Part shown: positions 1-64,000 of the stretch, piece after piece
Position numbering within the stretch: the stretch's first letter is position 1
Layout of the letters: the number at the start of each line of letters is the position of its first letter
Source: Bifidobacterium scaligerum
Lineage (GTDB): Bacteria > Actinomycetota > Actinomycetes > Actinomycetales > Bifidobacteriaceae
Direction of reading: 5' to 3'
DNA length: 64,000 bases
NCBI RefSeq assembly: GCF_002802865.1
Contig: NZ_PGLQ01000001.1
Span: 62,001-126,000 of the forward strand
Notes under the pieces: model-generated
Seen by the model: only the letters and a program-made list of their open reading frames with translations
The model's database searches: none
Told to the model about the DNA's origin: nothing
Made by a program: the position numbers and the translations under genes

Positions 1-1
1 G

Positions 2-1705
2 GAATGTTTTGGCGAAGACCCGCTAATGGCATCTCGACTGTGCGAGGCCATCGTATTGGGCATGCAAGGCGACAATCGCTCCAAGGTCGGCAACGGGGGA
101 GTGGCCGTGGTGCTCAAGCATCTCGCCGCACAGGGCGAGGCGGTCGGAGGGCGCAACGGCCAATCCGCGGTACTCGGCGAGCATGATTTGCATGAGATTC
201 ATCTGGCACCAGTTGCGGCCGGTGCCAGAGCCGGAGCTTGGGGCTTCATGGCCGCCTACAACGACATCGATTCGGTGCCTTGCTGTGCCAACCCGTGGCT
301 GCTCAAAGACTATCTGAGAAAAACTCTTGGCTTTGATGGCATTGTGATGGCCGATGGTGTGGCCGTGGACCGTCTCGAAGGCATGACCGGCTCTATTCCA
401 GCCGCTGGCCGTGCCGCGCTGCTCGCAGGCGTTGACGTATCGCTATGGGATGAGGGCTTCACGCATCTTGCGGAATATGCCGATGACGAAGCTGTGGCCA
501 ACGCGGTCGATGCGTCGTTGCGTCGTGTGCTCGAACTCAAATCGCGATTCGGTCTATTGCCGGAAGACGGCAAAAATCTTGCCGATATACCAGTGCCGCA
601 GACCGGACAGATCGAATACGCATTGCAGGAGGGACGTGAACACGCCCGCAGCATCGCGCGTGAAACCGTGACATTGCTGAACGATAACCGCGAGACTGTG
701 ACGGCTGCGGCTCCGCTCGACGGTGTCACCGGCGATGTGGTCGTCGCCGGGCCTTTCGCGGATGACTTCGACTGCTTCGTGGGCGATTACACCGCACCGG
801 TGCGTCCGGAGGAACGTTCGAGCATCTATCGAGAACTACATGATCGGCTTGGAGCGCAACGGGTGCATCTTGCCGCCTCGCCCTCGGACTTGGCACCGGA
901 AATCTGGAATAAGGCGGCAATGGTGGTATTCGTCTGCGGCGGCACCAGCGAGCGCAGCTACGATAGCGAGTTCGACAACAACGGTGCGGCAAAGGCCGTG
1001 GCCGAATATGGCGCAACCTGTGGTGAAGGCGTTGATCTGGCCGATATCAGTCTGCCGTGGCGTCAGGATACGATGCTTGACGAGATTCGCGCGCTAACCG
1101 ATGCGCCGATCATATCCGTGGCGGTATGCGGACGTGCACATGTGCTGACTCATGTCAAGGCGTTGTCCGTCATGACGATCTGGGCCGGCTATGCCGGTCA
1201 GTTCGGGCCGCAGGTGGTTGCCGACGCCCTTGTGGCGGGCGCGACGATGCCTGGCCGACTGCCGGTCACGTTGCCCGCATTCGCCGGAGCTGTTCCGGTT
1301 CGCTATAACGACCGGCAAAGCGCCGCTCACGTCTATAAGGACGCCGTCGAACCGGTATTGTGCGCTTTTGGTTACGGCAAGGGCGCGCTGGACGGTGTGA
1401 CGGTCACTGATGTTCGAGCTTGGGTGCAGCACGATGCGGCTATGGTTGTTGCGGATATTCAAGCCGGTGAGCGTAAGGCGCAGGGTGCATTGAACCTGTT
1501 TGCGCATTGCACCGGTGGACATCGTATTCCGCGACTGTCGATGCTGGTCGATTCCACGTATCTCGATTTGATGCCGAACGAACGTTGCGAAGCATGCTTC
1601 ACCGTACCTGTGGAGCATCTGGCCGATTTCGGTGACGGTGAGGTGCGTGTGAGCTTCTCCATGTTGGATCAGACTGACTGCGCCGCCGTGACCGTACGAC
1701 GCTGA
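2..1705 (+). CDS. Glycoside hydrolase family 3 (5' truncated by window)
   Basis: The frame is open from base 2, so the true start lies before the window. It begins within the GH3 motif FGEDP and continues with the family pattern KHLAAQGE..GGRNG. GFDGIVMADG follows, in which the Asp sits where the GH3 catalytic nucleophile lies (usually SDW, here ADG). The second half, from about 670, matches the C-terminal GH3 domain, with GATMPGRLPVTLP and FGYGKG near the end. The family hydrolyses beta-glucosides, beta-xylosides or beta-N-acetylhexosaminides from the non-reducing end. The substrate cannot be told from sequence. No signal peptide can be assessed. It precedes the LacI gene on the same strand, beside a GH125 mannosidase, so a plant or host glycan oligosaccharide is plausible. 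Family assignment is firm; specificity is open. Confidence 0.9.
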   Translation, partial: ECFGEDPLMASRLCEAIVLGMQGDNRSKVGNGGVAVVLKHLAAQGEAVGGRNGQSAVLGEHDLHEIHLAPVAAGARAGAWGFMAAYNDIDSVPCCANPWLLKDYLRKTLGFDGIVMADGVAVDRLEGMTGSIPAAGRAALLAGVDVSLWDEGFTHLAEYADDEAVANAVDASLRRVLELKSRFGLLPEDGKNLADIPVPQTGQIEYALQEGREHARSIARETVTLLNDNRETVTAAAPLDGVTGDVVVAGPFADDFDCFVGDYTAPVRPEERSSIYRELHDRLGAQRVHLAASPSDLAPEIWNKAAMVVFVCGGTSERSYDSEFDNNGAAKAVAEYGATCGEGVDLADISLPWRQDTMLDEIRALTDAPIISVAVCGRAHVLTHVKALSVMTIWAGYAGQFGPQVVADALVAGATMPGRLPVTLPAFAGAVPVRYNDRQSAAHVYKDAVEPVLCAFGYGKGALDGVTVTDVRAWVQHDAAMVVADIQAGERKAQGALNLFAHCTGGHRIPRLSMLVDSTYLDLMPNERCEACFTVPVEHLADFGDGEVRVSFSMLDQTDCAAVTVRR

Positions 1706-1715
1706 ATGGAAGGAA

Positions 1716-1729
1716 CTGAAACAGTTTAG
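1716..1729. promoter_or_regulatory. Candidate LacI-type operator upstream of the LacI gene
   Basis: The imperfect palindrome CTGAAACAGTTTAG resembles the perfect palindrome CTAAACCGGTTTAG at 5920-5933 in front of the GH125 gene. It ends at the base before a possible -35 (TTGCCC, 1730-1735), which is followed 16 bases later by TATACG (1752-1757). Autoregulation of the LacI gene is inferred. The site lacks the central CG usual in LacI-family operators, so confidence is low. Confidence 0.35.
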
Positions 1730-1893
1730 TTGCCCTTCGGTATACTGACGATATACGGTATCTGAATTCGGCGACTTGAACAGCAGCCCTGATCTGCTGA
1801 CCATGCCAGTGGAATACAGCGAGCGTGCAGCCGTAATAATAGTGGTGCGACAGGTTGGTCAGGCTGGCCCCTATCAAAGAACAGGAGTGGACG

Positions 1894-3012
1894 ATGAAGT
1901 CTTCGAAGGAGCCCTCCGCTCAAACCCCCGGTGCAGGGTCCACGCGCGTCAGCTTGAAAGATATCGCCGATGAACTGGGTATATCGCAGACCGCCGTATC
2001 GTTCGCCATCAACGATCGACCTGGTGTTTCGGCCGAAACCAAGCGACGGGTCAAGGAGGCGGCCGCCAAACTTGGCTGGACACCGGTCTATGCTGCTCAG
2101 GCATTGGGCTCCTCGAAGACCATGACCGTAGGCTTCGCGCCGGCCCGATTCAAACAGGGTTTGAACGAGGAAGCGTTCATGCTGCATTTCATGGCCGGCG
2201 TGCAGGCTTCGCTGAGCCGTAAAGGCTACGGTCTGCTGTACCGGCCGTGCTCTTCCGCCAGAGAAGAGGCTGCGGTGTATCGTGATTGGTCTGCGCGCAA
2301 GCGTGTGGACGGCGTGATCTTGGTCGATTTGCGTACGGACGATCCCCGTCCCGAACTGCTGACGTCGATGGGTATGCCTGCGGTACTTGCCGGCGGCCCT
2401 GACCCGAACAATCTGATACCTTCGCTGTCCATCGACGATTCCAAAACGATGGACACGATTCTCGACCATTTGCGTTCCATGGGGCATCGCCGCATCGCCT
2501 ATCTTTCCGGCGATCCCACGCTGGACTATTCTCGCGGCCGTGAGGCGGCCTTCCGTGAATTCGCAGTCAAGAACAATCTTGAATCCATCTACGTGGAGTA
2601 TACGGATTTCGATGCGGAACGAGCCAGCGAACAGACCTTGACCCTGCTGCAGTCACCGACGCCGCCCACGGCATTTATCTACGAAAGCGAGACGTTGGCG
2701 GCGGCGAGCCTGCACTCCATCACCGAATGGTACGTGCTGGACAACTATGAGCGGACCGTCCAAGGCGTAGGTGAATTATCGGGGCTGCGTTACCCATTCA
2801 ACCTGCCGGCGATCGTGAGCTTCGAGGACAGCTTCGTCTGCGAAGCCGCCTATCCTGCGATCACTTCGGTGCATCGTGACGCCAGCGAGTACGGTGCCAA
2901 AGTCGCCAAACTGTTGCTCAAGATGTTCGCGGGAGACAAGGTTTCCGGCAATCGCAAGATTCTCACGCCGAGCCTGGTGATACGCGACAGTACCTCGCGG
3001 AGCATCAACTGA
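1894..3012 (+). CDS. LacI-family transcriptional regulator
   Basis: The 372-residue protein has the LacI helix-turn-helix at about residues 18-65 (VSLKDIADELGISQTAVSFA followed by the hinge NDRPGVSAETKRRV). The rest is a periplasmic-binding-like sugar-sensing domain with VDGVILVDLR and HRRIAYLSGD. The start at 1894 is chosen because AGGAG lies about 8 bases upstream; a longer frame from 1855 adds 13 residues with no good ribosome binding site. It stands alone between a GH3 gene and the minus-strand mannose genes. A related palindrome lies at 1716-1729 and a perfect one at 5920-5933 before GH125, so it probably represses one or both sides of this locus. The effector is unknown; mannose, fructose or a mannoside would suit the neighbours. 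Confidence 0.93.
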   Translation: MKSSKEPSAQTPGAGSTRVSLKDIADELGISQTAVSFAINDRPGVSAETKRRVKEAAAKLGWTPVYAAQALGSSKTMTVGFAPARFKQGLNEEAFMLHFMAGVQASLSRKGYGLLYRPCSSAREEAAVYRDWSARKRVDGVILVDLRTDDPRPELLTSMGMPAVLAGGPDPNNLIPSLSIDDSKTMDTILDHLRSMGHRRIAYLSGDPTLDYSRGREAAFREFAVKNNLESIYVEYTDFDAERASEQTLTLLQSPTPPTAFIYESETLAAASLHSITEWYVLDNYERTVQGVGELSGLRYPFNLPAIVSFEDSFVCEAAYPAITSVHRDASEYGAKVAKLLLKMFAGDKVSGNRKILTPSLVIRDSTSRSIN

Positions 3013-3021
3013 TGCACTGAC

Positions 3022-3057
3022 GACACTTACGACACTTACGACACTTACGACACTTAC
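3022..3057. repeat. Four tandem 9-bp repeats
   Basis: The unit GACACTTAC occurs four times exactly and head to tail, ten bases after the stop of the LacI gene and just before a hairpin. Short perfect tandem repeats of this kind may vary in copy number between strains. No function is evident. Confidence 0.9.
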
Positions 3058-3060
3058 GGC

Positions 3061-3101
3061 AAGAGCCGTGGCTCCAGCGATGGACAGGAGTCACGGCCCT
3101 T
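3061..3101. terminator. Probable bidirectional terminator hairpin
   Basis: The 15-base arms at 3061-3075 and 3087-3101 pair, with one G-U and one mismatch. The hairpin lies between two convergent genes (LacI on plus, isomerase on minus). There is no long T run, so it is called from position and structure. Confidence 0.6.
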
Positions 3102-3134
3102 ATCTTATGTGCGAACAGAGGCGTTCCGTACGGA

Positions 3135-4367
3135 TCACGCAGCGTTCTTGACGGCAGTCGCGACGGAAACGGCCGGATCGAGGAACGGGATCAGCGTGGA
3201 CTGGAAGGCGTGGTACAGGTCAGACTTGCCTGGCCATACCGTGCCGATCACCTTGTTGTCCTTGTCGAGCTGGTGGAACCAGGATCCGCCCTCATGGTCG
3301 ATGAGATGCTCATCCACATATTCGGCGAAAGTGGCGTACCAGTTGGCGTACTCCTCCTTGCCGGTGGCCGCATACAGCGTTGCCGAAGTGTTCAGGCCCT
3401 CGGCAAGCGTCCAGTGCATGCGGTCAGTGACCACCGGCTTGCCGGACCAGTCGGTGGTGTAGGCCAAGCCCACGGTGCCATCGGCGTTCCAGCCATCGGC
3501 CACGGCGCGGGCGAACAGCAGCTCGGCGGCCTCGATGTAAGGCTCCGCGCCCTCAGCGTTGGCGAAGGAGCTCAGCGCCCACTGGGTGATCAAACGAGCC
3601 CATTCGATGCCGTGGCCGGGGGTGGCGCCGTACGGCTTGAACTGATCGTCCTTCTTGTCGGCGTTGAATTCGAGGTTGATGGACCAGTCGGAGTTGAAGT
3701 GCTCAGGGATGCGCCACTCGTTGTTCTTCGCCCAGCCGATGACATGATCGATGATGCGGCCGGCACGTACGCGGTAGGTGTTGTCTCCGGTGGCATCCGC
3801 AACGGCGAGGAAGGCCTCGGTGGTGTGCATGTTGGCGTTGAGGCCGCGATATGGATCCAGTTTGGTGAATTCGGTATTCCACGTGTCGACGGCAAGACCA
3901 GTCTCGTCATCCCAGAAACGCTCGTTGAAGGTCTTCAGAGCTTCATCCAGCAGCTCACTGGCACCGGGACGTCCAGCCAACAGCGCGGAGGATGCCGCGA
4001 GAATCACGAAGGCGTGGGTGTAGCAGATCTTGTCCGGGGCGGGGGAGCCGTCCTCGTTGACCTGCGGATACCAACCGCCATGCTCGTCATCGTGCAGGAT
4101 GCCGGTCAGTCCTTTGAGCGCCTTGTCGACCAGCTCGCCGGCACCGGGGTAGCCAAGCAGCGCTCCGATGGAATACACGTGAGCCATACGGCAGGTGATC
4201 CAAGTCTGCACGCCCTGAGACGGGTCCAGCGAACCGTCACCGTTCAACCAGCCGGAGCCGCCGTTCGGGGCGGGGAATCCGGTGCCGAACTTCAACAGCT
4301 CATAGGTTTCGGAAGCCATGAAAATGCGGTTGGCTTCGGTGCCGAGAGAATACTTGGGATTGGTCAT
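3135..4367 (-). CDS. AGE-superfamily aldose-ketose isomerase (probable mannose isomerase)
   Basis: The 410-residue protein has the (alpha/alpha)6-barrel pattern of N-acylglucosamine 2-epimerases and YihS-type sugar isomerases. Visible marks are YTHAFVILAASSAL, the PGHGIEWARL motif carrying a catalytic-type His, and SDLYHAFQSTLIP near the C-terminus, where YihS and mannose isomerases carry DxYHA. These enzymes interconvert mannose and fructose without phosphorylation. A fructokinase and an alpha-mannosidase lie on the same strand, so mannose released by GH125 could be turned to fructose and then fructose-6-P. The start at 4367 is chosen for its repeated AAGGAAGG ribosome binding site; the upstream extension of 49 residues looks non-coding. 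It is cytosolic, with no signal peptide. A glucose or N-acylglucosamine epimerase role is the alternative. Confidence 0.85.
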   Translation of the reverse strand: MTNPKYSLGTEANRIFMASETYELLKFGTGFPAPNGGSGWLNGDGSLDPSQGVQTWITCRMAHVYSIGALLGYPGAGELVDKALKGLTGILHDDEHGGWYPQVNEDGSPAPDKICYTHAFVILAASSALLAGRPGASELLDEALKTFNERFWDDETGLAVDTWNTEFTKLDPYRGLNANMHTTEAFLAVADATGDNTYRVRAGRIIDHVIGWAKNNEWRIPEHFNSDWSINLEFNADKKDDQFKPYGATPGHGIEWARLITQWALSSFANAEGAEPYIEAAELLFARAVADGWNADGTVGLAYTTDWSGKPVVTDRMHWTLAEGLNTSATLYAATGKEEYANWYATFAEYVDEHLIDHEGGSWFHQLDKDNKVIGTVWPGKSDLYHAFQSTLIPFLDPAVSVATAVKNAA

Positions 4368-4446
4368 TGGTTGGATTCCTTCCTTCCTTGGGAGAGATAC
4401 GTCGTGCGTGTAATTCGTTGCAGGAACGTGACCGCACGCACTCCAT

Positions 4447-4467
4447 CCGTGGTCTAGTATTCCACGG
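4447..4467. promoter_or_regulatory. Inverted repeat upstream of the isomerase gene
   Basis: CCGTGG and CCACGG are separated by 9 bases in the 178-bp gap between GH125 and the isomerase. It could be an operator for the isomerase or a weak stem after GH125. A similar word, ATCCGTGG, recurs at about 4527. Confidence 0.3.
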
Positions 4468-4545
4468 CTTGGGTATTTTTCAAGCACGGAAAATGAGGCT
4501 GTGACGCATTGCACATCCGCTGTTCATCCGTGGATGGAAAGGTCA

Positions 4546-5844
4546 TCAGCGTTTCACGCGAATGTCGAAATAGTCCATGACCAGCTCGCAGAACATCATG
4601 TTCGACCAGCTGAACCATTCTCGTGTGTATTTGGTCGGATCGTCCACATCGATGCCTTCGTGCATGAGATGCGTGCCGGCGTCCGTGGCTACGAGACGGT
4701 CAAGGGTTTCGGCTTCGAATTCCTTGCTTGCGCTGGTCATCGCCTCGATCGACAGTGCGATCGGCCAGACGTAACGTGGCGGCGTGTGCGGAGAGCCGAT
4801 GCCCTTGAGGTATTTGCCCTCGTAATAGTACGGGTTCTCGTCGCTGAGTATCGTGCGGCGCGTGGCGAGATAAATCGGGTCGTCCGTGGCGCAGTAGCCC
4901 AAGTAAGGTGCGGCCATCAAGTCAGGGACGTTGCTGTCCGTCATGATGTTGTAGTTGCCAAGGCCGTCGGTCTCGAAGGCGTAGATCGTTTCGCCGGCAC
5001 GATTCGTGGTCTTGCCGTAGGTTTCGATGCCGTTTTTCACCGAGGCGCGCAGGGCTGCGGCGCGCTCTGCGATTGCGGGGTCGTTAAGAAGGTCCGCTCC
5101 GAAGATGCGTTCGAGGTACTCCATCACCACGACGACGAACATGTTCGCCGGCACCAGATAGTGATAGGTGCAGGCGTCATCGCTGGGGCGGAATCCGGAC
5201 CAGGTCATGCCGGTGACGGCGACGGGCGAACCCTTGCCATCATTGTCCAACGTTTCGGTGGGCAGGTCGGTCTGACGGATGAAGAAGTACGGTGACTTTG
5301 AGTGATCCTGTTCGGTTTCGAACACGTCGAGGATCTTGCGCACGCCGGAGACGAACTCATCGTCGAACTGATCGGTGCGTCCGGTGTTGGCGTAGAGCAG
5401 CCAGGCGAGCTGAATCGGGTAGCACAGGGAATCCACCTCATATTTGCGCTCCCACAGCCACGGGCTGGAGAAGTTGGACTGATCGTGCGGGTCCCAGGTA
5501 TTGCCGTTGGGCTCCTCGTTGAAGGCGTTCGCATACGGGTCGATATTGATGTAACGGAACTGTTGGCGTACCAGTCCGCAGATCATGTCCGCCAACTCGG
5601 GATCGTGTTGCGCCAGCACCAGATACGGACGGACCTGCGCGGTCGAATCGCGCAGCCACATGGCGGGGATGTCGCCGGTGAGCAGGAACGTCGTGCCGTC
5701 GTCGTGGCGGCGGACGGTGGTGGTTAGCGTGTTGGCGAAGCAGGCATTGAAATTCTCGGCCCAACGGGCGTGCTCGGTGCCGCACAGTTCGGTGATGTGC
5801 TGCATGAAGTCCGAAACCGACTTCGGGACTGGGGCTGTGCTCAT
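4546..5844 (-). CDS. GH125 exo-alpha-1,6-mannosidase
   Basis: The 432-residue protein matches the GH125 (former DUF1237) family over its length, with GDIPAMWLRDS at about residues 57-67 as the signature. Further marks are YEVDSLCYP, FRPSDDACTYHYLVPANMF and the C-terminal YTREWFSWSN. The family releases mannose from alpha-1,6-linked mannosides such as the core of high-mannose N-glycans by an inverting mechanism. No signal peptide is visible, so it should act inside the cell on imported oligosaccharides. The start ATG at 5844 follows AAGAAG; a TTG nine bases upstream is less likely. A perfect palindrome at 5920-5933 overlaps a -10-like TAGAAT (minus strand, 5917-5922), which suggests direct repression by the neighbouring LacI protein. 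The isomerase lies downstream on the same strand. Confidence 0.93.
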   Translation of the reverse strand: MSTAPVPKSVSDFMQHITELCGTEHARWAENFNACFANTLTTTVRRHDDGTTFLLTGDIPAMWLRDSTAQVRPYLVLAQHDPELADMICGLVRQQFRYINIDPYANAFNEEPNGNTWDPHDQSNFSSPWLWERKYEVDSLCYPIQLAWLLYANTGRTDQFDDEFVSGVRKILDVFETEQDHSKSPYFFIRQTDLPTETLDNDGKGSPVAVTGMTWSGFRPSDDACTYHYLVPANMFVVVVMEYLERIFGADLLNDPAIAERAAALRASVKNGIETYGKTTNRAGETIYAFETDGLGNYNIMTDSNVPDLMAAPYLGYCATDDPIYLATRRTILSDENPYYYEGKYLKGIGSPHTPPRYVWPIALSIEAMTSASKEFEAETLDRLVATDAGTHLMHEGIDVDDPTKYTREWFSWSNMMFCELVMDYFDIRVKR

Positions 5845-5919
5845 AACAGTCAACTTCTTTGTTTTTCTTTGGTTGGTGTGAAGGTGAGATCAGGGATACA
5901 TCTCAGGGACGGCACCATT

Positions 5920-5933
5920 CTAAACCGGTTTAG
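5920..5933. promoter_or_regulatory. LacI-type operator of the GH125 gene
   Basis: CTAAACCGGTTTAG is a perfect 14-bp palindrome with the central CG typical of LacI-family operators. It lies 76 bases before the GH125 start and overlaps a TAGAAT -10-like element on the minus strand. The nearest LacI gene is at 1894-3012. The remainder of 5845-6209 holds no gene, only this site and two hairpins. Confidence 0.75.
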
Positions 5934-6054
5934 TTGACCGACACGCCACAGGCGCAATGCTTAAGCTGGTCCAGGGTGAAGCAGTGCGTGGTGCAGGTAA
6001 ATAGCTCAGTGACAATAAGCGGACGATGACGGTGGGAGTGGACGTGAACAATAG

Positions 6055-6126
6055 GGCATAACAACAGGGCATGGGCTCTCCGCACGCAATACGTATGGCG
6101 GAGAGCCCATGCCCTGTTGTTATGCC
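6055..6126. repeat. Perfect 29-bp inverted repeat, 14-nt loop
   Basis: The arms at 6055-6083 and 6098-6126 are perfect reverse complements over 29 bases. The loop (6084-6097) contains the short palindrome ATACGTAT. The element lies in the gap between the permease stop (6210) and the GH125 promoter. There is no T run on either side, so it is not a classical intrinsic terminator. It could block read-through, stabilise a 3' end, or be a mobile palindromic element. Confidence 0.9.
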
Positions 6127-6166
6127 GATTCGGTTTGCTTCCTCGGCGTTGGTCGTCGAGTTGGTT

Positions 6167-6202
6167 GTCATGCGGCCGCATCCATGGATTTGGCCGCATG
6201 AC
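6167..6202 (-). terminator. Hairpin after the sugar permease gene
   Basis: The 11-base arms (6167-6177 and 6192-6202) are perfect reverse complements around a 14-base loop. It starts 8 bases beyond the permease stop codon on the minus strand. There is no clear T run. Confidence 0.5.
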
Positions 6203-6209
6203 CGGTGAC

Positions 6210-7592
6210 TCAGTTGGCGATTTCGCCCTTCTCGGACATTTCCTTGAGCTGAGCCGGGGTGTACTTATCGCGCTTGAATTCGCTGATGAAGTAGAGACCC
6301 ACAATCAGCAGCTCGATGGCCGGCAGAATGAAGGAGAACTGCATCGAGGTAGCGTCGGAGAGCGCGCCCTGAGCCATCGGCAGGATGGCGCCGCCGACCA
6401 GAGCCATCACGATGATGGCGCCGGCGGTCTCGGTGTGACGACGATCCTCGACGGTCTTCAAGGTACGCGAGTAGATCGTCGGCCAGCCCGGTCCGAGGAA
6501 CAGGGAGACCAGTACGGCCAGCCAGACGGAAGCCATGCCCGGCACAAACGCCGTGCCGATAAGCACCACGCAGCCGACGACCATGTACACCGCCAGCACA
6601 CGGGTCTCACGGAACTTCGAAAGCAGGTAGCTGGCGGAGATACGTCCCACGAAGAAGACGATGTAGCTCATGATCATGTAGTTGGCCGAGTCGCGGTCGG
6701 TGACCTTGATGCCGGTCTGGTCGGCGACGTTGAGCACCAGACGCATGGTGAACGACCAGATGCCGGTCTGCGCGCCGATGTAGATGAACTGGACCGCGAT
6801 GCCCTGCCAGAAGCGGCCGTTGTGTGCCAGATAGGTCATGGTCTCGCCGAGCTTGGCCTTGGCCACATCGCCTTCCTTGGTCTGCGGGCGGCACTTCGGG
6901 AACCTGACGACCGCAAACAGCGCGATGAAGATAAGCATGACGATCATAACCACGATGTACGGCTGCAGTGTGCGGCCGAGCTGCTCGGAGGCGAGGTCAA
7001 GAGCGGCCTGCGGATTGGTCTTGCGCAGCTCCTCCATCTGGGTGTGCAGGTTGGAATCCTGGAATACGAAGAACTTGCCGAGCAGCACGCCGGTGATCAG
7101 ACCAAGTGCGTTCATGGTCTGCGCCACATTCAGTCGCAGCGTGCTCAGACGCTTCGGGCCAAGCAGGGTGGCGTAGGTGTCGGCCGAGGTCTCCAAGAAG
7201 CTCAGGCCGATGGCCTCAACGAAGATGGCGAACAGGAAGACCTCGTACGTGATCAGACGCGAGGCCGGGAAGAAGATGAAGCAGCCGAGCGCGAAGAACG
7301 CGAGGCCGGTCATGATGCCCGCCTTGTAGCTCGTCTTCTTGATGAACAGTGAAGCGGGGATGGCGATGATGAAGTAGCCGGCGTAGAACGCGGACTGCAC
7401 CAGAGCGGTCTGCATATCGGTCAGCTCAAACACCGGCTTGAACTGAGTGATCAGTACGTCGTTGAGGCTTTGAGCGATCGCCCAGAATGCGAACAGGATC
7501 GAAGTCATCGCGAACTGCAGAACGGGCGTACGGTCAAGGTAGCCGTCGGAGCTCTCTACCCACGCCTCTTTCTTGGATGTGGTCTTGTCCAT
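6210..7592 (-). CDS. FHS/FucP-like MFS sugar permease
   Basis: The 460-residue protein has about 12 hydrophobic segments. It has the features of the fucose:H+ symporter (FHS) branch of the major facilitator superfamily: AFWAIAQSLNDVLITQF in the first segment, SAFYAGYFIIAIPASLFIKK, and FLETSADTYATLLGP in the middle of the first half. FHS members take up fucose, glucose, galactose, fructose or mannose by proton symport. With a mannose isomerase, a fructokinase and an alpha-mannosidase beside it and no fucose genes in sight, a hexose such as mannose or fructose is more likely than fucose. The start at 7592 is preceded by AAAGGGA; a longer frame from 7799 overlaps the VOC gene. Substrate is inferred. 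Confidence 0.88.
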   Translation of the reverse strand: MDKTTSKKEAWVESSDGYLDRTPVLQFAMTSILFAFWAIAQSLNDVLITQFKPVFELTDMQTALVQSAFYAGYFIIAIPASLFIKKTSYKAGIMTGLAFFALGCFIFFPASRLITYEVFLFAIFVEAIGLSFLETSADTYATLLGPKRLSTLRLNVAQTMNALGLITGVLLGKFFVFQDSNLHTQMEELRKTNPQAALDLASEQLGRTLQPYIVVMIVMLIFIALFAVVRFPKCRPQTKEGDVAKAKLGETMTYLAHNGRFWQGIAVQFIYIGAQTGIWSFTMRLVLNVADQTGIKVTDRDSANYMIMSYIVFFVGRISASYLLSKFRETRVLAVYMVVGCVVLIGTAFVPGMASVWLAVLVSLFLGPGWPTIYSRTLKTVEDRRHTETAGAIIVMALVGGAILPMAQGALSDATSMQFSFILPAIELLIVGLYFISEFKRDKYTPAQLKEMSEKGEIAN

Positions 7593-7662
7593 GATTGTGT
7601 ATCCCTTTTTCTCCATATGGACTTGAACGGTTGAATATGACTGAAACTGTTGATCTATGGGC

Positions 7663-7705
7663 GCCATGGTGTCGGCATATGCGTGGCACCTGCCGACACC
7701 ATGGC
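7663..7705 (-). terminator. Hairpin after the VOC gene
   Basis: Perfect 15-base arms (7663-7677 and 7691-7705) flank a 13-base loop, 8 bases beyond the VOC stop codon on the minus strand. This fits a terminator or a 3'-end stabiliser; no T run is seen. Confidence 0.55.
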
Positions 7706-7713
7706 ACGCCGAA

Positions 7714-8103
7714 CTACATGATCTGGCAGAACTCGATGACCTCGTGGTTGGGGCCGAGCACGTTGAAGTAACGGATGCCGTGCTCCCAGAAGGTGTCAAT
7801 GTGCTGGATGGAGCCTTCCACGAAGTTCAGGCCGAGCTTCTGCGCTTCGGCGAACGAGGCTTCGATGTCGGTGGAGTCGAGCGCGAAGTGGTTGATCGCG
7901 CCGTTTTCCATCGGGGTGGGGTCCATGGTCCACACCTCAAGCGTCAGATTGTTCAGGCGCAGGAAGGTGCAACGATCTTCCCCGTTCGGGTAGATGCCGA
8001 GGCACTCGAAGCCGAGCTTCTCGTAGTAGGCGATAGTGCCCTCAAGATCGGTGGTGGGGATGCCGACATGCTGAACTCCGGTGACGGTATCGCGGATGGA
8101 CAT
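7714..8103 (-). CDS. VOC-superfamily (glyoxalase-like) protein
   Basis: The 129-residue protein has two beta-alpha-beta-beta-beta modules. VQHVGIPTTDLEGTIAYYEKLGF opens the first, with His12 as a likely metal ligand, and INHFALDSTD and NHEVIEFCQ carry the second His and Glu. The vicinal-oxygen-chelate fold includes glyoxalase I, methylmalonyl-CoA epimerase and dioxygenases; a single-domain protein of this size is most like glyoxalase I or an epimerase. It lies between the permease and fructokinase genes on the same strand, so it may handle a sugar-derived compound such as methylglyoxal or act on a sugar. The start at 8103 follows AAAGGAG with 5-base spacing. The exact reaction is unknown. Confidence 0.85.
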   Translation of the reverse strand: MSIRDTVTGVQHVGIPTTDLEGTIAYYEKLGFECLGIYPNGEDRCTFLRLNNLTLEVWTMDPTPMENGAINHFALDSTDIEASFAEAQKLGLNFVEGSIQHIDTFWEHGIRYFNVLGPNHEVIEFCQIM

Positions 8104-8314
8104 GATAACTCCTTTGTATATGCCGCAAATATGGCGGTATGTGTGCTGGTGCAATAACAAGGTGACTGCAATGTGCGGGAAAGCCGATGGATGCTATGCG
8201 TCTGTTGCGTGGAATCCATAAGGCTTTCGTATGCGACAATCGCAGTCGTCGCCTCCACGTGGCGTGCGCATCATTGCTGTGTGCCGTGCGGGGGAGGCGG
8301 ACAGGGGAAGGGCT

Positions 8315-8348
8315 ATGCGGGTACAGACGATGTTGGCTGTACCCGCAT
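8315..8348 (-). terminator. Hairpin after the fructokinase gene
   Basis: Perfect 12-base arms (8315-8326 and 8337-8348) flank a 10-base loop, 47 bases beyond the fructokinase stop. The rest of 8104-8394 must hold the VOC promoter; no clear element was recognised. Confidence 0.6.
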
Positions 8349-8394
8349 GAATGGCCCCATCAGTGTTGGGTTTGCTGGCTGCGGGTGTAACGGA

Positions 8395-9291
8395 TTACTT
8401 GCCGGCTTCGGCCAGATAATCAGGCATCGTGGCCGGGTACTCGGGCCACGCGCCGGCCTGGGTGCACACGAAAGCAGCGGTGTTGACGGCCTTGCGGTGC
8501 GCTTCAGACAGCGAATCGCCCAGCAGGATGCGTGCGGTGAACGTGCCGGAGAAGGAATCGCCAGCGCCGACGGTGTCGTTCACGGTGACGTGAGGAGTGT
8601 CCACCGTGGAGGACTCGCCCTTGCGGGAGATGATGGTGGAGTAGGCGGAGCCGGCGGTCAGGATCACGTAGTCCAGGTTGAACTCCTCGATGAACCAACG
8701 GGAGGCGTCTTCGCCGGAGGTGCCGCGGATGTCGAACATGTCGCGCAGCAGAAGCAGCTCTTCGTCGTTGATCTTGAAGACGGTGGCGTAGCCGAGCAGC
8801 TCTTCGATGAGCTCCTTGGAGTAGTGGTCGCCGCGCAGGTTGATGTCGAAGAACTTCATGGCGCCGGGCTTGGCGTGCTTGAGCAGTTCGGTGATGGTGG
8901 CGTGGGTCTCGGGGGAGCGCAGAGCCAGGGTGCCGTAGCAGATGGCGTCGGCCTTGGAGACGACGTCGATGAGCTGACGGGTGTACAGGATGTGATCCCA
9001 AGCCACGTTCTTGACGATGGTGTACTCCGGGATACCGTTCTTCAGCGCCACTTCGACGGTGGAGGTCGGCCATGCGTTGCGCTGGATGACGGTGTTGATG
9101 CCAGCCTCGTTGGCCTTGGCGATCAGCTCATCACCGAGCTCGTCTTCACCGACCGCGCTGATTGCCCAGCCTTCGGTACCGTTCTTCATTGCATGGTAGG
9201 CGAAGTTAACGGGAGCGCCGCCGGCGCGCTTTCCGCTAGGCAGCATATCCCACAGCAGTTCGCCAAGGCTCAGGACGATCGGGGTGGTCAT
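8395..9291 (-). CDS. frk: PfkB-family fructokinase
   Basis: The 298-residue protein is a ribokinase/PfkB sugar kinase of the bacterial fructokinase type. It opens with VLSLGELLWDMLPSGKRAGGAPVNF (split here: GELLWDMLP then GGAPVNFAYHA), the substrate-binding N-terminus of ScrK-like enzymes. The second PfkB signature, DTVGAGDSFSGTF, contains the catalytic Asp and anion hole. It converts fructose and ATP to fructose-6-phosphate. In bifidobacteria this feeds the fructose-6-P phosphoketolase pathway; B. longum needs a fructokinase called Frk to grow on fructose. With the isomerase at 3135-4367 it would also complete mannose use. The start at 9291 follows AAGGAAAGGAA. A ROK regulator lies 72 bases upstream on the same strand. 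Confidence 0.92.
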   Translation of the reverse strand: MTTPIVLSLGELLWDMLPSGKRAGGAPVNFAYHAMKNGTEGWAISAVGEDELGDELIAKANEAGINTVIQRNAWPTSTVEVALKNGIPEYTIVKNVAWDHILYTRQLIDVVSKADAICYGTLALRSPETHATITELLKHAKPGAMKFFDINLRGDHYSKELIEELLGYATVFKINDEELLLLRDMFDIRGTSGEDASRWFIEEFNLDYVILTAGSAYSTIISRKGESSTVDTPHVTVNDTVGAGDSFSGTFTARILLGDSLSEAHRKAVNTAAFVCTQAGAWPEYPATMPDYLAEAGK

Positions 9292-9363
9292 GGTTGGTTC
9301 CTTTCCTTTGATTCCTTGTTTGTTGGTTTTCGAGTGGAAATCTTTCAGTGGGGGGTGTTGCGT

Positions 9364-10578
9364 TCAGGACACGTCGAAGAACACGGAAGGGTGTTCCAGG
9401 AATTGGGTGACCGCAACGGCCGCCGCGCCGGAAACTGCCGCATCAGCGGATAGCGCGGACAGGGTGATGGATGTGGATTCGTTGATTTCGGGGATGGCTC
9501 GCTCGGCCACCGTGGCGCGCACCTCTTCGAGCAGCATCGGTCCGGCTTCGGACACGATGTCGCCGATGATGATGTGCTTGGGATTAAAGCCGTTGAAAAT
9601 CGTTACGCAGCCGTAGCCTACATATCGTGCGATGGTGCGCACCATCGCACAGGCGCGGGCGTCGCCTTCGTTCGCCTTGGCGAACAGTGCGCGGGCGGCG
9701 TCGGTGTGCGTCATCTCGGCGGCGTCGGGAACGATTTTGCCGTCGCCGATCAGCATGGTGTGGATGGAAGGCGTAGAGCAGTAACGCTCCAGACATCCGT
9801 AGTTGCCGCAGTCGCAGGGTCTGCCGTTGACGTCGATGGAGATGTGCCCTATCTCGGTGGCGGCACCGAGGGCACCGTTGATGAGGAATCCATTGTCGAT
9901 GACGCCGAGGCCGACGCCTTCGCCGACCAGATAATAGGCGAGATTGCCGTCTTCATGTACGTCAGGATCGAACAGGAAGTGGGCGAGAGCTCCGGCACGC
10001 GCGTCTTGTTCGATGAACACCGGAACGCGGAAAGCGTGGGCGAATTCATCGATGAAGTTGATTTTGCGCCAGCCCTGCATGCTGGAAACCACGGCAGTGC
10101 GGCCGACATGGCGCAGATACGGGCCGGGAACCGCCATGCCGATGGCCACGATGGCGGGATCGTCGGTGAGCAGACCATTGACTCGCTGGTGGATGATGGC
10201 GATGGTGTCGTTGATGGTGTTGTCGTAGACAGTCGGCAGATTTTCGAAGCTCAGGGCATTGCCGCACAGATCGAATACGCCGATCTGCACCAGCGAGCGG
10301 GCGAATTTGATGCCGATGATATGGAATCGAGCGGTATCGAGCTTCAAGCCGATTGAGCGACGGTTCTTCGAGCCTTCGAGATCCCCTGCCTCTTCGATCA
10401 TACCGGCTTCGATAAGTCGTGCGGTGATCTTGGTGATTGCGGCCGGAGTGAGCTCCAGCGCTTTGGCGATTTGTGCCCGCGAGCTGATGCCGTAGTGGTA
10501 GAGGTGCTTGATGATACGTGAGCGGTTGGATTCGGAGACGCTGGCTTGGGATGTAGCATGATTGGCTTCGTCTGCCAT
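9364..10578 (-). CDS. ROK-family transcriptional regulator (first copy)
   Basis: The 404-residue protein joins an N-terminal winged helix-turn-helix (about residues 15-75, ISSRAQIAKALELTPAAITK) to a ROK sugar-binding/kinase-fold domain. The zinc motif CDCGNYGCLE follows GHISIDVNG, as in NagC, Mlc and XylR. The DNA-binding domain marks it as a regulator rather than a kinase. It lies directly upstream of the fructokinase gene on the same strand and downstream of a second ROK gene. Palindromes at 10647-10677 sit about 70-100 bases before its start and are likely ROK operators. The ligand could be fructose, fructose-6-P or an amino sugar. Confidence 0.92.
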   Translation of the reverse strand: MADEANHATSQASVSESNRSRIIKHLYHYGISSRAQIAKALELTPAAITKITARLIEAGMIEEAGDLEGSKNRRSIGLKLDTARFHIIGIKFARSLVQIGVFDLCGNALSFENLPTVYDNTINDTIAIIHQRVNGLLTDDPAIVAIGMAVPGPYLRHVGRTAVVSSMQGWRKINFIDEFAHAFRVPVFIEQDARAGALAHFLFDPDVHEDGNLAYYLVGEGVGLGVIDNGFLINGALGAATEIGHISIDVNGRPCDCGNYGCLERYCSTPSIHTMLIGDGKIVPDAAEMTHTDAARALFAKANEGDARACAMVRTIARYVGYGCVTIFNGFNPKHIIIGDIVSEAGPMLLEEVRATVAERAIPEINESTSITLSALSADAAVSGAAAVAVTQFLEHPSVFFDVS

Positions 10579-10646
10579 ATGTCCTCCTTGCCTTGCGTCG
10601 TTGCGATTAACGTCCGCTCGCCTTCGAATCTGAACTTGATTAAGAT

Positions 10647-10677
10647 ATTAACTACGTTAATTGATTCACGCAATCAA
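10647..10677. promoter_or_regulatory. Two adjoining palindromes before the first ROK gene
   Basis: ATTAACTACGTTAAT (10647-10661) is palindromic around its TAC centre. TTGATT and AATCAA (10661-10677) form a second inverted repeat around 5 bases. Both are AT-rich in a GC-rich genome and share TTAAT cores with the inverted repeat at 12014-12040. NagC/Mlc-type ROK proteins bind AT-rich inverted repeats, so these are candidate operators. Confidence 0.6.
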
Positions 10678-10729
10678 CTTAGTATCGGCGTGTCGCGAGG
10701 CAGACGGGTGTGCCGGGGTGTGTGAGGTG

Positions 10730-11854
10730 CTACTTGGCGAGGTGATGGAGCGCGACGGCGATGGCCTGACCTTGGATCGTGATATCCGGGCCGCATTCGC
10801 ATCGGCGTATCGTCGTGTGTTTGTGGAAGGCCGAGGCCGTGGCGTCGTCCATATACTGTTGTGCTGCATCGATGAATACCGGATTGACAATGTCCGGTTG
10901 ACCGTACACGCAGACATCCGCTAGATCCAGCAGCCCCACTGGCATGGCAAGGGCTTGGGCGAGACGGTGCCCGGCTTGGATGAGGATGCGATGCTGTTCG
11001 TCGCGCGTGGCGGATTCCATCTGTTTGCGCAACACCGCTCCAGAGATCAGGGTTTCCAGACATCCCCGCTTGCCACAGGGGCATTGCGGCCCGTGAAGGT
11101 CGATGGAAATGTGCCCGATTTCTCCGGCGGCATGCAGTTCGCCGATAATAGGGGCGTCATTGAGCAATACCGCCGAGCCGATGCCCCGTCCAATGCGTAC
11201 GAAGAGCATGTTGGTGCCGCCTTTGCCGAAGAATCGTTCGGTAAGCATGCCTGCGGTGGCGTCGTTGCCTGCGATGACGTCGATGCCGAAATGTGTTTCG
11301 ATGGGTGTGCGCAGGTCGACATCGGTCCAGCCGCGCATTGTCGCGGACAGTACCACGCCATTGCTGATCACGCCGGGGGAGGCGATGCCGATGCCGATGA
11401 TCGGTCCGTCGGCCATGGTCAATGTCTCTTCGATAAGCGTGATGATGTCGGCTATGGAAACGATGGCATTCGGTTCCAGGGCAATTTCCGTATGTCGTAA
11501 CGGTTGGCCTAGCAGGTTGGTTACTGCACCGTGAAGCAGGAACTCCTGCGTCAGATCGATGCTGATGATGCGCAGCCGATCGGTGTCGACGCTCAGCAGG
11601 GTGCCTCTTTTGCCTTTGCCTGTACTGGGTGCCTGACCGGTTTCGCGCAACAACCCTTCTTCCAGCATCTGGCTGACGACTTCGGATACTGCTACGCGGC
11701 TCAGTCCGGTGCGCCGTCCCAACTCGGCGCGGGAGTATTGATTGGTGGGGAAGAGCAGTGAGAAGATCAGCTGCCTATTGCGTCTGCGTACATCTGCGGG
11801 AGATGCCTTGCCGCTATGCCCGTCGGATGTTGGGTTGAGGGCAAACTGCGGCAT
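10730..11854 (-). CDS. ROK-family transcriptional regulator (second copy, NagC-like)
   Basis: The 374-residue protein has an N-terminal helix-turn-helix (YSRAELGRRTGLSRVAVSEV) and a ROK domain with GEIGHISIDLHG and the zinc motif CPCGKRGCLE. It is divergent from nagB-nagA across a 249-bp gap holding an AT-rich inverted repeat, an arrangement typical of a NagC-like regulator of amino-sugar use. The start at 11854 is chosen for GGGAGGAATC directly upstream; the frame runs a further 43 residues upstream without support. It is only distantly similar to the first ROK protein. The likely effector is GlcNAc-6-P or a related sugar; this is inference from position. Confidence 0.92.
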   Translation of the reverse strand: MPQFALNPTSDGHSGKASPADVRRRNRQLIFSLLFPTNQYSRAELGRRTGLSRVAVSEVVSQMLEEGLLRETGQAPSTGKGKRGTLLSVDTDRLRIISIDLTQEFLLHGAVTNLLGQPLRHTEIALEPNAIVSIADIITLIEETLTMADGPIIGIGIASPGVISNGVVLSATMRGWTDVDLRTPIETHFGIDVIAGNDATAGMLTERFFGKGGTNMLFVRIGRGIGSAVLLNDAPIIGELHAAGEIGHISIDLHGPQCPCGKRGCLETLISGAVLRKQMESATRDEQHRILIQAGHRLAQALAMPVGLLDLADVCVYGQPDIVNPVFIDAAQQYMDDATASAFHKHTTIRRCECGPDITIQGQAIAVALHHLAK

Positions 11855-12013
11855 GATTCCTCCCGGTCGCTGCGCCACGTATGCAGTGAATCGACTGTGG
11901 CTGATGCGGGCGTGGCGTTCGTCTACGGTATGCGCAGACAAGTGAATAGTACTAACAAGACATAGTCTACCGATGGAAAACATAGAGAAACACCGTGGAA
12001 ACTCGCGAAATTT

Positions 12014-12040
12014 TTAATTGTAAGTATCATTAACAATTAA
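12014..12040. promoter_or_regulatory. Inverted repeat between the ROK gene and nagB
   Basis: TTAATTGT (12014-12021) and ACAATTAA (12033-12040) are exact reverse complements around 11 bases. The site lies 64 bases before nagB and is a candidate operator for the divergent ROK protein. Confidence 0.65.
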
Positions 12041-12103
12041 CGGGTCGAAGATGGCTCCGTACCACGTTCAACAGATTGCGTTGCAGATAAGAAGGAAAAA
12101 CCG

Positions 12104-12916
12104 ATGTCGGAAATCATCATTGTGAAGAATCAGTCCGAAGCGGGCGAAATCTACGGCCGCTGCGTGGCGGACCTTATCAAGGCCAAGCCGAACGCGGTGC
12201 TGGGCCTCGCTACGGGTTCCAGCCCATTGGCAGCCTATCAGGCCCTCGCCAAAATCGTGCATGAGGAGCACATCGACGTCTCCCAAGTGCGCGGCTTCGC
12301 GCTGGACGAGTACCTGGGCCTGCCGCTGACCCACCCGGAGTCCTACCACTCCACCATCCACCGCACGGTCGTCGAGCCCCTCGGCCTCGACCCGGCCAAG
12401 GTCCACGTGCCCGGCGACGTGCTGAACGGCGCGCCTCTTGAGGACGGCGACAAGATCGCCGCTGCCGGCCCGGCCTACGACGCGGCGATCGAGGCCGCGG
12501 GCGGCATCGACGTGCAGATCCTCGGCATCGGCACCGACGGCCACATCGGCTTCAACGAGCCCGGCTCCTCGCTCGCATCCGGCACGCGCGTCAAGACCCT
12601 GGCCGAGCAGACCCGCATCGACAACGCGCGTTTCTTCGACAATGACATCAATCAGGTGCCCACCCACTGCATCACGCAGGGCATCGGCACGGTCCTGAAG
12701 GCCCGCCACCTCGTGCTGCTCGCATTCGGTGCAGGCAAGGCCGAGGCCATCGAGGAGACCGTCGAGGGCGGCGTCTCCGCGTTCTGCCCGGCCTCCGCGC
12801 TGCAGCTGCACCCGCACGCCACGATCATCATCGACGAGGAGGCCGCCAGCCGTCTGCGTCACAAGGATTACTACCGTTACGCCTTTGCCCACAAGCCGGC
12901 TTGGCAGGGCATCTGA
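12104..12916 (+). CDS. nagB: Glucosamine-6-phosphate deaminase
   Basis: The 270-residue protein matches NagB across its length. LGLATGSSPLAAYQAL binds phosphate, ALDEYLGL carries the catalytic Asp, and GIGTDGHIGFNEPGSS contains the His and Glu of the ring-opening step. It converts glucosamine-6-P to fructose-6-P and ammonia in the cytosol. In a bifidobacterium this gives carbon to the phosphoketolase shunt and nitrogen to the cell. The start follows AGAAGGAAAAACCG. nagA lies 139 bases downstream on the same strand. Codons from about 12300 onward end very often in C or G, more than in the flanking ROK and Nudix genes, which suggests high expression. The inverted repeat at 12014-12040 probably controls it. 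Confidence 0.97.
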   Translation: MSEIIIVKNQSEAGEIYGRCVADLIKAKPNAVLGLATGSSPLAAYQALAKIVHEEHIDVSQVRGFALDEYLGLPLTHPESYHSTIHRTVVEPLGLDPAKVHVPGDVLNGAPLEDGDKIAAAGPAYDAAIEAAGGIDVQILGIGTDGHIGFNEPGSSLASGTRVKTLAEQTRIDNARFFDNDINQVPTHCITQGIGTVLKARHLVLLAFGAGKAEAIEETVEGGVSAFCPASALQLHPHATIIIDEEAASRLRHKDYYRYAFAHKPAWQGI

Positions 12917-13055
12917 TCGGACGATCCGTTTATCGTGGCGATAATCAGCCGTTGCCTCGGCGTGCTTGTTTTCTATGGGAATCAGCGGTCGGGGCGGCGG
13001 CTGTTGTCGCGCATGGGTAGCTTTTACCAAAGCTTGCAGGCAAAGGAGCATAAAC

Positions 13056-14366
13056 ATGGCGGACAGAAGTGAAATCGTCGCCCAGGTGACGGCGGCGTTG
13101 GAGGGTGAAGCCAAGCCGGTCGCGATCCGTGGCGCGCGCAAGGTGGACGCCCGCGGCGAGCAGTCGGGCTACTGGGTGGTTTCGGACGCGCGTGGCGTGA
13201 TCGTGGCCACGGGCGCCGCGGCCACGGACGGCACCGGCGAGGAGGCGTTCGAGCACGCCTGCCGCACGGTCGGCATCGACCCGGCCGCTCCATCGGGTTC
13301 GGACGGTGCGGTTATTGACGCGGCCGGCCGCATCCTTACCCCCGGCTACGTGGACATCCATTCGCACGGCGCATGGGAGAAGTCGTTCGACGATGGCCCC
13401 GACGGTATCGACACGGCTCGCGCCGGCCACGCGGTCCACGGCACCACCCGCCAGGTCCTCTCGCTCATCACCAACCCGATGGACGTGATCTGCCGCAACA
13501 TCCGCACCGTGCGCGAGAAGATGGCCACCCACCCCGACATCCTCGGCTGCCACCTCGAAGGCCCGTTCCTCGCCCTGAAGCGCAAGGGCGCGCACGACCC
13601 GAACTGCCTCAAGGACCCGGTGCCCGAACTCGTGGGAACCATGCTCGACGCCTCGGGCGCCGACCCCGCGGCCGGCAAGCTCGGCTGCATCCGCCAGATC
13701 ACCATCGCCCCCGAACTGGAGCACGGCATCGGCGCCATCCGCCAGTTCGCTGCCGCCGGCGTGGTGCCCGCGGTCGGCCACTGCGACGCCGACTACGCCA
13801 TCGCCCAGGCCGGTTTCGACGCGGGTGCCGGCATCATGACCCACATGTTCAACGCGATGAACGGCCTGCACCACCGCGAACCCGGCCCCATCCCGGCCGC
13901 CGTCGAGGACCCGCGCGTCACCATCGAGCTGATTAATGACGGCTTCCACGTGCAGAACCCGATGGTCAAGCTCGGCTTCGGACTGGCGCCCCACCGCATC
14001 GCGTTCGTCACCGACGCGATGGCCGCCACCGACTGCCCCGACGGCGCGTACAAGCTCGGCGAACTCGACGTGAACGTCATCGACGGCCACGCCCGACTCG
14101 TGTCCAACGGTGCCATCGCCGGCTCCACGCTCACCCTGGAGGTCGCGGTCCAGCGCGCGGTCAACGAACTCGGCTTCAGCCCCGTCTCCGCCGTCGAGGC
14201 CGCCACCCTCACCCCGGTCCGCGCCTTCGGATTCGACAAGGCCAACCCCGTCACCGGAGCTCCGCTTGGTTTGATCGCTCCCGGGTTTGCCGGTGATTTC
14301 AACTTGCTTGATGCGGCAAGCTGGAAGGTTGAATGCGTTTGGTGCGCCGGTCGCCGATTGCGGTAG
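13056..14366 (+). CDS. nagA: N-acetylglucosamine-6-phosphate deacetylase
   Basis: The 436-residue protein belongs to the amidohydrolase superfamily. It shows GYVDIHSHGAW (a metal site), HLEGPFLA (Glu ligand), VGHCDADYA and THMFNAMN (His ligands), and FVTDAMAATD with the catalytic Asp. It removes acetate from GlcNAc-6-P to give GlcN-6-P for NagB. The start at 13056 follows AAAGGAG; an in-frame ATG 90 bases earlier lacks support. About 55 N-terminal residues precede the first strand, a little more than in E. coli NagA (about 380 residues in all). Codon choice is extremely C/G-ending like nagB. No GlcNAc kinase is seen in the window to supply its substrate. Confidence 0.96.
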   Translation: MADRSEIVAQVTAALEGEAKPVAIRGARKVDARGEQSGYWVVSDARGVIVATGAAATDGTGEEAFEHACRTVGIDPAAPSGSDGAVIDAAGRILTPGYVDIHSHGAWEKSFDDGPDGIDTARAGHAVHGTTRQVLSLITNPMDVICRNIRTVREKMATHPDILGCHLEGPFLALKRKGAHDPNCLKDPVPELVGTMLDASGADPAAGKLGCIRQITIAPELEHGIGAIRQFAAAGVVPAVGHCDADYAIAQAGFDAGAGIMTHMFNAMNGLHHREPGPIPAAVEDPRVTIELINDGFHVQNPMVKLGFGLAPHRIAFVTDAMAATDCPDGAYKLGELDVNVIDGHARLVSNGAIAGSTLTLEVAVQRAVNELGFSPVSAVEAATLTPVRAFGFDKANPVTGAPLGLIAPGFAGDFNLLDAASWKVECVWCAGRRLR

Positions 14367-14439
14367 CGTGTGCCCTATGCCATGGAGTAGCTAACATGAT
14401 GGCGTATGCCGGTCGTATCGCCCCGGTATGACCAGAACG

Positions 14440-14478
14440 ATTGAGGGAGTCACGGTTGGATGCCGTGGCTCCCTCAAT
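14440..14478. terminator. Bidirectional terminator between nagA and the Nudix gene
   Basis: The 15-base arms (14441-14455 and 14463-14477) differ by one G-U-compatible position and flank a 7-base loop. It lies between two convergent genes. Confidence 0.75.
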
Positions 14479-14511
14479 CAGATTGTTTGGCGAACGAGGC
14501 AATCTGAAATG

Positions 14512-15033
14512 TCAGTACTGTTTGCCGTCGAAACGGAAGAACGCGTGCGCGTCTCCGTGTTGCTTATTCGTGATGTACCTTTGGAACAGCTGCAAGCGTT
14601 CCACTGTACTTTCGGCTAAAGGCTGAGGAAGATTATCTACATCAAACCAGCCGACGTTGAGGCTCTCCTCATCTCCGACAAATGGCTTGTCGTTGCCGCC
14701 GGGCTTCACCTTGCACAGGAACGAATGATCCATGTACATGGTGTTGTCGCCATTGGCATAGGTGGTGACCTTATCGGACGATGTCACGGCCACCAGATCG
14801 GTGACGATGGCGTCCACGCCGGTCTCCTCTTTGATTTCGCGTACGACGGTATCCGCAGGCTGCTCGCCGGGTTCGTTGATGCCGTAAACCATGGCCCATT
14901 CGCCGGTGTCCGAGCGGCGGCCGAGCAACAACTGGCCTTGGTCGTTCAGCACGCAGCCAGTTACGCCGTTAAGCCATAGGAGATCATGGCCGATTTTTTT
15001 ACGTAGTTCGAGTACGAATTCCGGTGTTGGCAT
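14512..15033 (-). CDS. Nudix hydrolase
   Basis: The 173-residue protein carries an exact Nudix box (GX5EX7REUXEEXGU) reading GINEPGE, then 7 residues, then REIKEETGV. It should cleave a nucleoside diphosphate linked to another group; the substrate cannot be told. WLNGVTGCVLNDQGQLLLGR precedes the box as in ADP-ribose or (d)NTP pyrophosphatases. The start at 15033 is set by MPTPEFVLELRKKIG, which recurs in a duplicate just upstream (15036-15182). A short weak GGAAGAAAG lies before it. A longer start at 15054 is possible. It is convergent with nagA and is not obviously part of the sugar pathway. Confidence 0.9.
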   Translation of the reverse strand: MPTPEFVLELRKKIGHDLLWLNGVTGCVLNDQGQLLLGRRSDTGEWAMVYGINEPGEQPADTVVREIKEETGVDAIVTDLVAVTSSDKVTTYANGDNTMYMDHSFLCKVKPGGNDKPFVGDEESLNVGWFDVDNLPQPLAESTVERLQLFQRYITNKQHGDAHAFFRFDGKQY

Positions 15034-15035
15034 GA

Positions 15036-15182
15036 TTATCTTTCTTCCGGCCATGATCCTTCGCGGCTGCTTGTGGTGCAGCCGCTCACTTCGCCTGCAA
15101 ACAGTCCACTGGACTGTTTGCTTAACGGCTCAGCATGGCCGATTTTCTTACGTAGTTTGAGTACGAATTCCGGTGTTGGCAT
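15036..15182 (-). pseudogene. Duplicated 5' fragment of the Nudix gene
   Basis: Bases 15134-15183 repeat 14985-15034 with 48 of 50 identical, including the ATG and the first 16 codons of the Nudix gene. After those codons the frame runs through a hairpin repeat (15097-15121) and stops with TAA two bases before the ATG of the intact copy, giving a 48-codon open frame. The sequence before this ATG (GAAAGGTC) is a fair ribosome binding site, so the fragment might now act as a translated leader for the Nudix gene. It is most simply a partial tandem duplication with the hairpin element at the junction. Confidence 0.75.
15097..15121. repeat. Dispersed hairpin repeat, copy 1
   Basis: GCAAACAGTCCA and TGGACTGTTTGC pair perfectly over 12 bases around a single C. 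On the minus strand it is followed by GCGAAGTGAGCGGCTGC and later GCGAAGGA. A closely similar hairpin with the same flank is at 38844-38902, so this is a repeat family rather than a chance stem. Confidence 0.85.
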
Positions 15183-15210
15183 GCTTGATGACCTTTCTCT
15201 ATATGAAAAT

Positions 15211-15231
15211 GCTCCCCTTGCTGAGGGGAGC
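15211..15231 (-). terminator. Terminator of the aminopeptidase P gene
   Basis: GCTCCCCT (15211-15218) and AGGGGAGC (15224-15231) form a GC-rich stem with a 5-base loop. On the minus strand it is followed by ATTTTCATAT. It starts 12 bases beyond the stop at 15243. Confidence 0.75.
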
Positions 15232-15242
15232 TGGAATTCGAG

Positions 15243-16838
15243 TTACTTAGCGGCGGCGGCGCGGTCGGCCATCCAAGCCTCAACGTCGTCGATTTCCTTC
15301 GGAATACCAGCGGAAATCCACTCAGGACCATTTTCGGTCATAAGCACGTCGTCCTCGATGCGGATGCCGATGCCGCGGTACTCCGGCGGAATGAGGAGAT
15401 CATCCTCGCGGAAGTACAGGCCAGGCTCGATGGTGAAGATCATGCCCGGACGAATCGGGGCACCCTGATAGGCCTCGAAACGAGCCTGCGCGCAGTCATG
15501 CACATCAAGGCCCAGATGATGGGCCACGCCACAGGCCAGCCAACGACGGTGCTGCTGGCCTTCGGGGGAGAGAGATTCCTCAACGCTGACCGGCAGCAGA
15601 CCCCAATCGTGTAGACGCTCGGCAATCACGCGCATGCAAGCATGGTGGATGTCGGAGTAGGTGGCGCCTGGCTTGGCAGCCTCGAATCCGGCCTGCTGGG
15701 AATCCAACACAGCCTGATACAGACGCTTCTGCAGATCGGTGAACTTGCCATTGGTCGGGAAGGTGCGTGTGATGTCGGCCGTGTAGAGGGAATCGACCTC
15801 TACACCGGCATCCACCAGCAGCATGTCGCCGGTTTTCACCACACCGGTGTTACGCATCCAATGCAGAATAGGAGCGTGAGGGCCGGAAGCCACAATAGAG
15901 TCGTAGCCCACTGCATTGCCCAGTTCGCGGGAGACCGCGTTGAACGCGCCCTCAAGAATACGTTCGGAACGCGGCTTATCTAGCGCGGACGGCAGCGAGG
16001 ACAGCAGACGGTCGAAACCATGCTTGGTGGCGTCCACGGCCTTGCGCATCTCGCTCACCTCGTAGGAGTCCTTAACCATGCGCGCTTCAGACGTGAACTC
16101 GTGCAGCTTATCGTCCGAGGCGGCGTTCTTGTCTGGATCGGCAGCGCCATTGGCCTGGCGAATCGACTCGACCAAAGCGGTGATCTGCGGGTCGGTTTCA
16201 CGCATCACACGGACGCGAACGGCACCGGCCTCCGCGCCGACGTCCTTGCTCAGCGCATCGGCGAGTTGAGCGATATCGTGGGTTTCGATGCCGGTCATGG
16301 CAGTCATTTCCTTCAAGCCGGCACGCGGTCCTACCCAGTATTCGCCATAATGCGGGTTCATGAAGAAGTCCGTGGTGGAATTATCGGCTCGCGGGGCTAC
16401 GAACAGTTCCGGAGTGTGGGTCTGGCCGGCCTTGGCCTCTTCGGAATCCGGATCCACCGGGTTCAGCACCAGTACCGCACCGGCCTCGTAATCCACGCCC
16501 AGACCGGTGTAGTAGGCGAAGGCGGTATCCGGGCGGAACATGTAATCGCAATCGTTGTTGCGAACTTTCGGCTGCCCTGCCGGAATCACCAGACGCTCGC
16601 CGGGGAAGGCCTTGCCAAGCGCGGCAAGACGTGCAGGCGTGAACTTGGAGGATTCCAACGGCTCGATATCCGGCTCATCATCGGCCCAGCCGGATTTCAT
16701 GAAGTCCTTGAACGCCTCGGAACGAGGACGCAATGAGCGGTTGTTTACGCGGTCGCTCATTGCCTGATCAGCGCCAGGAGCTGACTTACGCTCTTCGGCC
16801 TCGTATTCCTTGTCCTTCTCGGTGACTACCTCACCCAT
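15243..16838 (-). CDS. pepP: Xaa-Pro aminopeptidase (aminopeptidase P, M24B)
   Basis: The 531-residue protein has an N-terminal creatinase-like domain and a C-terminal pita-bread M24 metallopeptidase domain. Metal ligands are visible: the Asp pair in LLVDAGVEVDSLYTADITRT, the His in GVAHHLGLDVHD, and Glu in FTIEPGLYF and GIRIEDDVL. It removes N-terminal residues that precede proline and acts in the cytosol. The start at 16838 follows AAAGGAG with 5-base spacing; a TTG one codon earlier is too close to it. The N-terminus has about 40 charged extra residues compared with E. coli PepP (about 440). It is monocistronic, with its own terminator. Confidence 0.95.
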   Translation of the reverse strand: MGEVVTEKDKEYEAEERKSAPGADQAMSDRVNNRSLRPRSEAFKDFMKSGWADDEPDIEPLESSKFTPARLAALGKAFPGERLVIPAGQPKVRNNDCDYMFRPDTAFAYYTGLGVDYEAGAVLVLNPVDPDSEEAKAGQTHTPELFVAPRADNSTTDFFMNPHYGEYWVGPRAGLKEMTAMTGIETHDIAQLADALSKDVGAEAGAVRVRVMRETDPQITALVESIRQANGAADPDKNAASDDKLHEFTSEARMVKDSYEVSEMRKAVDATKHGFDRLLSSLPSALDKPRSERILEGAFNAVSRELGNAVGYDSIVASGPHAPILHWMRNTGVVKTGDMLLVDAGVEVDSLYTADITRTFPTNGKFTDLQKRLYQAVLDSQQAGFEAAKPGATYSDIHHACMRVIAERLHDWGLLPVSVEESLSPEGQQHRRWLACGVAHHLGLDVHDCAQARFEAYQGAPIRPGMIFTIEPGLYFREDDLLIPPEYRGIGIRIEDDVLMTENGPEWISAGIPKEIDDVEAWMADRAAAAK

Positions 16839-17001
16839 CAATACTCCTTTGAAAGAGCCTCATGTTACCGCTCCCATAGTAGTCGTCCGTCAACCTTCCC
16901 TCGTAATTGAGAAAGCCAAGGTACCGGTTTTTCAACTCGAACTCTTGTCTTGACGAGTTCCAGTAAGATGCCGCCGAGGAAATGCCGGTAATGTATAGGA
17001 G

Positions 17002-17994
17002 CTATGACATGCCTGTCGACGTGTCGGCTCTCTGAGGTATTCCGGCCTTCAACAGTTTCAAGTGCAGAGGAACTCGATCAATCACTTCGGGATAAGTAAC
17101 GTGGAGTATCTCAGTAGCTCCGGCACGCCGTAACCCGTCATCACGTTCGCGTTCCTTGACAATCATTTCCTGGATGCTGCGATTACCGGTCATGGACGGA
17201 TCTATGTATTTTTGTGTTCCGTCATATTCCGCGACTACGACACGTCCGTTGTTCAGCCGCCAGACAAAATCCACCCGGTATTCCGAACTGGTTTTTGGAT
17301 CCTTGACGGAAACCTGAATGCGCGGCATGACGAATTGATCCTCATATATGGTTCCGCGCATCAAGGATTCACCTCCGTTCTCGCTACGAGGATTCGCTTG
17401 CTGCAACAGGTGAAAGACCGGGACGATGTTATGGTGCGATTTGCCGTAGGCTTCTATGATTTCTTCGACGGTGACCCCTCGTGCGAGAGCTGAATCAAAG
17501 AAAGGCAACGCGAAACGGAAATCATACTCATGGGCACATTCGATAAGTGCATGAGCAGGCGAAACCAATAGCAACCCAGTGGCGGAATCCCGTCTCGTAT
17601 GTGCAAAGGCCTTTGGCATATATACACGCTTAAGCCCCTGGTGGAGCCGTTGCGTACCGTGATGCCGCGTCGCAATGGAGACCGATCCGTTATGCAAGCA
17701 CCACTGATGCTCAAAACCATATGCAGTTGCGGCCGTCAGACCGCTGAATATCCAATCCGGATGTGCATGTGCCAATCCTTTGGCGATGTGCAGCGTTTGC
17801 TCGGGCGGCGTGAGCTGGTTCCAATACGATGAGTCGGAATAGAGGCTTGGGGAGCCTCGATAGGTATTGACAAGTTCCCCTGTTTGTGCGCGACGTTGCA
17901 GTGCCGATTGCTCTGAGGGAATACGTGAATATGCGCATCGGCGTTCGGTTTGTGCCTCTTGGAGCAGCTGCATTATGGCTTTGTGTGTTCTCAT
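17002..17994 (-). CDS. AbiEi-like / PD-(D/E)XK-like orphan protein
   Basis: The 330-residue protein is not recognised with certainty. The first 90 residues look like the helix-turn-helix domain of AbiEi-type antitoxins (SALQRRAQTGELVNTYRG, then WIFSGLTAATAYG). The middle has LLLVSPAHALIECAHEYDFRFAL. The C-terminal half has EYRVDFVWRLNNGRVVVAEYDG, which resembles a restriction-like (DUF559/Vsr) nuclease core, although the usual ExK is EYD here. No partner toxin lies next to it. The start ATG at 17994 has no good ribosome binding site; a second ATG seven codons later is possible. It is flanked by long non-coding stretches and its role is unknown. Defence, DNA repair or an orphan regulator are options. 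Confidence 0.7.
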   Translation of the reverse strand: MRTHKAIMQLLQEAQTERRCAYSRIPSEQSALQRRAQTGELVNTYRGSPSLYSDSSYWNQLTPPEQTLHIAKGLAHAHPDWIFSGLTAATAYGFEHQWCLHNGSVSIATRHHGTQRLHQGLKRVYMPKAFAHTRRDSATGLLLVSPAHALIECAHEYDFRFALPFFDSALARGVTVEEIIEAYGKSHHNIVPVFHLLQQANPRSENGGESLMRGTIYEDQFVMPRIQVSVKDPKTSSEYRVDFVWRLNNGRVVVAEYDGTQKYIDPSMTGNRSIQEMIVKERERDDGLRRAGATEILHVTYPEVIDRVPLHLKLLKAGIPQRADTSTGMS

Positions 17995-18925
17995 ATCGGT
18001 AACGGTATCTGCTGATGCAGTAGAGCACGAGCCATTCCCGCTTATGTGGTTCTAGCTTCATAATCAGCTTGTTCTTGGTGCATACAACGTTGGAATGTAG
18101 CGAATTGCGGCATTGCGTGGCGAATGTGGATAACTCAGCTTGATGATGCCCTAAAGAAGGTTGATCGGGGGAGTAATCGCGGTGTAATCGCAGAGTAATC
18201 GAACATATGTATGCGCGCTGGAGACGATGCTTGCCATTATGTGGCATGATGCCTTCACTGCCGTGCTGATAGGAGGGGAGTGTGCCACGTTTTGGCATGA
18301 CAGCCGCGGTATAAGCGTTTCGAGTGGGGTATTCGGGCCATTGCCTGGCACGGTGACGTCGCTACACGGTGCTTTGGCGGGCCTAGCATGCCAAAGGCTG
18401 GCTGTGAGACGTCAGAATCGCTGCCTATAGACGGTATTCTGCCAAAAGCTATTATGCTGACGTCACTTTGCCGGGGCGTTGATTGGCTCTCATCGGCTCT
18501 CATTGAATCCTATTGACTGATCGGCCCGATTGGATAAGCCAGCGCAATATGATAAGCCGTCGCAATCGGCATGATGGTCTGGTTATTGGTTCAATCGATT
18601 GGCATACAGGCTGATCTGCCAGTGCATTTATTGAGAAGGGGTAAGGCGGTAAGGACCGCTTTACCCGATGCGAGCGATGAAAGAAGAGGAAAGACTATGC
18701 CCTAAGCCGATAAACCACCCCGACGGCTAAGATGAGTGAAGTTTGTCTATAGGCATTCCACACGGCGTAATAGCCGGACCATGGGAATGGGCCCCGGCGA
18801 CCGGTGAAGGGAGCGACTGTCGGAAGCTGACGCGAGTCGCACGAACGTGGCGGCAAGATCGACGGCAAATCAGGCGGCATAGGCAGAAGGCATCAGACAG
18901 AAGGCTAAGAGGAGGAACAGGCGAC
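17995..18925. other. 931-bp gap without a convincing gene
   Basis: No open frame here looks coding. Short frames on both strands have no family marks. The stretch 18288-18480 is rich in repeated words: TGCCAAA(A/G) or its complement occurs four times (about 18290, 18372, 18389 and 18439), and GACGTC occurs three times (about 18356, 18409 and 18469). A hairpin lies at 18639-18666. The folC promoter must lie toward the right end. Confidence 0.7.
18639..18666. other. Hairpin in the folC upstream region
   Basis: GGGTAAGGCGGT and ACCGCTTTACCC pair over 12 bases with one mismatch around AAGG. It is 260 bases before folC and is not next to any stop codon. It may be the end of an unrecognised small RNA. 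Confidence 0.4.
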
Positions 18926-20527
18926 ATGTCATTCGAGCATCCGAACAGGAACAATGAAACGATCCGAGACGTTGAGCTGGATATCATGAGCCGTCCGCCG
19001 GAGCATAACACCACCAATCTTGATCTGGATCGTATGAATCTGATGCTTGACCTGTTGGGACATCCTGAGCAGTCGTTCCGCGTCATCCACATCACCGGCA
19101 CCAACGGCAAGGGGTCTACCGCCCGCATGGCCGAGGCCATTTGCCGTGCCTATGGCATGCGTACCGGCCTGTACACCTCGCCGCATCTGGAGAAGGTCAA
19201 CGAGCGTATCTGCATCGACGGTCAGCAGCTCTCTGATGATGATTTCATTGATATCTGGGACCAGACCAAGGACCTTGTGGCACTTGTAGATGCCAAAATG
19301 GAAGAACAGGGCAAACCGAAGATGAGCTTCTTCGAGGTCCTGACCGCCATGGCCATCTGGAAGTTCGCCGATGCCCCGGTGGACGTGGCCATCGTAGAAG
19401 TCGGCATGGGCGGCGCATGGGACGCTACGAATGTACTCAACGCGGACGCCGCCATCATTGGCCCGGTGGACATGGACCACATGCAGTGGCTTGGGAATAC
19501 GGTCGAAAAGATCGCGGGCGAGAAGGTCGGCATTATCAAACCCGGTTGCACCGCCGTAATCGGTCCCCAACCTCATGAAGAGGCAGTAATGCCGATTATC
19601 GAAGAGGCAGCCGCACGCAACCATGCCACGCTGGTACGTGACGGATACGAGATGACCGTAACCGACCGTATGGCCGCAGTCGGCGGACAGGTCGCTACGC
19701 TTACCACGCCAAACGGCACTTATGAGGGCGTACCCATCGCCAAGTTCGGTGAACATCAGGCCCATAACGCGCTCGCCGCGCTCGCCGCCGCCGAAGTGGT
19801 CATTCCGGTCAACGGTCCTCTGGATGGCGATCTGGTGGCCGAAGCATTGAGCTCGGTCAAGATTCCAGGTCGTATTGAGCAGATTCGCACCTCGCCCACC
19901 ATCATCCTGGATGGCGGCCATAACGTGAATGCCGCCGAAGCCCTGCGCAAGGCCATTGAGGAGACCTACGATTTCAAGCAGCTGGTAGGCGTGGTCGCCA
20001 TGATGCGTGACAAGCAGGTCGAAGAATACCTCGGTGTGTTGGAGCCGATTCTGAGCTCCGTGGTGGTGACCGAAAACTCGTGGCGTGATCGTGTGATGCC
20101 AGCCGACGAGCTGGAGAAGATCGCTGTGGAGGTATTCGGCCGCGACCGCGTGGTCAAGGAGGCGAACCTGCCGGATGCCATCCAGACCGCCGTGAACATG
20201 GTAGATGCCGAGGATGAGCTAGGTGTGGGATACGGTCATGGCGTGCTCATCTGCGGCAGCTTCGTGACCGCTGGAGATGCCCGCACAATGCTTGAAGAGC
20301 ATGCCAGCCCAACTATGCAGCAGGCGATGGCGATTCATCAGCCGGTGGTCGATCCCGATGATGAACAGGCTCGGCAAGATGCCGATGACCAGGAGGCGGC
20401 CGACAATCTCGACGATCAGGTAAGTCCCGATGATTTCGATGTGTTCGACGTACTCGGCCTTGGGCATGCGTCCACGCAGCGGCATGGCGGTGATGGGACC
20501 CAGGCGACCGAATCCGATAATCAATAG
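18926..20527 (+). CDS. folC: Folylpolyglutamate / dihydrofolate synthase
   Basis: The 533-residue protein is a Mur-ligase-family enzyme with the P-loop GTNGKGST at about residues 58-65. TSPHLEKVNERI and FFEVLTAMA follow, as does VGMGGAWDATN and the C-terminal ILDGGHNVNAAE. It adds glutamate to folates. The start at 18926 follows AGAGGAGG; the longer frame from 18743 is not supported. The last 75-80 residues are an acidic Asp/Gln-rich tail (DDEQARQDADDQEA onward), which FolC proteins normally lack; typical length is 420-450. smc follows after 57 bases on the same strand. Confidence 0.95.
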   Translation: MSFEHPNRNNETIRDVELDIMSRPPEHNTTNLDLDRMNLMLDLLGHPEQSFRVIHITGTNGKGSTARMAEAICRAYGMRTGLYTSPHLEKVNERICIDGQQLSDDDFIDIWDQTKDLVALVDAKMEEQGKPKMSFFEVLTAMAIWKFADAPVDVAIVEVGMGGAWDATNVLNADAAIIGPVDMDHMQWLGNTVEKIAGEKVGIIKPGCTAVIGPQPHEEAVMPIIEEAAARNHATLVRDGYEMTVTDRMAAVGGQVATLTTPNGTYEGVPIAKFGEHQAHNALAALAAAEVVIPVNGPLDGDLVAEALSSVKIPGRIEQIRTSPTIILDGGHNVNAAEALRKAIEETYDFKQLVGVVAMMRDKQVEEYLGVLEPILSSVVVTENSWRDRVMPADELEKIAVEVFGRDRVVKEANLPDAIQTAVNMVDAEDELGVGYGHGVLICGSFVTAGDARTMLEEHASPTMQQAMAIHQPVVDPDDEQARQDADDQEAADNLDDQVSPDDFDVFDVLGLGHASTQRHGGDGTQATESDNQ

Positions 20528-20584
20528 CGCGAAGGTTTCGCGTCATCAGCCGGTAGCCATCATCAGGTAACGGAACAGTCCGCC

Positions 20585-23500
20585 ATGTACCTTAAGGAAC
20601 TCACCTTACGCGGATTCAAATCTTTTGCATCCGCAACCACGCTGCGCTTCGAGCCCGGTATTACCGCAGTCGTAGGGCCCAATGGTTCGGGAAAGTCGAA
20701 CATCGTTGATGCTCTGACTTGGGTGATGGGTGAGCAGGGCGCGAAAAATCTGCGTGGCACGTCCATGGAGGATGTGATCTTTGCCGGCACATCCTCCAGG
20801 CCGCCGCTTGGTCGCGCTCAGGTGAGCTTGACAATCGACAACTCGGACCACACGCTGGATATCGATTACTCCGAGGTGACCATTTCGCGCACCATTTTTC
20901 GCAATGGTGGCTCGGAATATGCGATCAATGGTTCAGCTTGTCGCCTGCTCGATATTCAGGAGCTATTGTCGGATACCGGTCTCGGCCAGCAGATGCACGT
21001 CATTGTGGGGCAGGGACGGCTCGATGCGATTTTGAAGGCCGATCCCACCGGACATAGGGCTTTCATCGAAGAGGCGGCCGGCATTCTCAAACATCGCAAA
21101 CGCAAGGAACGTGCGCTGCGCAAGCTGGCCAATACTGAAGCAAACCTGAATCGGCTGGATGACCTGCTGCACGAGTTGCATCGACAGTTGGGGCCATTGG
21201 GACGCCAGGCACGCATCTCCCGCAGAGCGGATGCGATTCAGGTTTCCGTGCGCGATGCTCAGGCGCGCCTATATGCCGACGATGCGCAGCAGTCGATGAC
21301 TCGTCGTGCAACCGTACGCGAAGAGCTTGGACAGGTACGATCCACACTTGCCAATGCGCAGCAACAACTGGCTCGGCTCAAGGTTCGTATTGAACAGGTC
21401 GAGGCGATGGGATCTGAGGCCAGCCCCGCTGTAGCGCAAATTAACCAGCAATGGCATGATCTCGCCCAAATGCAGGAGCGATTGCAATCATTGGCGCAAC
21501 TCGCCGAAGAGCGCAGCACCTCGATCGCCGGCCAGATCACGACGAATTTCGGCGAGGATCCGGATCTGCTTTCCGCCCGCGCAGCCGAACTGGAGGTCCA
21601 GGCCGAGCAGCACAACGGAGTCGTGTCTGACATGCGTCTTGCGTTTGACAAGGCCATTGAGGAACGCGCAGGCAACGAGAAGCAACTTGCCGCCATACGC
21701 CAGACGTTGACCGAACTGCGCCGAACGGTTCAGCAGCGAGATCAGCAGATCACGCGATTGCGTGAGCTCATCGCCCGAGAGGAATCGGCCGTAGAGCTGG
21801 CGGAGAACAGATTGCAGGACCATGCCGGACAGCGTGAAACGCTGATGCATCAGCGTGATGAGGCGCGCGAACAACTGATGTCGCTGCAAGCCGAAGCCTC
21901 GGCGCACGGCGATGACGATAGCACCGCGCTCGATGCGGCCCGTGCTCGACTTGCCGAATGCCGAGATGCACTGGGTGAGCTCACGAACCGTCAGCGTGAC
22001 ATGCAAGCCCGCATCATCTCCCTCAAGGCCAAAGCCGATGCATTGCAAGAGACGCTTGGCAGTCGCAATGCGTCCGGCGCTTTGGAACATGACGACGCCG
22101 TGGGTAGTCTGGGCCGACTCACCGATTTCATCCATGTGACTGAAGGATGGGAGGAAGCCGTCTCCCATGCACTCGATCAGTTCTCCGGCGCGATGGTGGT
22201 GCCTGGAACCGACAATATGATGCATGCGATGGCTCGCGCGCGCGAGGATAGGCTTGGCAAAGCCGCGGTGATCGCGATGAACGGCGCTGGTGATATGGCC
22301 GGCAACATGTCGGGCAATGCGGCAGACAATGCATCCGATGACGGTTTCCGCCCGCTATCAGACCTGATTGGGCCCAATCCCGACGCGCCCGATGCCGCAC
22401 AGGCCATGGCGGTCGTGCGCGCGGTACGTCGGCTGCTGACCGGTATCGCGGCGGTTGATACGGCGGAGCATGCTCAGCGCGTAGTGAGCTCAGGACAGGC
22501 TGTGCGCGCAGTGACGCGACACGGAGAGATATTCGCCTATGGTGTAGCGGCTATGGGCGGCTCTTCCATGGCGCAGTCGGACCTGCTGCTCGCCTCACGA
22601 CGGGACAAGGCGCTGGCGCAGATCAAGGAACTTGATGCCGCGCTCGCCGCATTGGATGCGCAGGTGGTGCCGGCTATGGCCGAATGTGACGACGCCGCAC
22701 GCCTTGTGGATCATGAGTCGGCTCAGCGTACTGAAGCTCGTCTCAAAGCGCAGCAGATGAAACGTGAACTGGCTGCGGCAGACGCTCGTATCACCGCCAT
22801 CACCAAGCAGCTCAAGCAGCTGGACGCATCCGAAACTGCTGTTGAAGATGACCGGGACGCGCACCGGATGAGACTGGCTGATCTTCGTGAGGCGTTACAG
22901 GGCGCGCAGCAATCAACCGCGGACCATGCTGACTTCGATACGCTTGCTGAACGGGAACACGCGCTGGAACAGGCATTGAGTCAAGCCCGAGAGCATGAGA
23001 TGACGGCAAAGATCGCTTGGAATGACGCCAGCCGTAAAGCGGAATCATTGATTCGTCAGGCCGGATTGCTTCGAGACAACGCCAAGGAGGCGACCGAGAG
23101 GCGGGCGCGTCTTGAAGCGGCGAACGAACGTCGCCGTGCTGATGCGGCACGCCTTCGAGCTGTGGCTTGTGATGCGCGCGAGGTAGCCGCCATGGTTGCG
23201 CGTTCCTTGAGCGATGTGACGGCCGAACGTGACCGTTTGCAGGCGGAAGTATCGGAACATAACGAGGAATTGAAAACCTTGCGTGCCGAGCGGGATGTCC
23301 TCGAACCGAAAGTCTCCGATCTTGTCGCACGGGAACATGTTCTGGACGTCAATCGTGAACGTCTGGCTTCCGAAGCCGGGCAGCTCACCCAAAAAGTTGC
23401 CGATGAACTCGGCTTGGGACTGGAGGAACTGATACGTGACTATGGTCCCAATCAGCCGGTTCCGGTACTGGACGAGAACGGTAATCCCATACCTTTGAAT

Positions 23501-24295
23501 GACGATAATTCAGACGACGATAATCCGCACGGTGATGAATCGGACAGTGGCGCGATCACAGACGTGGGCGTAGCAGGTCCTACGGAATCTGCAGATTCCA
23601 ACATAGGACCTGACTTGCGACGCCAATATCAAACCGTGCCTTACGTTCGCGACGAACAACGCAAACGTTTGGACAAGGCGCGTCGTGATCTGGCGGCGCT
23701 AGGCAAAATCAATCCGCTGGCCACCGAGGAATATGAGGCGTTGGAGGAACGCAACAAATACCTCAACGATCAGCGCAACGATGTCGTCAAATCACGTGAC
23801 GATCTGATGCAGCTGATCAAAGATCTGGATGCCACGATGGTGTCGGTGTTCCAATCGGCATTTGACGATACCGCCCAAGCCTTTGAACAGGTGTTCGCCA
23901 CGTTGTTCCCCGGCGGCACCGGTCGTCTGCGGTTGGAGAATCCGGACGACCTGCTGACCACAGGCGTGCTGGTGGAGGCCAGTCCTGCGGGCAAGCGTGT
24001 CAAACAATTGAGCCTGTTGTCTGGTGGAGAGCGTTCATTGACCGCGTTGGCTCTGCTGTTTGCGATTTTCACCGCGCGGCCCAGCCCGTTCTATGTGATG
24101 GACGAGGTTGAAGCGGCGTTGGATGATGTGAACCTGACGCGACTGATCAACGCGCTTAATGAGTTGCGTGAGCATGCCCAGCTCATCATCATCACCCATC
24201 AGCAGCGCACGATGTCCATTGCCGACGCGCTATACGGTGTGACGATGCGAGCCGATGGCGTGACCGCAGTCATCAGTCAGAAACTGCGGGAATAA
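20585..24295 (+). CDS. smc: Chromosome segregation protein SMC
   Basis: The 1236-residue protein has the SMC plan. The N-terminal head carries GPNGSGKSN (Walker A, residues 31-39), followed by a long coiled coil, a hinge (about 490-660), a second coiled coil, and a C-terminal head with LLSGGERSL (signature) and FYVMDEVEAALDD (Walker B), about 1141-1182. SMC works with ScpA and ScpB (41218-42755 here) to condense and segregate the chromosome. An acidic, Asp/Asn-rich segment of about 50 residues (around 959-1009) interrupts the second coiled coil near the head. A glycine/asparagine-rich insert also lies inside the hinge. The ribosome binding site is weak (GGTAACGG). Confidence 0.97.
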   Translation: MYLKELTLRGFKSFASATTLRFEPGITAVVGPNGSGKSNIVDALTWVMGEQGAKNLRGTSMEDVIFAGTSSRPPLGRAQVSLTIDNSDHTLDIDYSEVTISRTIFRNGGSEYAINGSACRLLDIQELLSDTGLGQQMHVIVGQGRLDAILKADPTGHRAFIEEAAGILKHRKRKERALRKLANTEANLNRLDDLLHELHRQLGPLGRQARISRRADAIQVSVRDAQARLYADDAQQSMTRRATVREELGQVRSTLANAQQQLARLKVRIEQVEAMGSEASPAVAQINQQWHDLAQMQERLQSLAQLAEERSTSIAGQITTNFGEDPDLLSARAAELEVQAEQHNGVVSDMRLAFDKAIEERAGNEKQLAAIRQTLTELRRTVQQRDQQITRLRELIAREESAVELAENRLQDHAGQRETLMHQRDEAREQLMSLQAEASAHGDDDSTALDAARARLAECRDALGELTNRQRDMQARIISLKAKADALQETLGSRNASGALEHDDAVGSLGRLTDFIHVTEGWEEAVSHALDQFSGAMVVPGTDNMMHAMARAREDRLGKAAVIAMNGAGDMAGNMSGNAADNASDDGFRPLSDLIGPNPDAPDAAQAMAVVRAVRRLLTGIAAVDTAEHAQRVVSSGQAVRAVTRHGEIFAYGVAAMGGSSMAQSDLLLASRRDKALAQIKELDAALAALDAQVVPAMAECDDAARLVDHESAQRTEARLKAQQMKRELAAADARITAITKQLKQLDASETAVEDDRDAHRMRLADLREALQGAQQSTADHADFDTLAEREHALEQALSQAREHEMTAKIAWNDASRKAESLIRQAGLLRDNAKEATERRARLEAANERRRADAARLRAVACDAREVAAMVARSLSDVTAERDRLQAEVSEHNEELKTLRAERDVLEPKVSDLVAREHVLDVNRERLASEAGQLTQKVADELGLGLEELIRDYGPNQPVPVLDENGNPIPLNDDNSDDDNPHGDESDSGAITDVGVAGPTESADSNIGPDLRRQYQTVPYVRDEQRKRLDKARRDLAALGKINPLATEEYEALEERNKYLNDQRNDVVKSRDDLMQLIKDLDATMVSVFQSAFDDTAQAFEQVFATLFPGGTGRLRLENPDDLLTTGVLVEASPAGKRVKQLSLLSGGERSLTALALLFAIFTARPSPFYVMDEVEAALDDVNLTRLINALNELREHAQLIIITHQQRTMSIADALYGVTMRADGVTAVISQKLRE

Positions 24296-24302
24296 TATCG
24301 TC

Positions 24303-24339
24303 GCGAGTCGTAGGTCACGAGTTGCGACTTGCGACTCGC
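24303..24339. other. Weak stem after smc
   Basis: GCGAGTCG and CGACTCGC pair over 8 bases around 21 bases, just beyond the smc stop. It could help end smc transcription. Confidence 0.35.
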
Positions 24340-24381
24340 AGATGAGCAGCATAACGAGCGATACAGTAAGGAAAACAAAAA

Positions 24382-24409
24382 AGGAATCGGCCGAAAACGA
24401 CCGATTCCT
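24382..24409 (-). terminator. Intrinsic terminator of the FemAB gene
   Basis: AGGAATCGG (24382-24390) and CCGATTCCT (24401-24409) form the stem. On the minus strand the stem is followed by TTTTTGTTTT, a strong T run. It may also serve smc from the other side. Confidence 0.85.
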
Positions 24410-24468
24410 CAAACGGCTTATGACCTTGCGTAAGACAAGCAGAGTGGCACAAGCCAGAGCAGGGAGGA

Positions 24469-25467
24469 CTACTTTCGCAGCGACTTGCGCACGCTTTGCG
24501 CGGTTTGCAGCGCCCAGTAGAAGAGCTTCTTGATCGGCACATCGCGGGCCGGCGCCACCGGGGTGATCTCCTCGGTGAACTTGGTCTTGAACTCGTTCAG
24601 GCCCTTCAGGGATGGAGCGAAATCGGAGCCGATGCCCATGAGATCGTAGTCAGCGATGCCCTGAGCCCCCAGAATGCAGCACTCCGAGTAAAGCAGTTTG
24701 TCCGTGACGTGAAGACGCATCACCTCATTGCGCATGCCGGCGTAATAGCGCACGGCACGCGTGCCGTTTACGGTGACAATCGACCACGCCACCACACGGC
24801 CCTCGATACGGGCGGCGAACACGCGGCAATGATCGGCACCCAACGCGCGAATCATATCGGAATAGTCGCTCATCGGTGCCGGACGGAACCCGTCACGTTC
24901 GCCGGTCTCGACCATCACGTCGTAATACTCGGTGAAATCAGCCAACGCCTGCTCGGTTTCATCCGACACCTCGGCCGGGCACTCACGCAACGATTTGCGC
25001 ACATCGCGACGACCACGGCGCTTCATACGGCTCAGAATCGCATCGTCGCCGCCGGTCACGTCGATGACCACGGTGAAATCGTACGGCACGGTAGAAAGCA
25101 CCTTCTGCGTGCCGCCGGTGTACCACGTGTCGATGCGCAGGAATGCCACCTTGTTGTCGGTTTTCCTGACCATGGCCACGATGGCGTCGATGACCTCGCG
25201 CTCTTCAGCCTCGCCGGGCTTGACAGCCCATGCCGGGCCGTGCATCGAACGCAGGTAGTGATAGCCATGCGTCTCGAAGTCGATGAACGAGATCACAGCG
25301 ATGACCTGACCGTCACGCTTGATGAGATAGTCGCCCCACGGTGTGCGTCCCTCGATATCCGCTTGGAACGCCGACCACACCTTGGTCTGCTCGATTGGCA
25401 GAGCGATGGCTGCCCTCGCCGCCTCAGCCTCTAGGGTCTGTCCGTCAACCTTCTCCAACGTAATCAT
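24469..25467 (-). CDS. FemAB-family peptidoglycan bridge aminoacyltransferase
   Basis: The 332-residue protein has the tandem GNAT-like folds of FemABX enzymes. Family marks are QTKVWSAFQ near the N-terminus, the RRDVRKS basic stretch in the middle, and YDLMGIGSDFAPSLKGLNEFKTKF, the FemX-type end motif. These enzymes add amino acids from aminoacyl-tRNA to the lipid II stem peptide. Its neighbour on the same strand, 94 bases upstream, is a MurE ligase, which fits cell-wall peptide assembly. Bifidobacteria have interpeptide bridges of varied composition, and this enzyme likely adds one residue. Which amino acid cannot be read from sequence. It acts at the inner face of the membrane. Confidence 0.9.
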   Translation of the reverse strand: MITLEKVDGQTLEAEAARAAIALPIEQTKVWSAFQADIEGRTPWGDYLIKRDGQVIAVISFIDFETHGYHYLRSMHGPAWAVKPGEAEEREVIDAIVAMVRKTDNKVAFLRIDTWYTGGTQKVLSTVPYDFTVVIDVTGGDDAILSRMKRRGRRDVRKSLRECPAEVSDETEQALADFTEYYDVMVETGERDGFRPAPMSDYSDMIRALGADHCRVFAARIEGRVVAWSIVTVNGTRAVRYYAGMRNEVMRLHVTDKLLYSECCILGAQGIADYDLMGIGSDFAPSLKGLNEFKTKFTEEITPVAPARDVPIKKLFYWALQTAQSVRKSLRK

Positions 25468-25560
25468 TGATAGTATGCCTTTTCCTTTTCCTTCGTACTT
25501 ACCTGATTACTCGAATCGTCGTTATTGCACTGTCTGAATTACACTGTCCGCATCCGACCG

Positions 25561-27114
25561 TCACAGGCCAAACATACGTTCGACGATGCGATCATCACCT
25601 TCGAATGGCACATGCTTGTTATGCTCCTTGATCCAACGTTCATCACCCTTGCCGATGATCAGCAGGATGTTGAAGCGGTCGGCGTGGGCGCGTGCATCGT
25701 AAATGCCGTTCGTAATGGCGGTCGGACGGTCGGAAATCACCGTGGAGGACACGTGCTTGTTCGTAATATAGCCTTGCATCTCCATGCAGATGTCGATGAA
25801 CGGTTCACTGTCCGTATCCTCGGCAGTAAAGATGAAATTGTTGATGCGATCCTGCGCGGCCTCGACGATCTCCTTGCGGCGGTCGTACGCCTTGTTGCCG
25901 GCCGAACCGGTGATCAACGTGATATGCGGACGCTCGGCTCCCCAACGCTCATATACGAAATCGAGCAGCGCGGTCACGGACGCGAAGTTGTGGGCGTAGT
26001 CCACGATCGCCAGCGTATTGGACTGCGGGTCGCGGAACTGTTCCATACGGCCGGCGATCCGCACCGGCTCAATGGCACGCAACGACTCGGTCTGGTCCAG
26101 ACTCACACCTGCCGCGTGAGCGATGGCGATGGCCGCCGCGGCGTTGAGATAGTTGAAATCACCGTCGATGGACAAGTGGAAGTCTCCCAGAGCAACGCCG
26201 TTCGCGGCAATGCGGAATGTGGAATGCGTGGCGTCGGCAGGATGAGCGGTGACTGTTGCCGCGGTGCCTTGGTCGCTGGCATCGTGCAAGGCGAATGTGG
26301 TGACCGGAATGCCGGCAAGCTCGGCATCCTGACGAATCAGATCCGCGTGCATGCTGTCCGCGCCCAACACCAGAGACTTCGCGTTGGCCACAATCTGGCG
26401 CTTGCAGTACAGGTAGTCCTCGAACGTGGGGTGTTCGATGGGGCTGATGTGGTCGGGGGAGATATTGAGGAAAGCCGCCACATCGAAGGTGAGCCCGTAG
26501 ACGCGATCCACCTTGTACGCCTGGGAGGAGACCTCCATGACCAGATACTTCATACCGTTATCTGCGGCTTCGCGCATCATGCGGAAGGCGTCCATCGATT
26601 CGGGTGTGGTCAGATCGGATTCCACATAGGTGTGGCCGTCGAGACAGTTGTCCACGGACGAGAACAACGCGGCTTTGCCGTCGGATACGGCGTTGAGCAG
26701 CGTCTGCGTGAAGTAGGTGGTGGTGGTTTTGCCCTTGGTGCCGGTGATGCCGATTACCGTCAATTCGTCCTGCGGGCGGCCATAGAACGCCGCAGACAGC
26801 AGGCTCATCGCCTTGCGGGAGTCGTTGACAATCAAACCGGGGGCGTCGGTCACTGCGGAGTAGTCGGTTTCGGCCATGTACGCCTGAAGGCCTTTGCCGT
26901 CAATGCCGGTCAAGTATTCGGCCTTGAAGCGGCCTTTGCAACACAAAAGCGTGCCGGGGGTGACCTTGCGGGTGTCGTACGTGATTGCCGTGAATGGTTC
27001 ATCGGCGGCGGTGATGAGTGTGGCGTCATCGGTCCATACGTCATGCTGAATAATCTCGCGCAGCAGATGATGTTCCCTGAGCAGCGCGGCGGCAGAAGCC
27101 AAAGTCAAAGCCAT
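25561..27114 (-). CDS. murE: UDP-MurNAc-tripeptide synthetase (MurE-type)
   Basis: The 517-residue protein is a Mur ligase. GITGTKGKTTTTYF is the ATP loop, DLTTPESMD and VMEVSSQAYKVDRV bind substrate, and VDYAHNFASV belongs to the C-terminal domain. It adds the third amino acid to UDP-MurNAc-dipeptide. The DNPR motif that marks meso-diaminopimelate-specific MurE is absent; the aligned stretch reads FTAEDTDSEPF. This fits the L-lysine or L-ornithine found at position 3 in bifidobacterial peptidoglycan. It may be one of two MurE-like proteins in the genome, since the main dcw cluster is not here. The FemAB gene follows it on the same strand. Confidence 0.9.
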   Translation of the reverse strand: MALTLASAAALLREHHLLREIIQHDVWTDDATLITAADEPFTAITYDTRKVTPGTLLCCKGRFKAEYLTGIDGKGLQAYMAETDYSAVTDAPGLIVNDSRKAMSLLSAAFYGRPQDELTVIGITGTKGKTTTTYFTQTLLNAVSDGKAALFSSVDNCLDGHTYVESDLTTPESMDAFRMMREAADNGMKYLVMEVSSQAYKVDRVYGLTFDVAAFLNISPDHISPIEHPTFEDYLYCKRQIVANAKSLVLGADSMHADLIRQDAELAGIPVTTFALHDASDQGTAATVTAHPADATHSTFRIAANGVALGDFHLSIDGDFNYLNAAAAIAIAHAAGVSLDQTESLRAIEPVRIAGRMEQFRDPQSNTLAIVDYAHNFASVTALLDFVYERWGAERPHITLITGSAGNKAYDRRKEIVEAAQDRINNFIFTAEDTDSEPFIDICMEMQGYITNKHVSSTVISDRPTAITNGIYDARAHADRFNILLIIGKGDERWIKEHNKHVPFEGDDRIVERMFGL

Positions 27115-27216
27115 AAGTCGTTCTCCCTGTTGTTAGCCGATTAGTCATTCTACAAGGAGACTGTATCGTGACATGACTCACGCGGTATCAGCCACGATAT
27201 AGGCACATGATTTGGC

Positions 27217-27222
27217 TAGAAT
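27217..27222 (+). promoter_or_regulatory. -10 element for a probably leaderless sigma-factor mRNA
   Basis: TAGAAT lies 8 bases before the GTG start at 27231. A transcript starting 7-9 bases after this element would begin at or next to the start codon. There is no ribosome binding site before the GTG. No good -35 is seen. Confidence 0.45.
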
Positions 27223-27230
27223 GAGCAATC

Positions 27231-28013
27231 GTGACGACAAGCGAAACGATCGAGCAACCCGGGCAGGAACCCGCGGCACCCGTGGCGGGGGAGTCCATGG
27301 CGGCCAAACGCGCGCGATTCGAGCGTCTAGCCATGCCGGCCGTCAATGCTCTGTACCGTCAGGCCATGCGTCTGACCAACAATCCCGACGACGCTCAGGA
27401 TCTGGTGCAGGACACATTCGAACGCGGATTCAAAGCATTCGATTCCTTCCAGGACGGGTCGAACTTTGAGGCATGGATGACCACCATCGAACGCAACGCC
27501 TACTTCAACCAGTACGCCAAAGCCAAGCGCCGTCCGCAACGAGCCAATGATTCGACAGGCGAGTATGACGACTGGGACATCTATGATGCCGCGGAGCATA
27601 CGTCGGACGGTCTCAAATCCGCTGAGGAGGAGTATCTGGACGCCTTCGCCCCCGAGGAGATCATGAAGGCGCTCGCCAAATTGTCTCCCGAACGTCGTCA
27701 GGTGTTTATCGATGCGGCCATCGACGGTAAGTCCTATCAACAGGTGGCTGATGAGCAGGGAGTGAAAATCGGCACGGTGATGAGCCGGTTGAACCGTGCG
27801 CGTACTCAGCTGAAGCGAGAATTGGCGGCATATGCTCGTGAACGAGGGTATGTGACAGCGGATCGGAACGGACAGGCTGGCCGGCAGCCGCAATCGTCCG
27901 TCGGAACGAACGCTCCGAGGCGTGCCGGTAGTTCACCGTCCGCGAAGTCTTCAAGCGGCGTTGTTCAAACCATGCGAAACGGCGATAATGAAAATACAGG
28001 AAAGGAGATCTGA
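27231..28013 (+). CDS. ECF RNA polymerase sigma factor (SigH/SigR-like)
   Basis: The 260-residue protein has sigma region 2 (NALYRQAMRLTNNPDDAQDL, then VQDTFERGFKAF) and region 4 (LSPERRQVFIDAAIDGKSYQ with KIGTVMSRLNRAR), the mark of ECF sigma factors close to actinobacterial SigH/SigR. These respond to thiol-oxidative stress together with a zinc anti-sigma factor. A 50-residue tail rich in Ser, Gly and Asn is unusual. The start is GTG with no visible ribosome binding site, so a leaderless message is likely. Its stop overlaps the next start (TGATG), so the pair is translationally coupled. Confidence 0.93.
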   Translation: MTTSETIEQPGQEPAAPVAGESMAAKRARFERLAMPAVNALYRQAMRLTNNPDDAQDLVQDTFERGFKAFDSFQDGSNFEAWMTTIERNAYFNQYAKAKRRPQRANDSTGEYDDWDIYDAAEHTSDGLKSAEEEYLDAFAPEEIMKALAKLSPERRQVFIDAAIDGKSYQQVADEQGVKIGTVMSRLNRARTQLKRELAAYARERGYVTADRNGQAGRQPQSSVGTNAPRRAGSSPSAKSSSGVVQTMRNGDNENTGKEI

Positions 28014-28366
28014 TGAACGAGCGCAATATTGAAACCCGTCATATCTCCATTACCAGTGCGAGCGCCGATGGAACGGTGACCAGAACTGAAGTGCATATCA
28101 CCTCGCAGCAGCGCCGCATAGACGTTGACGGCGGCTGTGGGACCGGTGGCGGTCGTTATGGTTCGGCTTGTGGCGAAGAGATGTCGTCTTTCACGAATGC
28201 TTCGGATGAGACAAGTGCCGGTGACTGTTTCGATCCCTCCACGTGTTGTGATGCGCGTGAACAGGCGCTGATCGCCGCGCTCCGCGCGTACCTGCGCCCA
28301 GATGAGGCTCCCGAATGCCTGATGGCTCGCCTGAAAGCCACATTGGACCATTGCTGTGGTGAATAG
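28013..28366 (+). CDS. Candidate cysteine-rich anti-sigma factor
   Basis: The 117-residue protein follows the ECF sigma gene with a TGATG overlap, the usual place for an RsrA/RshA-type anti-sigma factor. It has eight or so Cys residues, including CC pairs at TCCDAREQ and DHCCGE. The C-terminal stretch (LRPDEAPECLMARLKATLDH) resembles the end of mycothiol-system anti-sigma factors. The HxxxCxxC zinc motif that defines that family is not present in usual form. The N-terminal half, rich in Ser, Thr and Gly, is not recognised. The anti-sigma role is inferred from position and Cys content. Confidence 0.65.
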   Translation: MNERNIETRHISITSASADGTVTRTEVHITSQQRRIDVDGGCGTGGGRYGSACGEEMSSFTNASDETSAGDCFDPSTCCDAREQALIAALRAYLRPDEAPECLMARLKATLDHCCGE

Positions 28367-28429
28367 CTTGAGTGTCACGGCCGGTTCGATGTTGATTTCG
28401 ATGTTGAGATGATGCCGTGATCACAAGCA

Positions 28430-28475
28430 AAAAGCCCGTCCGCATTGCAGATCCATGCAAAGCAGACGGGCTTTT
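28430..28475. terminator. Bidirectional intrinsic terminator
   Basis: AAAAGCCCGTC (28430-28440) and GACGGGCTTTT (28465-28475) are perfect complements with A and T runs at the two ends, so it can work both ways. It separates the sigma/anti-sigma pair from the bL37 gene. Confidence 0.9.
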
Positions 28476-28500
28476 CGTGTTCCCGAAAGGAACTCAAGAA

Positions 28501-28575
28501 TCAGGCGTTAGGACGCTTGCCGTGGTTGGCGGCCTTCTTACGACGATCCTTACGCTTACGTCCGCGCATGCCCAT
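28501..28575 (-). CDS. 50S ribosomal protein bL37 (24 residues)
   Basis: A 24-codon frame starts MGMRGRKRKDRRKK and ends ANHGKRPNA. The tail is the hallmark of bL37, the very small basic protein found in mycobacterial ribosomes and conserved in Actinobacteria. The start at 28575 follows AAAGGAG with 6-base spacing, and the gene ends just before a strong terminator. It is too short for most gene callers. It lies between the sigma-factor pair and aldose epimerase and is probably transcribed from its own promoter near 28600. Identification rests on the C-terminal motif, size and charge. Confidence 0.85.
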   Translation of the reverse strand: MGMRGRKRKDRRKKAANHGKRPNA

Positions 28576-28630
28576 GATGGACTCCTTTACTTCAAGAAAA
28601 ATAAGCCTTCGGCATTATGCCACACCGTCG

Positions 28631-28662
28631 GGACCCGATGCAACACGGGTGTCATCGGGTCC
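28631..28662 (-). terminator. Hairpin after the aldose epimerase gene
   Basis: GGACCCGATG and CATCGGGTCC are perfect complements around 12 bases, 36 bases past the epimerase stop on the minus strand. Several T residues follow farther on. Confidence 0.6.
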
Positions 28663-28698
28663 GTATCGCGAAGGATCTTATGGGCGTGATCTTGATTA

Positions 28699-29646
28699 TC
28701 AGTGCTGCTCGGCCTTGATGAACAGCGTGGTGGTGCTCGACTCGCCCGGCTTGATCACGATGAGATCCTTGCCGGTGTTGAATGCGTTCGCATAGGCGGT
28801 CTGCGGCTCAACGGCAGTGCCGGCCGGGTGCATGTAGGCCGGGAAGCCGGTACCGGTGCATACCTGGAAGGAGGTGATGGTCTCGTCTCCGCCGACCTTG
28901 ATCACCAGTCCGTCCGGACGGGTGAACGTGGCGGTCACCGTGCCGTCGGCGTCGTGCTTCAGGTCGGTCCACGCGTCGTCGAACGGCTGCTCGGTCAGCA
29001 ACGGGTTGGAGTTGAGATCGTACTTGGTGCCGGCCACCGGCTCGGTGCCGGTCGGAATCAGGTTCTCATCCACGGTGACATGGGTTTCGGCGGGCACGGT
29101 CAGACGGCACTGGGCGTTCTGTCCGTCGATTTCGTCGCCGTAGCCGTTGAAGCCGTTGTCAAGCCAAGGATGGATCGCCAGAGCCCAAGGTGCATCTACG
29201 TCGCCGTTGTTTTCGGCCGTCACTGTGATCTTCAGACCGTCCTCGGTGATTTCATGCGTGGCGTAGACCGTGATGTTGAACGGGTATCCCAGCAGGAACG
29301 GCGGACGCCAAGACTGGGTGACTGACGTTTCGCTCAGAGACTCCAGTTTCCAGAACGCGCGGTATCCATAGCCGTGGATAGCGGTGTTGCGGTCGTGCTC
29401 GTCAATCGGCAATGTGTACGTCGTGCCCTCGAACTCGTAGGTGCCTGCGGCGATGCGGTTCGGGAAGGGGACCAGCAGCTGGCCGTGGCAGCAGGTGACC
29501 GGATCGTCCGGGCCGAGCGGCACGATCACGTTTTTGCCCTGATAGGTGACCTTGCGCATGGTGGCACCCAGTTCGGTGATTACGGCCTCGTAATCACCAC
29601 AGGAGATGCTGTACTGCTGGCCGGTGCGCGGCATTGTCTTCGTCAT
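28699..29646 (-). CDS. galM: Aldose 1-epimerase (mutarotase-like)
   Basis: The 315-residue protein has the galactose mutarotase fold. NTAIHGYGYRAFW and LAIHPWLDN carry the two catalytic-type His residues, and TAVEPQTAYANAFNTG carries the base Glu. It interconverts alpha and beta anomers of hexoses and acts in the cytosol. The start at 29646 follows GGGAG. A LacI-type operator (29689-29702) lies 43 bases before the start, so it is probably sugar-regulated. The true substrate may be glucose, galactose or a hexose phosphate. It is monocistronic. Confidence 0.88.
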   Translation of the reverse strand: MTKTMPRTGQQYSISCGDYEAVITELGATMRKVTYQGKNVIVPLGPDDPVTCCHGQLLVPFPNRIAAGTYEFEGTTYTLPIDEHDRNTAIHGYGYRAFWKLESLSETSVTQSWRPPFLLGYPFNITVYATHEITEDGLKITVTAENNGDVDAPWALAIHPWLDNGFNGYGDEIDGQNAQCRLTVPAETHVTVDENLIPTGTEPVAGTKYDLNSNPLLTEQPFDDAWTDLKHDADGTVTATFTRPDGLVIKVGGDETITSFQVCTGTGFPAYMHPAGTAVEPQTAYANAFNTGKDLIVIKPGESSTTTLFIKAEQH

Positions 29647-29688
29647 AGAATCACTCCCATAGTGAGGTGTGGATGGTCGGCAACCAAT

Positions 29689-29702
29689 TGTTACCGCTAA
29701 CG
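29689..29702. promoter_or_regulatory. LacI-type operator between galM and ispH
   Basis: TGTTACCGCTAACG differs by two bases from the LacI-family consensus palindrome TGTTAGCGCTAACA and has its central CG. It also overlaps the exact inverted repeat TGTTAC-N7-GTAACA (29689-29707). It lies just upstream of the aldose epimerase gene and more than 100 bases from ispH. Confidence 0.6.
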
Positions 29703-29807
29703 TAACAGTCTACCGTGCGTTGTCGGCATTCGTGCGGGGGCCGGCGCGTGTCTTTGCCTTAGACTTGAGAGCAGTGTTGTGACGGATGCCGTTCGCGAGG
29801 AGGAACG

Positions 29808-30803
29808 ATGACCAAAAGTGTGGTGCTGGCCGATCCAAGAGGATTCTGCGCAGGCGTCGATCGAGCGATTCTGACCGTGCAGACGATTCTCAAGGCCGCG
29901 CAATCCGCCGGAAAACTGCACCGGGAGGACGGGTTGCCGCCGGTATATGTGCGCCGCCAGATCGTGCATAACAAGCATGTGGTCGAGGATCTGGCCAATC
30001 AGGGAGCAGTATTCGTGCAGGAGCTGGGGGAGGTTCCGGATGCTGCGGCGCAAGCCGGCATACCGGTGGTGTTTTCCGCTCATGGCGTATCTCCTGTGGT
30101 GAAGGCGGAGGCCGAGCGACGTGGCATGCACGTGGTGGATGCCACCTGCCCGCTGGTGGGTAAGGTGCATCGCGAGGTGCTGCGCTTTGTGAAGGAAGGA
30201 TACGAGATTGTCTACATCGGCCACAACGGTCATGATGAGGCGGTCGGTGTGGTGGGGGAGAGCCCCGAGCATGTGCATCTGATCGAGCACGCCGACGACG
30301 TAACGTCATTGGAGTTCGCTCCGGACACCAAATTGGTGCTGCTTTCGCAGACGACATTGAGCGTGGACGAAACGGCTGACACCATCGCCGCGCTAAAGGC
30401 ACGGTTCCCCTGGATAGAAGAGCCGCCGAGCTCCGACATCTGCTATGCAACCTCAAACCGTCAGGCGGCGGTCAAGCTGGTCGCCGAGCAATCCGACTGC
30501 GTGGTGATCGTCGGATCGGCCAATTCCTCGAATTCCGTGCGCCTGATGGAAGTCGCGCAGGAAGGCTTGGGACAACGCGGCAAGGCGTATCGTGTCGATG
30601 ATGCCGGAGAATTGGACCCCGCATGGTTCGATGGTGTGGAATCTGTCGGCATTTCGTCCGGTGCCTCGGTGCCGGACGAACTGGTGTCCGGCGTGATTGA
30701 GGCCTTGCGCAATCTGGGTTTCACCGGTGTGAAATCCGTGGAAACCATCAAGGAAAACATGCATTTCGTGTTGCCGCCCCAGGTGCGAGCGTTGTCGAAG
30801 TAA
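29808..30803 (+). CDS. ispH: 4-hydroxy-3-methylbut-2-enyl diphosphate reductase
   Basis: The 331-residue protein is IspH (LytB), the last enzyme of the MEP isoprenoid pathway. The three [4Fe-4S] cysteines are visible at about residues 14 (GFCAGVDRA), 114 (DATCPLVGKVH) and 212 (SDICYATSNRQ). SAHGVSP and HNGHDEAVGVVGE are substrate-binding motifs, and GSANSSNSVRL is the third typical block. The start follows GAGGAGGAACG. It makes IPP and DMAPP in the cytosol. It stands alone. Confidence 0.97.
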   Translation: MTKSVVLADPRGFCAGVDRAILTVQTILKAAQSAGKLHREDGLPPVYVRRQIVHNKHVVEDLANQGAVFVQELGEVPDAAAQAGIPVVFSAHGVSPVVKAEAERRGMHVVDATCPLVGKVHREVLRFVKEGYEIVYIGHNGHDEAVGVVGESPEHVHLIEHADDVTSLEFAPDTKLVLLSQTTLSVDETADTIAALKARFPWIEEPPSSDICYATSNRQAAVKLVAEQSDCVVIVGSANSSNSVRLMEVAQEGLGQRGKAYRVDDAGELDPAWFDGVESVGISSGASVPDELVSGVIEALRNLGFTGVKSVETIKENMHFVLPPQVRALSK

Positions 30804-30971
30804 GGCGACGATGAAATGGTTTGCACAGCCGTGCAGTGCCGAAGTATGGCCGTCGTAATGCCGGCTCAATGGCTTCGACCTAGTATGGCGAAGACATCGA
30901 ATGGCGTGCGAAATCATGCCGGACGTTTGTGAGATTTGTGAGAGATCGGCAAGGAGAAGAGAGGCCAGACG

Positions 30972-32339
30972 ATGAGGTTCTGTACCAATTGCGGTGCCCA
31001 GCTTGGAGAGAGTGACCGATTCTGCATCCAGTGTGGTCAGGAGCAGGAACCTGCACAGCCCGGAACGACTGTGCCGGCTGTCGGTGCCGGCGTGCCGGTG
31101 CCGACCGGTGTACCGAATGGGGCTGCCGTGTCCGGCGGAGTACCGGGTGCGGCAGCGATGCCGGAACCGGCATCTGATTCCGATGCCACGATGGTTGATC
31201 CTTCCGCCGCCCTGCCGACTGCGCCGGGCGTGCCGATGCCCGCACAGTATGCGGCGGCTCCCACATATCCTGCACCGCAACCCGCCCAAACGATGGGCGC
31301 GGCTCCTGTACCGCCCTCCGCCGCTGCCGGAACATATCCGTCGTCCTCCGGTAAAGCCGAAGGCAAGGGGAAGAAGGGGCGTATTGCTGCCATCATTGTG
31401 GCGGTCGTAGCGGTTCTGGCTATCGTCGGCGGGCTACTGTGGTTCTTTGTAATTCGTCCGCATATGGAAGGTTCCGCTTCTTCTCAGAACGGCTCGTCGC
31501 AGTCCGCGGGCGCTTCAGACGGCAGCAAGTCCGATGACAAGAACGCAACGAAATCAGAGAAGGGCAAGAAGGATTCCAAACAGGCGAAAGCTTGTGACAA
31601 GGCACCGGATTTCACTATTTCTTCCCATGCCGTACATGGCACTGACCTGGTGATTAAGCTGGAAGCTACGGCATCCTGCGGGGCAGACAGCACATTGAAT
31701 CTGGACGGCAGCGCCGTCCGTTTGACGTTGACTGATAACGATAAGGCCACGTTCGCTGATGCCGTATATGACTTTTCCGATGACCCGGTGACTGCCGACG
31801 CCGGTGAGTCCGCCAATGTTTCGGTCGCGTTTGTGCAAGGCCAGTATTGGCTCGTGCCGGACCAAGTCAGTTGGGATGATCTGAGCGTCACTTGCGATCT
31901 CAAGGGCACGGCACAGGGCAAGGCGGCGACGCCGAGCAAGTCGGATGATTTTACCGGTGCCGATGCTTTGGACAAGGACGGCAGGGAACAGGTCGCCAAA
32001 GCCGCCATTGACCGCCAAATCGAGCATGACAAGGATGCGGTCAGTGATATTGCCAGCACGTACACTACGCAGCTTTCCAGCAAGCAGCTCAACATGCAGG
32101 TGGATGGCAAAACCTGGACCTATCAGGATATATGGCAGCAGTTCGTTGATCTCAAGAACCAGTGGCCGAGCACATTGTTCGTCTGGTCCGGAGACTGGGG
32201 CAACTACCAGCGTAGCGGAACCACTGATTACTATGTGATTCTTTCCGGCGAAAGCTTCTCCGATCGCGATGAGGGCTGGGATTGGTGCAGTGACAACGGT
32301 TTCGGTCAGAACGACTGCATGCCGGTCACTGTGGGCTGA
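30972..32339 (+). CDS. Zinc-ribbon membrane protein, extracytoplasmic domain unknown
   Basis: The 455-residue protein starts with a zinc ribbon (Cys4, Cys7, Cys18 and Cys21 in two CxxCG knuckles). A Pro/Ala/Gly-rich linker follows to about 130, then one membrane segment (about 136-158, IAAIIVAVVAVLAIVGGLLW). A Ser/Lys-rich spacer leads to an outer domain of about 250 residues with HAVHGTDLVIKLEATASCG and a C-terminal stretch rich in Trp and Asp. The arrangement is common in Gram-positive proteins of unknown role. The start follows AAGGAGAAGAGAGG. It has its own terminator (32495-32541). No function is proposed. Confidence 0.85.
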   Translation: MRFCTNCGAQLGESDRFCIQCGQEQEPAQPGTTVPAVGAGVPVPTGVPNGAAVSGGVPGAAAMPEPASDSDATMVDPSAALPTAPGVPMPAQYAAAPTYPAPQPAQTMGAAPVPPSAAAGTYPSSSGKAEGKGKKGRIAAIIVAVVAVLAIVGGLLWFFVIRPHMEGSASSQNGSSQSAGASDGSKSDDKNATKSEKGKKDSKQAKACDKAPDFTISSHAVHGTDLVIKLEATASCGADSTLNLDGSAVRLTLTDNDKATFADAVYDFSDDPVTADAGESANVSVAFVQGQYWLVPDQVSWDDLSVTCDLKGTAQGKAATPSKSDDFTGADALDKDGREQVAKAAIDRQIEHDKDAVSDIASTYTTQLSSKQLNMQVDGKTWTYQDIWQQFVDLKNQWPSTLFVWSGDWGNYQRSGTTDYYVILSGESFSDRDEGWDWCSDNGFGQNDCMPVTVG

Positions 32340-32494
32340 CCCGCTGAAAGGAATTGAGCTGGACGAATCCGCAGTGATGTGACTCGATGCCGGTGCTTCA
32401 GAGGTGTGCCCGGTAGGCTGATCGGCTGGGCTGACCAGCCATCCTGAAGCCAGTCGGTCGCAATCGTACAGTTTCCAAAAGCGTTTCTAGTATG

Positions 32495-32541
32495 AAAAGG
32501 CGGTTGTCAAACGATACCATGTCGTTCGACAACCGCCTTTT
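32495..32541. terminator. Bidirectional intrinsic terminator
   Basis: AAAAGGCGGTTGTC (32495-32508) and GACAACCGCCTTTT (32528-32541) are perfect 14-base complements, and the stem continues inside the loop with ACGA/TCGT. It serves the zinc-ribbon gene on plus and the YbaK gene on minus. The rest of 32340-32558 shows nothing. Confidence 0.92.
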
Positions 32542-32558
32542 CGTGCGCCGTCGGAGCG

Positions 32559-33068
32559 TCACCATGTGCCGATCGGGGCGGCTATAGCGTTTAATACTGT
32601 GAGCAGATCCTGAGGATGGACGCCTACGGACAGGCCGCGTTTGCCGCCGGAGACCAGAATCTGATCAAATTGCAGGGCGCTTTCATCCAATACCGTCTTA
32701 TGATGGGTTTTCTGCCCGAGTGGGGAGATGCCGCCGACGACATAGCCGGATTCACGCATGGCGACCTTCGGATCCGCCATGGCGGCCTTCTTGGCACCGA
32801 CTGCTGCGGCCAGCGCCTTCAGATCCATATGTCCGCTGACTGGCACCACGCCGACCACACGTTCGGAACCGGTGTCCGCCATCAGGGTCTTAAACACTTG
32901 GTGCTCGCCGAATCCGAGTTTGGTTGCCGCCTCTACGCCGTATCCGTCGTCCATATGATCGTTCGAATGTTCGTATTCGTATACGTGGAATTCCACGCCG
33001 GCCTTCTCCAGCTGGACGGTTGCCGGCGTGGAGCCAGCACCCTTGTCATGTTTGTTTTTCTTAGCCAT
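32559..33068 (-). CDS. ybaK: YbaK/EbsC-type aminoacyl-tRNA deacylase
   Basis: The 169-residue protein matches the YbaK branch, which hydrolyses Cys-tRNA(Pro). Family marks are TPATVQLEKAGVEFHVYEYEH at the N-terminus, FKTLM, and the glycine-rich VVGGISPLGQK near the middle with the LVSGGKRGLSVGVHPQDLL end. It edits misacylated tRNA in the cytosol. The lysine in FKTL is the usual active-site residue. The start at 33068 is preceded by a weak ribosome binding site. It is convergent with the zinc-ribbon gene. Confidence 0.93.
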   Translation of the reverse strand: MAKKNKHDKGAGSTPATVQLEKAGVEFHVYEYEHSNDHMDDGYGVEAATKLGFGEHQVFKTLMADTGSERVVGVVPVSGHMDLKALAAAVGAKKAAMADPKVAMRESGYVVGGISPLGQKTHHKTVLDESALQFDQILVSGGKRGLSVGVHPQDLLTVLNAIAAPIGTW

Positions 33069-33126
33069 GGTTTCTGTTCTACACCACTGACGGTGACGGA
33101 TAAAAGCGACTGAAGCTCATCGCGGT

Positions 33127-33174
33127 CCTTTGTATGTTCGCGCTACTTACGAAGCCGCCGCGAACATACAAAGG
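33127..33174. repeat. Twin hairpin element, left unit
   Basis: CCTTTGTATGTTCGCG (33127-33142) and its exact reverse complement (33159-33174) flank a 16-base spacer. An identical pair of arms follows at 33191-33238 around an unrelated 16-base spacer. It lies upstream of the YbaK start and downstream of the gap gene, both on minus. Confidence 0.95.
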
Positions 33175-33190
33175 TTTGAAGTGGATAAAT

Positions 33191-33238
33191 CCTTTGTATG
33201 TTCGCGCAGGTCCCGTAAAGAACGCGAACATACAAAGG
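33191..33238. repeat. Twin hairpin element, right unit
   Basis: The same 16-base arms as the left unit (33191-33206 and 33223-33238) surround a different 16-base spacer. The match extends by two more bases at each end here (AT...AT). The two units are 16 bases apart, so arms, loops and gap all measure 16 bases. Confidence 0.95.
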
Positions 33239-33283
33239 ATCAATACGCTTGATCGCCCGGTCGAGACCTTGCCCGGTATGAAA

Positions 33284-33314
33284 AATCCCGCCTCACTCAA
33301 CAGCGGGCGGGATT
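33284..33314 (-). terminator. Intrinsic terminator of gap
   Basis: AATCCCGCC (33284-33292) and GGCGGGATT (33306-33314) form the stem; on the minus strand it runs into TTTTT. It is 48 bases beyond the gap stop codon. Confidence 0.9.
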
Positions 33315-33362
33315 CATGAGCTCAGTTCTCACATGAACCTATGCGGGCAGACCCGCGTGGAT

Positions 33363-34421
33363 TCACTCGGAGATCTCAGCGAAGTACAGCAGGGTACGGA
33401 TCATGTTGGAGGTGAAGCCGTACTCGTTGTCGTAGAAGGAGACGGTGCGAGCCAGGGTCACGCCGTCAACGGTGTTGACGTCGGTCTGGGTCGGATCGAA
33501 CACACCACCGTGGGTGTCGCCAAGGATATCGGAGGAGACGATGCCCTCATCGTTGTAGCCGTAGTAATCGGTGTTGGAGAAGGCTTCCTTGAAGGCGGCG
33601 TTGATCTCGTCGGCGGTGGTCTCGGTGTTCAGAACGGTGGTCAGCTCGGTGACGGAGCCGTCCGGAACCTGAACGCGCTGGGCGTGACCCTGCAGCTTGC
33701 CGTTCACGGACGGAACGACCTTGCCGATGGCCTTGGCAGCGCCGGTGGAGTGGGCGATGGTGTTGATGGCAGCGGCGCGCAGGTTGCGACCGGTCTTGGT
33801 GCCACGCGGGCCATCGAGCAGCATCTGGGTGCCGGTGTAAGCGTGGATGGTGGTCATGAAGCCAGCCTTGATGCCGAACTTCTCGTCCAGCAGCTTCACC
33901 ATGGCGGCCATGGAGTTGGTGGTGCAGGAGCCGGCGGAGACGATCACGTCGGAAGGCTTGAGGATGTCGTGGTTCACGCCGAACACGACGGTCGGGGTGA
34001 CGTCATCCTTGGCCGGAGCGGAGATCAGGACCTTCTTGGCGCCAGCGTTGATGTGGGCCTGGGACTTCTCGGCGGAAGTGTAGAAGCCGGTGCACTCAAG
34101 CACGTACTCAACACCGTCGTTCTTGACCCACGGAATGTTGTTGGCGTCCTTCTCGGCGTAGACCTTGTATTCCTTGCCGTCCACCACGATGGAGTCCTCG
34201 GTGGCCTTCACATCGACCGGGGTGCCGTCGTCGTGACGGAAGGTGCCGTGGGTGGAATCGTACTTCAGCAGGTAAGCCAGGGTGGCCGGGGTGGTCAGAT
34301 CGTTGATGGCGGCAACTTCGATGTCACCAGCCTGGCCGCCGCGAGCCTGCAGCTCGAAGATACGACGGAAGGCGAGGCGACCAATGCGACCGAAGCCGTT
34401 GATACCAATCTTAACTGTCAT
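33363..34421 (-). CDS. gap: Glyceraldehyde-3-phosphate dehydrogenase
   Basis: The 352-residue protein is a class [23 protein letters not shown] is the NAD-binding start, and [17 protein letters not shown] contains the catalytic Cys. [14 protein letters not shown] and [13 protein letters not shown] complete the fold. It oxidises glyceraldehyde-3-P in the lower part of the bifid shunt. The start at 34421 follows AAGGGAG; an upstream extension of 17 residues is not supported. Codon use is strongly biased, as expected of an abundant enzyme. Confidence 0.98.
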
Positions 34422-34537
34422 GTAATTCTCCCTTGTAGGGTGGCCGTGACATGCAGACGCACGTCGGACCATTGTTTACCAACGCTTGTTACTTTAATGC
34501 CTCGCCTGTACACAAATCAACGTTGCAGCATGTGTTT

Positions 34538-34561
34538 TGGGCAAAATCGCCCGTTTTTTTG
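34538..34561 (+). other. Stem with T run facing the plus strand
   Basis: GGGC-AAAATC-GCCC is followed by GTTTTTTT on the plus strand. No plus-strand gene ends nearby, and the gap promoter region lies here on the other strand. It may end an antisense or small transcript, or be chance. Confidence 0.35.
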
Positions 34562-34637
34562 TGAGCGTTCACACTCCGTTTGACATGCGGCCGTCCATCG
34601 GTTCTCGAAAAGGCTCAAAGCCGGTGCGCGACTACGG

Positions 34638-35363
34638 TCAGCGCACCAGCAGTTTGGACACTGCGGTGTCCAGTTCGCCGATGTCGCCGTCAAAGGCGTG
34701 GAGCCGATCCACCTTGGGCAGGGCCACTTCGATGGGGAAGGTGACGATCAACGTGCCTTGGTTCACGCTGATCGTCGCATCCACGTGATCGCGGAACTCG
34801 TTGCTGACCCCCTGCACCACCGTGTTGGTCAACGTGCCGTCCTTCAGTTCGTATTTGAGCCCAGGTTCGTTCACGCCAAGCGAAACATCGGAGTGGGAGA
34901 ACACCGACACCATACGTCCGTCTTCAGGTACGGGATGCGCACGGAAGAAGAGACTGCCGTCGGTGATGGCCGTAACGATCAACCCGTCCCCGTACAGGTA
35001 TCCGCTCGCCCCGTGGTGTGAAAGCAATGCCATGAGTTGCATGCATGAAATGGAATGGTCAATGCGTCCGCCGAGACCGCCGTAGACGCGGAACTCTCGG
35101 CAGCCTGCCGCCCAACCGACCTTGAGCGCGGACAGCATATCCGGATCGTCCTTCAGCGGCGGCAGCGCGATGGTGCGTGTGCCATCGTGCGGAAGCCGTC
35201 CCTCCAACGAATCGAAGTCACCCACGATCACATCGGGGACGATGCCCAACTGGCGCGTGTGGTCGAGTCCTCCGTCGGCCGCCACCACATACGCGCCGTC
35301 TGGCACCACAGGATCGCCGTCATAATATTCGCCGGCACCGAAAATCACGCATATCTTGCTCAT
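34638..35363 (-). CDS. thiN: Thiamine pyrophosphokinase
   Basis: The 241-residue protein has KICVIFGAGEYYDG at its start. VAADGGLDHTRQLGIVPDVIVGDFDSL is the catalytic core of the family (split: VAADGGLDH and VIVGDFDSL), followed by a GGRIDHSISC block. It transfers pyrophosphate from ATP to thiamine to make TPP, the cofactor of phosphoketolase. The start at 35363 is set by homology; the ribosome binding site is poor and a start 13 codons earlier is possible. It lies divergent from the spermidine-synthase-like gene, about 100 bases apart. Confidence 0.92.
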   Translation of the reverse strand: MSKICVIFGAGEYYDGDPVVPDGAYVVAADGGLDHTRQLGIVPDVIVGDFDSLEGRLPHDGTRTIALPPLKDDPDMLSALKVGWAAGCREFRVYGGLGGRIDHSISCMQLMALLSHHGASGYLYGDGLIVTAITDGSLFFRAHPVPEDGRMVSVFSHSDVSLGVNEPGLKYELKDGTLTNTVVQGVSNEFRDHVDATISVNQGTLIVTFPIEVALPKVDRLHAFDGDIGELDTAVSKLLVR

Positions 35364-35467
35364 GCGTCCAACTGTAGCCCGCCGTGCCGCTCGCCGCCGC
35401 ATATCGCTGCTAGGCTGGGCGAAGCGGAACAACATTGGGGAAAGCAGACAGGCGAAAGGGGAGAGGC

Positions 35468-37144
35468 ATGGCGCACATTACCGAGGCGAGCGAGAGGCCC
35501 ATCCTGAAATCAAAGGTGTTCCTGTACGTCACCGAATTTTTCTCGGGGCTTTCGGTTATGGCCGCCGAACTTGGTGCCTCTCGTCTGCTGGCGCCGTATT
35601 TCTCCAGCTCGCAGATCGTATGGACCATCATCATCGGCACCATCATGATCGCCCTTGCGTTGGGTGCCGTGTTCGGCGGACGCTGGGCGGACCGCGATCC
35701 CAATCCCGACAAGCTGTACATGCGCATCATGGTGGCCGCCGTGTGGATTTCGCTGATTCCATTGGTCGGCAAATATCTGATTCTGCTGATCTCCGGCATG
35801 CTCATCGTCACCGTCTCGACGAACTTCCTGATCATCGCCGCGTTTGTCAGCTGCGCGATCATCTTCGTGCCGCCGCTGTTCCTGTTGGGTACCGTGACCG
35901 CCGGCCTCAACAAGTTCGCCACCACATCCCTGGAAGATAACGCCTCGGTGGTGGGCCGCCTGTCCGCATGTAACACGATCGGTTCCATTTTGGGCACCTT
36001 CCTGCCCACGTTCGTCACGATTCCCGCAGTCGGCACGTTCGTCAGCTTCCTCATCTTCTCCGGGGCGTTGCTGGTCATCCCGCTGATCTACTTCATCTCC
36101 ATCCGAGCCCGTCGTGTGTCCTGCGCAGTCTGCGCGCTGATCTTCGCCATCACGAGCTGCTTGTCGCCGCTGACCGGCTTCGCATTCTGGGAGAACTCCT
36201 CGACTCTGGCCTACGAAGGGGAGTCCATATATAACTACCTGCAGGTCAAGAACCTGTCCGACCGAACCATATTGTCCACCAACGTGCTTTTCGGCGTCCA
36301 GTCCGTCACGATGAAGAACCAAGGACTGACCGGAATGTACTACGACACCGCGCTCGCCGCTCCCGCGCTCGCCGACCATGCCGACTCCGCGCTGATTCTC
36401 GGCATGGGCACCGGCACGTACGCCCGCCAACTCAAGCAGTACTACCCGGATATGAAGATCACCGGCGTGGAGATCGACCAGAAAATCACCGATCTGGCCG
36501 GCCGGTATTTCGACGAACCATCCTCGATTCCGGTCTCCACCTATGACGGCCGCGCCTGGCTGGCGGCATCCGACCAGACATATGACGTCATCATGGTCGA
36601 TGCGTATCAGGACATCACCATACCTTTTCAGATGAGCTCCACCGAGTTCTTCACTATGGTAAAAGGCCATCTCAATCCCGGTGGCGTGATGGTGGTGAAC
36701 ATGAACATGATCTCGGATGGTGCGGGCTCGATTAACGAGGCGCTCACCGATACCATCGCCAGCGTGTTCGGGGAGCGCAACATGCTGACCGCCGACGTAC
36801 CAAGCACTACAAATCGTGAGCTGTTCGCCAAAACCATCGGCGAAGACAAGTCCACCAAAGGCGCAAGCGATATCAAACGAGATGCCAAAGCCATTCCGCT
36901 GCGTTCGGTGACCTATATGCGCACCGGTTCTGAAGACCTCAAATGGTATATGAACGAAGTCGCCGAGCGATTCGAGGAAGTTGAGGCACCGGGCTCAGCC
37001 TCGACCATCCTCACCGACGACAAGGCCCCGGTCGAGGTGCTCGGCATGCGTGCCATTGACCAGCTCATCGCCAAGGAGGCCGGCCCGTACCGCGAGATTC
37101 TGAAAACCGAAGGCATCGGCGGGCTGCTGCGAGCCGTGCAGTGA
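35468..37144 (+). CDS. Membrane-fused spermidine-synthase-like protein
   Basis: The 558-residue protein has about seven hydrophobic segments in its first 220 residues (from KVFLYVTEFFSGLSVMAAEL onward). A soluble aminopropyltransferase/methyltransferase domain follows, with the SAM-type loop LILGMGTGTYARQL at about residue 308 and a VEIDQ acidic end. YDVIMVDAYQD is the next motif. Such fused proteins are widespread in bacteria and their substrate is mostly unknown; true polyamine synthesis is not shown. The start at 35468 follows GGGGAGAGG; the frame is open 11 codons further up. Neighbours give no pathway clue. Confidence 0.85.
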   Translation: MAHITEASERPILKSKVFLYVTEFFSGLSVMAAELGASRLLAPYFSSSQIVWTIIIGTIMIALALGAVFGGRWADRDPNPDKLYMRIMVAAVWISLIPLVGKYLILLISGMLIVTVSTNFLIIAAFVSCAIIFVPPLFLLGTVTAGLNKFATTSLEDNASVVGRLSACNTIGSILGTFLPTFVTIPAVGTFVSFLIFSGALLVIPLIYFISIRARRVSCAVCALIFAITSCLSPLTGFAFWENSSTLAYEGESIYNYLQVKNLSDRTILSTNVLFGVQSVTMKNQGLTGMYYDTALAAPALADHADSALILGMGTGTYARQLKQYYPDMKITGVEIDQKITDLAGRYFDEPSSIPVSTYDGRAWLAASDQTYDVIMVDAYQDITIPFQMSSTEFFTMVKGHLNPGGVMVVNMNMISDGAGSINEALTDTIASVFGERNMLTADVPSTTNRELFAKTIGEDKSTKGASDIKRDAKAIPLRSVTYMRTGSEDLKWYMNEVAERFEEVEAPGSASTILTDDKAPVEVLGMRAIDQLIAKEAGPYREILKTEGIGGLLRAVQ

Positions 37145-37205
37145 TTGTACGAACGTCGATCGGACGGTGACGCTGTCGTGACGACCAAACTGCTACAGTC
37201 ATTGC

Positions 37206-37222
37206 GGTTGACATCGTCAACC
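37206..37222. promoter_or_regulatory. Palindrome and direct repeats before infC
   Basis: GGTTGA-CATCG-TCAACC is an exact inverted repeat. GTTGACATCGT recurs 20 bases later (37207-37217 and 37227-37237), putting two copies on the same face of the helix, just upstream of a -10-like TAAACT (37269-37274). Confidence 0.5.
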
Positions 37223-37274
37223 GAGCGTTGACATCGTGCACTGTGCGTGTCGATGTCCGAGGCTGTGGTAAACT

Positions 37275-37478
37275 CTCCATTTGGCTTGAGAAATCAAGAA
37301 AGCGGGGCAACCCCACCTGGAAGCCTTTCAAGGCCTCGGGTCCAAGGCAAAAGCCTTTCCGATTGCGAAAACAGTACGCAACCGGTGTGATGCGCTTCTG
37401 ACGCGTCCGAATTGATGACGTGCGTTGATAGACGTAGGTTTTGGCTTGCCGTGGAACTGATGTTTTGCATGACTTTCG
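37275..37478 (+). promoter_or_regulatory. infC-rpmI-rplT leader RNA region
   Basis: A leader of about 200 bases precedes infC. It has a GGGG-CAA-CCCC hairpin (37303-37313). Three segments can pair in two exclusive ways: GCCTT at 37323-37327 with AAGGC at 37344-37348, or that AAGGC with GCCTT at 37353-37357. In other bacteria this operon is controlled by L20 or by attenuation in its leader. The rest of 37145-37274 holds the promoter. Confidence 0.5.
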
Positions 37479-38231
37479 ATGGAGCCTCGCGAGGAACAGC
37501 AGAGGATTGGAGTCATCATCAGCGACGAACCACGTATTAACGACGAGATTCGCGTCCCGCAGGTACGTCTGATCGGCCCTAAGGGTGAGCAGGTCGGCGT
37601 CATCGCGACCACCGTCGCGCTGAACCTGGCCAAGGAGGCTAACCTCGATCTCGTCGAGGTGGCCCCCAACGCGAAGCCTCCGGTCGCCAAACTCATCGAT
37701 TACGGCAAGTTCAAGTACAACGAGAAGATCAAGGCTCGTGAAGCTCGCCGCAACCAGAGCACCGCGGAAATCAAGGAAATCCGTTTCCGCCTGAAGATCG
37801 ACGACCACGATTTCGATGTGAAGAAGGGTCATGTGACCCGCTTCCTGAACGGCGGCGATAAGGTCAAGGTCACCATCATGCTGCGTGGCCGTGAAATCTC
37901 CCGCCCGATTGGCGGTGTGGAACTACTGCAGCGTCTGGCTGACGATGTGGCGGAGTTCGGCACCATCGAGTCCAAGCCGAAGCAGGAGGGTCGCAACATC
38001 ATCATGACCCTCGCTCCGAAGGGCAAGAAGGTGCATACGCAGTCCGAGCAGCGCCGTCGTGGTGCGGAGTCCCGCGCCGAGCGTCAGGCTCGTCAGGCCG
38101 CTCGCCTGGCTGCCAAGCAGGAGGCGCAGGCCCAGGCCGTGGCTGAGGCGAAGGCCTCGGTTTCCCCCGTGACTTCCGAAACGAAGAAGCAAACCAGCAA
38201 GGAGGGCAGCAATGCCGAAGATGAAAACTAA
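37479..38231 (+). CDS. infC: Translation initiation factor IF-3
   Basis: The protein carries the IF-3 N-domain ([20 protein letters not shown]) and C-domain ([19 protein letters not shown], then [15 protein letters not shown]). IF-3 keeps the ribosomal subunits apart and checks the start codon. The ATG at 37479 is given here, but it has no ribosome binding site. Family length favours a start near IISDEPRIN, where AGAGGATTGGAG precedes ATC codons at 37515/37518 (or ATT at 37506). A rare start codon is known for E. coli infC. The C-terminal tail of 60 residues, rich in Ala, Gln and Lys, is longer than usual. rpmI overlaps its end by 20 bases. Confidence 0.95.
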
Positions 38232-38406
38232 TTCCGCCGCTTCCAAGCGCGTCAAGATCACCGGCACCGGCAAGGTGAAGCACGTCGGTTCCGCCATGCG
38301 TCACAACCTTGAGCACAAGTCCGCTCGCAAGCGCCGCATGCTGTCTGCCGACGACGTGCTGCGCGGTGGCAACGCCCTGAAGCTCAAGCAGCTGCTGGGC
38401 AAGTGA
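38212..38406 (+). CDS. rpmI: 50S ribosomal protein L35
   Basis: The 64-residue protein begins [20 protein letters not shown] and contains [11 protein letters not shown] and LKQLLGK, all L35 marks. It starts 20 bases inside infC, with AAGGAGG upstream inside that gene. Order infC-rpmI-rplT is the usual one. Confidence 0.98.
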
Positions 38407-38458
38407 GCCAGAACTCTCACAAGAACGAATAAGACTTTAGAAAGCTGAGGAATAGATT

Positions 38459-38842
38459 ATGGCACGTGTCAAGCGCGCAGTAAACGCCCACAAGAAGCGT
38501 CGCGTTGTTCTGGAGAGGGCTTCCGGCTACCGCGGCCAGCGCTCCCGCCTGTACCGCAAGGCCAAGGAACAGCTGCTGCACTCCTTTAACTACAACTTCC
38601 GCGACCGTAAGGCTCGCAAGGGTGACTTCCGCAAGCTGTGGATCCAGCGTATCAACGCTGCCGTCCGCGCTGAGGGCATCACCTACAACCGCTTCATCCA
38701 GGGTCTGCGTCTGGCCGGTATCGAGCTGGATCGTCGCGCTCTCGCCGAGATCGCCGTTTCCGATGCCGAGACCTTCAAGACCATCGTCGAGGCTGCCAAG
38801 GCCGCTCTGCCTGAGGACGTCAACGCTCCTGCTGAGGCGTGA
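38459..38842 (+). CDS. rplT: 50S ribosomal protein L20
   Basis: The 127-residue protein begins [15 protein letters not shown] and has [20 protein letters not shown], both L20 signatures. L20 binds 23S rRNA early in assembly and, in several bacteria, represses its own operon. The start follows AAAGCTGAGGAATAG, with GAGGAAT as the ribosome binding site. Confidence 0.98.
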
Positions 38843-38843
38843 A

Positions 38844-38945
38844 ACAGACAGTCCGGTGGACTGTCTGTAGCCGAAGTGAGCAGCTGTGCTGCGAAGGACG
38901 CGTGAAACGCGTCGGGCGTGAAGCAGACAGTCCGGTCGGCTGCTC
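38844..38945. repeat. Dispersed hairpin repeat, copy 2 (with partial second unit)
   Basis: ACAGACAGTCC and GGACTGTCTGT (38844-38868) form an 11-bp stem around GGT. It is followed by CGAAGTGAGCAGCTG and GCGAAGGA, as in the copy at 15.1 kb on the other strand. A second partial unit (CAGACAGTCCGGT) begins at about 38924. It lies directly after the L20 stop codon. Confidence 0.85.
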
Positions 38946-38960
38946 ATAGGCTGATATCTT

Positions 38961-38991
38961 GATAAGACCCCGCAATATGCGGGGTCTTATC
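38961..38991 (+). terminator. Terminator of the infC-rpmI-rplT operon
   Basis: Perfect 14-base arms (38961-38974 and 38978-38991) with a 3-base loop form a very stable stem; TATC follows rather than a long T run. Confidence 0.85.
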
Positions 38992-39081
38992 ATATCCGTT
39001 GCTCTTCGGAAGATTCCGCCCACGGTTTTCGACGTATTTGCACAGCGTACACCGGCAGATGGCACGCGTATTGTTCCAAAA

Positions 39082-39109
39082 GGTCATACGGTCGTATGAC
39101 CGTATGACC
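39082..39109. promoter_or_regulatory. Palindrome before xerD
   Basis: GGTCATACGG and CCGTATGACC are exact complements around 8 bases that include GTATGA again. The site ends 14 bases before the xerD ATG and would cover its ribosome binding region in mRNA, or act as an operator. Confidence 0.5.
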
Positions 39110-39123
39110 TACCATAGGACCTC

Positions 39124-40065
39124 ATGACCAGCAGTTTCGACAGACTTACCGAACAGTTCCTCGTCCACATCGGAGTGGAACGGGGACTGGCCGATGCCAC
39201 GGTAGGCGCCTACAAGTCGGATATCACCAAATACGTGAACTGGTTGCAATCCCGCAGCATCAGCAACCCGGAAGACATCGGCAGACAGGATGTGGAAGAT
39301 TACGTCGCCGCGCTGGACGCTGCAGGGGAATCCGCCCGCTCAAAAGCACGGCGCCTCGCTTCATTGCATGAATTCCATCGTTTCGCCCTTGCCCAGCACA
39401 TGGTCTCAGACGATGTTTCTGCTTCGATCAAGGCACCCAAGGGAATATCCACGCTGCCGGACGTATTGAGCGTTGATGAAGTGGCGCGTTTGCTTGATGC
39501 GGTTCTGCCTGACGAAACCGCAGCCGGCGTGAGCGCCGACCCTGTTCAGTTGCGCAACAAAGCGTTGCTCGAATTCATGTACGCCACCGGTTGCCGTGTT
39601 TCGGAAGCTGCCGGCGCGAATCTCGACGACATCGACTTGACAGAACATGTCGCCCGGCTCATGGGCAAGGGATCCAAACAACGGCTCGTGCCCATTGGCG
39701 GATACGCATGCGAAGCACTGGCCCGGTACCTCAATGCCGCGCGAGGTGAGCTGGAACGTCGTACCACTGCAAAAGTCCCCGAACGGCGCGCTGTCTTCCT
39801 CAATAAACGCGGCCGCCGCATCTCCCGCCAATCCATTTGGGAAGTGGTCAAGGAAGCAGGACAGAAGGCAGGTATCACCCGTCCGCTGCATCCGCACACA
39901 CTGCGACACTCCTTTGCCACCCATCTCATTCAGGGCGGGGCAGACGTGCGCACGGTGCAGGAGCTGCTTGGCCATGCCAGCGTGACCACCACGCAGATAT
40001 ATACGCATGTGAGCCCGGAACATCTCATCGAGGCGTACCTCATGGCCCATCCGCGTGCCCGCTAA
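39124..40065 (+). CDS. xerD: Tyrosine recombinase XerD
   Basis: The 313-residue protein has the core-binding domain (FLVHIGVERGLADATVGAYK) and the catalytic domain. Active residues are Arg158 (GCRVSEA), the HTLRH block with His258 and Arg261, His284 (GHASVTTTQIY) and the nucleophile Tyr293. It resolves chromosome dimers at dif with XerC. The position before parA, scpA and scpB gives a chromosome-segregation group, which supports housekeeping XerD rather than a phage integrase. Confidence 0.93.
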   Translation: MTSSFDRLTEQFLVHIGVERGLADATVGAYKSDITKYVNWLQSRSISNPEDIGRQDVEDYVAALDAAGESARSKARRLASLHEFHRFALAQHMVSDDVSASIKAPKGISTLPDVLSVDEVARLLDAVLPDETAAGVSADPVQLRNKALLEFMYATGCRVSEAAGANLDDIDLTEHVARLMGKGSKQRLVPIGGYACEALARYLNAARGELERRTTAKVPERRAVFLNKRGRRISRQSIWEVVKEAGQKAGITRPLHPHTLRHSFATHLIQGGADVRTVQELLGHASVTTTQIYTHVSPEHLIEAYLMAHPRAR

Positions 40066-40191
40066 GAGGCTTGTATTCGGCAGCAGGCTCGTAGGAATCG
40101 CGTATGCAATTGTCTCTGGATCGCTGGCCGAGCCCCACGAGTAGTCTGGATGAGTGGTGAGCGGTGTGTTCGGCGAGGAGACGAGGCTGAC

Positions 40192-41145
40192 ATGGGTGAT
40201 TGGCGCGACGATCGAGGAGAGGATTTCCGTCAAGGAACTTTGCCTATGGCGGGAACGTATGTCGTTGCTCCACCTCATGGCGAGGATGTTGATAAGGTAG
40301 ACGGTATGCCTACCGATCAGCTTGGACGTGAATACGAAACCTTCCCTGCCCCTGCACCCCTTCAGCAGCATGGCCCGGCGCGGGTCATCGCCATGTGCAA
40401 TCAGAAGGGCGGCGTAGGCAAAACCACCAGTTCCATCAACATCGCCGGCGCGTTGGCCCAATATGGCCGCCGCGTACTCATCGTGGATTTCGATCCGCAG
40501 GGTGCCGCCACCGTGGGGTTGGGCATCAATGCGAACGCCGTGGAGAATACCATCTATACGGCCCTGTTCGATATTTCCGTGGACCCGCACGATGTGATAC
40601 AGCACACGGCGTTCGAGAATATCGATGTGATTCCGGCGAACATCGACCTGTCCGCCGCCGAAGTTCAACTGGTTACCGAAGTGGGGCGAGAGCAGATTCT
40701 CGCCGGTGTGCTGCGTAAGCTCAAGAACGAATACGATCTCATCATCGTTGACTGCCAGCCCTCGCTCGGTCTGCTCACCGTCAACGCGTTGACCGCCGCG
40801 GACGGCGTGATCATTCCCGTCGCCGCGGAGTTCTTCGCTTTGCGAGGCGTGGCCCTGCTGATGCAATCCATCGAAAAGGTGCAGTCCCGCATCAATCCGT
40901 CGCTAGAGGTATACGGCGTGCTGGTGACCATGTACACCAAGACGCTGCACTGCGAAGAGGTCTGTCAACGCATCTACGAGGCATTCCAAGACAAGGTCTT
41001 CCATACGGTGATCTCCCGCTCCATCAAACTACCGGATTCCACGGTGGCCGCGGCTCCCGTGGTAGTGTTCGCCCCCGAGCATAAAACCGCCAAGGAATAC
41101 CGTGAGGTTGCACGAGAGCTTGTGGCCCGTGGCATTGTGGCCTGA
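40192..41145 (+). CDS. parA: ParA/Soj-type ATPase
   Basis: The 317-residue protein carries the deviant Walker A CNQKGGVGKTTSSINIAGAL, VDFDPQGAATVGLG and DLIIVDCQPSLG. It belongs to ParA/Soj ATPases that pattern chromosomes or other cargo. No parB follows; scpA is next. This solitary ParA beside scpAB is a usual actinobacterial arrangement. The start at 40192 follows GAGGAGACGAGG; the frame is open 14 codons earlier. It has about 70 residues before the ATPase fold. Confidence 0.92.
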   Translation: MGDWRDDRGEDFRQGTLPMAGTYVVAPPHGEDVDKVDGMPTDQLGREYETFPAPAPLQQHGPARVIAMCNQKGGVGKTTSSINIAGALAQYGRRVLIVDFDPQGAATVGLGINANAVENTIYTALFDISVDPHDVIQHTAFENIDVIPANIDLSAAEVQLVTEVGREQILAGVLRKLKNEYDLIIVDCQPSLGLLTVNALTAADGVIIPVAAEFFALRGVALLMQSIEKVQSRINPSLEVYGVLVTMYTKTLHCEEVCQRIYEAFQDKVFHTVISRSIKLPDSTVAAAPVVVFAPEHKTAKEYREVARELVARGIVA

Positions 41146-41217
41146 CCCTGCTGTTTGCGCTGGCAGACGGGAGGTCGAATATGCGGCTGAACCGACAAGG
41201 GCTGAAAAGAAGCGTCG

Positions 41218-42126
41218 ATGAACGATTCTGCCATATCTGACTCGTCTGCTTCCCGATATCATGACGCGGCTAACTCACCGACCATCGGTTTCCGTGTGGA
41301 TTTGCCGGTCTATTCCGGTCCGTTCGATGCGCTGCTTGGCCTGATCGCCAACAATCGGCTGGAGCTGACCGAAGTGTCGCTGTCCTCAATCACCGAGGAA
41401 TTCCTGACCTATGTGCGCGCATTGGATTTCACGCGCAACATGGACGAGGCCAGCGCTTTTCTGGATGTGGCCTCGATTCTGGTGGAGGCCAAAAGCGCCG
41501 CGCTCCTGCCTTCCGGGCAGGAAGGCCAACGTGACGAGCAAAGCCTTGCAGCCTTGCGAGAGCGGGATCTGTTGTTCGCGCGATTGCTGCAATACCGTGC
41601 CTACAAACAAGCCGCCGGCGATTTCAGTGCGCGTATGGCCGCCAATGCTGGCCGGTTCCCGCATCCCGCCATAGTGGATGACACCATGGCCGCACTGCTG
41701 CCCGAACTCGTCTGGACGGTGAGCGCGGACGAGCTGGCGCGTCTTGCCGCACGCGTGATCACTAACGCGCCCGTGCAGCAAGTGTCCGTCCATCAGCTGC
41801 ATGTGCCGTTGGTCGATCTACGTGCGCAGTCCTTGCTGGTACGCGAACGGCTCAAAGCCGCGCTGGAGCAGGAGAGTGCGGACCGCGGTGGGTCGGATGA
41901 CAGCGATGATAATGCCGGTTCGCTGAGTTTCCGCGATCTTACCGCCGATTGCGCGACGCGTATCGAAGTGGTGGCTCGATTCATGGCCATACTGTTGTTC
42001 TTCAAACAGGGGTCGTTGCAATATCGGCAAGATGGGCCGTTCGAGGATCTTCGGTTACGCTGGGTGCCCGGCGTGCATGACGATGAGGACGGGTACGGCG
42101 CAGTCAGTGAGGAGGATTTCGCCTGA
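41218..42126 (+). CDS. scpA: Segregation and condensation protein A
   Basis: The 302-residue protein has the ScpA N-domain (FRVDLPVYSGPFDALLGLIANN, split: VYSGPFDALL) and EFLTYVRALDF. The C-terminal winged helix closes with VVARFMAILLFFKQGSLQYRQ (split), the kleisin contact to the SMC head. It bridges the heads of SMC (20585-24295). Its stop overlaps the scpB start (TGATG). Confidence 0.95.
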   Translation: MNDSAISDSSASRYHDAANSPTIGFRVDLPVYSGPFDALLGLIANNRLELTEVSLSSITEEFLTYVRALDFTRNMDEASAFLDVASILVEAKSAALLPSGQEGQRDEQSLAALRERDLLFARLLQYRAYKQAAGDFSARMAANAGRFPHPAIVDDTMAALLPELVWTVSADELARLAARVITNAPVQQVSVHQLHVPLVDLRAQSLLVRERLKAALEQESADRGGSDDSDDNAGSLSFRDLTADCATRIEVVARFMAILLFFKQGSLQYRQDGPFEDLRLRWVPGVHDDEDGYGAVSEEDFA

Positions 42127-42755
42127 TGCATCAGCAGACTTTCGCCACGAATTCTGTCGCCGGTGAATATCCCGGTGGGCTGCCCGCCTGCTTGGAAGCG
42201 ATATTGATGGCCGCCGATCAGCCGCAGACCTCCGCCGATCTGGCTCGCATACTCGGTTGCGGAGAACGTACCGTGGAGTTGGCGCTGGAATCCTTACGTG
42301 AAGAATACGAAGGCAACCCGGAACAAGGCATTCGCCCGCGCGGTTTTGAACTACGTCTGACCGCCAGCGGTTGGCAGTTCGCCAGCCGTGCCGCCTATGA
42401 GCCCTTGGTTGGGGCGTTCGTCACCGATGGCCAGACCGCTCGCCTCAGCCAGGCAGCTCTTGAAGCATTGGCGATTATCGCGTATCGACAGCCTGTGACC
42501 CGTGCGCAGGTCGCCGCCATCCGCGGCGTTAACTCGGATGGCGTGATCCGCTCGCTCACCGTGCGCGGGCTGGTCAAGGAAGACGGCGTCGATCCTGACT
42601 CCCATGCCGCGTTGTTGGCGACATCCGCCCTGTTTCTGGACAAGATGGGACTGACGTCGCTTGATGATCTGCCCTCGCTGGCACCATTCCTACCGCCCGT
42701 GGACGATGTCACCGGGGATGCGCCGGTGATGTCACCGGGCCATGCAGACGATTGA
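42126..42755 (+). CDS. scpB: Segregation and condensation protein B
   Basis: The 209-residue protein has two winged-helix domains: CLEAILMAADQPQTSADLAR, and LSQAALEALAIIAYRQPVTR with IRGVNSDGVIRSL, the ScpB signature. It dimerises and binds ScpA in the SMC complex. The coding start overlaps scpA. Confidence 0.96.
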   Translation: MHQQTFATNSVAGEYPGGLPACLEAILMAADQPQTSADLARILGCGERTVELALESLREEYEGNPEQGIRPRGFELRLTASGWQFASRAAYEPLVGAFVTDGQTARLSQAALEALAIIAYRQPVTRAQVAAIRGVNSDGVIRSLTVRGLVKEDGVDPDSHAALLATSALFLDKMGLTSLDDLPSLAPFLPPVDDVTGDAPVMSPGHADD

Positions 42756-42790
42756 GATGCGTTTTCTTGCCAAGTCTTGTCTCATATTCG

Positions 42791-42821
42791 ACGAGTTATA
42801 GTCATAGTGACTATAACTCGT
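42791..42821. promoter_or_regulatory. Perfect palindrome before the NrtR-like gene
   Basis: ACGAGTTATAGTCA (42791-42804) and TGACTATAACTCGT (42808-42821) are exact complements around TAG. The site lies 50 bases before the gene. NrtR proteins bind a palindrome of this size class, so autoregulation is likely. The same word is not found before the permease gene at 43906. Confidence 0.8.
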
Positions 42822-42870
42822 GCTATGCTATCCGAACAAGGGGGAAGGCTCGCTGGAAGGAGGTATGGCG

Positions 42871-43722
42871 ATGGGATTCGGCAATGTATCCGAACGCCGC
42901 AGTGCGCCGCCGCAAATTGGCGTATCCGTAGTGATTCTCGCACTCGGTCCTCGCTCGCATGACGTTCACGATACTTCCGCATCGCATTGCCAGTTGTGGC
43001 TGCCGCTTGTCAGACGAGTTCGTCAGCCGTTTCTCGGTTGCTGGGCGCTGCCTGGAGGGGATTTGAGAGCGGACCGTTCTCTGGAGCAATCCGCGTATAT
43101 GGCGCTGGAGTCCACCACATCCCTGCATCCTCGCTATCTGGAGCAGTTGTACACGTTCGGAGATCCGGCGCGTTCGCATGGCGGACTGCCGATGGTTTCC
43201 ATCGTGTACTGGGCGTTGGTCGAGCAACGTGAGGCAGTGGATGCTGAGGACGACGACAATGTACGCTGGTTCCCGGAAGACGATCTGCCACCGTTGGCCT
43301 TCGATCATCGTGACATCATCGACTATGCGTTGGCTCGTCTTCGTTCCAAAATCGAGTATTCGGATGTGGCTACCCGTCTGCTCGGACCCACTTTCACGTT
43401 GCGCCAGCTGCATGGCGTCTATGAGGCCATCGCCGGTCAAAGCCTTGATTTGGCGAATTTCCGTCGCAAGATGCTTGCCTCCGGTGACCTTGAAGATACT
43501 GGTCGGAAAGTGCGTGAAGGGCGACAGCGTCCTGCTGCGGTCTATCGGTATGTGCCCTCGGATACTCCGGGCATCGCTTCACCATGGACGGGAAATGCTT
43601 CAACGTACTCCCGCCAAGATGTGATCGAGTCCGCCGATTCGCAGATCGATCACGAAGCAGAGCATGCCATGACTCATGCCGACGACGCCTTGTCTCCGTT
43701 GATTCCCGCCGCGCACGGGTGA
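42871..43722 (+). CDS. nrtR: NrtR-type Nudix-related transcriptional regulator
   Basis: The 283-residue protein joins a Nudix-like domain to a C-terminal winged helix (FTLRQLHGVYEAIAGQSLDL, then ANFRRKMLASGDLEDTG), the NrtR plan. The Nudix box is degenerate: the RE and EE residues are lost in LPGGDLRADRSLEQSAYMAL, so it should bind but not hydrolyse its ligand. NrtR proteins sense ADP-ribose or NAD-related compounds and control NAD genes. The start at 42871 sits after AAGGAGG with good spacing; the ATG at 42865 is too close. About 40 extra residues follow the winged helix. The next genes are a permease and a hydrolase. Confidence 0.88.
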   Translation: MGFGNVSERRSAPPQIGVSVVILALGPRSHDVHDTSASHCQLWLPLVRRVRQPFLGCWALPGGDLRADRSLEQSAYMALESTTSLHPRYLEQLYTFGDPARSHGGLPMVSIVYWALVEQREAVDAEDDDNVRWFPEDDLPPLAFDHRDIIDYALARLRSKIEYSDVATRLLGPTFTLRQLHGVYEAIAGQSLDLANFRRKMLASGDLEDTGRKVREGRQRPAAVYRYVPSDTPGIASPWTGNASTYSRQDVIESADSQIDHEAEHAMTHADDALSPLIPAAHG

Positions 43723-43905
43723 CTCGCTTGTGCGAACCGTGGAGCACAGGCATGCGGATGGTCGCATCCGAGGCAAACGCGAATCCAACGAGAGACAGCG
43801 TATGCGTCCTGCGTGGTCTCAATCGCAAAAACGAATCGGCAGCAATAACTCTTAGCTCAATCAACATAACCAAAACACAAGGAAAACAAGAGAAGAAGGT
43901 TCACT

Positions 43906-45351
43906 ATGAGTGACGCCAAGGAGAAGAGCTCCGCGCTCTCCGTGGAGGAACAGGGCATCGACACCATCGCCGAGTCCGACCGTCACGGCAGTCCGAAGGA
44001 TCTGTTCTGGCCATGGTTCGCCGCCAACATTTCCGTGCTTGCCATGTCGTACGGCGCATGGGCACTTGGTTTCGGCATTTCGTTCTGGCAGGCCACGCTC
44101 GCCGCCATTCTGGGTATTGTCGTCTCCTTCCTGCTGGTGGGCATCGTATCCATCGCCGGCAAGCGCGCCAATGCTCCGACGATGGTCATCACACGCGCTA
44201 CCTTCGGTGTCGAGGGAGCCAAGGTCCCGTCCGTGCTGAGCTGGATTGCCACGCTCGGTTGGGAGATCTCGCTGACTACCACCGCCGTGCTGGCACTTGC
44301 CTCCACATTCCAGCGTCTCGGATGGGGAACCGGTGCCGCGCCGAAGATCATTTCCACCATCATCGTGGTGGGGCTTGTGGTGGTCGCCGGCATTTTCGGC
44401 TACGACCTCATCATGAAAGCGCAGCAGGCCATTACCGTGATCAGCGGTGTGGTAACCATTGGCTTCTTGGTCCTCGGCTGGTCCCACATTGATTTCGCCG
44501 CCGTCGGTGCTTCGCAATCCGGCTCGGTCCCATCCGTGCTTGGCGCATTCCTGTTCGTCATGACCGGCTTCGGTCTGGGCTGGGTGAACGTGGCCGCCGA
44601 TTACTCGCGTTATCTGCCGCGCAAGTCCTCCAACGCCGGCATCGTATTCTGGTCCACGTTCGGTGCCTCGCTGGCCCCGGTGTTGCTCGTAATTTACGGT
44701 GGTCTGCTGGCCGTATCCAACCAGAAGCTCTCTGAAGCTGTGGGCAATGACCCGATCGGTGCCATGGCTTCCATCCTGCCGACCTGGTACCTTGTACCGT
44801 TTACTCTCGTAGCGGTGCTCGGTCTCATGTCCGGTGCCATTATGGATAACTATTCCAATGGTCTGGCTTTGCTGAGCTTCGGCATCAAGCTGCCGCGCGT
44901 GGCTGCCGCCGGTTTGACCGCGGCCCTGACTGTGCTTGGCGTGGTCTACGTCACCTTCTTCTCAGACACCTTCATCGGCCCGTTCCAAGGCTTCCTCATC
45001 ACCTTGGGCGTGCCGATGGCCGTGTGGACCGGCCTGTTCATCGCCGATGTGCTGCTGCGTAACAAGGACTACAACACCGAAGACCTATACACGGCCGATG
45101 GCCGTTACGGTGCATGGAACGTGAAGTCCTTGGTGATTCTCGTGGTCGGCACGTTGATTGGTTGGGGCCTTGTGGTTAATACCTCCGCCAGCTGGCTCGA
45201 ATGGCAGGGCTACTTCCTTGGACTTTTCGGAGGCAAGGAGGGGGCTTGGGCGTCCGCCAACCTTGGTGTGATCGTGGCCTTGGTGATTGGCTTTGTAGGC
45301 GCATTGCTGTTCCAGCGCGGCGATATCGCAGCTCAAGAAGCACAGGAATAG
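43906..45351 (+). CDS. NCS1-family nucleobase/cofactor permease
   Basis: The 481-residue protein has about 12 membrane segments and the NCS1 (purine-cytosine permease) pattern: FWPWFAANISVLAMSYGAW, NAPTMVITRATFGVEG, and NVAADYSRYLPRKSS in the middle. NCS1 members carry cytosine, purines, hydantoins, thiamine or nicotinamide-type compounds with a cation. It precedes a hydrolase by 10 bases, so the pair is an operon. The upstream NrtR-like gene suggests a nicotinamide or NAD-precursor cargo, but a nucleobase is as possible. The start follows AGAAGAAGG. Confidence 0.9.
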   Translation: MSDAKEKSSALSVEEQGIDTIAESDRHGSPKDLFWPWFAANISVLAMSYGAWALGFGISFWQATLAAILGIVVSFLLVGIVSIAGKRANAPTMVITRATFGVEGAKVPSVLSWIATLGWEISLTTTAVLALASTFQRLGWGTGAAPKIISTIIVVGLVVVAGIFGYDLIMKAQQAITVISGVVTIGFLVLGWSHIDFAAVGASQSGSVPSVLGAFLFVMTGFGLGWVNVAADYSRYLPRKSSNAGIVFWSTFGASLAPVLLVIYGGLLAVSNQKLSEAVGNDPIGAMASILPTWYLVPFTLVAVLGLMSGAIMDNYSNGLALLSFGIKLPRVAAAGLTAALTVLGVVYVTFFSDTFIGPFQGFLITLGVPMAVWTGLFIADVLLRNKDYNTEDLYTADGRYGAWNVKSLVILVVGTLIGWGLVVNTSASWLEWQGYFLGLFGGKEGAWASANLGVIVALVIGFVGALLFQRGDIAAQEAQE

Positions 45352-45361
45352 GAGAACTGAC

Positions 45362-45925
45362 ATGGCAATTCCGTCTGATGAATGGCTGGTCGTTATCGAC
45401 CGTCAGAAAGTGTTCGCCGAGTCCGACTGGTCCGACTGGGCCTGCCCCGATGGCTCATTCCACACTACCGACGCTCCGTTCGCCGCGCTCGCCAGAGCTT
45501 ACGGAGATCGTGTGGTCTACACCCGTTACGTGGCACCCACGCCCGCATTGGACGCATGGGTGGACTACTTCAAAGACTGGCCGCAGTTCCTGGTTCCCCC
45601 GGATGATCCGATGTATGACCTGACCGAAGATACGGCCGCGCTTGCCGCCGGGCATCCGGTGGTCAGCCGTGATACTTTCGGTAAGTGGGGCAGCGCCCTG
45701 TCCGAGGCGATTGGCGGGGCCAAGAAGATTGCGCTTGTGGGAGTCGCCACCGACTGCTGTGTGATCACTACTGCATTGGCCGCCGCGGACGCCGGCGTCG
45801 CCGTACGTGTGGTGGCTGACGCATGCGCCGGTTCCAGCCCTGAGAACCATCAACGGGCTCTCGATACGATGGCGTTGTTCGCACCATTGATCACCATCAC
45901 CGATTCGGCTGCCGTACTCGGCTGA
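45362..45925 (+). CDS. Isochorismatase-like cysteine hydrolase
   Basis: The 187-residue protein has the isochorismatase/nicotinamidase fold. Asp13 in VVIDRQKVF, a Lys in FGKWGSAL and Cys in VATDCCVITT make up the usual Asp-Lys-Cys triad. The DxHxxxH metal site of true nicotinamidases is not seen; the matching place reads YTRYVAPTPALD. It may hydrolyse an amide such as a ureide, or an imported cofactor precursor. It follows the NCS1 permease by 10 bases with a GGAGAAC ribosome binding site. The next element is an intrinsic terminator. Confidence 0.88.
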   Translation: MAIPSDEWLVVIDRQKVFAESDWSDWACPDGSFHTTDAPFAALARAYGDRVVYTRYVAPTPALDAWVDYFKDWPQFLVPPDDPMYDLTEDTAALAAGHPVVSRDTFGKWGSALSEAIGGAKKIALVGVATDCCVITTALAAADAGVAVRVVADACAGSSPENHQRALDTMALFAPLITITDSAAVLG

Positions 45926-45945
45926 TCGGTGCCTTTCTTGGCTAT

Positions 45946-45978
45946 ATGGCCTGCGCGCTTGACGTGCAGGCCATTTTT
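45946..45978 (+). terminator. Intrinsic terminator of the permease-hydrolase operon
   Basis: ATGGCCTGC (45946-45954) and GCAGGCCAT (45966-45974) form the stem and TTTT follows. Confidence 0.93.
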
Positions 45979-46331
45979 CATGCCTATCGTCACTTGGCAA
46001 CCGCTGGCATGAACGGTCAGGCATGTCATATCTCATATTTCGATGGTTTATCCCCCTTATGGACACGCCAATAATTGCAATACCTGTCAAGCCCCCATAC
46101 CCCCGAAAACAGAGCTGAAGGGTTACAGTGGTACTTCTCTTAACTTTTAGCCCCGATGTTGGTACGAGCGGGAACGAGTGGTGAATATCATGTGTTGTCG
46201 ATATGAAATTGCTCGGGGGGGGGTCTTTTGCGGCATCCTTCCTTCCAGAAATACAAGCGCCTGTTATAAGGGCATCTACCGTCGCTCGGCAATCGGGAAT
46301 CTTCGTATCTTGCTGTGCATAGGGGTTCATG
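45979..46331. other. 353-bp upstream region of the polysaccharide operon
   Basis: No gene is seen. It holds C-rich and G-rich tracts, including a run of nine G at 46215-46223, and must contain the promoter of the operon that starts at 46332. Confidence 0.7.
46215..46223. repeat. Nine-G homopolymer before the polysaccharide operon
   Basis: Nine consecutive G lie about 108 bases before the first gene. Tracts of this length slip in replication, and poly-G tracts are linked with phase variation in several genera. Here the tract is outside any frame, so an effect would be on promoter spacing or leader structure. Confidence 0.85.
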
Positions 46332-46832
46332 ATGGCTAGCGGCAGGTTCACCGACGAGGAACGCCGATATCTGCGTTCGCTCGCTGCGGTATCACGAGTT
46401 ACCGAAACGCGAATCACATACACTATGGCGTTTCGCGAGGAATGTATGCGCCGATATTGGAACGGCGAATCCAGTACCAAGATTTTCCGCGAGGCTGGAC
46501 TTGGCCCGGAGATTATCGGGCACAAGCGCATCGAACGGTGTATCGCCCGATGGCGCAATGATGGCGTAGCGTCCGGCGCACATAACGATTTTCGCCACCG
46601 TTCGATGACATCAGGCGTTGAAAACGAATCGCAACTGCGCCAGCGGGTGAAGGAAGATGAGCGCATCATCGTGCTGCAAGCACGCAGAATCCAGGCACTG
46701 GAGGATCAGCTCAATCAATTGCATGCGGATTTTCGCAAGTTGAGGCGTGCGGAACTATCCGGACGCGCCATCCATACGGACATGCTTGATCAAGATTCCG
46801 ATGCCGGGACAGGGGCGGAGCGTGCATCATGA
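46332..46832 (+). CDS. Helix-turn-helix / coiled-coil protein, first gene of the EPS operon
   Basis: The 166-residue protein is not a known polysaccharide enzyme. Residues 30-80 look like a helix-turn-helix of the transposase-orfA type (YTMAFREECMRRYWNG, then FREAGLGPEIIGHKRIERC). Residues 100-140 form a coiled coil (EDERIIVLQARRIQALEDQL). It could regulate the operon or be a domesticated transposase fragment. The start at 46332 follows AGGGG with 6-base spacing, with an ATG three bases earlier as alternative. Its end overlaps the next gene by 4 bases (ATGA). Confidence 0.75.
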   Translation: MASGRFTDEERRYLRSLAAVSRVTETRITYTMAFREECMRRYWNGESSTKIFREAGLGPEIIGHKRIERCIARWRNDGVASGAHNDFRHRSMTSGVENESQLRQRVKEDERIIVLQARRIQALEDQLNQLHADFRKLRRAELSGRAIHTDMLDQDSDAGTGAERAS

Positions 46833-48376
46833 GCATTCAGGACATAATCTCTACGCTCCGCAGACGGTGGAGATTCGAGCTGGTGGTGCTGATCGCGGCG
46901 GTCGTCGCTATCGCCGTATACCTCTATGTGCAGGTGCCGGTGTATTCCGCGACGACGCGCGTGTACATAAGCTTCAGCGGGGAAGGTGATGCCGCCGATG
47001 GTTCGGTGGATGGCACCGGGGCCAGTGAGTCGGCAACTTCGGGCCTAATCGGAGGCTCGTCATTCCAATACACGCCAAGCGAATATGTGAACCAGCAGTT
47101 GTCGTTGATCCCCGCGCTGGTCACTACGCCGGCTGTGCTGGACGGTGCGGCTGACCAGCTCGGCTTGCCGTCATCCCAAGGACTGGAGGAGAGTCTGAGC
47201 GCAGCCGTGTCCGATGGGTATTTCGTTACGATCACCGCCATGGATGAGCATGCGCAGCACGCCGCGGACATTGCGAACGCCGTTGCATCGAGTTTGGCCA
47301 GTCAGCTGGCGTCGCCGAATCGCAGCGATACGAATCTGTACATTCCCTCCCACTTGCGGTTGTCCATCGTGAACAAGGCTGTGGCGGAAAAGACACCGTC
47401 ATCTCCGAACACCAAGGCGATCATCGGCGTCGGGGGATTGGCTGCGTGCGCTTTGGCATGTTTCGCCGGCATCGTTCGTGAACTGTGCGACAACAGGATT
47501 CGCAGGGCATCCGAGGTGCAACAGTTGCTGCACGCGCCATTGCTGGGCGCGGTACCCAAGTCGTCTTCCTTCCAACCAGGTGTTCCTGTGATCATTCGGT
47601 CCTCCGACACCTTGGAGGCGGAGATGATCCGGCGCATCGCCTCCAACCTGACCTTCGTGGTTCCCGATCGCACCGAGTTGTCCAATGTGTTCGTCATCGC
47701 GTCGTATGGCCCGGGCGAAGGCAAGACGACGTTGTCGATCGAGCTGGCGGCGGCATTCGCCGAACAGGGGCGCAAGGTACTGCTCATCGGCGCGGATTTC
47801 CGTCACCCGTCCATCGCTCAGCGGCTTGGACTGGCCGATGAGGTGGGATTGAGCCACCTGCTGACCGGCCAGGTCGATATACGCTCCGCCGCAAGACAAT
47901 ATTGGAAACCGGGATTCCATGTGCTGCCTGCAGGCCGGCGAGTAGCCAACCCCGGAATTCTGATCAACTCCCAATCCATGCGCACCTTGCTGCACGAGGT
48001 ATCTCGACAATACGAATGGGTGATCGTGGACGCCGAACCGATGACAGTGGCCAACGATGCCGCCGTATTCGCCAAAGAAGGAGCGAAACTGGTGCTGGTC
48101 GCTGGGCGAGGCCTGTCCGATCGCTCCCAGCTGCGGGACATGGACCGTGAATTTGAAATCATCAACGTACAGCCTGTGGGCGTTATCTGGAATTTCGCCG
48201 ATCAGGACCGTGGAGCGGTGAAAACCCACGACAAATACTACGGAGGTACGAAACGCCGTAGCGGAAACGAGCGTGAGGCTCATCCCGAGATTGGTCCTAT
48301 CCCCGAAACCCGAAACGGGCCCACGGTTGCGCCGGATGACCAATTGGCGGCCGGCGCCTTGACCGGGAGACCATGA
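46829..48376 (+). CDS. Wzz/BY-kinase-like chain-length regulator
   Basis: The 515-residue protein joins a polysaccharide co-polymerase part to an ATPase part. A membrane segment lies at about 18-36 and another at about 194-218, with an outer loop between. The cytosolic domain has YGPGEGKTT (Walker A, about 291-300), LLIGADFRHP (Walker A') and VIVDAEP (Walker B). This is the CapAB/BY-kinase plan in one chain. The tail has DKYYGG and few other tyrosines, so the usual tyrosine cluster is short. It controls chain length and export in concert with the flippase and polymerase. Confidence 0.92.
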   Translation: MSIQDIISTLRRRWRFELVVLIAAVVAIAVYLYVQVPVYSATTRVYISFSGEGDAADGSVDGTGASESATSGLIGGSSFQYTPSEYVNQQLSLIPALVTTPAVLDGAADQLGLPSSQGLEESLSAAVSDGYFVTITAMDEHAQHAADIANAVASSLASQLASPNRSDTNLYIPSHLRLSIVNKAVAEKTPSSPNTKAIIGVGGLAACALACFAGIVRELCDNRIRRASEVQQLLHAPLLGAVPKSSSFQPGVPVIIRSSDTLEAEMIRRIASNLTFVVPDRTELSNVFVIASYGPGEGKTTLSIELAAAFAEQGRKVLLIGADFRHPSIAQRLGLADEVGLSHLLTGQVDIRSAARQYWKPGFHVLPAGRRVANPGILINSQSMRTLLHEVSRQYEWVIVDAEPMTVANDAAVFAKEGAKLVLVAGRGLSDRSQLRDMDREFEIINVQPVGVIWNFADQDRGAVKTHDKYYGGTKRRSGNEREAHPEIGPIPETRNGPTVAPDDQLAAGALTGRP

Positions 48377-49662
48377 TGAACACGACGAAAAGGCATGATG
48401 GCACGGCAGCCGTTGACCGTGGAGACGCCCGGCTGCGTGTGCTGATCGTCCAAGAAGCCATGGGTGGTTGCGGACGGCACGTGGCCGATCTGATAGCCGG
48501 ACTTGACCATTCACGATTCGATGTGACGTTGCTCTATGGCACAGGACGTGTGGATGCGTATTTCAGATCACGCATTGCACAACTGCAACAGTGCGCCAAT
48601 CTGATCGGATGCGATGATCTATGCCGGGAAATTGATCCCGTGCGTGATCTGCGGGCGTTTATCGAAACGGTGCGTGTGATTCGTCGTGTCCGTCCGGATA
48701 TCGTGCATTGCCACAGTACGAAAGGCGGGGTGATAGGGCGTGCGGCCGCGTGGCTGTGCCGCGTGCCTGCCGTGTTTTACACGCCGCACGCCTATGCGTT
48801 TCAATCGCCACAGGTGAAGTCATGGAAACGGCATCTGTATGTAGCAGTGGAGTTGATATTGGCGCGCGTGGCCACTACACGCACCTTGAATGTGTCCGCC
48901 GGGGAGCGCCGTGAAGCGTTGAAGCATCGATTGGGTCGGCCGGACCGATTCCATGTGGTGATCAACGGGCTTGCTGACGTCACGTTACCTCACAAAGCCG
49001 TGATACGGGAACGGCTTGGCCTGCCTCAGCATGTTCCTATCGTCGGGGTCGTGGCGCGTCTGGTGGACCAGAAATGCCCGATGACGGCGGTACGTATCGC
49101 CCGGCGGCTGATTGCGCATGATGCTCACGTACACGTTGCGTTTGTAGGATCCGGCCCGTTGGAATCCGAAGTACGCGCATTCTGTGCCGAAAACGGTATC
49201 GAACATAATGTGCATTTTCTCGGTGAACGAGATGACGCTGACCTGATCGTAGGTGCGTTCGATGTGTCTCTGCTGTGCTCCTTGTATGAGGGTCTACCGT
49301 ATTCGCTTATCGAATCGATTCGTGCTGGTGTGCCGATTGCGGCAAGCGCTGTGACCGGTAACGAAGATGTTGTTCGGGAAGGGGTTAATGGTTGGACGTT
49401 CCCGGTGGAGGATGTCGATGCCGGAGCTGCGGCAGTGGAGCGTCTGCTTGTGGACCCACCTCAAGCGGATGACGTTCGTAAGGATTTTAGCACACGATTC
49501 CGCATCGAGAACATGTTGACGGATATTACCGAACAGTATGAGCTGGTGCAGGATAAGGCCGTGCGGCACGAATCCATGCGGTATGGATCCGCGTCGTCCT
49601 CGTTCACAACAGTCGCGACATGGAACAAGACACGTTTCGCGACGGAAACGGGGGAGCAATGA
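48373..49662 (+). CDS. Glycosyltransferase, GT4-like (first)
   Basis: The 429-residue protein has the GT-B fold. An N-terminal GGCGRHVADLIAGL is followed by VHCHSTKGGVIGRAAA and YTPHAYAFQ, as in GT4 enzymes of the WaaG/CpsF type. The C-terminal nucleotide-binding motif SLYEGLPYSLIESIRAGVPI carries the EX7E pair. It transfers a sugar from a nucleotide donor to the lipid-linked repeat unit. Sugar and linkage cannot be read. It overlaps both neighbours by 4 bases. Confidence 0.9.
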   Translation: MMNTTKRHDGTAAVDRGDARLRVLIVQEAMGGCGRHVADLIAGLDHSRFDVTLLYGTGRVDAYFRSRIAQLQQCANLIGCDDLCREIDPVRDLRAFIETVRVIRRVRPDIVHCHSTKGGVIGRAAAWLCRVPAVFYTPHAYAFQSPQVKSWKRHLYVAVELILARVATTRTLNVSAGERREALKHRLGRPDRFHVVINGLADVTLPHKAVIRERLGLPQHVPIVGVVARLVDQKCPMTAVRIARRLIAHDAHVHVAFVGSGPLESEVRAFCAENGIEHNVHFLGERDDADLIVGAFDVSLLCSLYEGLPYSLIESIRAGVPIAASAVTGNEDVVREGVNGWTFPVEDVDAGAAAVERLLVDPPQADDVRKDFSTRFRIENMLTDITEQYELVQDKAVRHESMRYGSASSSFTTVATWNKTRFATETGEQ

Positions 49663-51371
49663 CGCTGGTCAAGACATGGTATCGTCTCGTCGGCCTGCTG
49701 ACCAAGCTGCTGTATCGACTGATCTATGGTCGCAAAATTCGCTGGGGCAAGGCCGTGCATATGCGTCACGGCTTCCGCGCCACCGTAGACGGTGACGGCC
49801 AGATCGTGATCGGCGATGACGTGTTCTTCAACAACGGATGCGCATTGCACGCCATGCGTGAGATTCGTATCGGAGCCGGCACGATATTCGGTGAAAATGT
49901 ACTCGTCTATGATCACAATCATCGGTTTTCCGAACCCCAGATGTCGTTCAAGGATCAGGGATACAGCATTGATCCGGTACGAATCGGACGTCATTGCTGG
50001 ATCGGTTCGAACGCGACCATTCTCAAAGGCGTGACCATCGGCGACAATTGCGTGATCGGGGCCGGCTGCGTCATCGATCATTCCATTCCCGACGGCTCGC
50101 TGGTCAAACTGTCGAAACAGAACGTGATCGAACGCATCGCATTTTCCACGCCCATTGCCGAAGCTGGTGAACGGACAAACGGTGCAGATGCCGCCTCCCA
50201 AGGCGCGGGTCCGGTGCGGGTGCTGGTACTGGACACGGTGATGGATCGCGGCGGCGCGGAAACCATGACAATGAACTATCTGCGTCATATGGATCGCAGC
50301 AAAGTCGTATACGACGTGCTCGTCAACCGGCCGTGGCGCGGCGCCTACGAGGATGAGTTCGAAGCGCTTGGCGGTCGAGTCTGGCGCATGTGTCCGATGT
50401 ACCCGCAAAGCTTCGCCCGGTACAAGCGCGAGTTCAGAGCGTTCCTCAAACAGCATCCCGAGTATCGCATCATCCATTCCAATCTTGAGGAGCGCAGCTA
50501 TTTCCCGTTGCGTATCGCGGCTGAAGAAGGAATTCCGGTGCGCATCGCCCATGCGCACAACCGTCCACGTGGTATTGATCCGAAGCTGTTGTTCCGCGAG
50601 TATTTCCGTCTGCGTCTGCGCCTAGGCAAATATGCCACGCATCAGTTCGCGTGCGGGCGTGAAGCAGGCGAGTGGCTGTTCGGCCGCGCACGGCGTTCGC
50701 AGGTGACCTTGCTGCACAACGCCATAGACACCGCGCAATATCAATATGATCCCGACGTCGCAGCCCAAGTAAGGCAAGAACTCGGCGTCGAGGATTCCGG
50801 GACACTGGTGGTGGGCCATGTTGGCCGGTTCTTCCCCCAGAAGAACCATACGTTCCTGTTGGATGTGTTCGCGGCCGTGCACCGCATGCATCCGAACAGT
50901 GTGCTGTGGCTGGTCGGTGGCGGCGAACAGGACGATCGGCTCAAGCATGAGATGGAGCGCAAGACCGAGCGTCTTGGCATCGCCGACGCGGTGCGTTTCT
51001 TAGGTGTGCGCAGCGATGTGCCACGGCTCATGCAAGGCATGGATGTATTCGTGCTGCCCAGCCTTTATGAAGGACTGCCGGTCACGATGATCGAGGCGCA
51101 GGCGGCCGGCCTGCCCTGCGTGATTTCCAGTGCTGTGCCCGCCGAATGCGATGTGACCGGTCGTGTGCGCTCGCTGGCATTGCGTGAGTCGCTTGATTGT
51201 TGGGCGCAGGCCATTCTTGACCAAGCTGGATCGAACAAGGGCACGTCATGGCGTATTGAAGGAGCTTCTCTGGTGACGCGTGCCGGCTATGACATCGTCT
51301 CCAATGCGCGCCGGATGCAGGATTTCTATCTGAAGGCGCTGGACGATGCGGAAGGCGACCGTGATGAATGA
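49659..51371 (+). CDS. Acetyltransferase-glycosyltransferase fusion
   Basis: The 570-residue protein has two parts. Residues 1-170 are a left-handed beta-helix acetyltransferase (GQIVIGDDVFFNNGCALHA, YDHNHRF, RIGRHCWIGSNATILKGVTI split). Residues 190-560 are a GT4-like transferase that starts VRVLVLDTVMDRGGAETMTM and contains SLYEGLPVTMIEAQAAGLPC. The linker is short and Ala/Gly-rich. The start at 49659 is an ATGA overlap with GGGGGAG before it; an earlier ATG at 49620 is less likely. The join puts O-acetylation and glycosyl transfer in one protein. The glycosyltransferase part resembles the tandem pair at 57605-59931. Confidence 0.9.
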   Translation: MTLVKTWYRLVGLLTKLLYRLIYGRKIRWGKAVHMRHGFRATVDGDGQIVIGDDVFFNNGCALHAMREIRIGAGTIFGENVLVYDHNHRFSEPQMSFKDQGYSIDPVRIGRHCWIGSNATILKGVTIGDNCVIGAGCVIDHSIPDGSLVKLSKQNVIERIAFSTPIAEAGERTNGADAASQGAGPVRVLVLDTVMDRGGAETMTMNYLRHMDRSKVVYDVLVNRPWRGAYEDEFEALGGRVWRMCPMYPQSFARYKREFRAFLKQHPEYRIIHSNLEERSYFPLRIAAEEGIPVRIAHAHNRPRGIDPKLLFREYFRLRLRLGKYATHQFACGREAGEWLFGRARRSQVTLLHNAIDTAQYQYDPDVAAQVRQELGVEDSGTLVVGHVGRFFPQKNHTFLLDVFAAVHRMHPNSVLWLVGGGEQDDRLKHEMERKTERLGIADAVRFLGVRSDVPRLMQGMDVFVLPSLYEGLPVTMIEAQAAGLPCVISSAVPAECDVTGRVRSLALRESLDCWAQAILDQAGSNKGTSWRIEGASLVTRAGYDIVSNARRMQDFYLKALDDAEGDRDE

Positions 51372-52620
51372 TCGGCGTGCCACCCGGTCAATGCGCCCCC
51401 TGTACCGGCATGAATACGTGACGACTTCCCATGATCGGCGCGCTCATCGCATGCGTCGATCGGCCGTGGGGAAGCGAATGCGTAACCTGCTCATCATCGG
51501 TACGCCGCTGGTCATGGTTGTAGCGAAACTCATGGTTGCATTCGTGCTGCCGGCAAAATACTTCTACGACAACAACCGCATTCTTGCCATGTCCACTGGC
51601 CAATCCAGCCCGTTGGCCGCCTGGGGAGGATCGTATCGTATCGCCGCGGACCTGTTCGCCGCGATCAACGTATTCGATATCGATACGATGATCGGCTGGT
51701 CGGTGTCCATGGGCGTGATCTTCACTGCTGTGATGTTGTGGCTGATGTTACGCGCCGACGCGCCGGACGCGGCGCAGCTGGTGTTCCTGCTGGCCACGGC
51801 GGGATTGCTGAACATCTATGTGTTCACCATCGGCAAAGACATCATCCAGTTCATGGTTTTCCTGACTGTGTACCTAGTGCTGACCATGCCGATTCGGCGC
51901 ACAGTCGTAAGGATTGTGCTCGCCGCGGTGATTCTGTATGTCGAAAGCCTGTTTTTCCGTGCCTATTACGTGCTGATCGCCGCACTGGTGTTGGCCGTAT
52001 ACGCGATATTATTCGCGTTCCGCGCCAAGAAACGACGGCTGGGGTTGGCTCATGTGGCGGCGATCATTGCACTGATGATTGCTTCCGTATGGGTGATGCT
52101 GGCCGTATCCGCCCGTATGATGCCTGCCGACTATGCACAAGTGATGACGTTGCGTGATGGCTACGATCAGGTGATGGACGGCAACGCCGATTCCTTCACC
52201 TATATACGCAATCTGGTACCTGGCAAGGGTTTGCCGGTATTCATGGTCAATTATGTGATTAACGCGTTACGCATGATGGTTCCGGTGGAACTGGCGATGC
52301 GCGGAGCATACTATCTGCCGTTCTTCATATTCCAACTCATGGTGAGCGCATATCTGGTGAATCTGTTGCGTCAGGTCAACGAGATCCGGGACCCCGCGCT
52401 GTTGCTCGCCCTATGCGTGTTCCTCGGCTATGCGCTCGCTTCGTTTATCTTCGAGCCTGACTTTGGCTCATGGACGCGTCACGAAGCCGCCACCTTCCCT
52501 GTGCTGCATCTGCTGGTGCTCAACCGGTATCAGCAGATGCCGGCCGGTGAATTGAACAGCTTCTCGACCCGGTACGGCAGAACGACGGTGCCGCTGGCGA
52601 TGAAGGGCGGTGAACAATGA
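51364..52620 (+). CDS. Polytopic membrane protein, candidate polysaccharide polymerase
   Basis: The 418-residue protein has about ten hydrophobic segments and is preceded by a basic N-terminus. VFTIGKDIIQFMVFLTVYLV and the DPALLLALCVFLGYALASF end resemble EpsG/Wzy-type polymerases, which are too diverse for sequence proof. It is the only polytopic protein of the operon besides the flippase, so it is the best Wzy candidate. The start overlaps the previous gene by 8 bases. Confidence 0.75.
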   Translation: MNDRRATRSMRPLYRHEYVTTSHDRRAHRMRRSAVGKRMRNLLIIGTPLVMVVAKLMVAFVLPAKYFYDNNRILAMSTGQSSPLAAWGGSYRIAADLFAAINVFDIDTMIGWSVSMGVIFTAVMLWLMLRADAPDAAQLVFLLATAGLLNIYVFTIGKDIIQFMVFLTVYLVLTMPIRRTVVRIVLAAVILYVESLFFRAYYVLIAALVLAVYAILFAFRAKKRRLGLAHVAAIIALMIASVWVMLAVSARMMPADYAQVMTLRDGYDQVMDGNADSFTYIRNLVPGKGLPVFMVNYVINALRMMVPVELAMRGAYYLPFFIFQLMVSAYLVNLLRQVNEIRDPALLLALCVFLGYALASFIFEPDFGSWTRHEAATFPVLHLLVLNRYQQMPAGELNSFSTRYGRTTVPLAMKGGEQ

Positions 52621-53243
52621 GGAAAGACCATTGCGGCATTCGAGAACTAGACCACCTGATTTGCTCCGACTGTTACCGTTATGCAGGATCCAGCGCCAAC
52701 AAAGACCTTGTACGGACGTGGTTGATGCAATGGGGATTCCGCTACACCTGCCTGCTGCGCAAGGCACAAGCCCATCGGCGCGGTCCGGCATATTACTGGT
52801 ATCGGCTGCGTCTGCTCATGGCTTCCCACAAAACCGGTTTCCAAATAGGCTATGGCGCTCGCATCGGCACAGGCCTGTTTCTCGGGCATCGCGGAACGAT
52901 TATCGTCAATGAACAGGCTTCGCTGGGCAGCAACGTGAATCTCAGTCCCGGCGTCGTCATCGGGCAGGAGAACCGTGGCGCACGTCGTGGCGCTCCCGTG
53001 CTCGGCAATCGCGTGTGGGTGGGGGCTAACGCGGTGATTGTCGGTGCGGTGCATATCGGCAACGATGTGCTGATCGCACCGAATGCCTTCGTCAACCGCG
53101 ATGTACCGGATCACAGCATCGCACTCGGCAATCCGGTACGTATCATCGCGCGCGAGCGGGCCACCGAGGGATATTGCCATCATCTTGTACCGCCAATGGA
53201 GTCCGACGACCAATATGCGGTAGGGGAGGAGGACTTGAGATGA
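52617..53243 (+). CDS. Serine O-acetyltransferase-like hexapeptide transferase
   Basis: The 208-residue protein has hexapeptide repeats: IGYGARIGTGLFLGHRGTII, SLGSNVNLSPGVVIGQENRG and VWVGANAVIVGAVHIGNDVLI (read in pieces), with HRGTIIV carrying the catalytic-type His. It belongs to the CysE-like/colanic-acid acetyltransferase group. It may O-acetylate the polysaccharide. It overlaps the neighbours by 4 bases on both sides. Confidence 0.9.
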   Translation: MRKDHCGIRELDHLICSDCYRYAGSSANKDLVRTWLMQWGFRYTCLLRKAQAHRRGPAYYWYRLRLLMASHKTGFQIGYGARIGTGLFLGHRGTIIVNEQASLGSNVNLSPGVVIGQENRGARRGAPVLGNRVWVGANAVIVGAVHIGNDVLIAPNAFVNRDVPDHSIALGNPVRIIARERATEGYCHHLVPPMESDDQYAVGEEDLR

Positions 53244-54409
53244 ACAACCGTAGTGCTGCGCGTCGCCGTACACTGCATATCGCGTTCTTCTCCGGCGACA
53301 TTACCCGATCGGGCGGCACCGAGCGTGTTGCCACATGGCTCGCCGGCGCTCTGACAGAGGCGTTTGACGCGTCTTGTTGCCGTCAAGGCGCTCACGGCAC
53401 CCGGACCCGCATCTCTATCGTGAGCCTGTTCGAAGAACGCGCCGCGCCTGCTTTCCCCATTGATGCCCGCATACGGCGTTTCACGCTTTACCCGGCTGCC
53501 GCGCATGGTATATGGCGTTATTTCGCTACTGTGAGGCGGTTGTTTACCCTCGTTCGGCAACAGCATATCGATGTGCTGATCGACATTGACGGCATTCTCG
53601 ACATGTATGCGTTGCCGGTGAAACGTCTGGCTGGTGTCAAGGTCATCTCGTGGGAGCATTTCAATTGCCTGACAAATCCCGATGTGCCGTACCGCAAGCT
53701 GACACGACGCTGGGCTTCTCGTCGGGCCGATGCGATCGTGACACTTACCGGCATCGACCGTACGTTGTATGAACGTCGATTCACGCCGAGATGTCCGGTC
53801 ACTACCATCGCCAATCCAATGCCAGTCGTCATACCGGCACCGGTCTACGGCGACAGTTCCCGACTAATCCTCAGCGCCGGCCGGCTGACCCGCCAGAAAG
53901 GTTTCGATCTGCTCGTGGACGTGGCCGCGCGGGTGCTGCCAAAACACCCCGACTGGCGGTGGATGATTCTCGGTGAAGGCGAGGAACGGATGCTGCTTGA
54001 GCGGCGCATTGCTGAAACCGGATTGGATGGACGACTGATTCTGGCTGGACGGACGGACGACATGGACGGTTGGATGCGCCGCGCTGACATGTTCGTACTC
54101 ACTTCGCGCTACGAGGGACTGCCAATGGTGTTGCTCGAAGCCAAGGCCCACTGGTTGCCGATCGTCGCGTTCGACTGCCCGACCGGTCCGTCAGACATCG
54201 TTGCGGACAATGTGAACGGGCGCCTGATCGCGGGGCTGTCGGTGCCGGGAATGGCTAACGCCATGGAGCCGTTGATGAATGACGCCGCGTTGCGGCGAGA
54301 GTTCTCGCAGCATGCACAGGATGGCGCGGAACGCTTTGATGAATCCATGATTCTTACGCAATGGATGTCGTTACTGCATGATGTTGCGGCGTATGGCGGC
54401 AAGGAGTGA
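53240..54409 (+). CDS. Glycosyltransferase, GT4-like (third)
   Basis: The 389-residue protein has FFSGDITRSGGTERVATWLA at the N-terminus and ILSAGRLTRQKGFDLLVDVA plus LTSRYEGLPMVLLEAKAHWL at the nucleotide site, the GT4 pattern with EX7E. SWEHFNCLTNP follows the acceptor loop. Start at 53240 is an ATGA overlap preceded by GGGAGGAGG. It resembles GlcNAc and galactose transferases of capsule clusters. Confidence 0.9.
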   Translation: MNNRSAARRRTLHIAFFSGDITRSGGTERVATWLAGALTEAFDASCCRQGAHGTRTRISIVSLFEERAAPAFPIDARIRRFTLYPAAAHGIWRYFATVRRLFTLVRQQHIDVLIDIDGILDMYALPVKRLAGVKVISWEHFNCLTNPDVPYRKLTRRWASRRADAIVTLTGIDRTLYERRFTPRCPVTTIANPMPVVIPAPVYGDSSRLILSAGRLTRQKGFDLLVDVAARVLPKHPDWRWMILGEGEERMLLERRIAETGLDGRLILAGRTDDMDGWMRRADMFVLTSRYEGLPMVLLEAKAHWLPIVAFDCPTGPSDIVADNVNGRLIAGLSVPGMANAMEPLMNDAALRREFSQHAQDGAERFDESMILTQWMSLLHDVAAYGGKE

Positions 54410-54414
54410 GAAGG

Positions 54415-55494
54415 ATGAATAAGCAACCGTTGGTCAGTGTCGTCGTACCGGTCTATAACGTCGAACGCTATGTGGATGAGTGTGTGGCGAGCATTGCGAA
54501 GCAGACATATCGCAATCTGGAGATTATTCTTGTCGATGACGGGTCGACGGATGGTTCTTCTGCGATCTGTGACGAGTGGGCATCTCGTGATGACCGTATC
54601 CGTGTGATTCATAACACCAATGGCGGGGTGTCTGCCGCGCGCAATACGGGAATGAATGCCGCCGAAGGCGAGTATCTGGCCTTTGTGGATTCGGATGACC
54701 TCATCGAGCCGAACATGATTGAGGTTCTGTTGCATAAGGCATATCGGTCGTCTTGCCAGATGGTCATGTGCGGCACCAGAAACGTGTGCCGCTCCGTGAG
54801 TGGATACGTCGTAGTCGGAGCGAATCGGATGGCCTTCCCGGCCACGAATACGAGAGACCAGCTGTCGATGCATATTGCGAGTTTGCTGAGGAACGGATAT
54901 TTCGTCCCCGTGTGGAACACGTTGTATGAACATGCGTTTGTTCGGCGATGCAGAGTCCGTTTCGATGAGACTCTTCGCATTGGTGAAGATGGTCAATTCA
55001 AAGCGCAGCTGTACCGGTATGCGGAACGTGTCGAATGTCTGCCGTTTCTGTTGTACAACTACGTGGTACGTGGTGGATTCCAGTCTGGCCGCAGCGTGGG
55101 GGAGTACCGGTACCGGAATTGGAAACGTGTCTGCATGACCATGATTGCGTTGATGAAGGATTATGGGAGTGAAGTTGTTGCCGTGATTTCGAGAGGCTTC
55201 ATCTACGAAATCGGCGTGATGCTCGCCGATCTGTATGTGCCGAAGGCCCTTGACAAGGGAATTCGGAGGAATCTCGTTCGTGATATCGCTGCAGATGACT
55301 TTGTGCGTCGATGCGCGCATACGGCGGAACGCACAGGGGTGCGCGATCGAATTGCATGCCGGGTACTGGGATCGCGCAATTGGCGCGCACTCGCGATATA
55401 CGGGCGTACCGTCGCCTGTTTGAAGATTGTGAGTCACACATTCAAAAGCTGTTCCATGAGCGGCGTAAGGGCGCAGGAGAGCAGACGGCCATGA
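54415..55494 (+). CDS. Glycosyltransferase family 2 (first)
   Basis: The 359-residue protein is a GT-A transferase. VSVVVPVYNVERYVDECVAS, IILVDDGSTDGSS and FVDSDDLIEP are the nucleotide and DXD motifs, and GEDGQFKAQLYRYAERV is the acceptor-side motif. The start at 54415 follows AAGGAGTGAGAAGG; a GTG three codons earlier is weaker. The N-terminal 120 residues resemble those of the second GT2 at 56489-57601 (both read VIVPVYR/NVER, NLEIILVDDGS and GG-SAARNTG), so the two are paralogues. Confidence 0.92.
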   Translation: MNKQPLVSVVVPVYNVERYVDECVASIAKQTYRNLEIILVDDGSTDGSSAICDEWASRDDRIRVIHNTNGGVSAARNTGMNAAEGEYLAFVDSDDLIEPNMIEVLLHKAYRSSCQMVMCGTRNVCRSVSGYVVVGANRMAFPATNTRDQLSMHIASLLRNGYFVPVWNTLYEHAFVRRCRVRFDETLRIGEDGQFKAQLYRYAERVECLPFLLYNYVVRGGFQSGRSVGEYRYRNWKRVCMTMIALMKDYGSEVVAVISRGFIYEIGVMLADLYVPKALDKGIRRNLVRDIAADDFVRRCAHTAERTGVRDRIACRVLGSRNWRALAIYGRTVACLKIVSHTFKSCSMSGVRAQESRRP

Positions 55495-56492
55495 ATAGAT
55501 GTGTCATCATATTGCCGTATTACGGACGTTTCCCGAACTATTTCCAGTTGTTCCTGAACTCGTGTGGCGCGAATGCTGATTTTGACTGGCTGGTTTTCAC
55601 CGATGACCGAATGGCTTATCGATATCCGTCTAATGTGATCGTCCATTATGAGTCGTTTTCCGATATGCAGTCTCGGGTGTGCGAGGCCTTCGATTTCGCG
55701 CCCGAGATTTCCGCTCCGTATAAACTGTGCGATGTGAGGCCGATGTACGGCTATCTGTTCCGCGATTATTTGGACGGATATGAGTTTTGGGGGCATTGCG
55801 ACTGCGATCTCATCTTCGGCGACTTGAGCCGTTTCATCACCGATGACATGCTCGACCGTTACGACAAGCTGTTTCCAGTCGGCCATCTGGCGCTGTATCG
55901 CAATACCGAGGAGAATAACCGGCGCTTTATGCTGCCGTTGGATGGCAGGGAGCTCTATCGTGAGGTTCTTGAATCACCTCGTTCCTTCACGTTTGACGAA
56001 AGCTATCTGTCGACCAACATCAACCGTATCTACCAAACATATGGGTTCCCGATTTATCTGAGGGACCGCTCCGGCAACGTGGCTTTCAGTAATGAGCTGA
56101 TTCAACTGACCCGGTACGACGAGGAACTCGACACGTATCTGATGGAGCCGCCTTTGCGGGCCGTATATGAGTGGGATCGCGGCGCACTTCGCAGATGGTT
56201 CATGAGACTTGGCGTGTTTGAACAGCAGGAGTTGATGTATTTGCATTTCCAGCGGCGCAAGATGCGTGTGGATTGTGACATGGATTCGGACAGATTCCAG
56301 ATATTGCCCGGGTCGTTTGAACCAATGCCGGTGGAGCAGGTCACCGAAGCCAATATTCGTTCTCTGCGCTGGCGGCGTAGAACCGATGGCATGCGTCACC
56401 GTATCGATATGACTTTGGCCGACATGCGGTTCTGGTGGAACCGTCTGCATATGGCGATGAATCTCCTAAGTCATCGAAAGGCAGACCGATGA
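55491..56492 (+). CDS. DUF6625-like protein, probable glycosyltransferase
   Basis: The 333-residue protein starts CVIILPYYGRFPNYFQLFLNS and has GYEFWGHCDCDLIFGDLSRF, where DCDLIFGD is a DXD-type donor site. YKLCDVRPMYGYLF lies before it. The family is seen in polysaccharide clusters and is thought to transfer a sugar, but no activity is known to me. The start at 55491 is an ATGA overlap; the frame is open 60 codons earlier inside the previous gene. Confidence 0.8.
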   Translation: MNRCVIILPYYGRFPNYFQLFLNSCGANADFDWLVFTDDRMAYRYPSNVIVHYESFSDMQSRVCEAFDFAPEISAPYKLCDVRPMYGYLFRDYLDGYEFWGHCDCDLIFGDLSRFITDDMLDRYDKLFPVGHLALYRNTEENNRRFMLPLDGRELYREVLESPRSFTFDESYLSTNINRIYQTYGFPIYLRDRSGNVAFSNELIQLTRYDEELDTYLMEPPLRAVYEWDRGALRRWFMRLGVFEQQELMYLHFQRRKMRVDCDMDSDRFQILPGSFEPMPVEQVTEANIRSLRWRRRTDGMRHRIDMTLADMRFWWNRLHMAMNLLSHRKADR

Positions 56493-57601
56493 GCAAGAGT
56501 CTGTCTCGCAAGATGACTGCAGATGAAGAGGGCGCTGATCTGGTATCCGTCATCGTGCCGGTCTACCGGGTCGAACGGTATCTCGATGAATGCGTGTCGA
56601 GCATCGTGGAACAGAGATATGGCAATCTGGAGATTATTCTGGTGGATGACGGATCGGATGATGCCTGTCCTGAACTATGCGACGCATGGGCGGATAAAGA
56701 TGAGCGCATCCGCGTGATCCATCAGGCCAATGGAGGGTTATCCGCGGCTCGCAATACGGGATTGACCGTGGCTCACGGACGATACGTGACGTTCGTCGAC
56801 AGTGATGATGTTGTGGATGCGAGGATGATCGATGTCCTGCTGTCTGCCATGGGCGACCATGAAATCGATATCGCGATTTGCGGACTGATGGGCGTCGATG
56901 ACAACAATGACCACGTTGTTTTTCGCACGTGCTATGAAACCGGAACGATGCCCGGAAGAGGTGCGCTGATTGATTTGCTGCGCGGCGGCGGACGTCTGCC
57001 GGACGCTGCCTGGGGCAGATTGTACCGAACCGAATTGATCCAAGGTGGCCACGCGATCCGCTTCCCTGAAGGATTGCATAGTGAAGACTATTACTTCAAC
57101 GCTATCGCCTACCATCGGGCGAAAACAGTGCATATGGATAGACGCTGTCTATACCGTTACCGGCAACGTGCGGGTTCGATTACCTCTTCTGGCAGTGTTG
57201 ACCATCGTGAGGATTCCATTAGGATTGCCGACCTGGTGATCGCGGATCTTAAAGCGGAAGGATTCGACGATACCGGATCTCTCGCCTTCTATAAAGTGCT
57301 TTGCCGCTATGACGTATTGTTCACGGCGGTGTGCTGCAAGGATCCCCGATTGATGATCGGGAGATATGCGGCTGCGTTACGTCGAGATGCTCGCGGGGCG
57401 CTGCTGAATAGACAGGTTCCTCTTTTTCGCAGAATGAAGATTCTGATGTTGGGTCACTTTCCAGAGTGGTATGTGAAAGGCAATCTCATGTTTGTTCACG
57501 CCGGATCCGCGTTGCGTGGAATGGTGCAATTGCTGCCCATACGAACGTGGCTTTCGATCCGTTATGTGAATCGGGACATTCCCGCAAGGAAAGGTGAGTA
57601 G
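56489..57601 (+). CDS. Glycosyltransferase family 2 (second)
   Basis: The 370-residue protein has VSVIVPVYRVERYLDECVSS, IILVDDGSDDACP and FVDSDDVVDARM. LHSEDYYFNAIAYHRAKTV is the acceptor-side block. It is a GT-A transferase, a paralogue of the one at 54415-55494. The start at 56489 is an ATGA overlap with the preceding gene; a 15-residue charged head comes before the fold. Three bases separate it from the next gene. Confidence 0.92.
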   Translation: MSKSLSRKMTADEEGADLVSVIVPVYRVERYLDECVSSIVEQRYGNLEIILVDDGSDDACPELCDAWADKDERIRVIHQANGGLSAARNTGLTVAHGRYVTFVDSDDVVDARMIDVLLSAMGDHEIDIAICGLMGVDDNNDHVVFRTCYETGTMPGRGALIDLLRGGGRLPDAAWGRLYRTELIQGGHAIRFPEGLHSEDYYFNAIAYHRAKTVHMDRRCLYRYRQRAGSITSSGSVDHREDSIRIADLVIADLKAEGFDDTGSLAFYKVLCRYDVLFTAVCCKDPRLMIGRYAAALRRDARGALLNRQVPLFRRMKILMLGHFPEWYVKGNLMFVHAGSALRGMVQLLPIRTWLSIRYVNRDIPARKGE

Positions 57602-57604
57602 CGT

Positions 57605-58801
57605 ATGTGCCCGCATGATCATAAGACGGATGATGCTCCCGCCCGATGCTCGTTTGCAGAACCGATCAGGATTCTGCAATGGGGGATGCATTCCGGACAT
57701 GGTGGCGTCGAACAGTTCATGATCGACTTGTATCGCCATATGGACAAGAATCTGGTGCAGTTCGATTTTCTTGCGGCTCATGATGCGCCGGAACTGGCGT
57801 TCGAGGATGAGATTCTTGCGTTGGGAGGACGGGTCTTTCGAGTGCAGTATTCGCAACGCACATCACCGTTCAAGGCGCGGGCCAACATGGATAGATTTTT
57901 TGCTGATCATCCCGAGATAGTCGGCGTGCATATCCATGCGAACTTTCTGTATGCCTATCCTCTGGAGATAGCTCGACGGCATGGTGTGAAACTACGTATC
58001 CTGCATTCCCACAATTCATCGGGAGGCAATACGCGTTTGGGAGCGTTGCAAGGTCTTTGCACCGAGTGGCGCGATGTGATCGCCCGCAGACAGATTGATC
58101 GGTGCCCCACTCGATATCTGGCATGTTCGGACAGTGCTGCGCGATACATGTTCCCCGGGAAACCGTATCTGTGGGTGAAAAACGGCATCGATATCGAGCG
58201 GTTCGGATTCTCATCGGATGCCAGGCAACGGTATCGGCGTGAATATGGCATCGGTGAAAGCACACACGTCTTGGGGTTCTGCGGATATCTGACCGGTCGC
58301 AAGAATCCTTTGCTGGCGCTGGAGGTGTTCACGCAGTATCACAAGATGCAGCCGGATAGTGTGTTGATGATGATCGGTTGCGGCGACCTGTTCGATAGGC
58401 TGAAGCAGCGAGTGCGCGAATTGGCGCTGCCGGAACGATCGGTAGTGTTCATGGGCGGTAATCGAGATGACGTCAACTGTCTGTATCAGATGATGGACGG
58501 ATTCCTGCTGACTTCGCTGTACGAAGGGCTCCCCATGGTGCTGGTTGAGGCGCAGTGTGCCGGGTTGCCGTGCGTGGCGTCTCGTGAGGCGGTGACGGAT
58601 CAGGCTGCGATCACCGATTTGGTGCGGTTCTGTTCGCTGTCTGATGACGCGCGGACGTGGGCGCGCGTGTTGCATGAGGGCGTCGCCCGGCGGGTGGATC
58701 GTGCGTCGTATGCGTCGCGTGTGGCAGCGGCCGGTTTCGACATGCGTGCCACTGCGGCAATGCTGCAGGAGATCTACCTGACCGAAGGAGGGCGATCATG
58801 A
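57605..58801 (+). CDS. GT4-like glycosyltransferase, tandem pair member A
   Basis: The 398-residue protein starts IRILQWGMHSGHGGVEQFMI after a 22-residue head. LRILHSHNSSGG and WVKNGIDIERF follow. LTSLYEGLPMVLVEAQCAGL is the EX7E block. The next gene shares this plan and its last 264 bases are about 90% identical to those of this gene. The final 37 residues are identical in both (ending LQEIYLTEGGRS). It overlaps the next gene by 4 bases. Confidence 0.9.
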   Translation: MCPHDHKTDDAPARCSFAEPIRILQWGMHSGHGGVEQFMIDLYRHMDKNLVQFDFLAAHDAPELAFEDEILALGGRVFRVQYSQRTSPFKARANMDRFFADHPEIVGVHIHANFLYAYPLEIARRHGVKLRILHSHNSSGGNTRLGALQGLCTEWRDVIARRQIDRCPTRYLACSDSAARYMFPGKPYLWVKNGIDIERFGFSSDARQRYRREYGIGESTHVLGFCGYLTGRKNPLLALEVFTQYHKMQPDSVLMMIGCGDLFDRLKQRVRELALPERSVVFMGGNRDDVNCLYQMMDGFLLTSLYEGLPMVLVEAQCAGLPCVASREAVTDQAAITDLVRFCSLSDDARTWARVLHEGVARRVDRASYASRVAAAGFDMRATAAMLQEIYLTEGGRS

Positions 58802-59931
58802 CTCGTAGCGAGCCGATGCATATCCTCCAGCAGGGGATGACAGGGGTGCGCGGCGGCGTCGAGCGGTTCATCATGAATCTGTATCGGCAGATCGACCGTG
58901 ATCTGGTGCAGTTCGACTTTCTGATCCCCTATGACATGCCACCCATGGCATACGAGGAGGAAGTCCGCGACATGGGAGGGCGAATATTCCGCTCCATCTA
59001 CCCGTTTCGTCGCGCTCCATGGCGTGCTGAGACGGAGCTGCGGAGGCTGTTCGCCGACCATCCGGAGATCGGCGGCGTGCATATGAACGTCTGTTTTCCC
59101 TATGTGTATCCGCTGACGGTGGCCGCGAGAAGCGGCGTGAACCTGCGCATTCTGCATTCGCATGAGGGTGACGGTTTCTTCGAGAATCAGCACCGGGGCT
59201 GGCGTGCCCGATTGGTCGAACGACAGGTGCATCGGTATCCGACCAGATACTTTGTTTGTTCGGACAATGCGGCGTACCTGTTCCCGAACGAACCGTATAC
59301 GTGGGTGAGCAACGGCATCGACACCGGTCTCTTTCGCTTCGATGAGATGGTGCGGCATATGGTCCGGGCCCGGCTCGGCATACCGGACGATGCACACGTC
59401 ATCGGGTTCTGCGGGCATTTGAACAGCCGTAAGAACCCACTCTTCGCTCTGGACGTGTTCGCCGCCTATCGCAGGATGGAGCCGGGAAGCGTGTTCGTCG
59501 TCATCGGGCTAGGCGAGTTGGAAGAGGAGTTGCGCCGCAGGATAGTGGCGTTGGGCTTGACTGACAGCTCCGTACTGATGCTTGGCGGGGGACGTTCGGA
59601 TATGCATGAGTTGTATCAGGCGATGGATGGATTTGTTCTGCCGTCCACGCTTGAGGGTCTGCCGTTCGTGTTGGTTGAGGCGCAGTGTGCGGGGCTGACG
59701 TGTGTGGCGTCGCGTGAGGCGGTGACCGATCAGGCTGCGATCACTGATCTGCTGCAATATCGTTCGCTGTCGGATGATGCGCGGGTGTGGGCGCGGGCGC
59801 TGCGTGAAGGCGTCGCCCGGCGGGTGGATCGTGCGTCGTATGCGTCGCGTGTGGCTGCGGCCGGTTTCGACATGCGTGCCACTGCGGCGATGCTGCAGGA
59901 GATCTATCTGACCGAAGGAGGGCGATCATGA
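58798..59931 (+). CDS. GT4-like glycosyltransferase, tandem pair member B
   Basis: The 377-residue protein starts MTRSEPMHILQQGMTGVRGG, close to the start of member A. LRILHSHEGDGFF and WVSNGIDTGLF follow. LPSTLEGLPFVLVEAQCAGL is the nucleotide site, where TSLYEG of member A is replaced by PSTLEG. It probably adds a related sugar to a different acceptor. Its end is identical to that of member A, and the downstream overlap (ATGA) is also kept. Confidence 0.9.
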   Translation: MTRSEPMHILQQGMTGVRGGVERFIMNLYRQIDRDLVQFDFLIPYDMPPMAYEEEVRDMGGRIFRSIYPFRRAPWRAETELRRLFADHPEIGGVHMNVCFPYVYPLTVAARSGVNLRILHSHEGDGFFENQHRGWRARLVERQVHRYPTRYFVCSDNAAYLFPNEPYTWVSNGIDTGLFRFDEMVRHMVRARLGIPDDAHVIGFCGHLNSRKNPLFALDVFAAYRRMEPGSVFVVIGLGELEEELRRRIVALGLTDSSVLMLGGGRSDMHELYQAMDGFVLPSTLEGLPFVLVEAQCAGLTCVASREAVTDQAAITDLLQYRSLSDDARVWARALREGVARRVDRASYASRVAAAGFDMRATAAMLQEIYLTEGGRS

Positions 59932-61493
59932 ATGAGCGGGCCGACGAACGCCGTCGCCTGGTCGTCGGCATGACGGCGACGATCGTCGCGTTCCTCGTGC
60001 AGCTCGGCGTGAATTTCCTGCTCACGCCATATATCATCGCCATGCTCGGCGCGGAGGCCTACGGCTTCATCCCGCTGGTGAACAACCTCATCGGCTATGC
60101 CGGAATCCTCACCAGTGCGTTGAACGCGATGGCCGGACGATTCATCGGAGTCGCCTACAATCGCGGCGACTACATGAAGGCCAACGAATACTTCAGTTCG
60201 GTGATGATCGCTGATATAGTGCTCGCCATCGCATTCGCCGTGCCGTATGCGTTGATCGTCATGTTCCCGCAAATCGTGATGAATATTCCGCCGAATCTGG
60301 TAGAGGACGTGCGCCTGACATTCCTGTTCTGCGCCATCGGCACGGAATTCTCGCTGGTCACGTCCGTGTATGGTGCAGTGTATTACATCAGCGATCGGCT
60401 CGACCGCAACGCGGTGCGCAATATTGAAGGCAATGTGTTGCGCGTCGGTGTGCTGTTGCTGCTGTTCTGCCTGTGGAAGCCGATGCTCTGCTTCGTTGCC
60501 GCGTCCATGCTGGCGCTCAATCTGTACCAGTGCGTGGCCAACGTGTACTACACGCGCAAACTGACGCCGCAGCTGACGGTGCGTCGCTCGTCGTTCCGCA
60601 TGCGCGCGGTCCGTGAGCTGGTGAGTTCCGGCGTGTGGAATTCGGTAGACTCGGCGAGCTATACGCTGCTGATCGCGTTGGATGTCTTTCTGGCCAACCG
60701 TTTTCTGGGCGCGCTGGTGGCTGGGCAATACTCCATCGCCAAAACCATGCCGCAGTTCATGACGAACGTGGCTTCGATGCTCTCCTCGGTATTCGCTCCG
60801 CGTGTGCTCCGTTTGTACGCTCAGGACAGGCGGGATGACATGGCCCGTTCGCTGGCTCGTTCCATTCGATTTATGGGATTGGTGTTGTCGCTGCCTTGCG
60901 GATTTCTCATTGTGTACGGCACGGACTTCTTCCGCCTATGGGCCCCCGGAGAAGACGCCGGATGGTTGCAGACGATGAGCGTGGTCTCGTTGTTGGCGAT
61001 GCTGATTTCCGGGTGCGCACGTCCTATAAGCAACGTATATACGGCGATGAACAAAGTGAAGGTTCCGTCGTTGATGTTCTTGGCATGTGGCGTACTCAAC
61101 ATCAGTGTGGTGATACCGATGCTGATATGGGGCGATTGGGGTATTTGGGCAATCATAATCATCGCGGCTGTGCTTGATTGCGCCAAGAACATGGTGGCGT
61201 TGCCGATATATACGGCACGATGCATGGGGACTTCCATAAGAGACATGTTTGCCGCCATGATAAGGGGGCTGGCGGTGCTGCCCGTCATGTTGGCGGTGAC
61301 TGCTCTGTGTCATATGGTCGTCCCCGCGCGCAGCTGGACCGTGCTGGTGGCATTGGCATTGGGATGCACGGCCGTGGCGTGCGTGCCTTGTGTATTCGTG
61401 GTGCTGAACCGTGCGGAACGGGTGATGCTGTGGAGACTGGCGCGTGGATTCATGGCATCCGGACTCGGCGAGGGAAGGAACGGTAGACGGTGA
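59928..61493 (+). CDS. Polysaccharide flippase (Wzx/MATE-like)
   Basis: The 521-residue protein has about 12-14 hydrophobic segments. It starts ATIVAFLVQLGVNFLLTPYI and continues LGAEAYGFIPLVNNLIGYAG, as in Wzx and PST-type lipid-linked oligosaccharide flippases. FAPRVLRLYAQDRRDDMARSL is a cytosolic loop. It should turn the undecaprenyl-linked repeat unit to the outer face. It sits near the end of the operon, overlapping both neighbours by 4 bases. Confidence 0.92.
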   Translation: MNERADERRRLVVGMTATIVAFLVQLGVNFLLTPYIIAMLGAEAYGFIPLVNNLIGYAGILTSALNAMAGRFIGVAYNRGDYMKANEYFSSVMIADIVLAIAFAVPYALIVMFPQIVMNIPPNLVEDVRLTFLFCAIGTEFSLVTSVYGAVYYISDRLDRNAVRNIEGNVLRVGVLLLLFCLWKPMLCFVAASMLALNLYQCVANVYYTRKLTPQLTVRRSSFRMRAVRELVSSGVWNSVDSASYTLLIALDVFLANRFLGALVAGQYSIAKTMPQFMTNVASMLSSVFAPRVLRLYAQDRRDDMARSLARSIRFMGLVLSLPCGFLIVYGTDFFRLWAPGEDAGWLQTMSVVSLLAMLISGCARPISNVYTAMNKVKVPSLMFLACGVLNISVVIPMLIWGDWGIWAIIIIAAVLDCAKNMVALPIYTARCMGTSIRDMFAAMIRGLAVLPVMLAVTALCHMVVPARSWTVLVALALGCTAVACVPCVFVVLNRAERVMLWRLARGFMASGLGEGRNGRR

Positions 61494-62695
61494 AGATGGA
61501 CAGAGGAACAATGTCGGCGGCTGGCAGGCGCATTGCCGTATGTGGCCATCATGACACGCGAGGTGGTACGGAAAAAGCCATGTCTCGTACGTTGTCACTG
61601 CTGAGTCGCCAAGGATTCGACATCGTGTTCGTGACGAAGGCGAATGTGGCCGTAATGCGAGATCTGCTGCCAGACGGTGTGACGGTGGCCTATGTGAGTG
61701 CGGATAATATGTGGGGCCGTTTCCTCGGCACGTTGCTTGCGGCAGATGAGCGGCCGAAGTGGTGGATGCGCGCAATTCGTAAGACATTGCATCTGCTGAG
61801 CGGGAAACGTCATTACTGGGCGTACGAATACGCCGAACGGCATCTGACCGGAATTTCTGAGGAACGGTTCGATGCGGTGCTGGATTTTGAAGGGTACGGT
61901 TTCATCGAGACCGTCATCGGCACCCATCTCAATGCGCCTGTTCGCGCTACGTGGGTGCATGACGAAAACCTGAAACGGCTGGCGCTCGGATACCCGTACC
62001 TGGTGCGCTACGATCGCATCTTCTGCGTGTCTCATGCGGTTCAGGCCGCGGTCGCGCAACGGTATCCGCAACTTGCCGATCGAACCCGTGTGCTCCTCAA
62101 CCCGGTCGATGCCGATGCAATCCGTCGTCAGGCTCGGATGGAAGCTCCCGTATTGCTGCAAGAAGAGGTTCCGACGGCGTTTCGCCTGGTGACGGTGTGC
62201 AGACTGGTGCCGGAGAAGAATCTTGAACTGAGCATGCAGGTCGCCGCTGCATTGCGTGATCGTGGTCTGGAATTCGTGTGGGAGGTATTCGGCGAAGGAC
62301 CTGACCGAGGCGCCTTGCAGAATCTCATCGATCGGATGAACTTGAGCGGACGGTTCGTGCTGCGTGGAGCGATAGACAACCCTTACCCCTCTATGGCGCA
62401 GGCCGACGTCTACGTACAGACCTCTGGACACGAAGGATTCGGATTGGCGGTTCAGGAGGCGAAAATCCTCGGTGTGCCCGTGGTCGTCACTGATATTCCG
62501 GCGTTCCGAGAACAGGTTGTGGACGGCCAGACGGGATTCATTCGGCCACCCGACGCGACGGTGCTAGCCGACGTGATTATTCGTCTGGCAGGCCATCCCG
62601 AGGAACGGCGACGCATAGCGGAAAACCTCGCGGCGTTGGATTGGACGGATGCGCAGGACGAGTCGCCGTTGTTTGAGTTTTTGGGACTGGAGTGA
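61490..62695 (+). CDS. Glycosyltransferase, GT4-like (last gene of the EPS operon)
   Basis: The 401-residue protein has IAVCGHHDTRGGTEKAMSRT near the start, VCRLVPEKNLELSMQVAAAL at the donor site and TSGHEGFGLAVQEAKILGVP as the EX7E block. WVHDENLKRLALGYP and FCVSHAVQAAV are acceptor-side. The start is GTG at 61490 overlapping the flippase stop (GTGA), with AAGGAAC upstream; ATG codons at 61496 and 61511 are alternatives. It ends the gene run. Confidence 0.9.
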   Translation: MKMDRGTMSAAGRRIAVCGHHDTRGGTEKAMSRTLSLLSRQGFDIVFVTKANVAVMRDLLPDGVTVAYVSADNMWGRFLGTLLAADERPKWWMRAIRKTLHLLSGKRHYWAYEYAERHLTGISEERFDAVLDFEGYGFIETVIGTHLNAPVRATWVHDENLKRLALGYPYLVRYDRIFCVSHAVQAAVAQRYPQLADRTRVLLNPVDADAIRRQARMEAPVLLQEEVPTAFRLVTVCRLVPEKNLELSMQVAAALRDRGLEFVWEVFGEGPDRGALQNLIDRMNLSGRFVLRGAIDNPYPSMAQADVYVQTSGHEGFGLAVQEAKILGVPVVVTDIPAFREQVVDGQTGFIRPPDATVLADVIIRLAGHPEERRRIAENLAALDWTDAQDESPLFEFLGLE

Positions 62696-62935
62696 AGGAG
62701 CGGCGGCATATTGGTGCTTGATGCACGCGACGGGAGACGACAGGTGGCTGCAACTCGTACGCTGCCAACGTAGATGGACTGCAAAAGGCAGCCCTGATCG
62801 ATCAATGTGGGCGGTGAGCGTCCGTCGCAACGTGTGGGTATGCTTGTGCCGGTTTGTGTGTGAATGCAGGTAGAACCAAATACACGTACTGAAGAATTAC
62901 GCAAGCAACGACAATCGATATTAAGAGAGGTTTCG

Positions 62936-64000
62936 ATGGCGGTTCGTGGTGATATTCGAAATGTGGCTATTGTGGCACACGTCGATCACGGCAAGACCAC
63001 GCTGGTGAACGCGATGCTCCAGCAGTCCCACGTGTTCAACGAGCGTGAGGAAGTGCCGGACCGTGTAATGGACTCCAACGATCTGGAGCGCGAGAAGGGC
63101 ATCACCATCCTGGCCAAGAATACGGCCGTGGAATACACCGGCCCGCTGGCCGCCAAGTATGGTCATCCGGAAGGCATCACCCTCAACATCATCGATACCC
63201 CCGGCCACGCTGACTTCGGCGGCGAGGTGGAGCGCGGTATCTCCATGGTCGATGGCGTCGTCCTGCTGGTGGACGCCTCCGAAGGCCCGCTGCCGCAGAC
63301 TCGTTTCGTGCTGCGCAAGGCTCTGGAAGCCAAGCTGCCGGTTATCCTGTGCGTGAACAAGGTGGACCGTCCGGATGCCCGTATCTCCGAGGTCGTAGGG
63401 GAGACCTCCGACCTGCTGCTCGGTCTGGCCGACGACGTGCAGCACGAGGGCATCGATCTGAACCTTGACCAGCTGCTTGAAATGCCGGTTATCTACTGCG
63501 CCGCCAAGGCCGGTTACGCTTCCGTGAACCAGCCTGCCGACGGAGGCCTGCCGGACAACGACAACCTTGAGCCGCTGTTTGAGGCCATCATTTCCAACAT
63601 TCCGGCTCCGGAATACGAGGAAGGCGCTCCGCTGCAGGCTCACGTGGCCAACATCGATTCCTCTGACTTCCTCGGCCGTCTCGGCCTGGTCCGTATCTAC
63701 AACGGCACTTTGGAGAAGGGCAAGACCTACGGCCTGTCCCGTGTGGACGGCTCTCTGGAGAACTTCCGTGTCTCCGAGTTGTTGCGTACCCAGGGCCTTG
63801 AGCGTATCCCGGTCGCTTCCGCAGGCCCCGGCGATATCGTGGCCGTTGCCGGCGTCAACGACATCATGATCGGTGAGACCATCGTCGATCCGAACGACCC
63901 GAAGCCGCTGCCGCTCATCCACGTGGACGATCCGGCCATCTCCATGACCTTCGGCGTCAACGACTCCCCGTTGGCCGGCACCGAGGGCAAGGACCACAAG
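62936..64000 (+). CDS. typA: GTP-binding protein TypA/BipA (3' truncated by window)
   Basis: The frame is open from ATG 62936 to the window end (355 codons). IVAHVDHGKTTLVNAML is the G1 site, REKGITILAKNTAVEY is typical of TypA, and DTPGHADFGGEVER and NKVDRPDA are G3 and G4. The second domain starts near residue 220. It is a ribosome-binding translational GTPase for growth under stress. AGAGAGG precedes the start with 5-base spacing. The preceding gap (62696-62935) shows no gene. Confidence 0.97.
   Translation, partial: MAVRGDIRNVAIVAHVDHGKTTLVNAMLQQSHVFNEREEVPDRVMDSNDLEREKGITILAKNTAVEYTGPLAAKYGHPEGITLNIIDTPGHADFGGEVERGISMVDGVVLLVDASEGPLPQTRFVLRKALEAKLPVILCVNKVDRPDARISEVVGETSDLLLGLADDVQHEGIDLNLDQLLEMPVIYCAAKAGYASVNQPADGGLPDNDNLEPLFEAIISNIPAPEYEEGAPLQAHVANIDSSDFLGRLGLVRIYNGTLEKGKTYGLSRVDGSLENFRVSELLRTQGLERIPVASAGPGDIVAVAGVNDIMIGETIVDPNDPKPLPLIHVDDPAISMTFGVNDSPLAGTEGKDHK

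Follow-up and report, generated by a model that had tools for sequence, protein, structure and literature searches.

The element described here lies between two minus-strand genes in the window, a 64,000-nt stretch of the Bifidobacterium scaligerum genome. Its upstream neighbour is gap (33363–34472, minus strand), which encodes glyceraldehyde-3-phosphate dehydrogenase (Pfam Gp_dh_N/C); these coordinates are those of the ORF as listed, and the true start is probably internal. The downstream neighbour encodes a ybaK-like aminoacyl-tRNA editing protein (32559–33068, minus strand; Pfam tRNA_edit). A complete element of 112 bp (33127–33238), one of 17 in this genome, lies 59 bp upstream of ybaK, in the interval that separates this gene from the 3' end of gap. 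It is built on a 16-mer arm, CCTTTGTATGTTCGCG, present in four exact copies of alternating orientation, successive arms being 32 bases apart. Arm 1 (33127–33142, plus strand) is followed by loop 1 (33143–33158, plus strand; CTACTTACGAAGCCGC), which contains the ACGA core of the family, and by arm 2 (33159–33174, minus strand), the exact reverse complement of arm 1. The middle spacer TTTGAAGTGGATAAAT (33175–33190), with ATTT/AAAT-like ends resembling those of other copies, separates this first hairpin from arm 3 (33191–33206, plus strand), loop 2 (33207–33222, minus strand) and arm 4 (33223–33238, minus strand), both arms again exact matches. Loop 2 loosely resembles loop 1 in reverse complement and reads TTCTTTACGGGACCTG on the minus strand. 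The initial annotation had reported twin hairpins with four perfect arms and 16-base segments throughout at 33127–33238, and all of these coordinates and lengths are correct.

Because the two loops are loosely mutual reverse complements, all 112 bp also form a single imperfect palindrome with 52-nt arms that are 83% complementary. The element can thus fold in alternative ways, as two hairpins or as a single long hairpin. As single-stranded DNA, the long hairpin is predicted at -40.5 kcal/mol, and the 48-nt hairpins taken singly at about -17 to -18 kcal/mol each. RNA folding, a check proposed at the outset, gives very stable structures (-69 to -77 kcal/mol), with z-scores of about -9 to -11. 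The element contains no T run, and the intrinsic terminator of gap, recognized from its sequence and by alignment with relatives, is a separate feature outside it (33281–33314, minus strand), in agreement with the earlier statement that the hairpins are not a terminator. Chance had likewise been discounted, and the counts bear this out. With up to three mismatches allowed, the four arms are the only arm matches in the window; shuffled windows hold 0.54 on average, and none of 100 shuffles holds four. Across the whole genome, the same tolerance yields 71 matches (37 + 34) versus 16 for a reversed control, and each strand has 28 occurrences of the arm-N16-arm pattern versus 0 in controls.

A covariance model, R1, built on an alignment of 30 copies (A1) and used for the element search, detects the 17 elements in the B. 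scaligerum assembly. Exactly four arms at 32/32/32 spacing are found in 14 of them, while one copy has three arms (C11:402979), one has two (C2:61453) and one is 142 bases long (C7:2036). Readable copies share oriented loops with an ACGA-like core, loop 2 being reversed relative to loop 1, together with a middle spacer of 16 bp that is AT-rich at its ends, single copies deviating from this family pattern. About 10 of the 17 are common to B. olomucense DSM 109959 (G055), and, judging from such sequence comparison, many of the B. scaligerum copies are old. At one B. scaligerum locus (L085), two elements (3526–3637 and 5029–5140) surround a single 370-aa gene with a weak match to AbiEi_4, and this pair is also present in B. 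olomucense. Close pairs, 1.4–1.65 kb apart, occur in genomes G024, G010, G037 and G011 as well. A transposon-like cassette, in which two elements about 1.5 kb apart enclose one gene, was considered for these pairs (L085; 902892/904547 in G011; those of G010, G024 and G037). It was rejected as a consistent arrangement because the enclosed genes differ where they were read, being AbiEi_4-like below the cut-off in B. scaligerum and hypothetical ORFs in G011.

The family extends across part of the genus. Model R1 finds it in 22–23 of 112 Bifidobacterium genomes (23 at E <= 0.01), the weakest matches, in G017 and G044, looking doubtful and that in G044 being lost at E <= 0.001. Copy number varies by species from none detected to about 26 per genome, a genome the size of that of B. 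bifidum holding about 20. The model has no match in other genera among 64 sampled in the order, and the element has none in viral, phage or plasmid sequences. Named relatives in the comparison include B. saguini (G071), B. cebidarum (G021), B. felsineum (G032) and B. miconisargentati (G048); G011 (2,211,039 bp), G015 (2,269,415 bp) and G044 (2,385,164 bp) agree in size with the type strains of B. bifidum, B. breve and B. longum, respectively. The search of bifidobacterial genomes that the initial annotation had called for therefore places the arms genome-wide and in relatives rather than at this one locus. Arm sequences vary by species (e.g., CCTTTGTATGTTCGCG, CGTCCGTATGTACGCG, CGAGCGTAACTGCGCG, CTTCACAAAGTTCGCG and CGTCACTATGTTCGAG), yet high arm complementarity is retained in 19 genomes despite these differences. 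Within one element, arms agree on average at about 14 or more of 16 positions, and arm likeness is 13.6/16 within a genome versus 11.4/16 between genomes, in a comparison for which the B. saguini copies were picked by their TTTG-arm pattern. Segment lengths are constant (16/16/16 or 15/16/15), with a middle spacer of 16 between loops of 16/16 or 15/15 nt, and elements measure 112 bp or, in other species, 110 bp.

The copies in G011 define the limits of the unit most clearly. This genome holds 19 elements in 2.0 Mb, and all 15 that have both hairpins show 31/32/31 spacing. Similarity between copies ends within about 4 bp beyond the outer arms, so the family constitutes a discrete repeat unit, here of about 118 bp. 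About 30 bp are conserved at each end (arms 1 and 4 plus loops), the best-conserved part being the outer arms together with the beginning of each loop (TAAGTGCGCGCCGAAACGAC), and the loops themselves are well conserved (CCGAAACGAC...). The initial annotation had raised the possibility of an RNA with exchangeable loops, a suggestion weakened by this conservation and by the common, oriented ACGA core. Of the 19 copies, 18 are intergenic (12 tandem, 5 convergent and 1 divergent), against a background of 601/181/175 tandem/convergent/divergent gaps of at least 50 bp, with genes called by a simple codon-usage script. Judged by eye, no clustering of G011 copies near the origin or terminus is apparent. 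Two near-identical copies (902892 and 904547, locus L256) lie 1655 bp apart and share 156 bp at 95.5% identity; their likeness includes sequence upstream of the element and reflects a local duplication.

Long-stem palindromes of other kinds were also seen. The window contains one at 6057–6126, between the minus-strand ORFs 4546–5853 and 6210–7799; its ~29-bp arms (GGCATAACAACAGGGCATGGGCTCTCCGC) enclose a 14-nt loop, and its arm core has no match in the other loci compared. A second long-stem hairpin (7664–7704; CCATGGTGTCGGCA arms, 13-nt loop) lies near the 5' end of ORF 6210–7799. In G011 (L211–L310), CGGCGAAAGTCCCAT-N14-ATGGGACTTTCGCCG palindromes account for 23 arm matches, with 7 pairs separated by a single constant distance; further long-stem palindromes have arms around AACTCGCAGATA (31 matches). 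Bifidobacteria may hold several families of long-stem palindromes with loops near 14 nt.

Comparison of orthologous sites reveals both gain and loss. At the gap-ybaK site, the inserted sequence is about 194 bp (33086–33279) and comprises the element and, on either side of it, about 40 bp that are unique; the insert exceeds the element by about 80 bp, and its ends differ from the element ends. Among 30 gap-ybaK loci examined, only those of B. scaligerum and B. olomucense carry it, and the corresponding empty gap measures 93–94 bp in B. saguini, B. felsineum, B. cebidarum, G024, G044 and G015. On the simplest reading of these alignments, an insertion would have occurred on the branch leading to B. 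scaligerum and B. olomucense. No target-site duplication is obvious by eye in the G011 flanks or the window insert, and the copies may be too old to retain one. At L080b, B. olomucense retains hairpin 2 only, and decay by partial deletion therefore happens; the three-arm and two-arm copies of B. scaligerum represent further decay. At L090 (6500–6611, compared with L322), B. olomucense lacks both hairpins and retains 13 bp that, when reverse-complemented, are identical to the B. scaligerum middle spacer, possibly the footprint of a template-switch deletion. Such a deletion and an insertion are both compatible with this site, which was therefore rejected as a clean empty site and left out as proof of mobility. 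At L089, the downstream region differs between genomes, and the site is uninformative.

Within fixed copies, the arms change more slowly than the remainder of the element. Across eight ortholog pairs of B. scaligerum and B. olomucense, changed positions number 13/512 in arms, 25/256 in loops and 14/128 in middle spacers. Arms thus differ from spacers as a whole (39/384, p = 2e-6), which drift ~4x faster, whereas spacers and alignable flanks (20/288) change at about equal rates (p = 0.17). Joint drift of loops and arms at a neutral rate, which had been named as an outcome that would count against the original proposal, is accordingly not seen. Some changes within an element are also coordinated. 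Position 12 is altered together in three arms of one element (L082 versus L113), and a compensating change affects arms 1 and 2 of another (L086 versus L110). At the 3' site of gnd, the element appears to be the same in B. scaligerum, G024 and B. saguini, its arms being of the TTTG type in B. scaligerum and of the TCCG type in G024 and B. saguini; an aldo-keto reductase site shows the same pattern in B. scaligerum, G024 and B. felsineum. At both orthologous sites, the four arms have been altered in concert.

In the alignment of B. scaligerum-type copies, pairing of adjacent arms accounts for 35 two-sided changes versus 17.5 +/- 3.0 in shuffles, and nested pairing for 23 versus 17.7 +/- 2.9. 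Nested pairing is clearly supported only for arms 1 and 4 of the G011 copies, which agree at 61/75 positions versus 51.9 in shuffles (p = 0.002); in the same copies arms 1 and 2 also agree above shuffles (p = 0.009), and arms 1 and 3 do not. Both folds are partly supported, since the pairing counts of adjacent and nested arms exceed those of shuffles. Top model matches favour adjacent pairing because R1 itself contains the two-hairpin structure, and the pairing-change signal could also be produced by template switching between arms.

Several known repeat systems resemble the family in part. REPINs are inverted doublets with conserved 16-mers, in which spacer length outweighs spacer sequence and compensatory changes occur (PMC3116915). 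The Bifidobacterium elements are likewise repeated, short, extragenic and palindromic, with two inverted units and a spacer in about 110 bp. Again like REPINs, they can fold into a long hairpin, contain conserved 16-base stretches, maintain the length of the spacer more than its sequence, undergo compensatory changes and have a species-specific sequence (PMC3116915). They differ in their single fixed geometry, in numbering about 20 and not hundreds, and in lacking a GTAG/CGTC foot tag, which is a feature of REPs (PMC3733652). No conserved GTAG/GTGG or CGTC tag is found in the B. scaligerum elements, where AAAT/ATTT flanks adjoin arms that begin CCTT or CGTT. Each unit has a loop of 15–16 nt, in contrast to the 2–5 nt of a REP search rule (PMC6006769). 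The B. scaligerum genome also lacks a RAYT (Y1 transposase, PF01797); RAYTs occur in 7 of 112 genomes, of which only G016 has the element, and a RAYT link was rejected on this absence and lack of co-distribution. Because foot tag, short loop and RAYT were all tested and none was found, the element is not classed as a REP or REPIN. BIMEs share palindromic units of alternating orientation, linkers and intergenic location, but the Bifidobacterium element has four arms (two units) and neither expanded arrays nor a REP-type tag. The CGTC-tagged repeats of Di Nocera et al. (2013), with stems of 8–9 bp and loops of 4–5 bp (PMC3733652), are palindromic, often head-to-head dimers and have no associated transposase (PMC3733652), and arms of several other Bifidobacterium species start with CGTC; stems of 16, loops of 15–16 and a window arm starting with CCTT set the present family apart. 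The text of that study does not mention Bifidobacterium (PMC3733652). MITEs of DDE insertion sequences are similarly short, non-coding and multi-copy with terminal inverted repeats (here arms 1 and 4 plus loops), but they have two ends rather than four arms, and no target-site duplication is obvious by eye here. Arm matches in B. scaligerum (<=2 mismatches) fall in element-type clusters plus one lone arm, none flanking a transposase, and reveal neither a parent insertion sequence with the same ends nor an arm-flanked autonomous copy. A CRISPR array was rejected, as the repeats alternate in orientation and number four per locus at 17 loci. No Rfam family scores above its gathering threshold or near it, and a literature search, mostly outside subscription journals, found no published description of a Bifidobacterium repeat of this kind. 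The family is apparently an undescribed, new form of a known kind of repeat.

Of the four options first put forward (a binding array, a recombination site, a mobile palindromic element and an RNA with exchangeable loops), the mobile element is best supported, because copies are dispersed, ends are sharp and insertion is lineage-specific. The family probably consists of miniature, non-coding, non-autonomous palindromic elements that disseminate through the genomes of bifidobacteria and work in a REPIN/BIME-like manner. Dispersed intergenic copies of one geometry, lineage-specific presence and complementarity maintained despite arm change all support mobility; the slower evolution of arms than loops in fixed orthologous copies speaks against it, being unexpected for dead mobile DNA. 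Also against it count the lack of a RAYT gene and of an arm-flanked autonomous copy in B. scaligerum, the lack of an obvious target-site duplication, the excess length of the window insert and the age of many copies. The constraint on arms is the main reason a binding array stays in play, as a serious though less likely account. Under it, the copies would be a dispersed array with a host function in chromosome organisation or regulation, in which a predicted protein binds as a dimer or tetramer to 16-bp arms at ~20 sites, the arms lying ~three helical turns apart on one DNA face and co-evolving with the protein. The ~4x deficit of arm changes, the constant 31–32 bp spacing over drifting spacer sequence, the retention of the gnd and aldo-keto reductase sites across species and the greater arm likeness within genomes fit such an array. 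Against this, adjoining genes have no common function, sites are located preferentially after genes rather than at promoters, and the G011 copies do not cluster at origin or terminus. Such a function would have to be dispensable, given that G044 lacks a copy at the stricter threshold and that no copy is detected in about 80% of species; moreover, independent binding sites need no concerted arm change specific to neighbours.

A role as structured RNA within 3' untranslated regions, through a read-through hairpin that stops 3' exonucleases or serves as a substrate of RNase III, appears improbable. It would accommodate the very stable RNA folds, the position of most copies after genes and the retained complementarity, but conservation within species covers arm sequence beyond pairing alone, the window copy comes after an intact gap terminator, and the Rfam matches, far under threshold, are mostly to animal or viral miRNA models; nothing speaks specifically for this reading. 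Least credible is a local operator for ybaK/gap or a site-specific recombination site, as might be suggested by the location 59 bp upstream of ybaK and by inverted repeats at fixed spacing. The same element adjoins unrelated genes, usually downstream of them, and ybaK lacks it in nearly all relatives; the loops retain one orientation and are therefore not undergoing inversion. Dispersal largely refutes both variants.

For a mobile palindromic element, a mechanism can be outlined. When single-stranded, as at a replication fork, the element would fold, either as a single long hairpin or as a pair of 48-nt hairpins, and an enzyme encoded elsewhere would recognise the paired arms at their fixed spacing and then copy or move the element. 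The arms would be held alike because they must pair, bind the same protein, or both, with template switching between arms helping, and the loops would chiefly set distance. More tentatively, Actinobacteria could have palindromic mobile DNA of a new class, represented by this family and served by a non-RAYT (non-Y1 HUH) enzyme that recognises four near-identical arms set a constant helical distance apart, with arm sequence shifting by species along with the enzyme.

Short palindromic repeats in bacteria have mostly been explained via proteobacterial RAYT transposases. A RAYT-less family with REPIN-like large-scale logic and a different anatomy, present across much of a gut genus, suggests a second route. 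The elements offer a natural set of sites for fishing out the protein, as well as markers for strain typing and insertion history in bifidobacteria.
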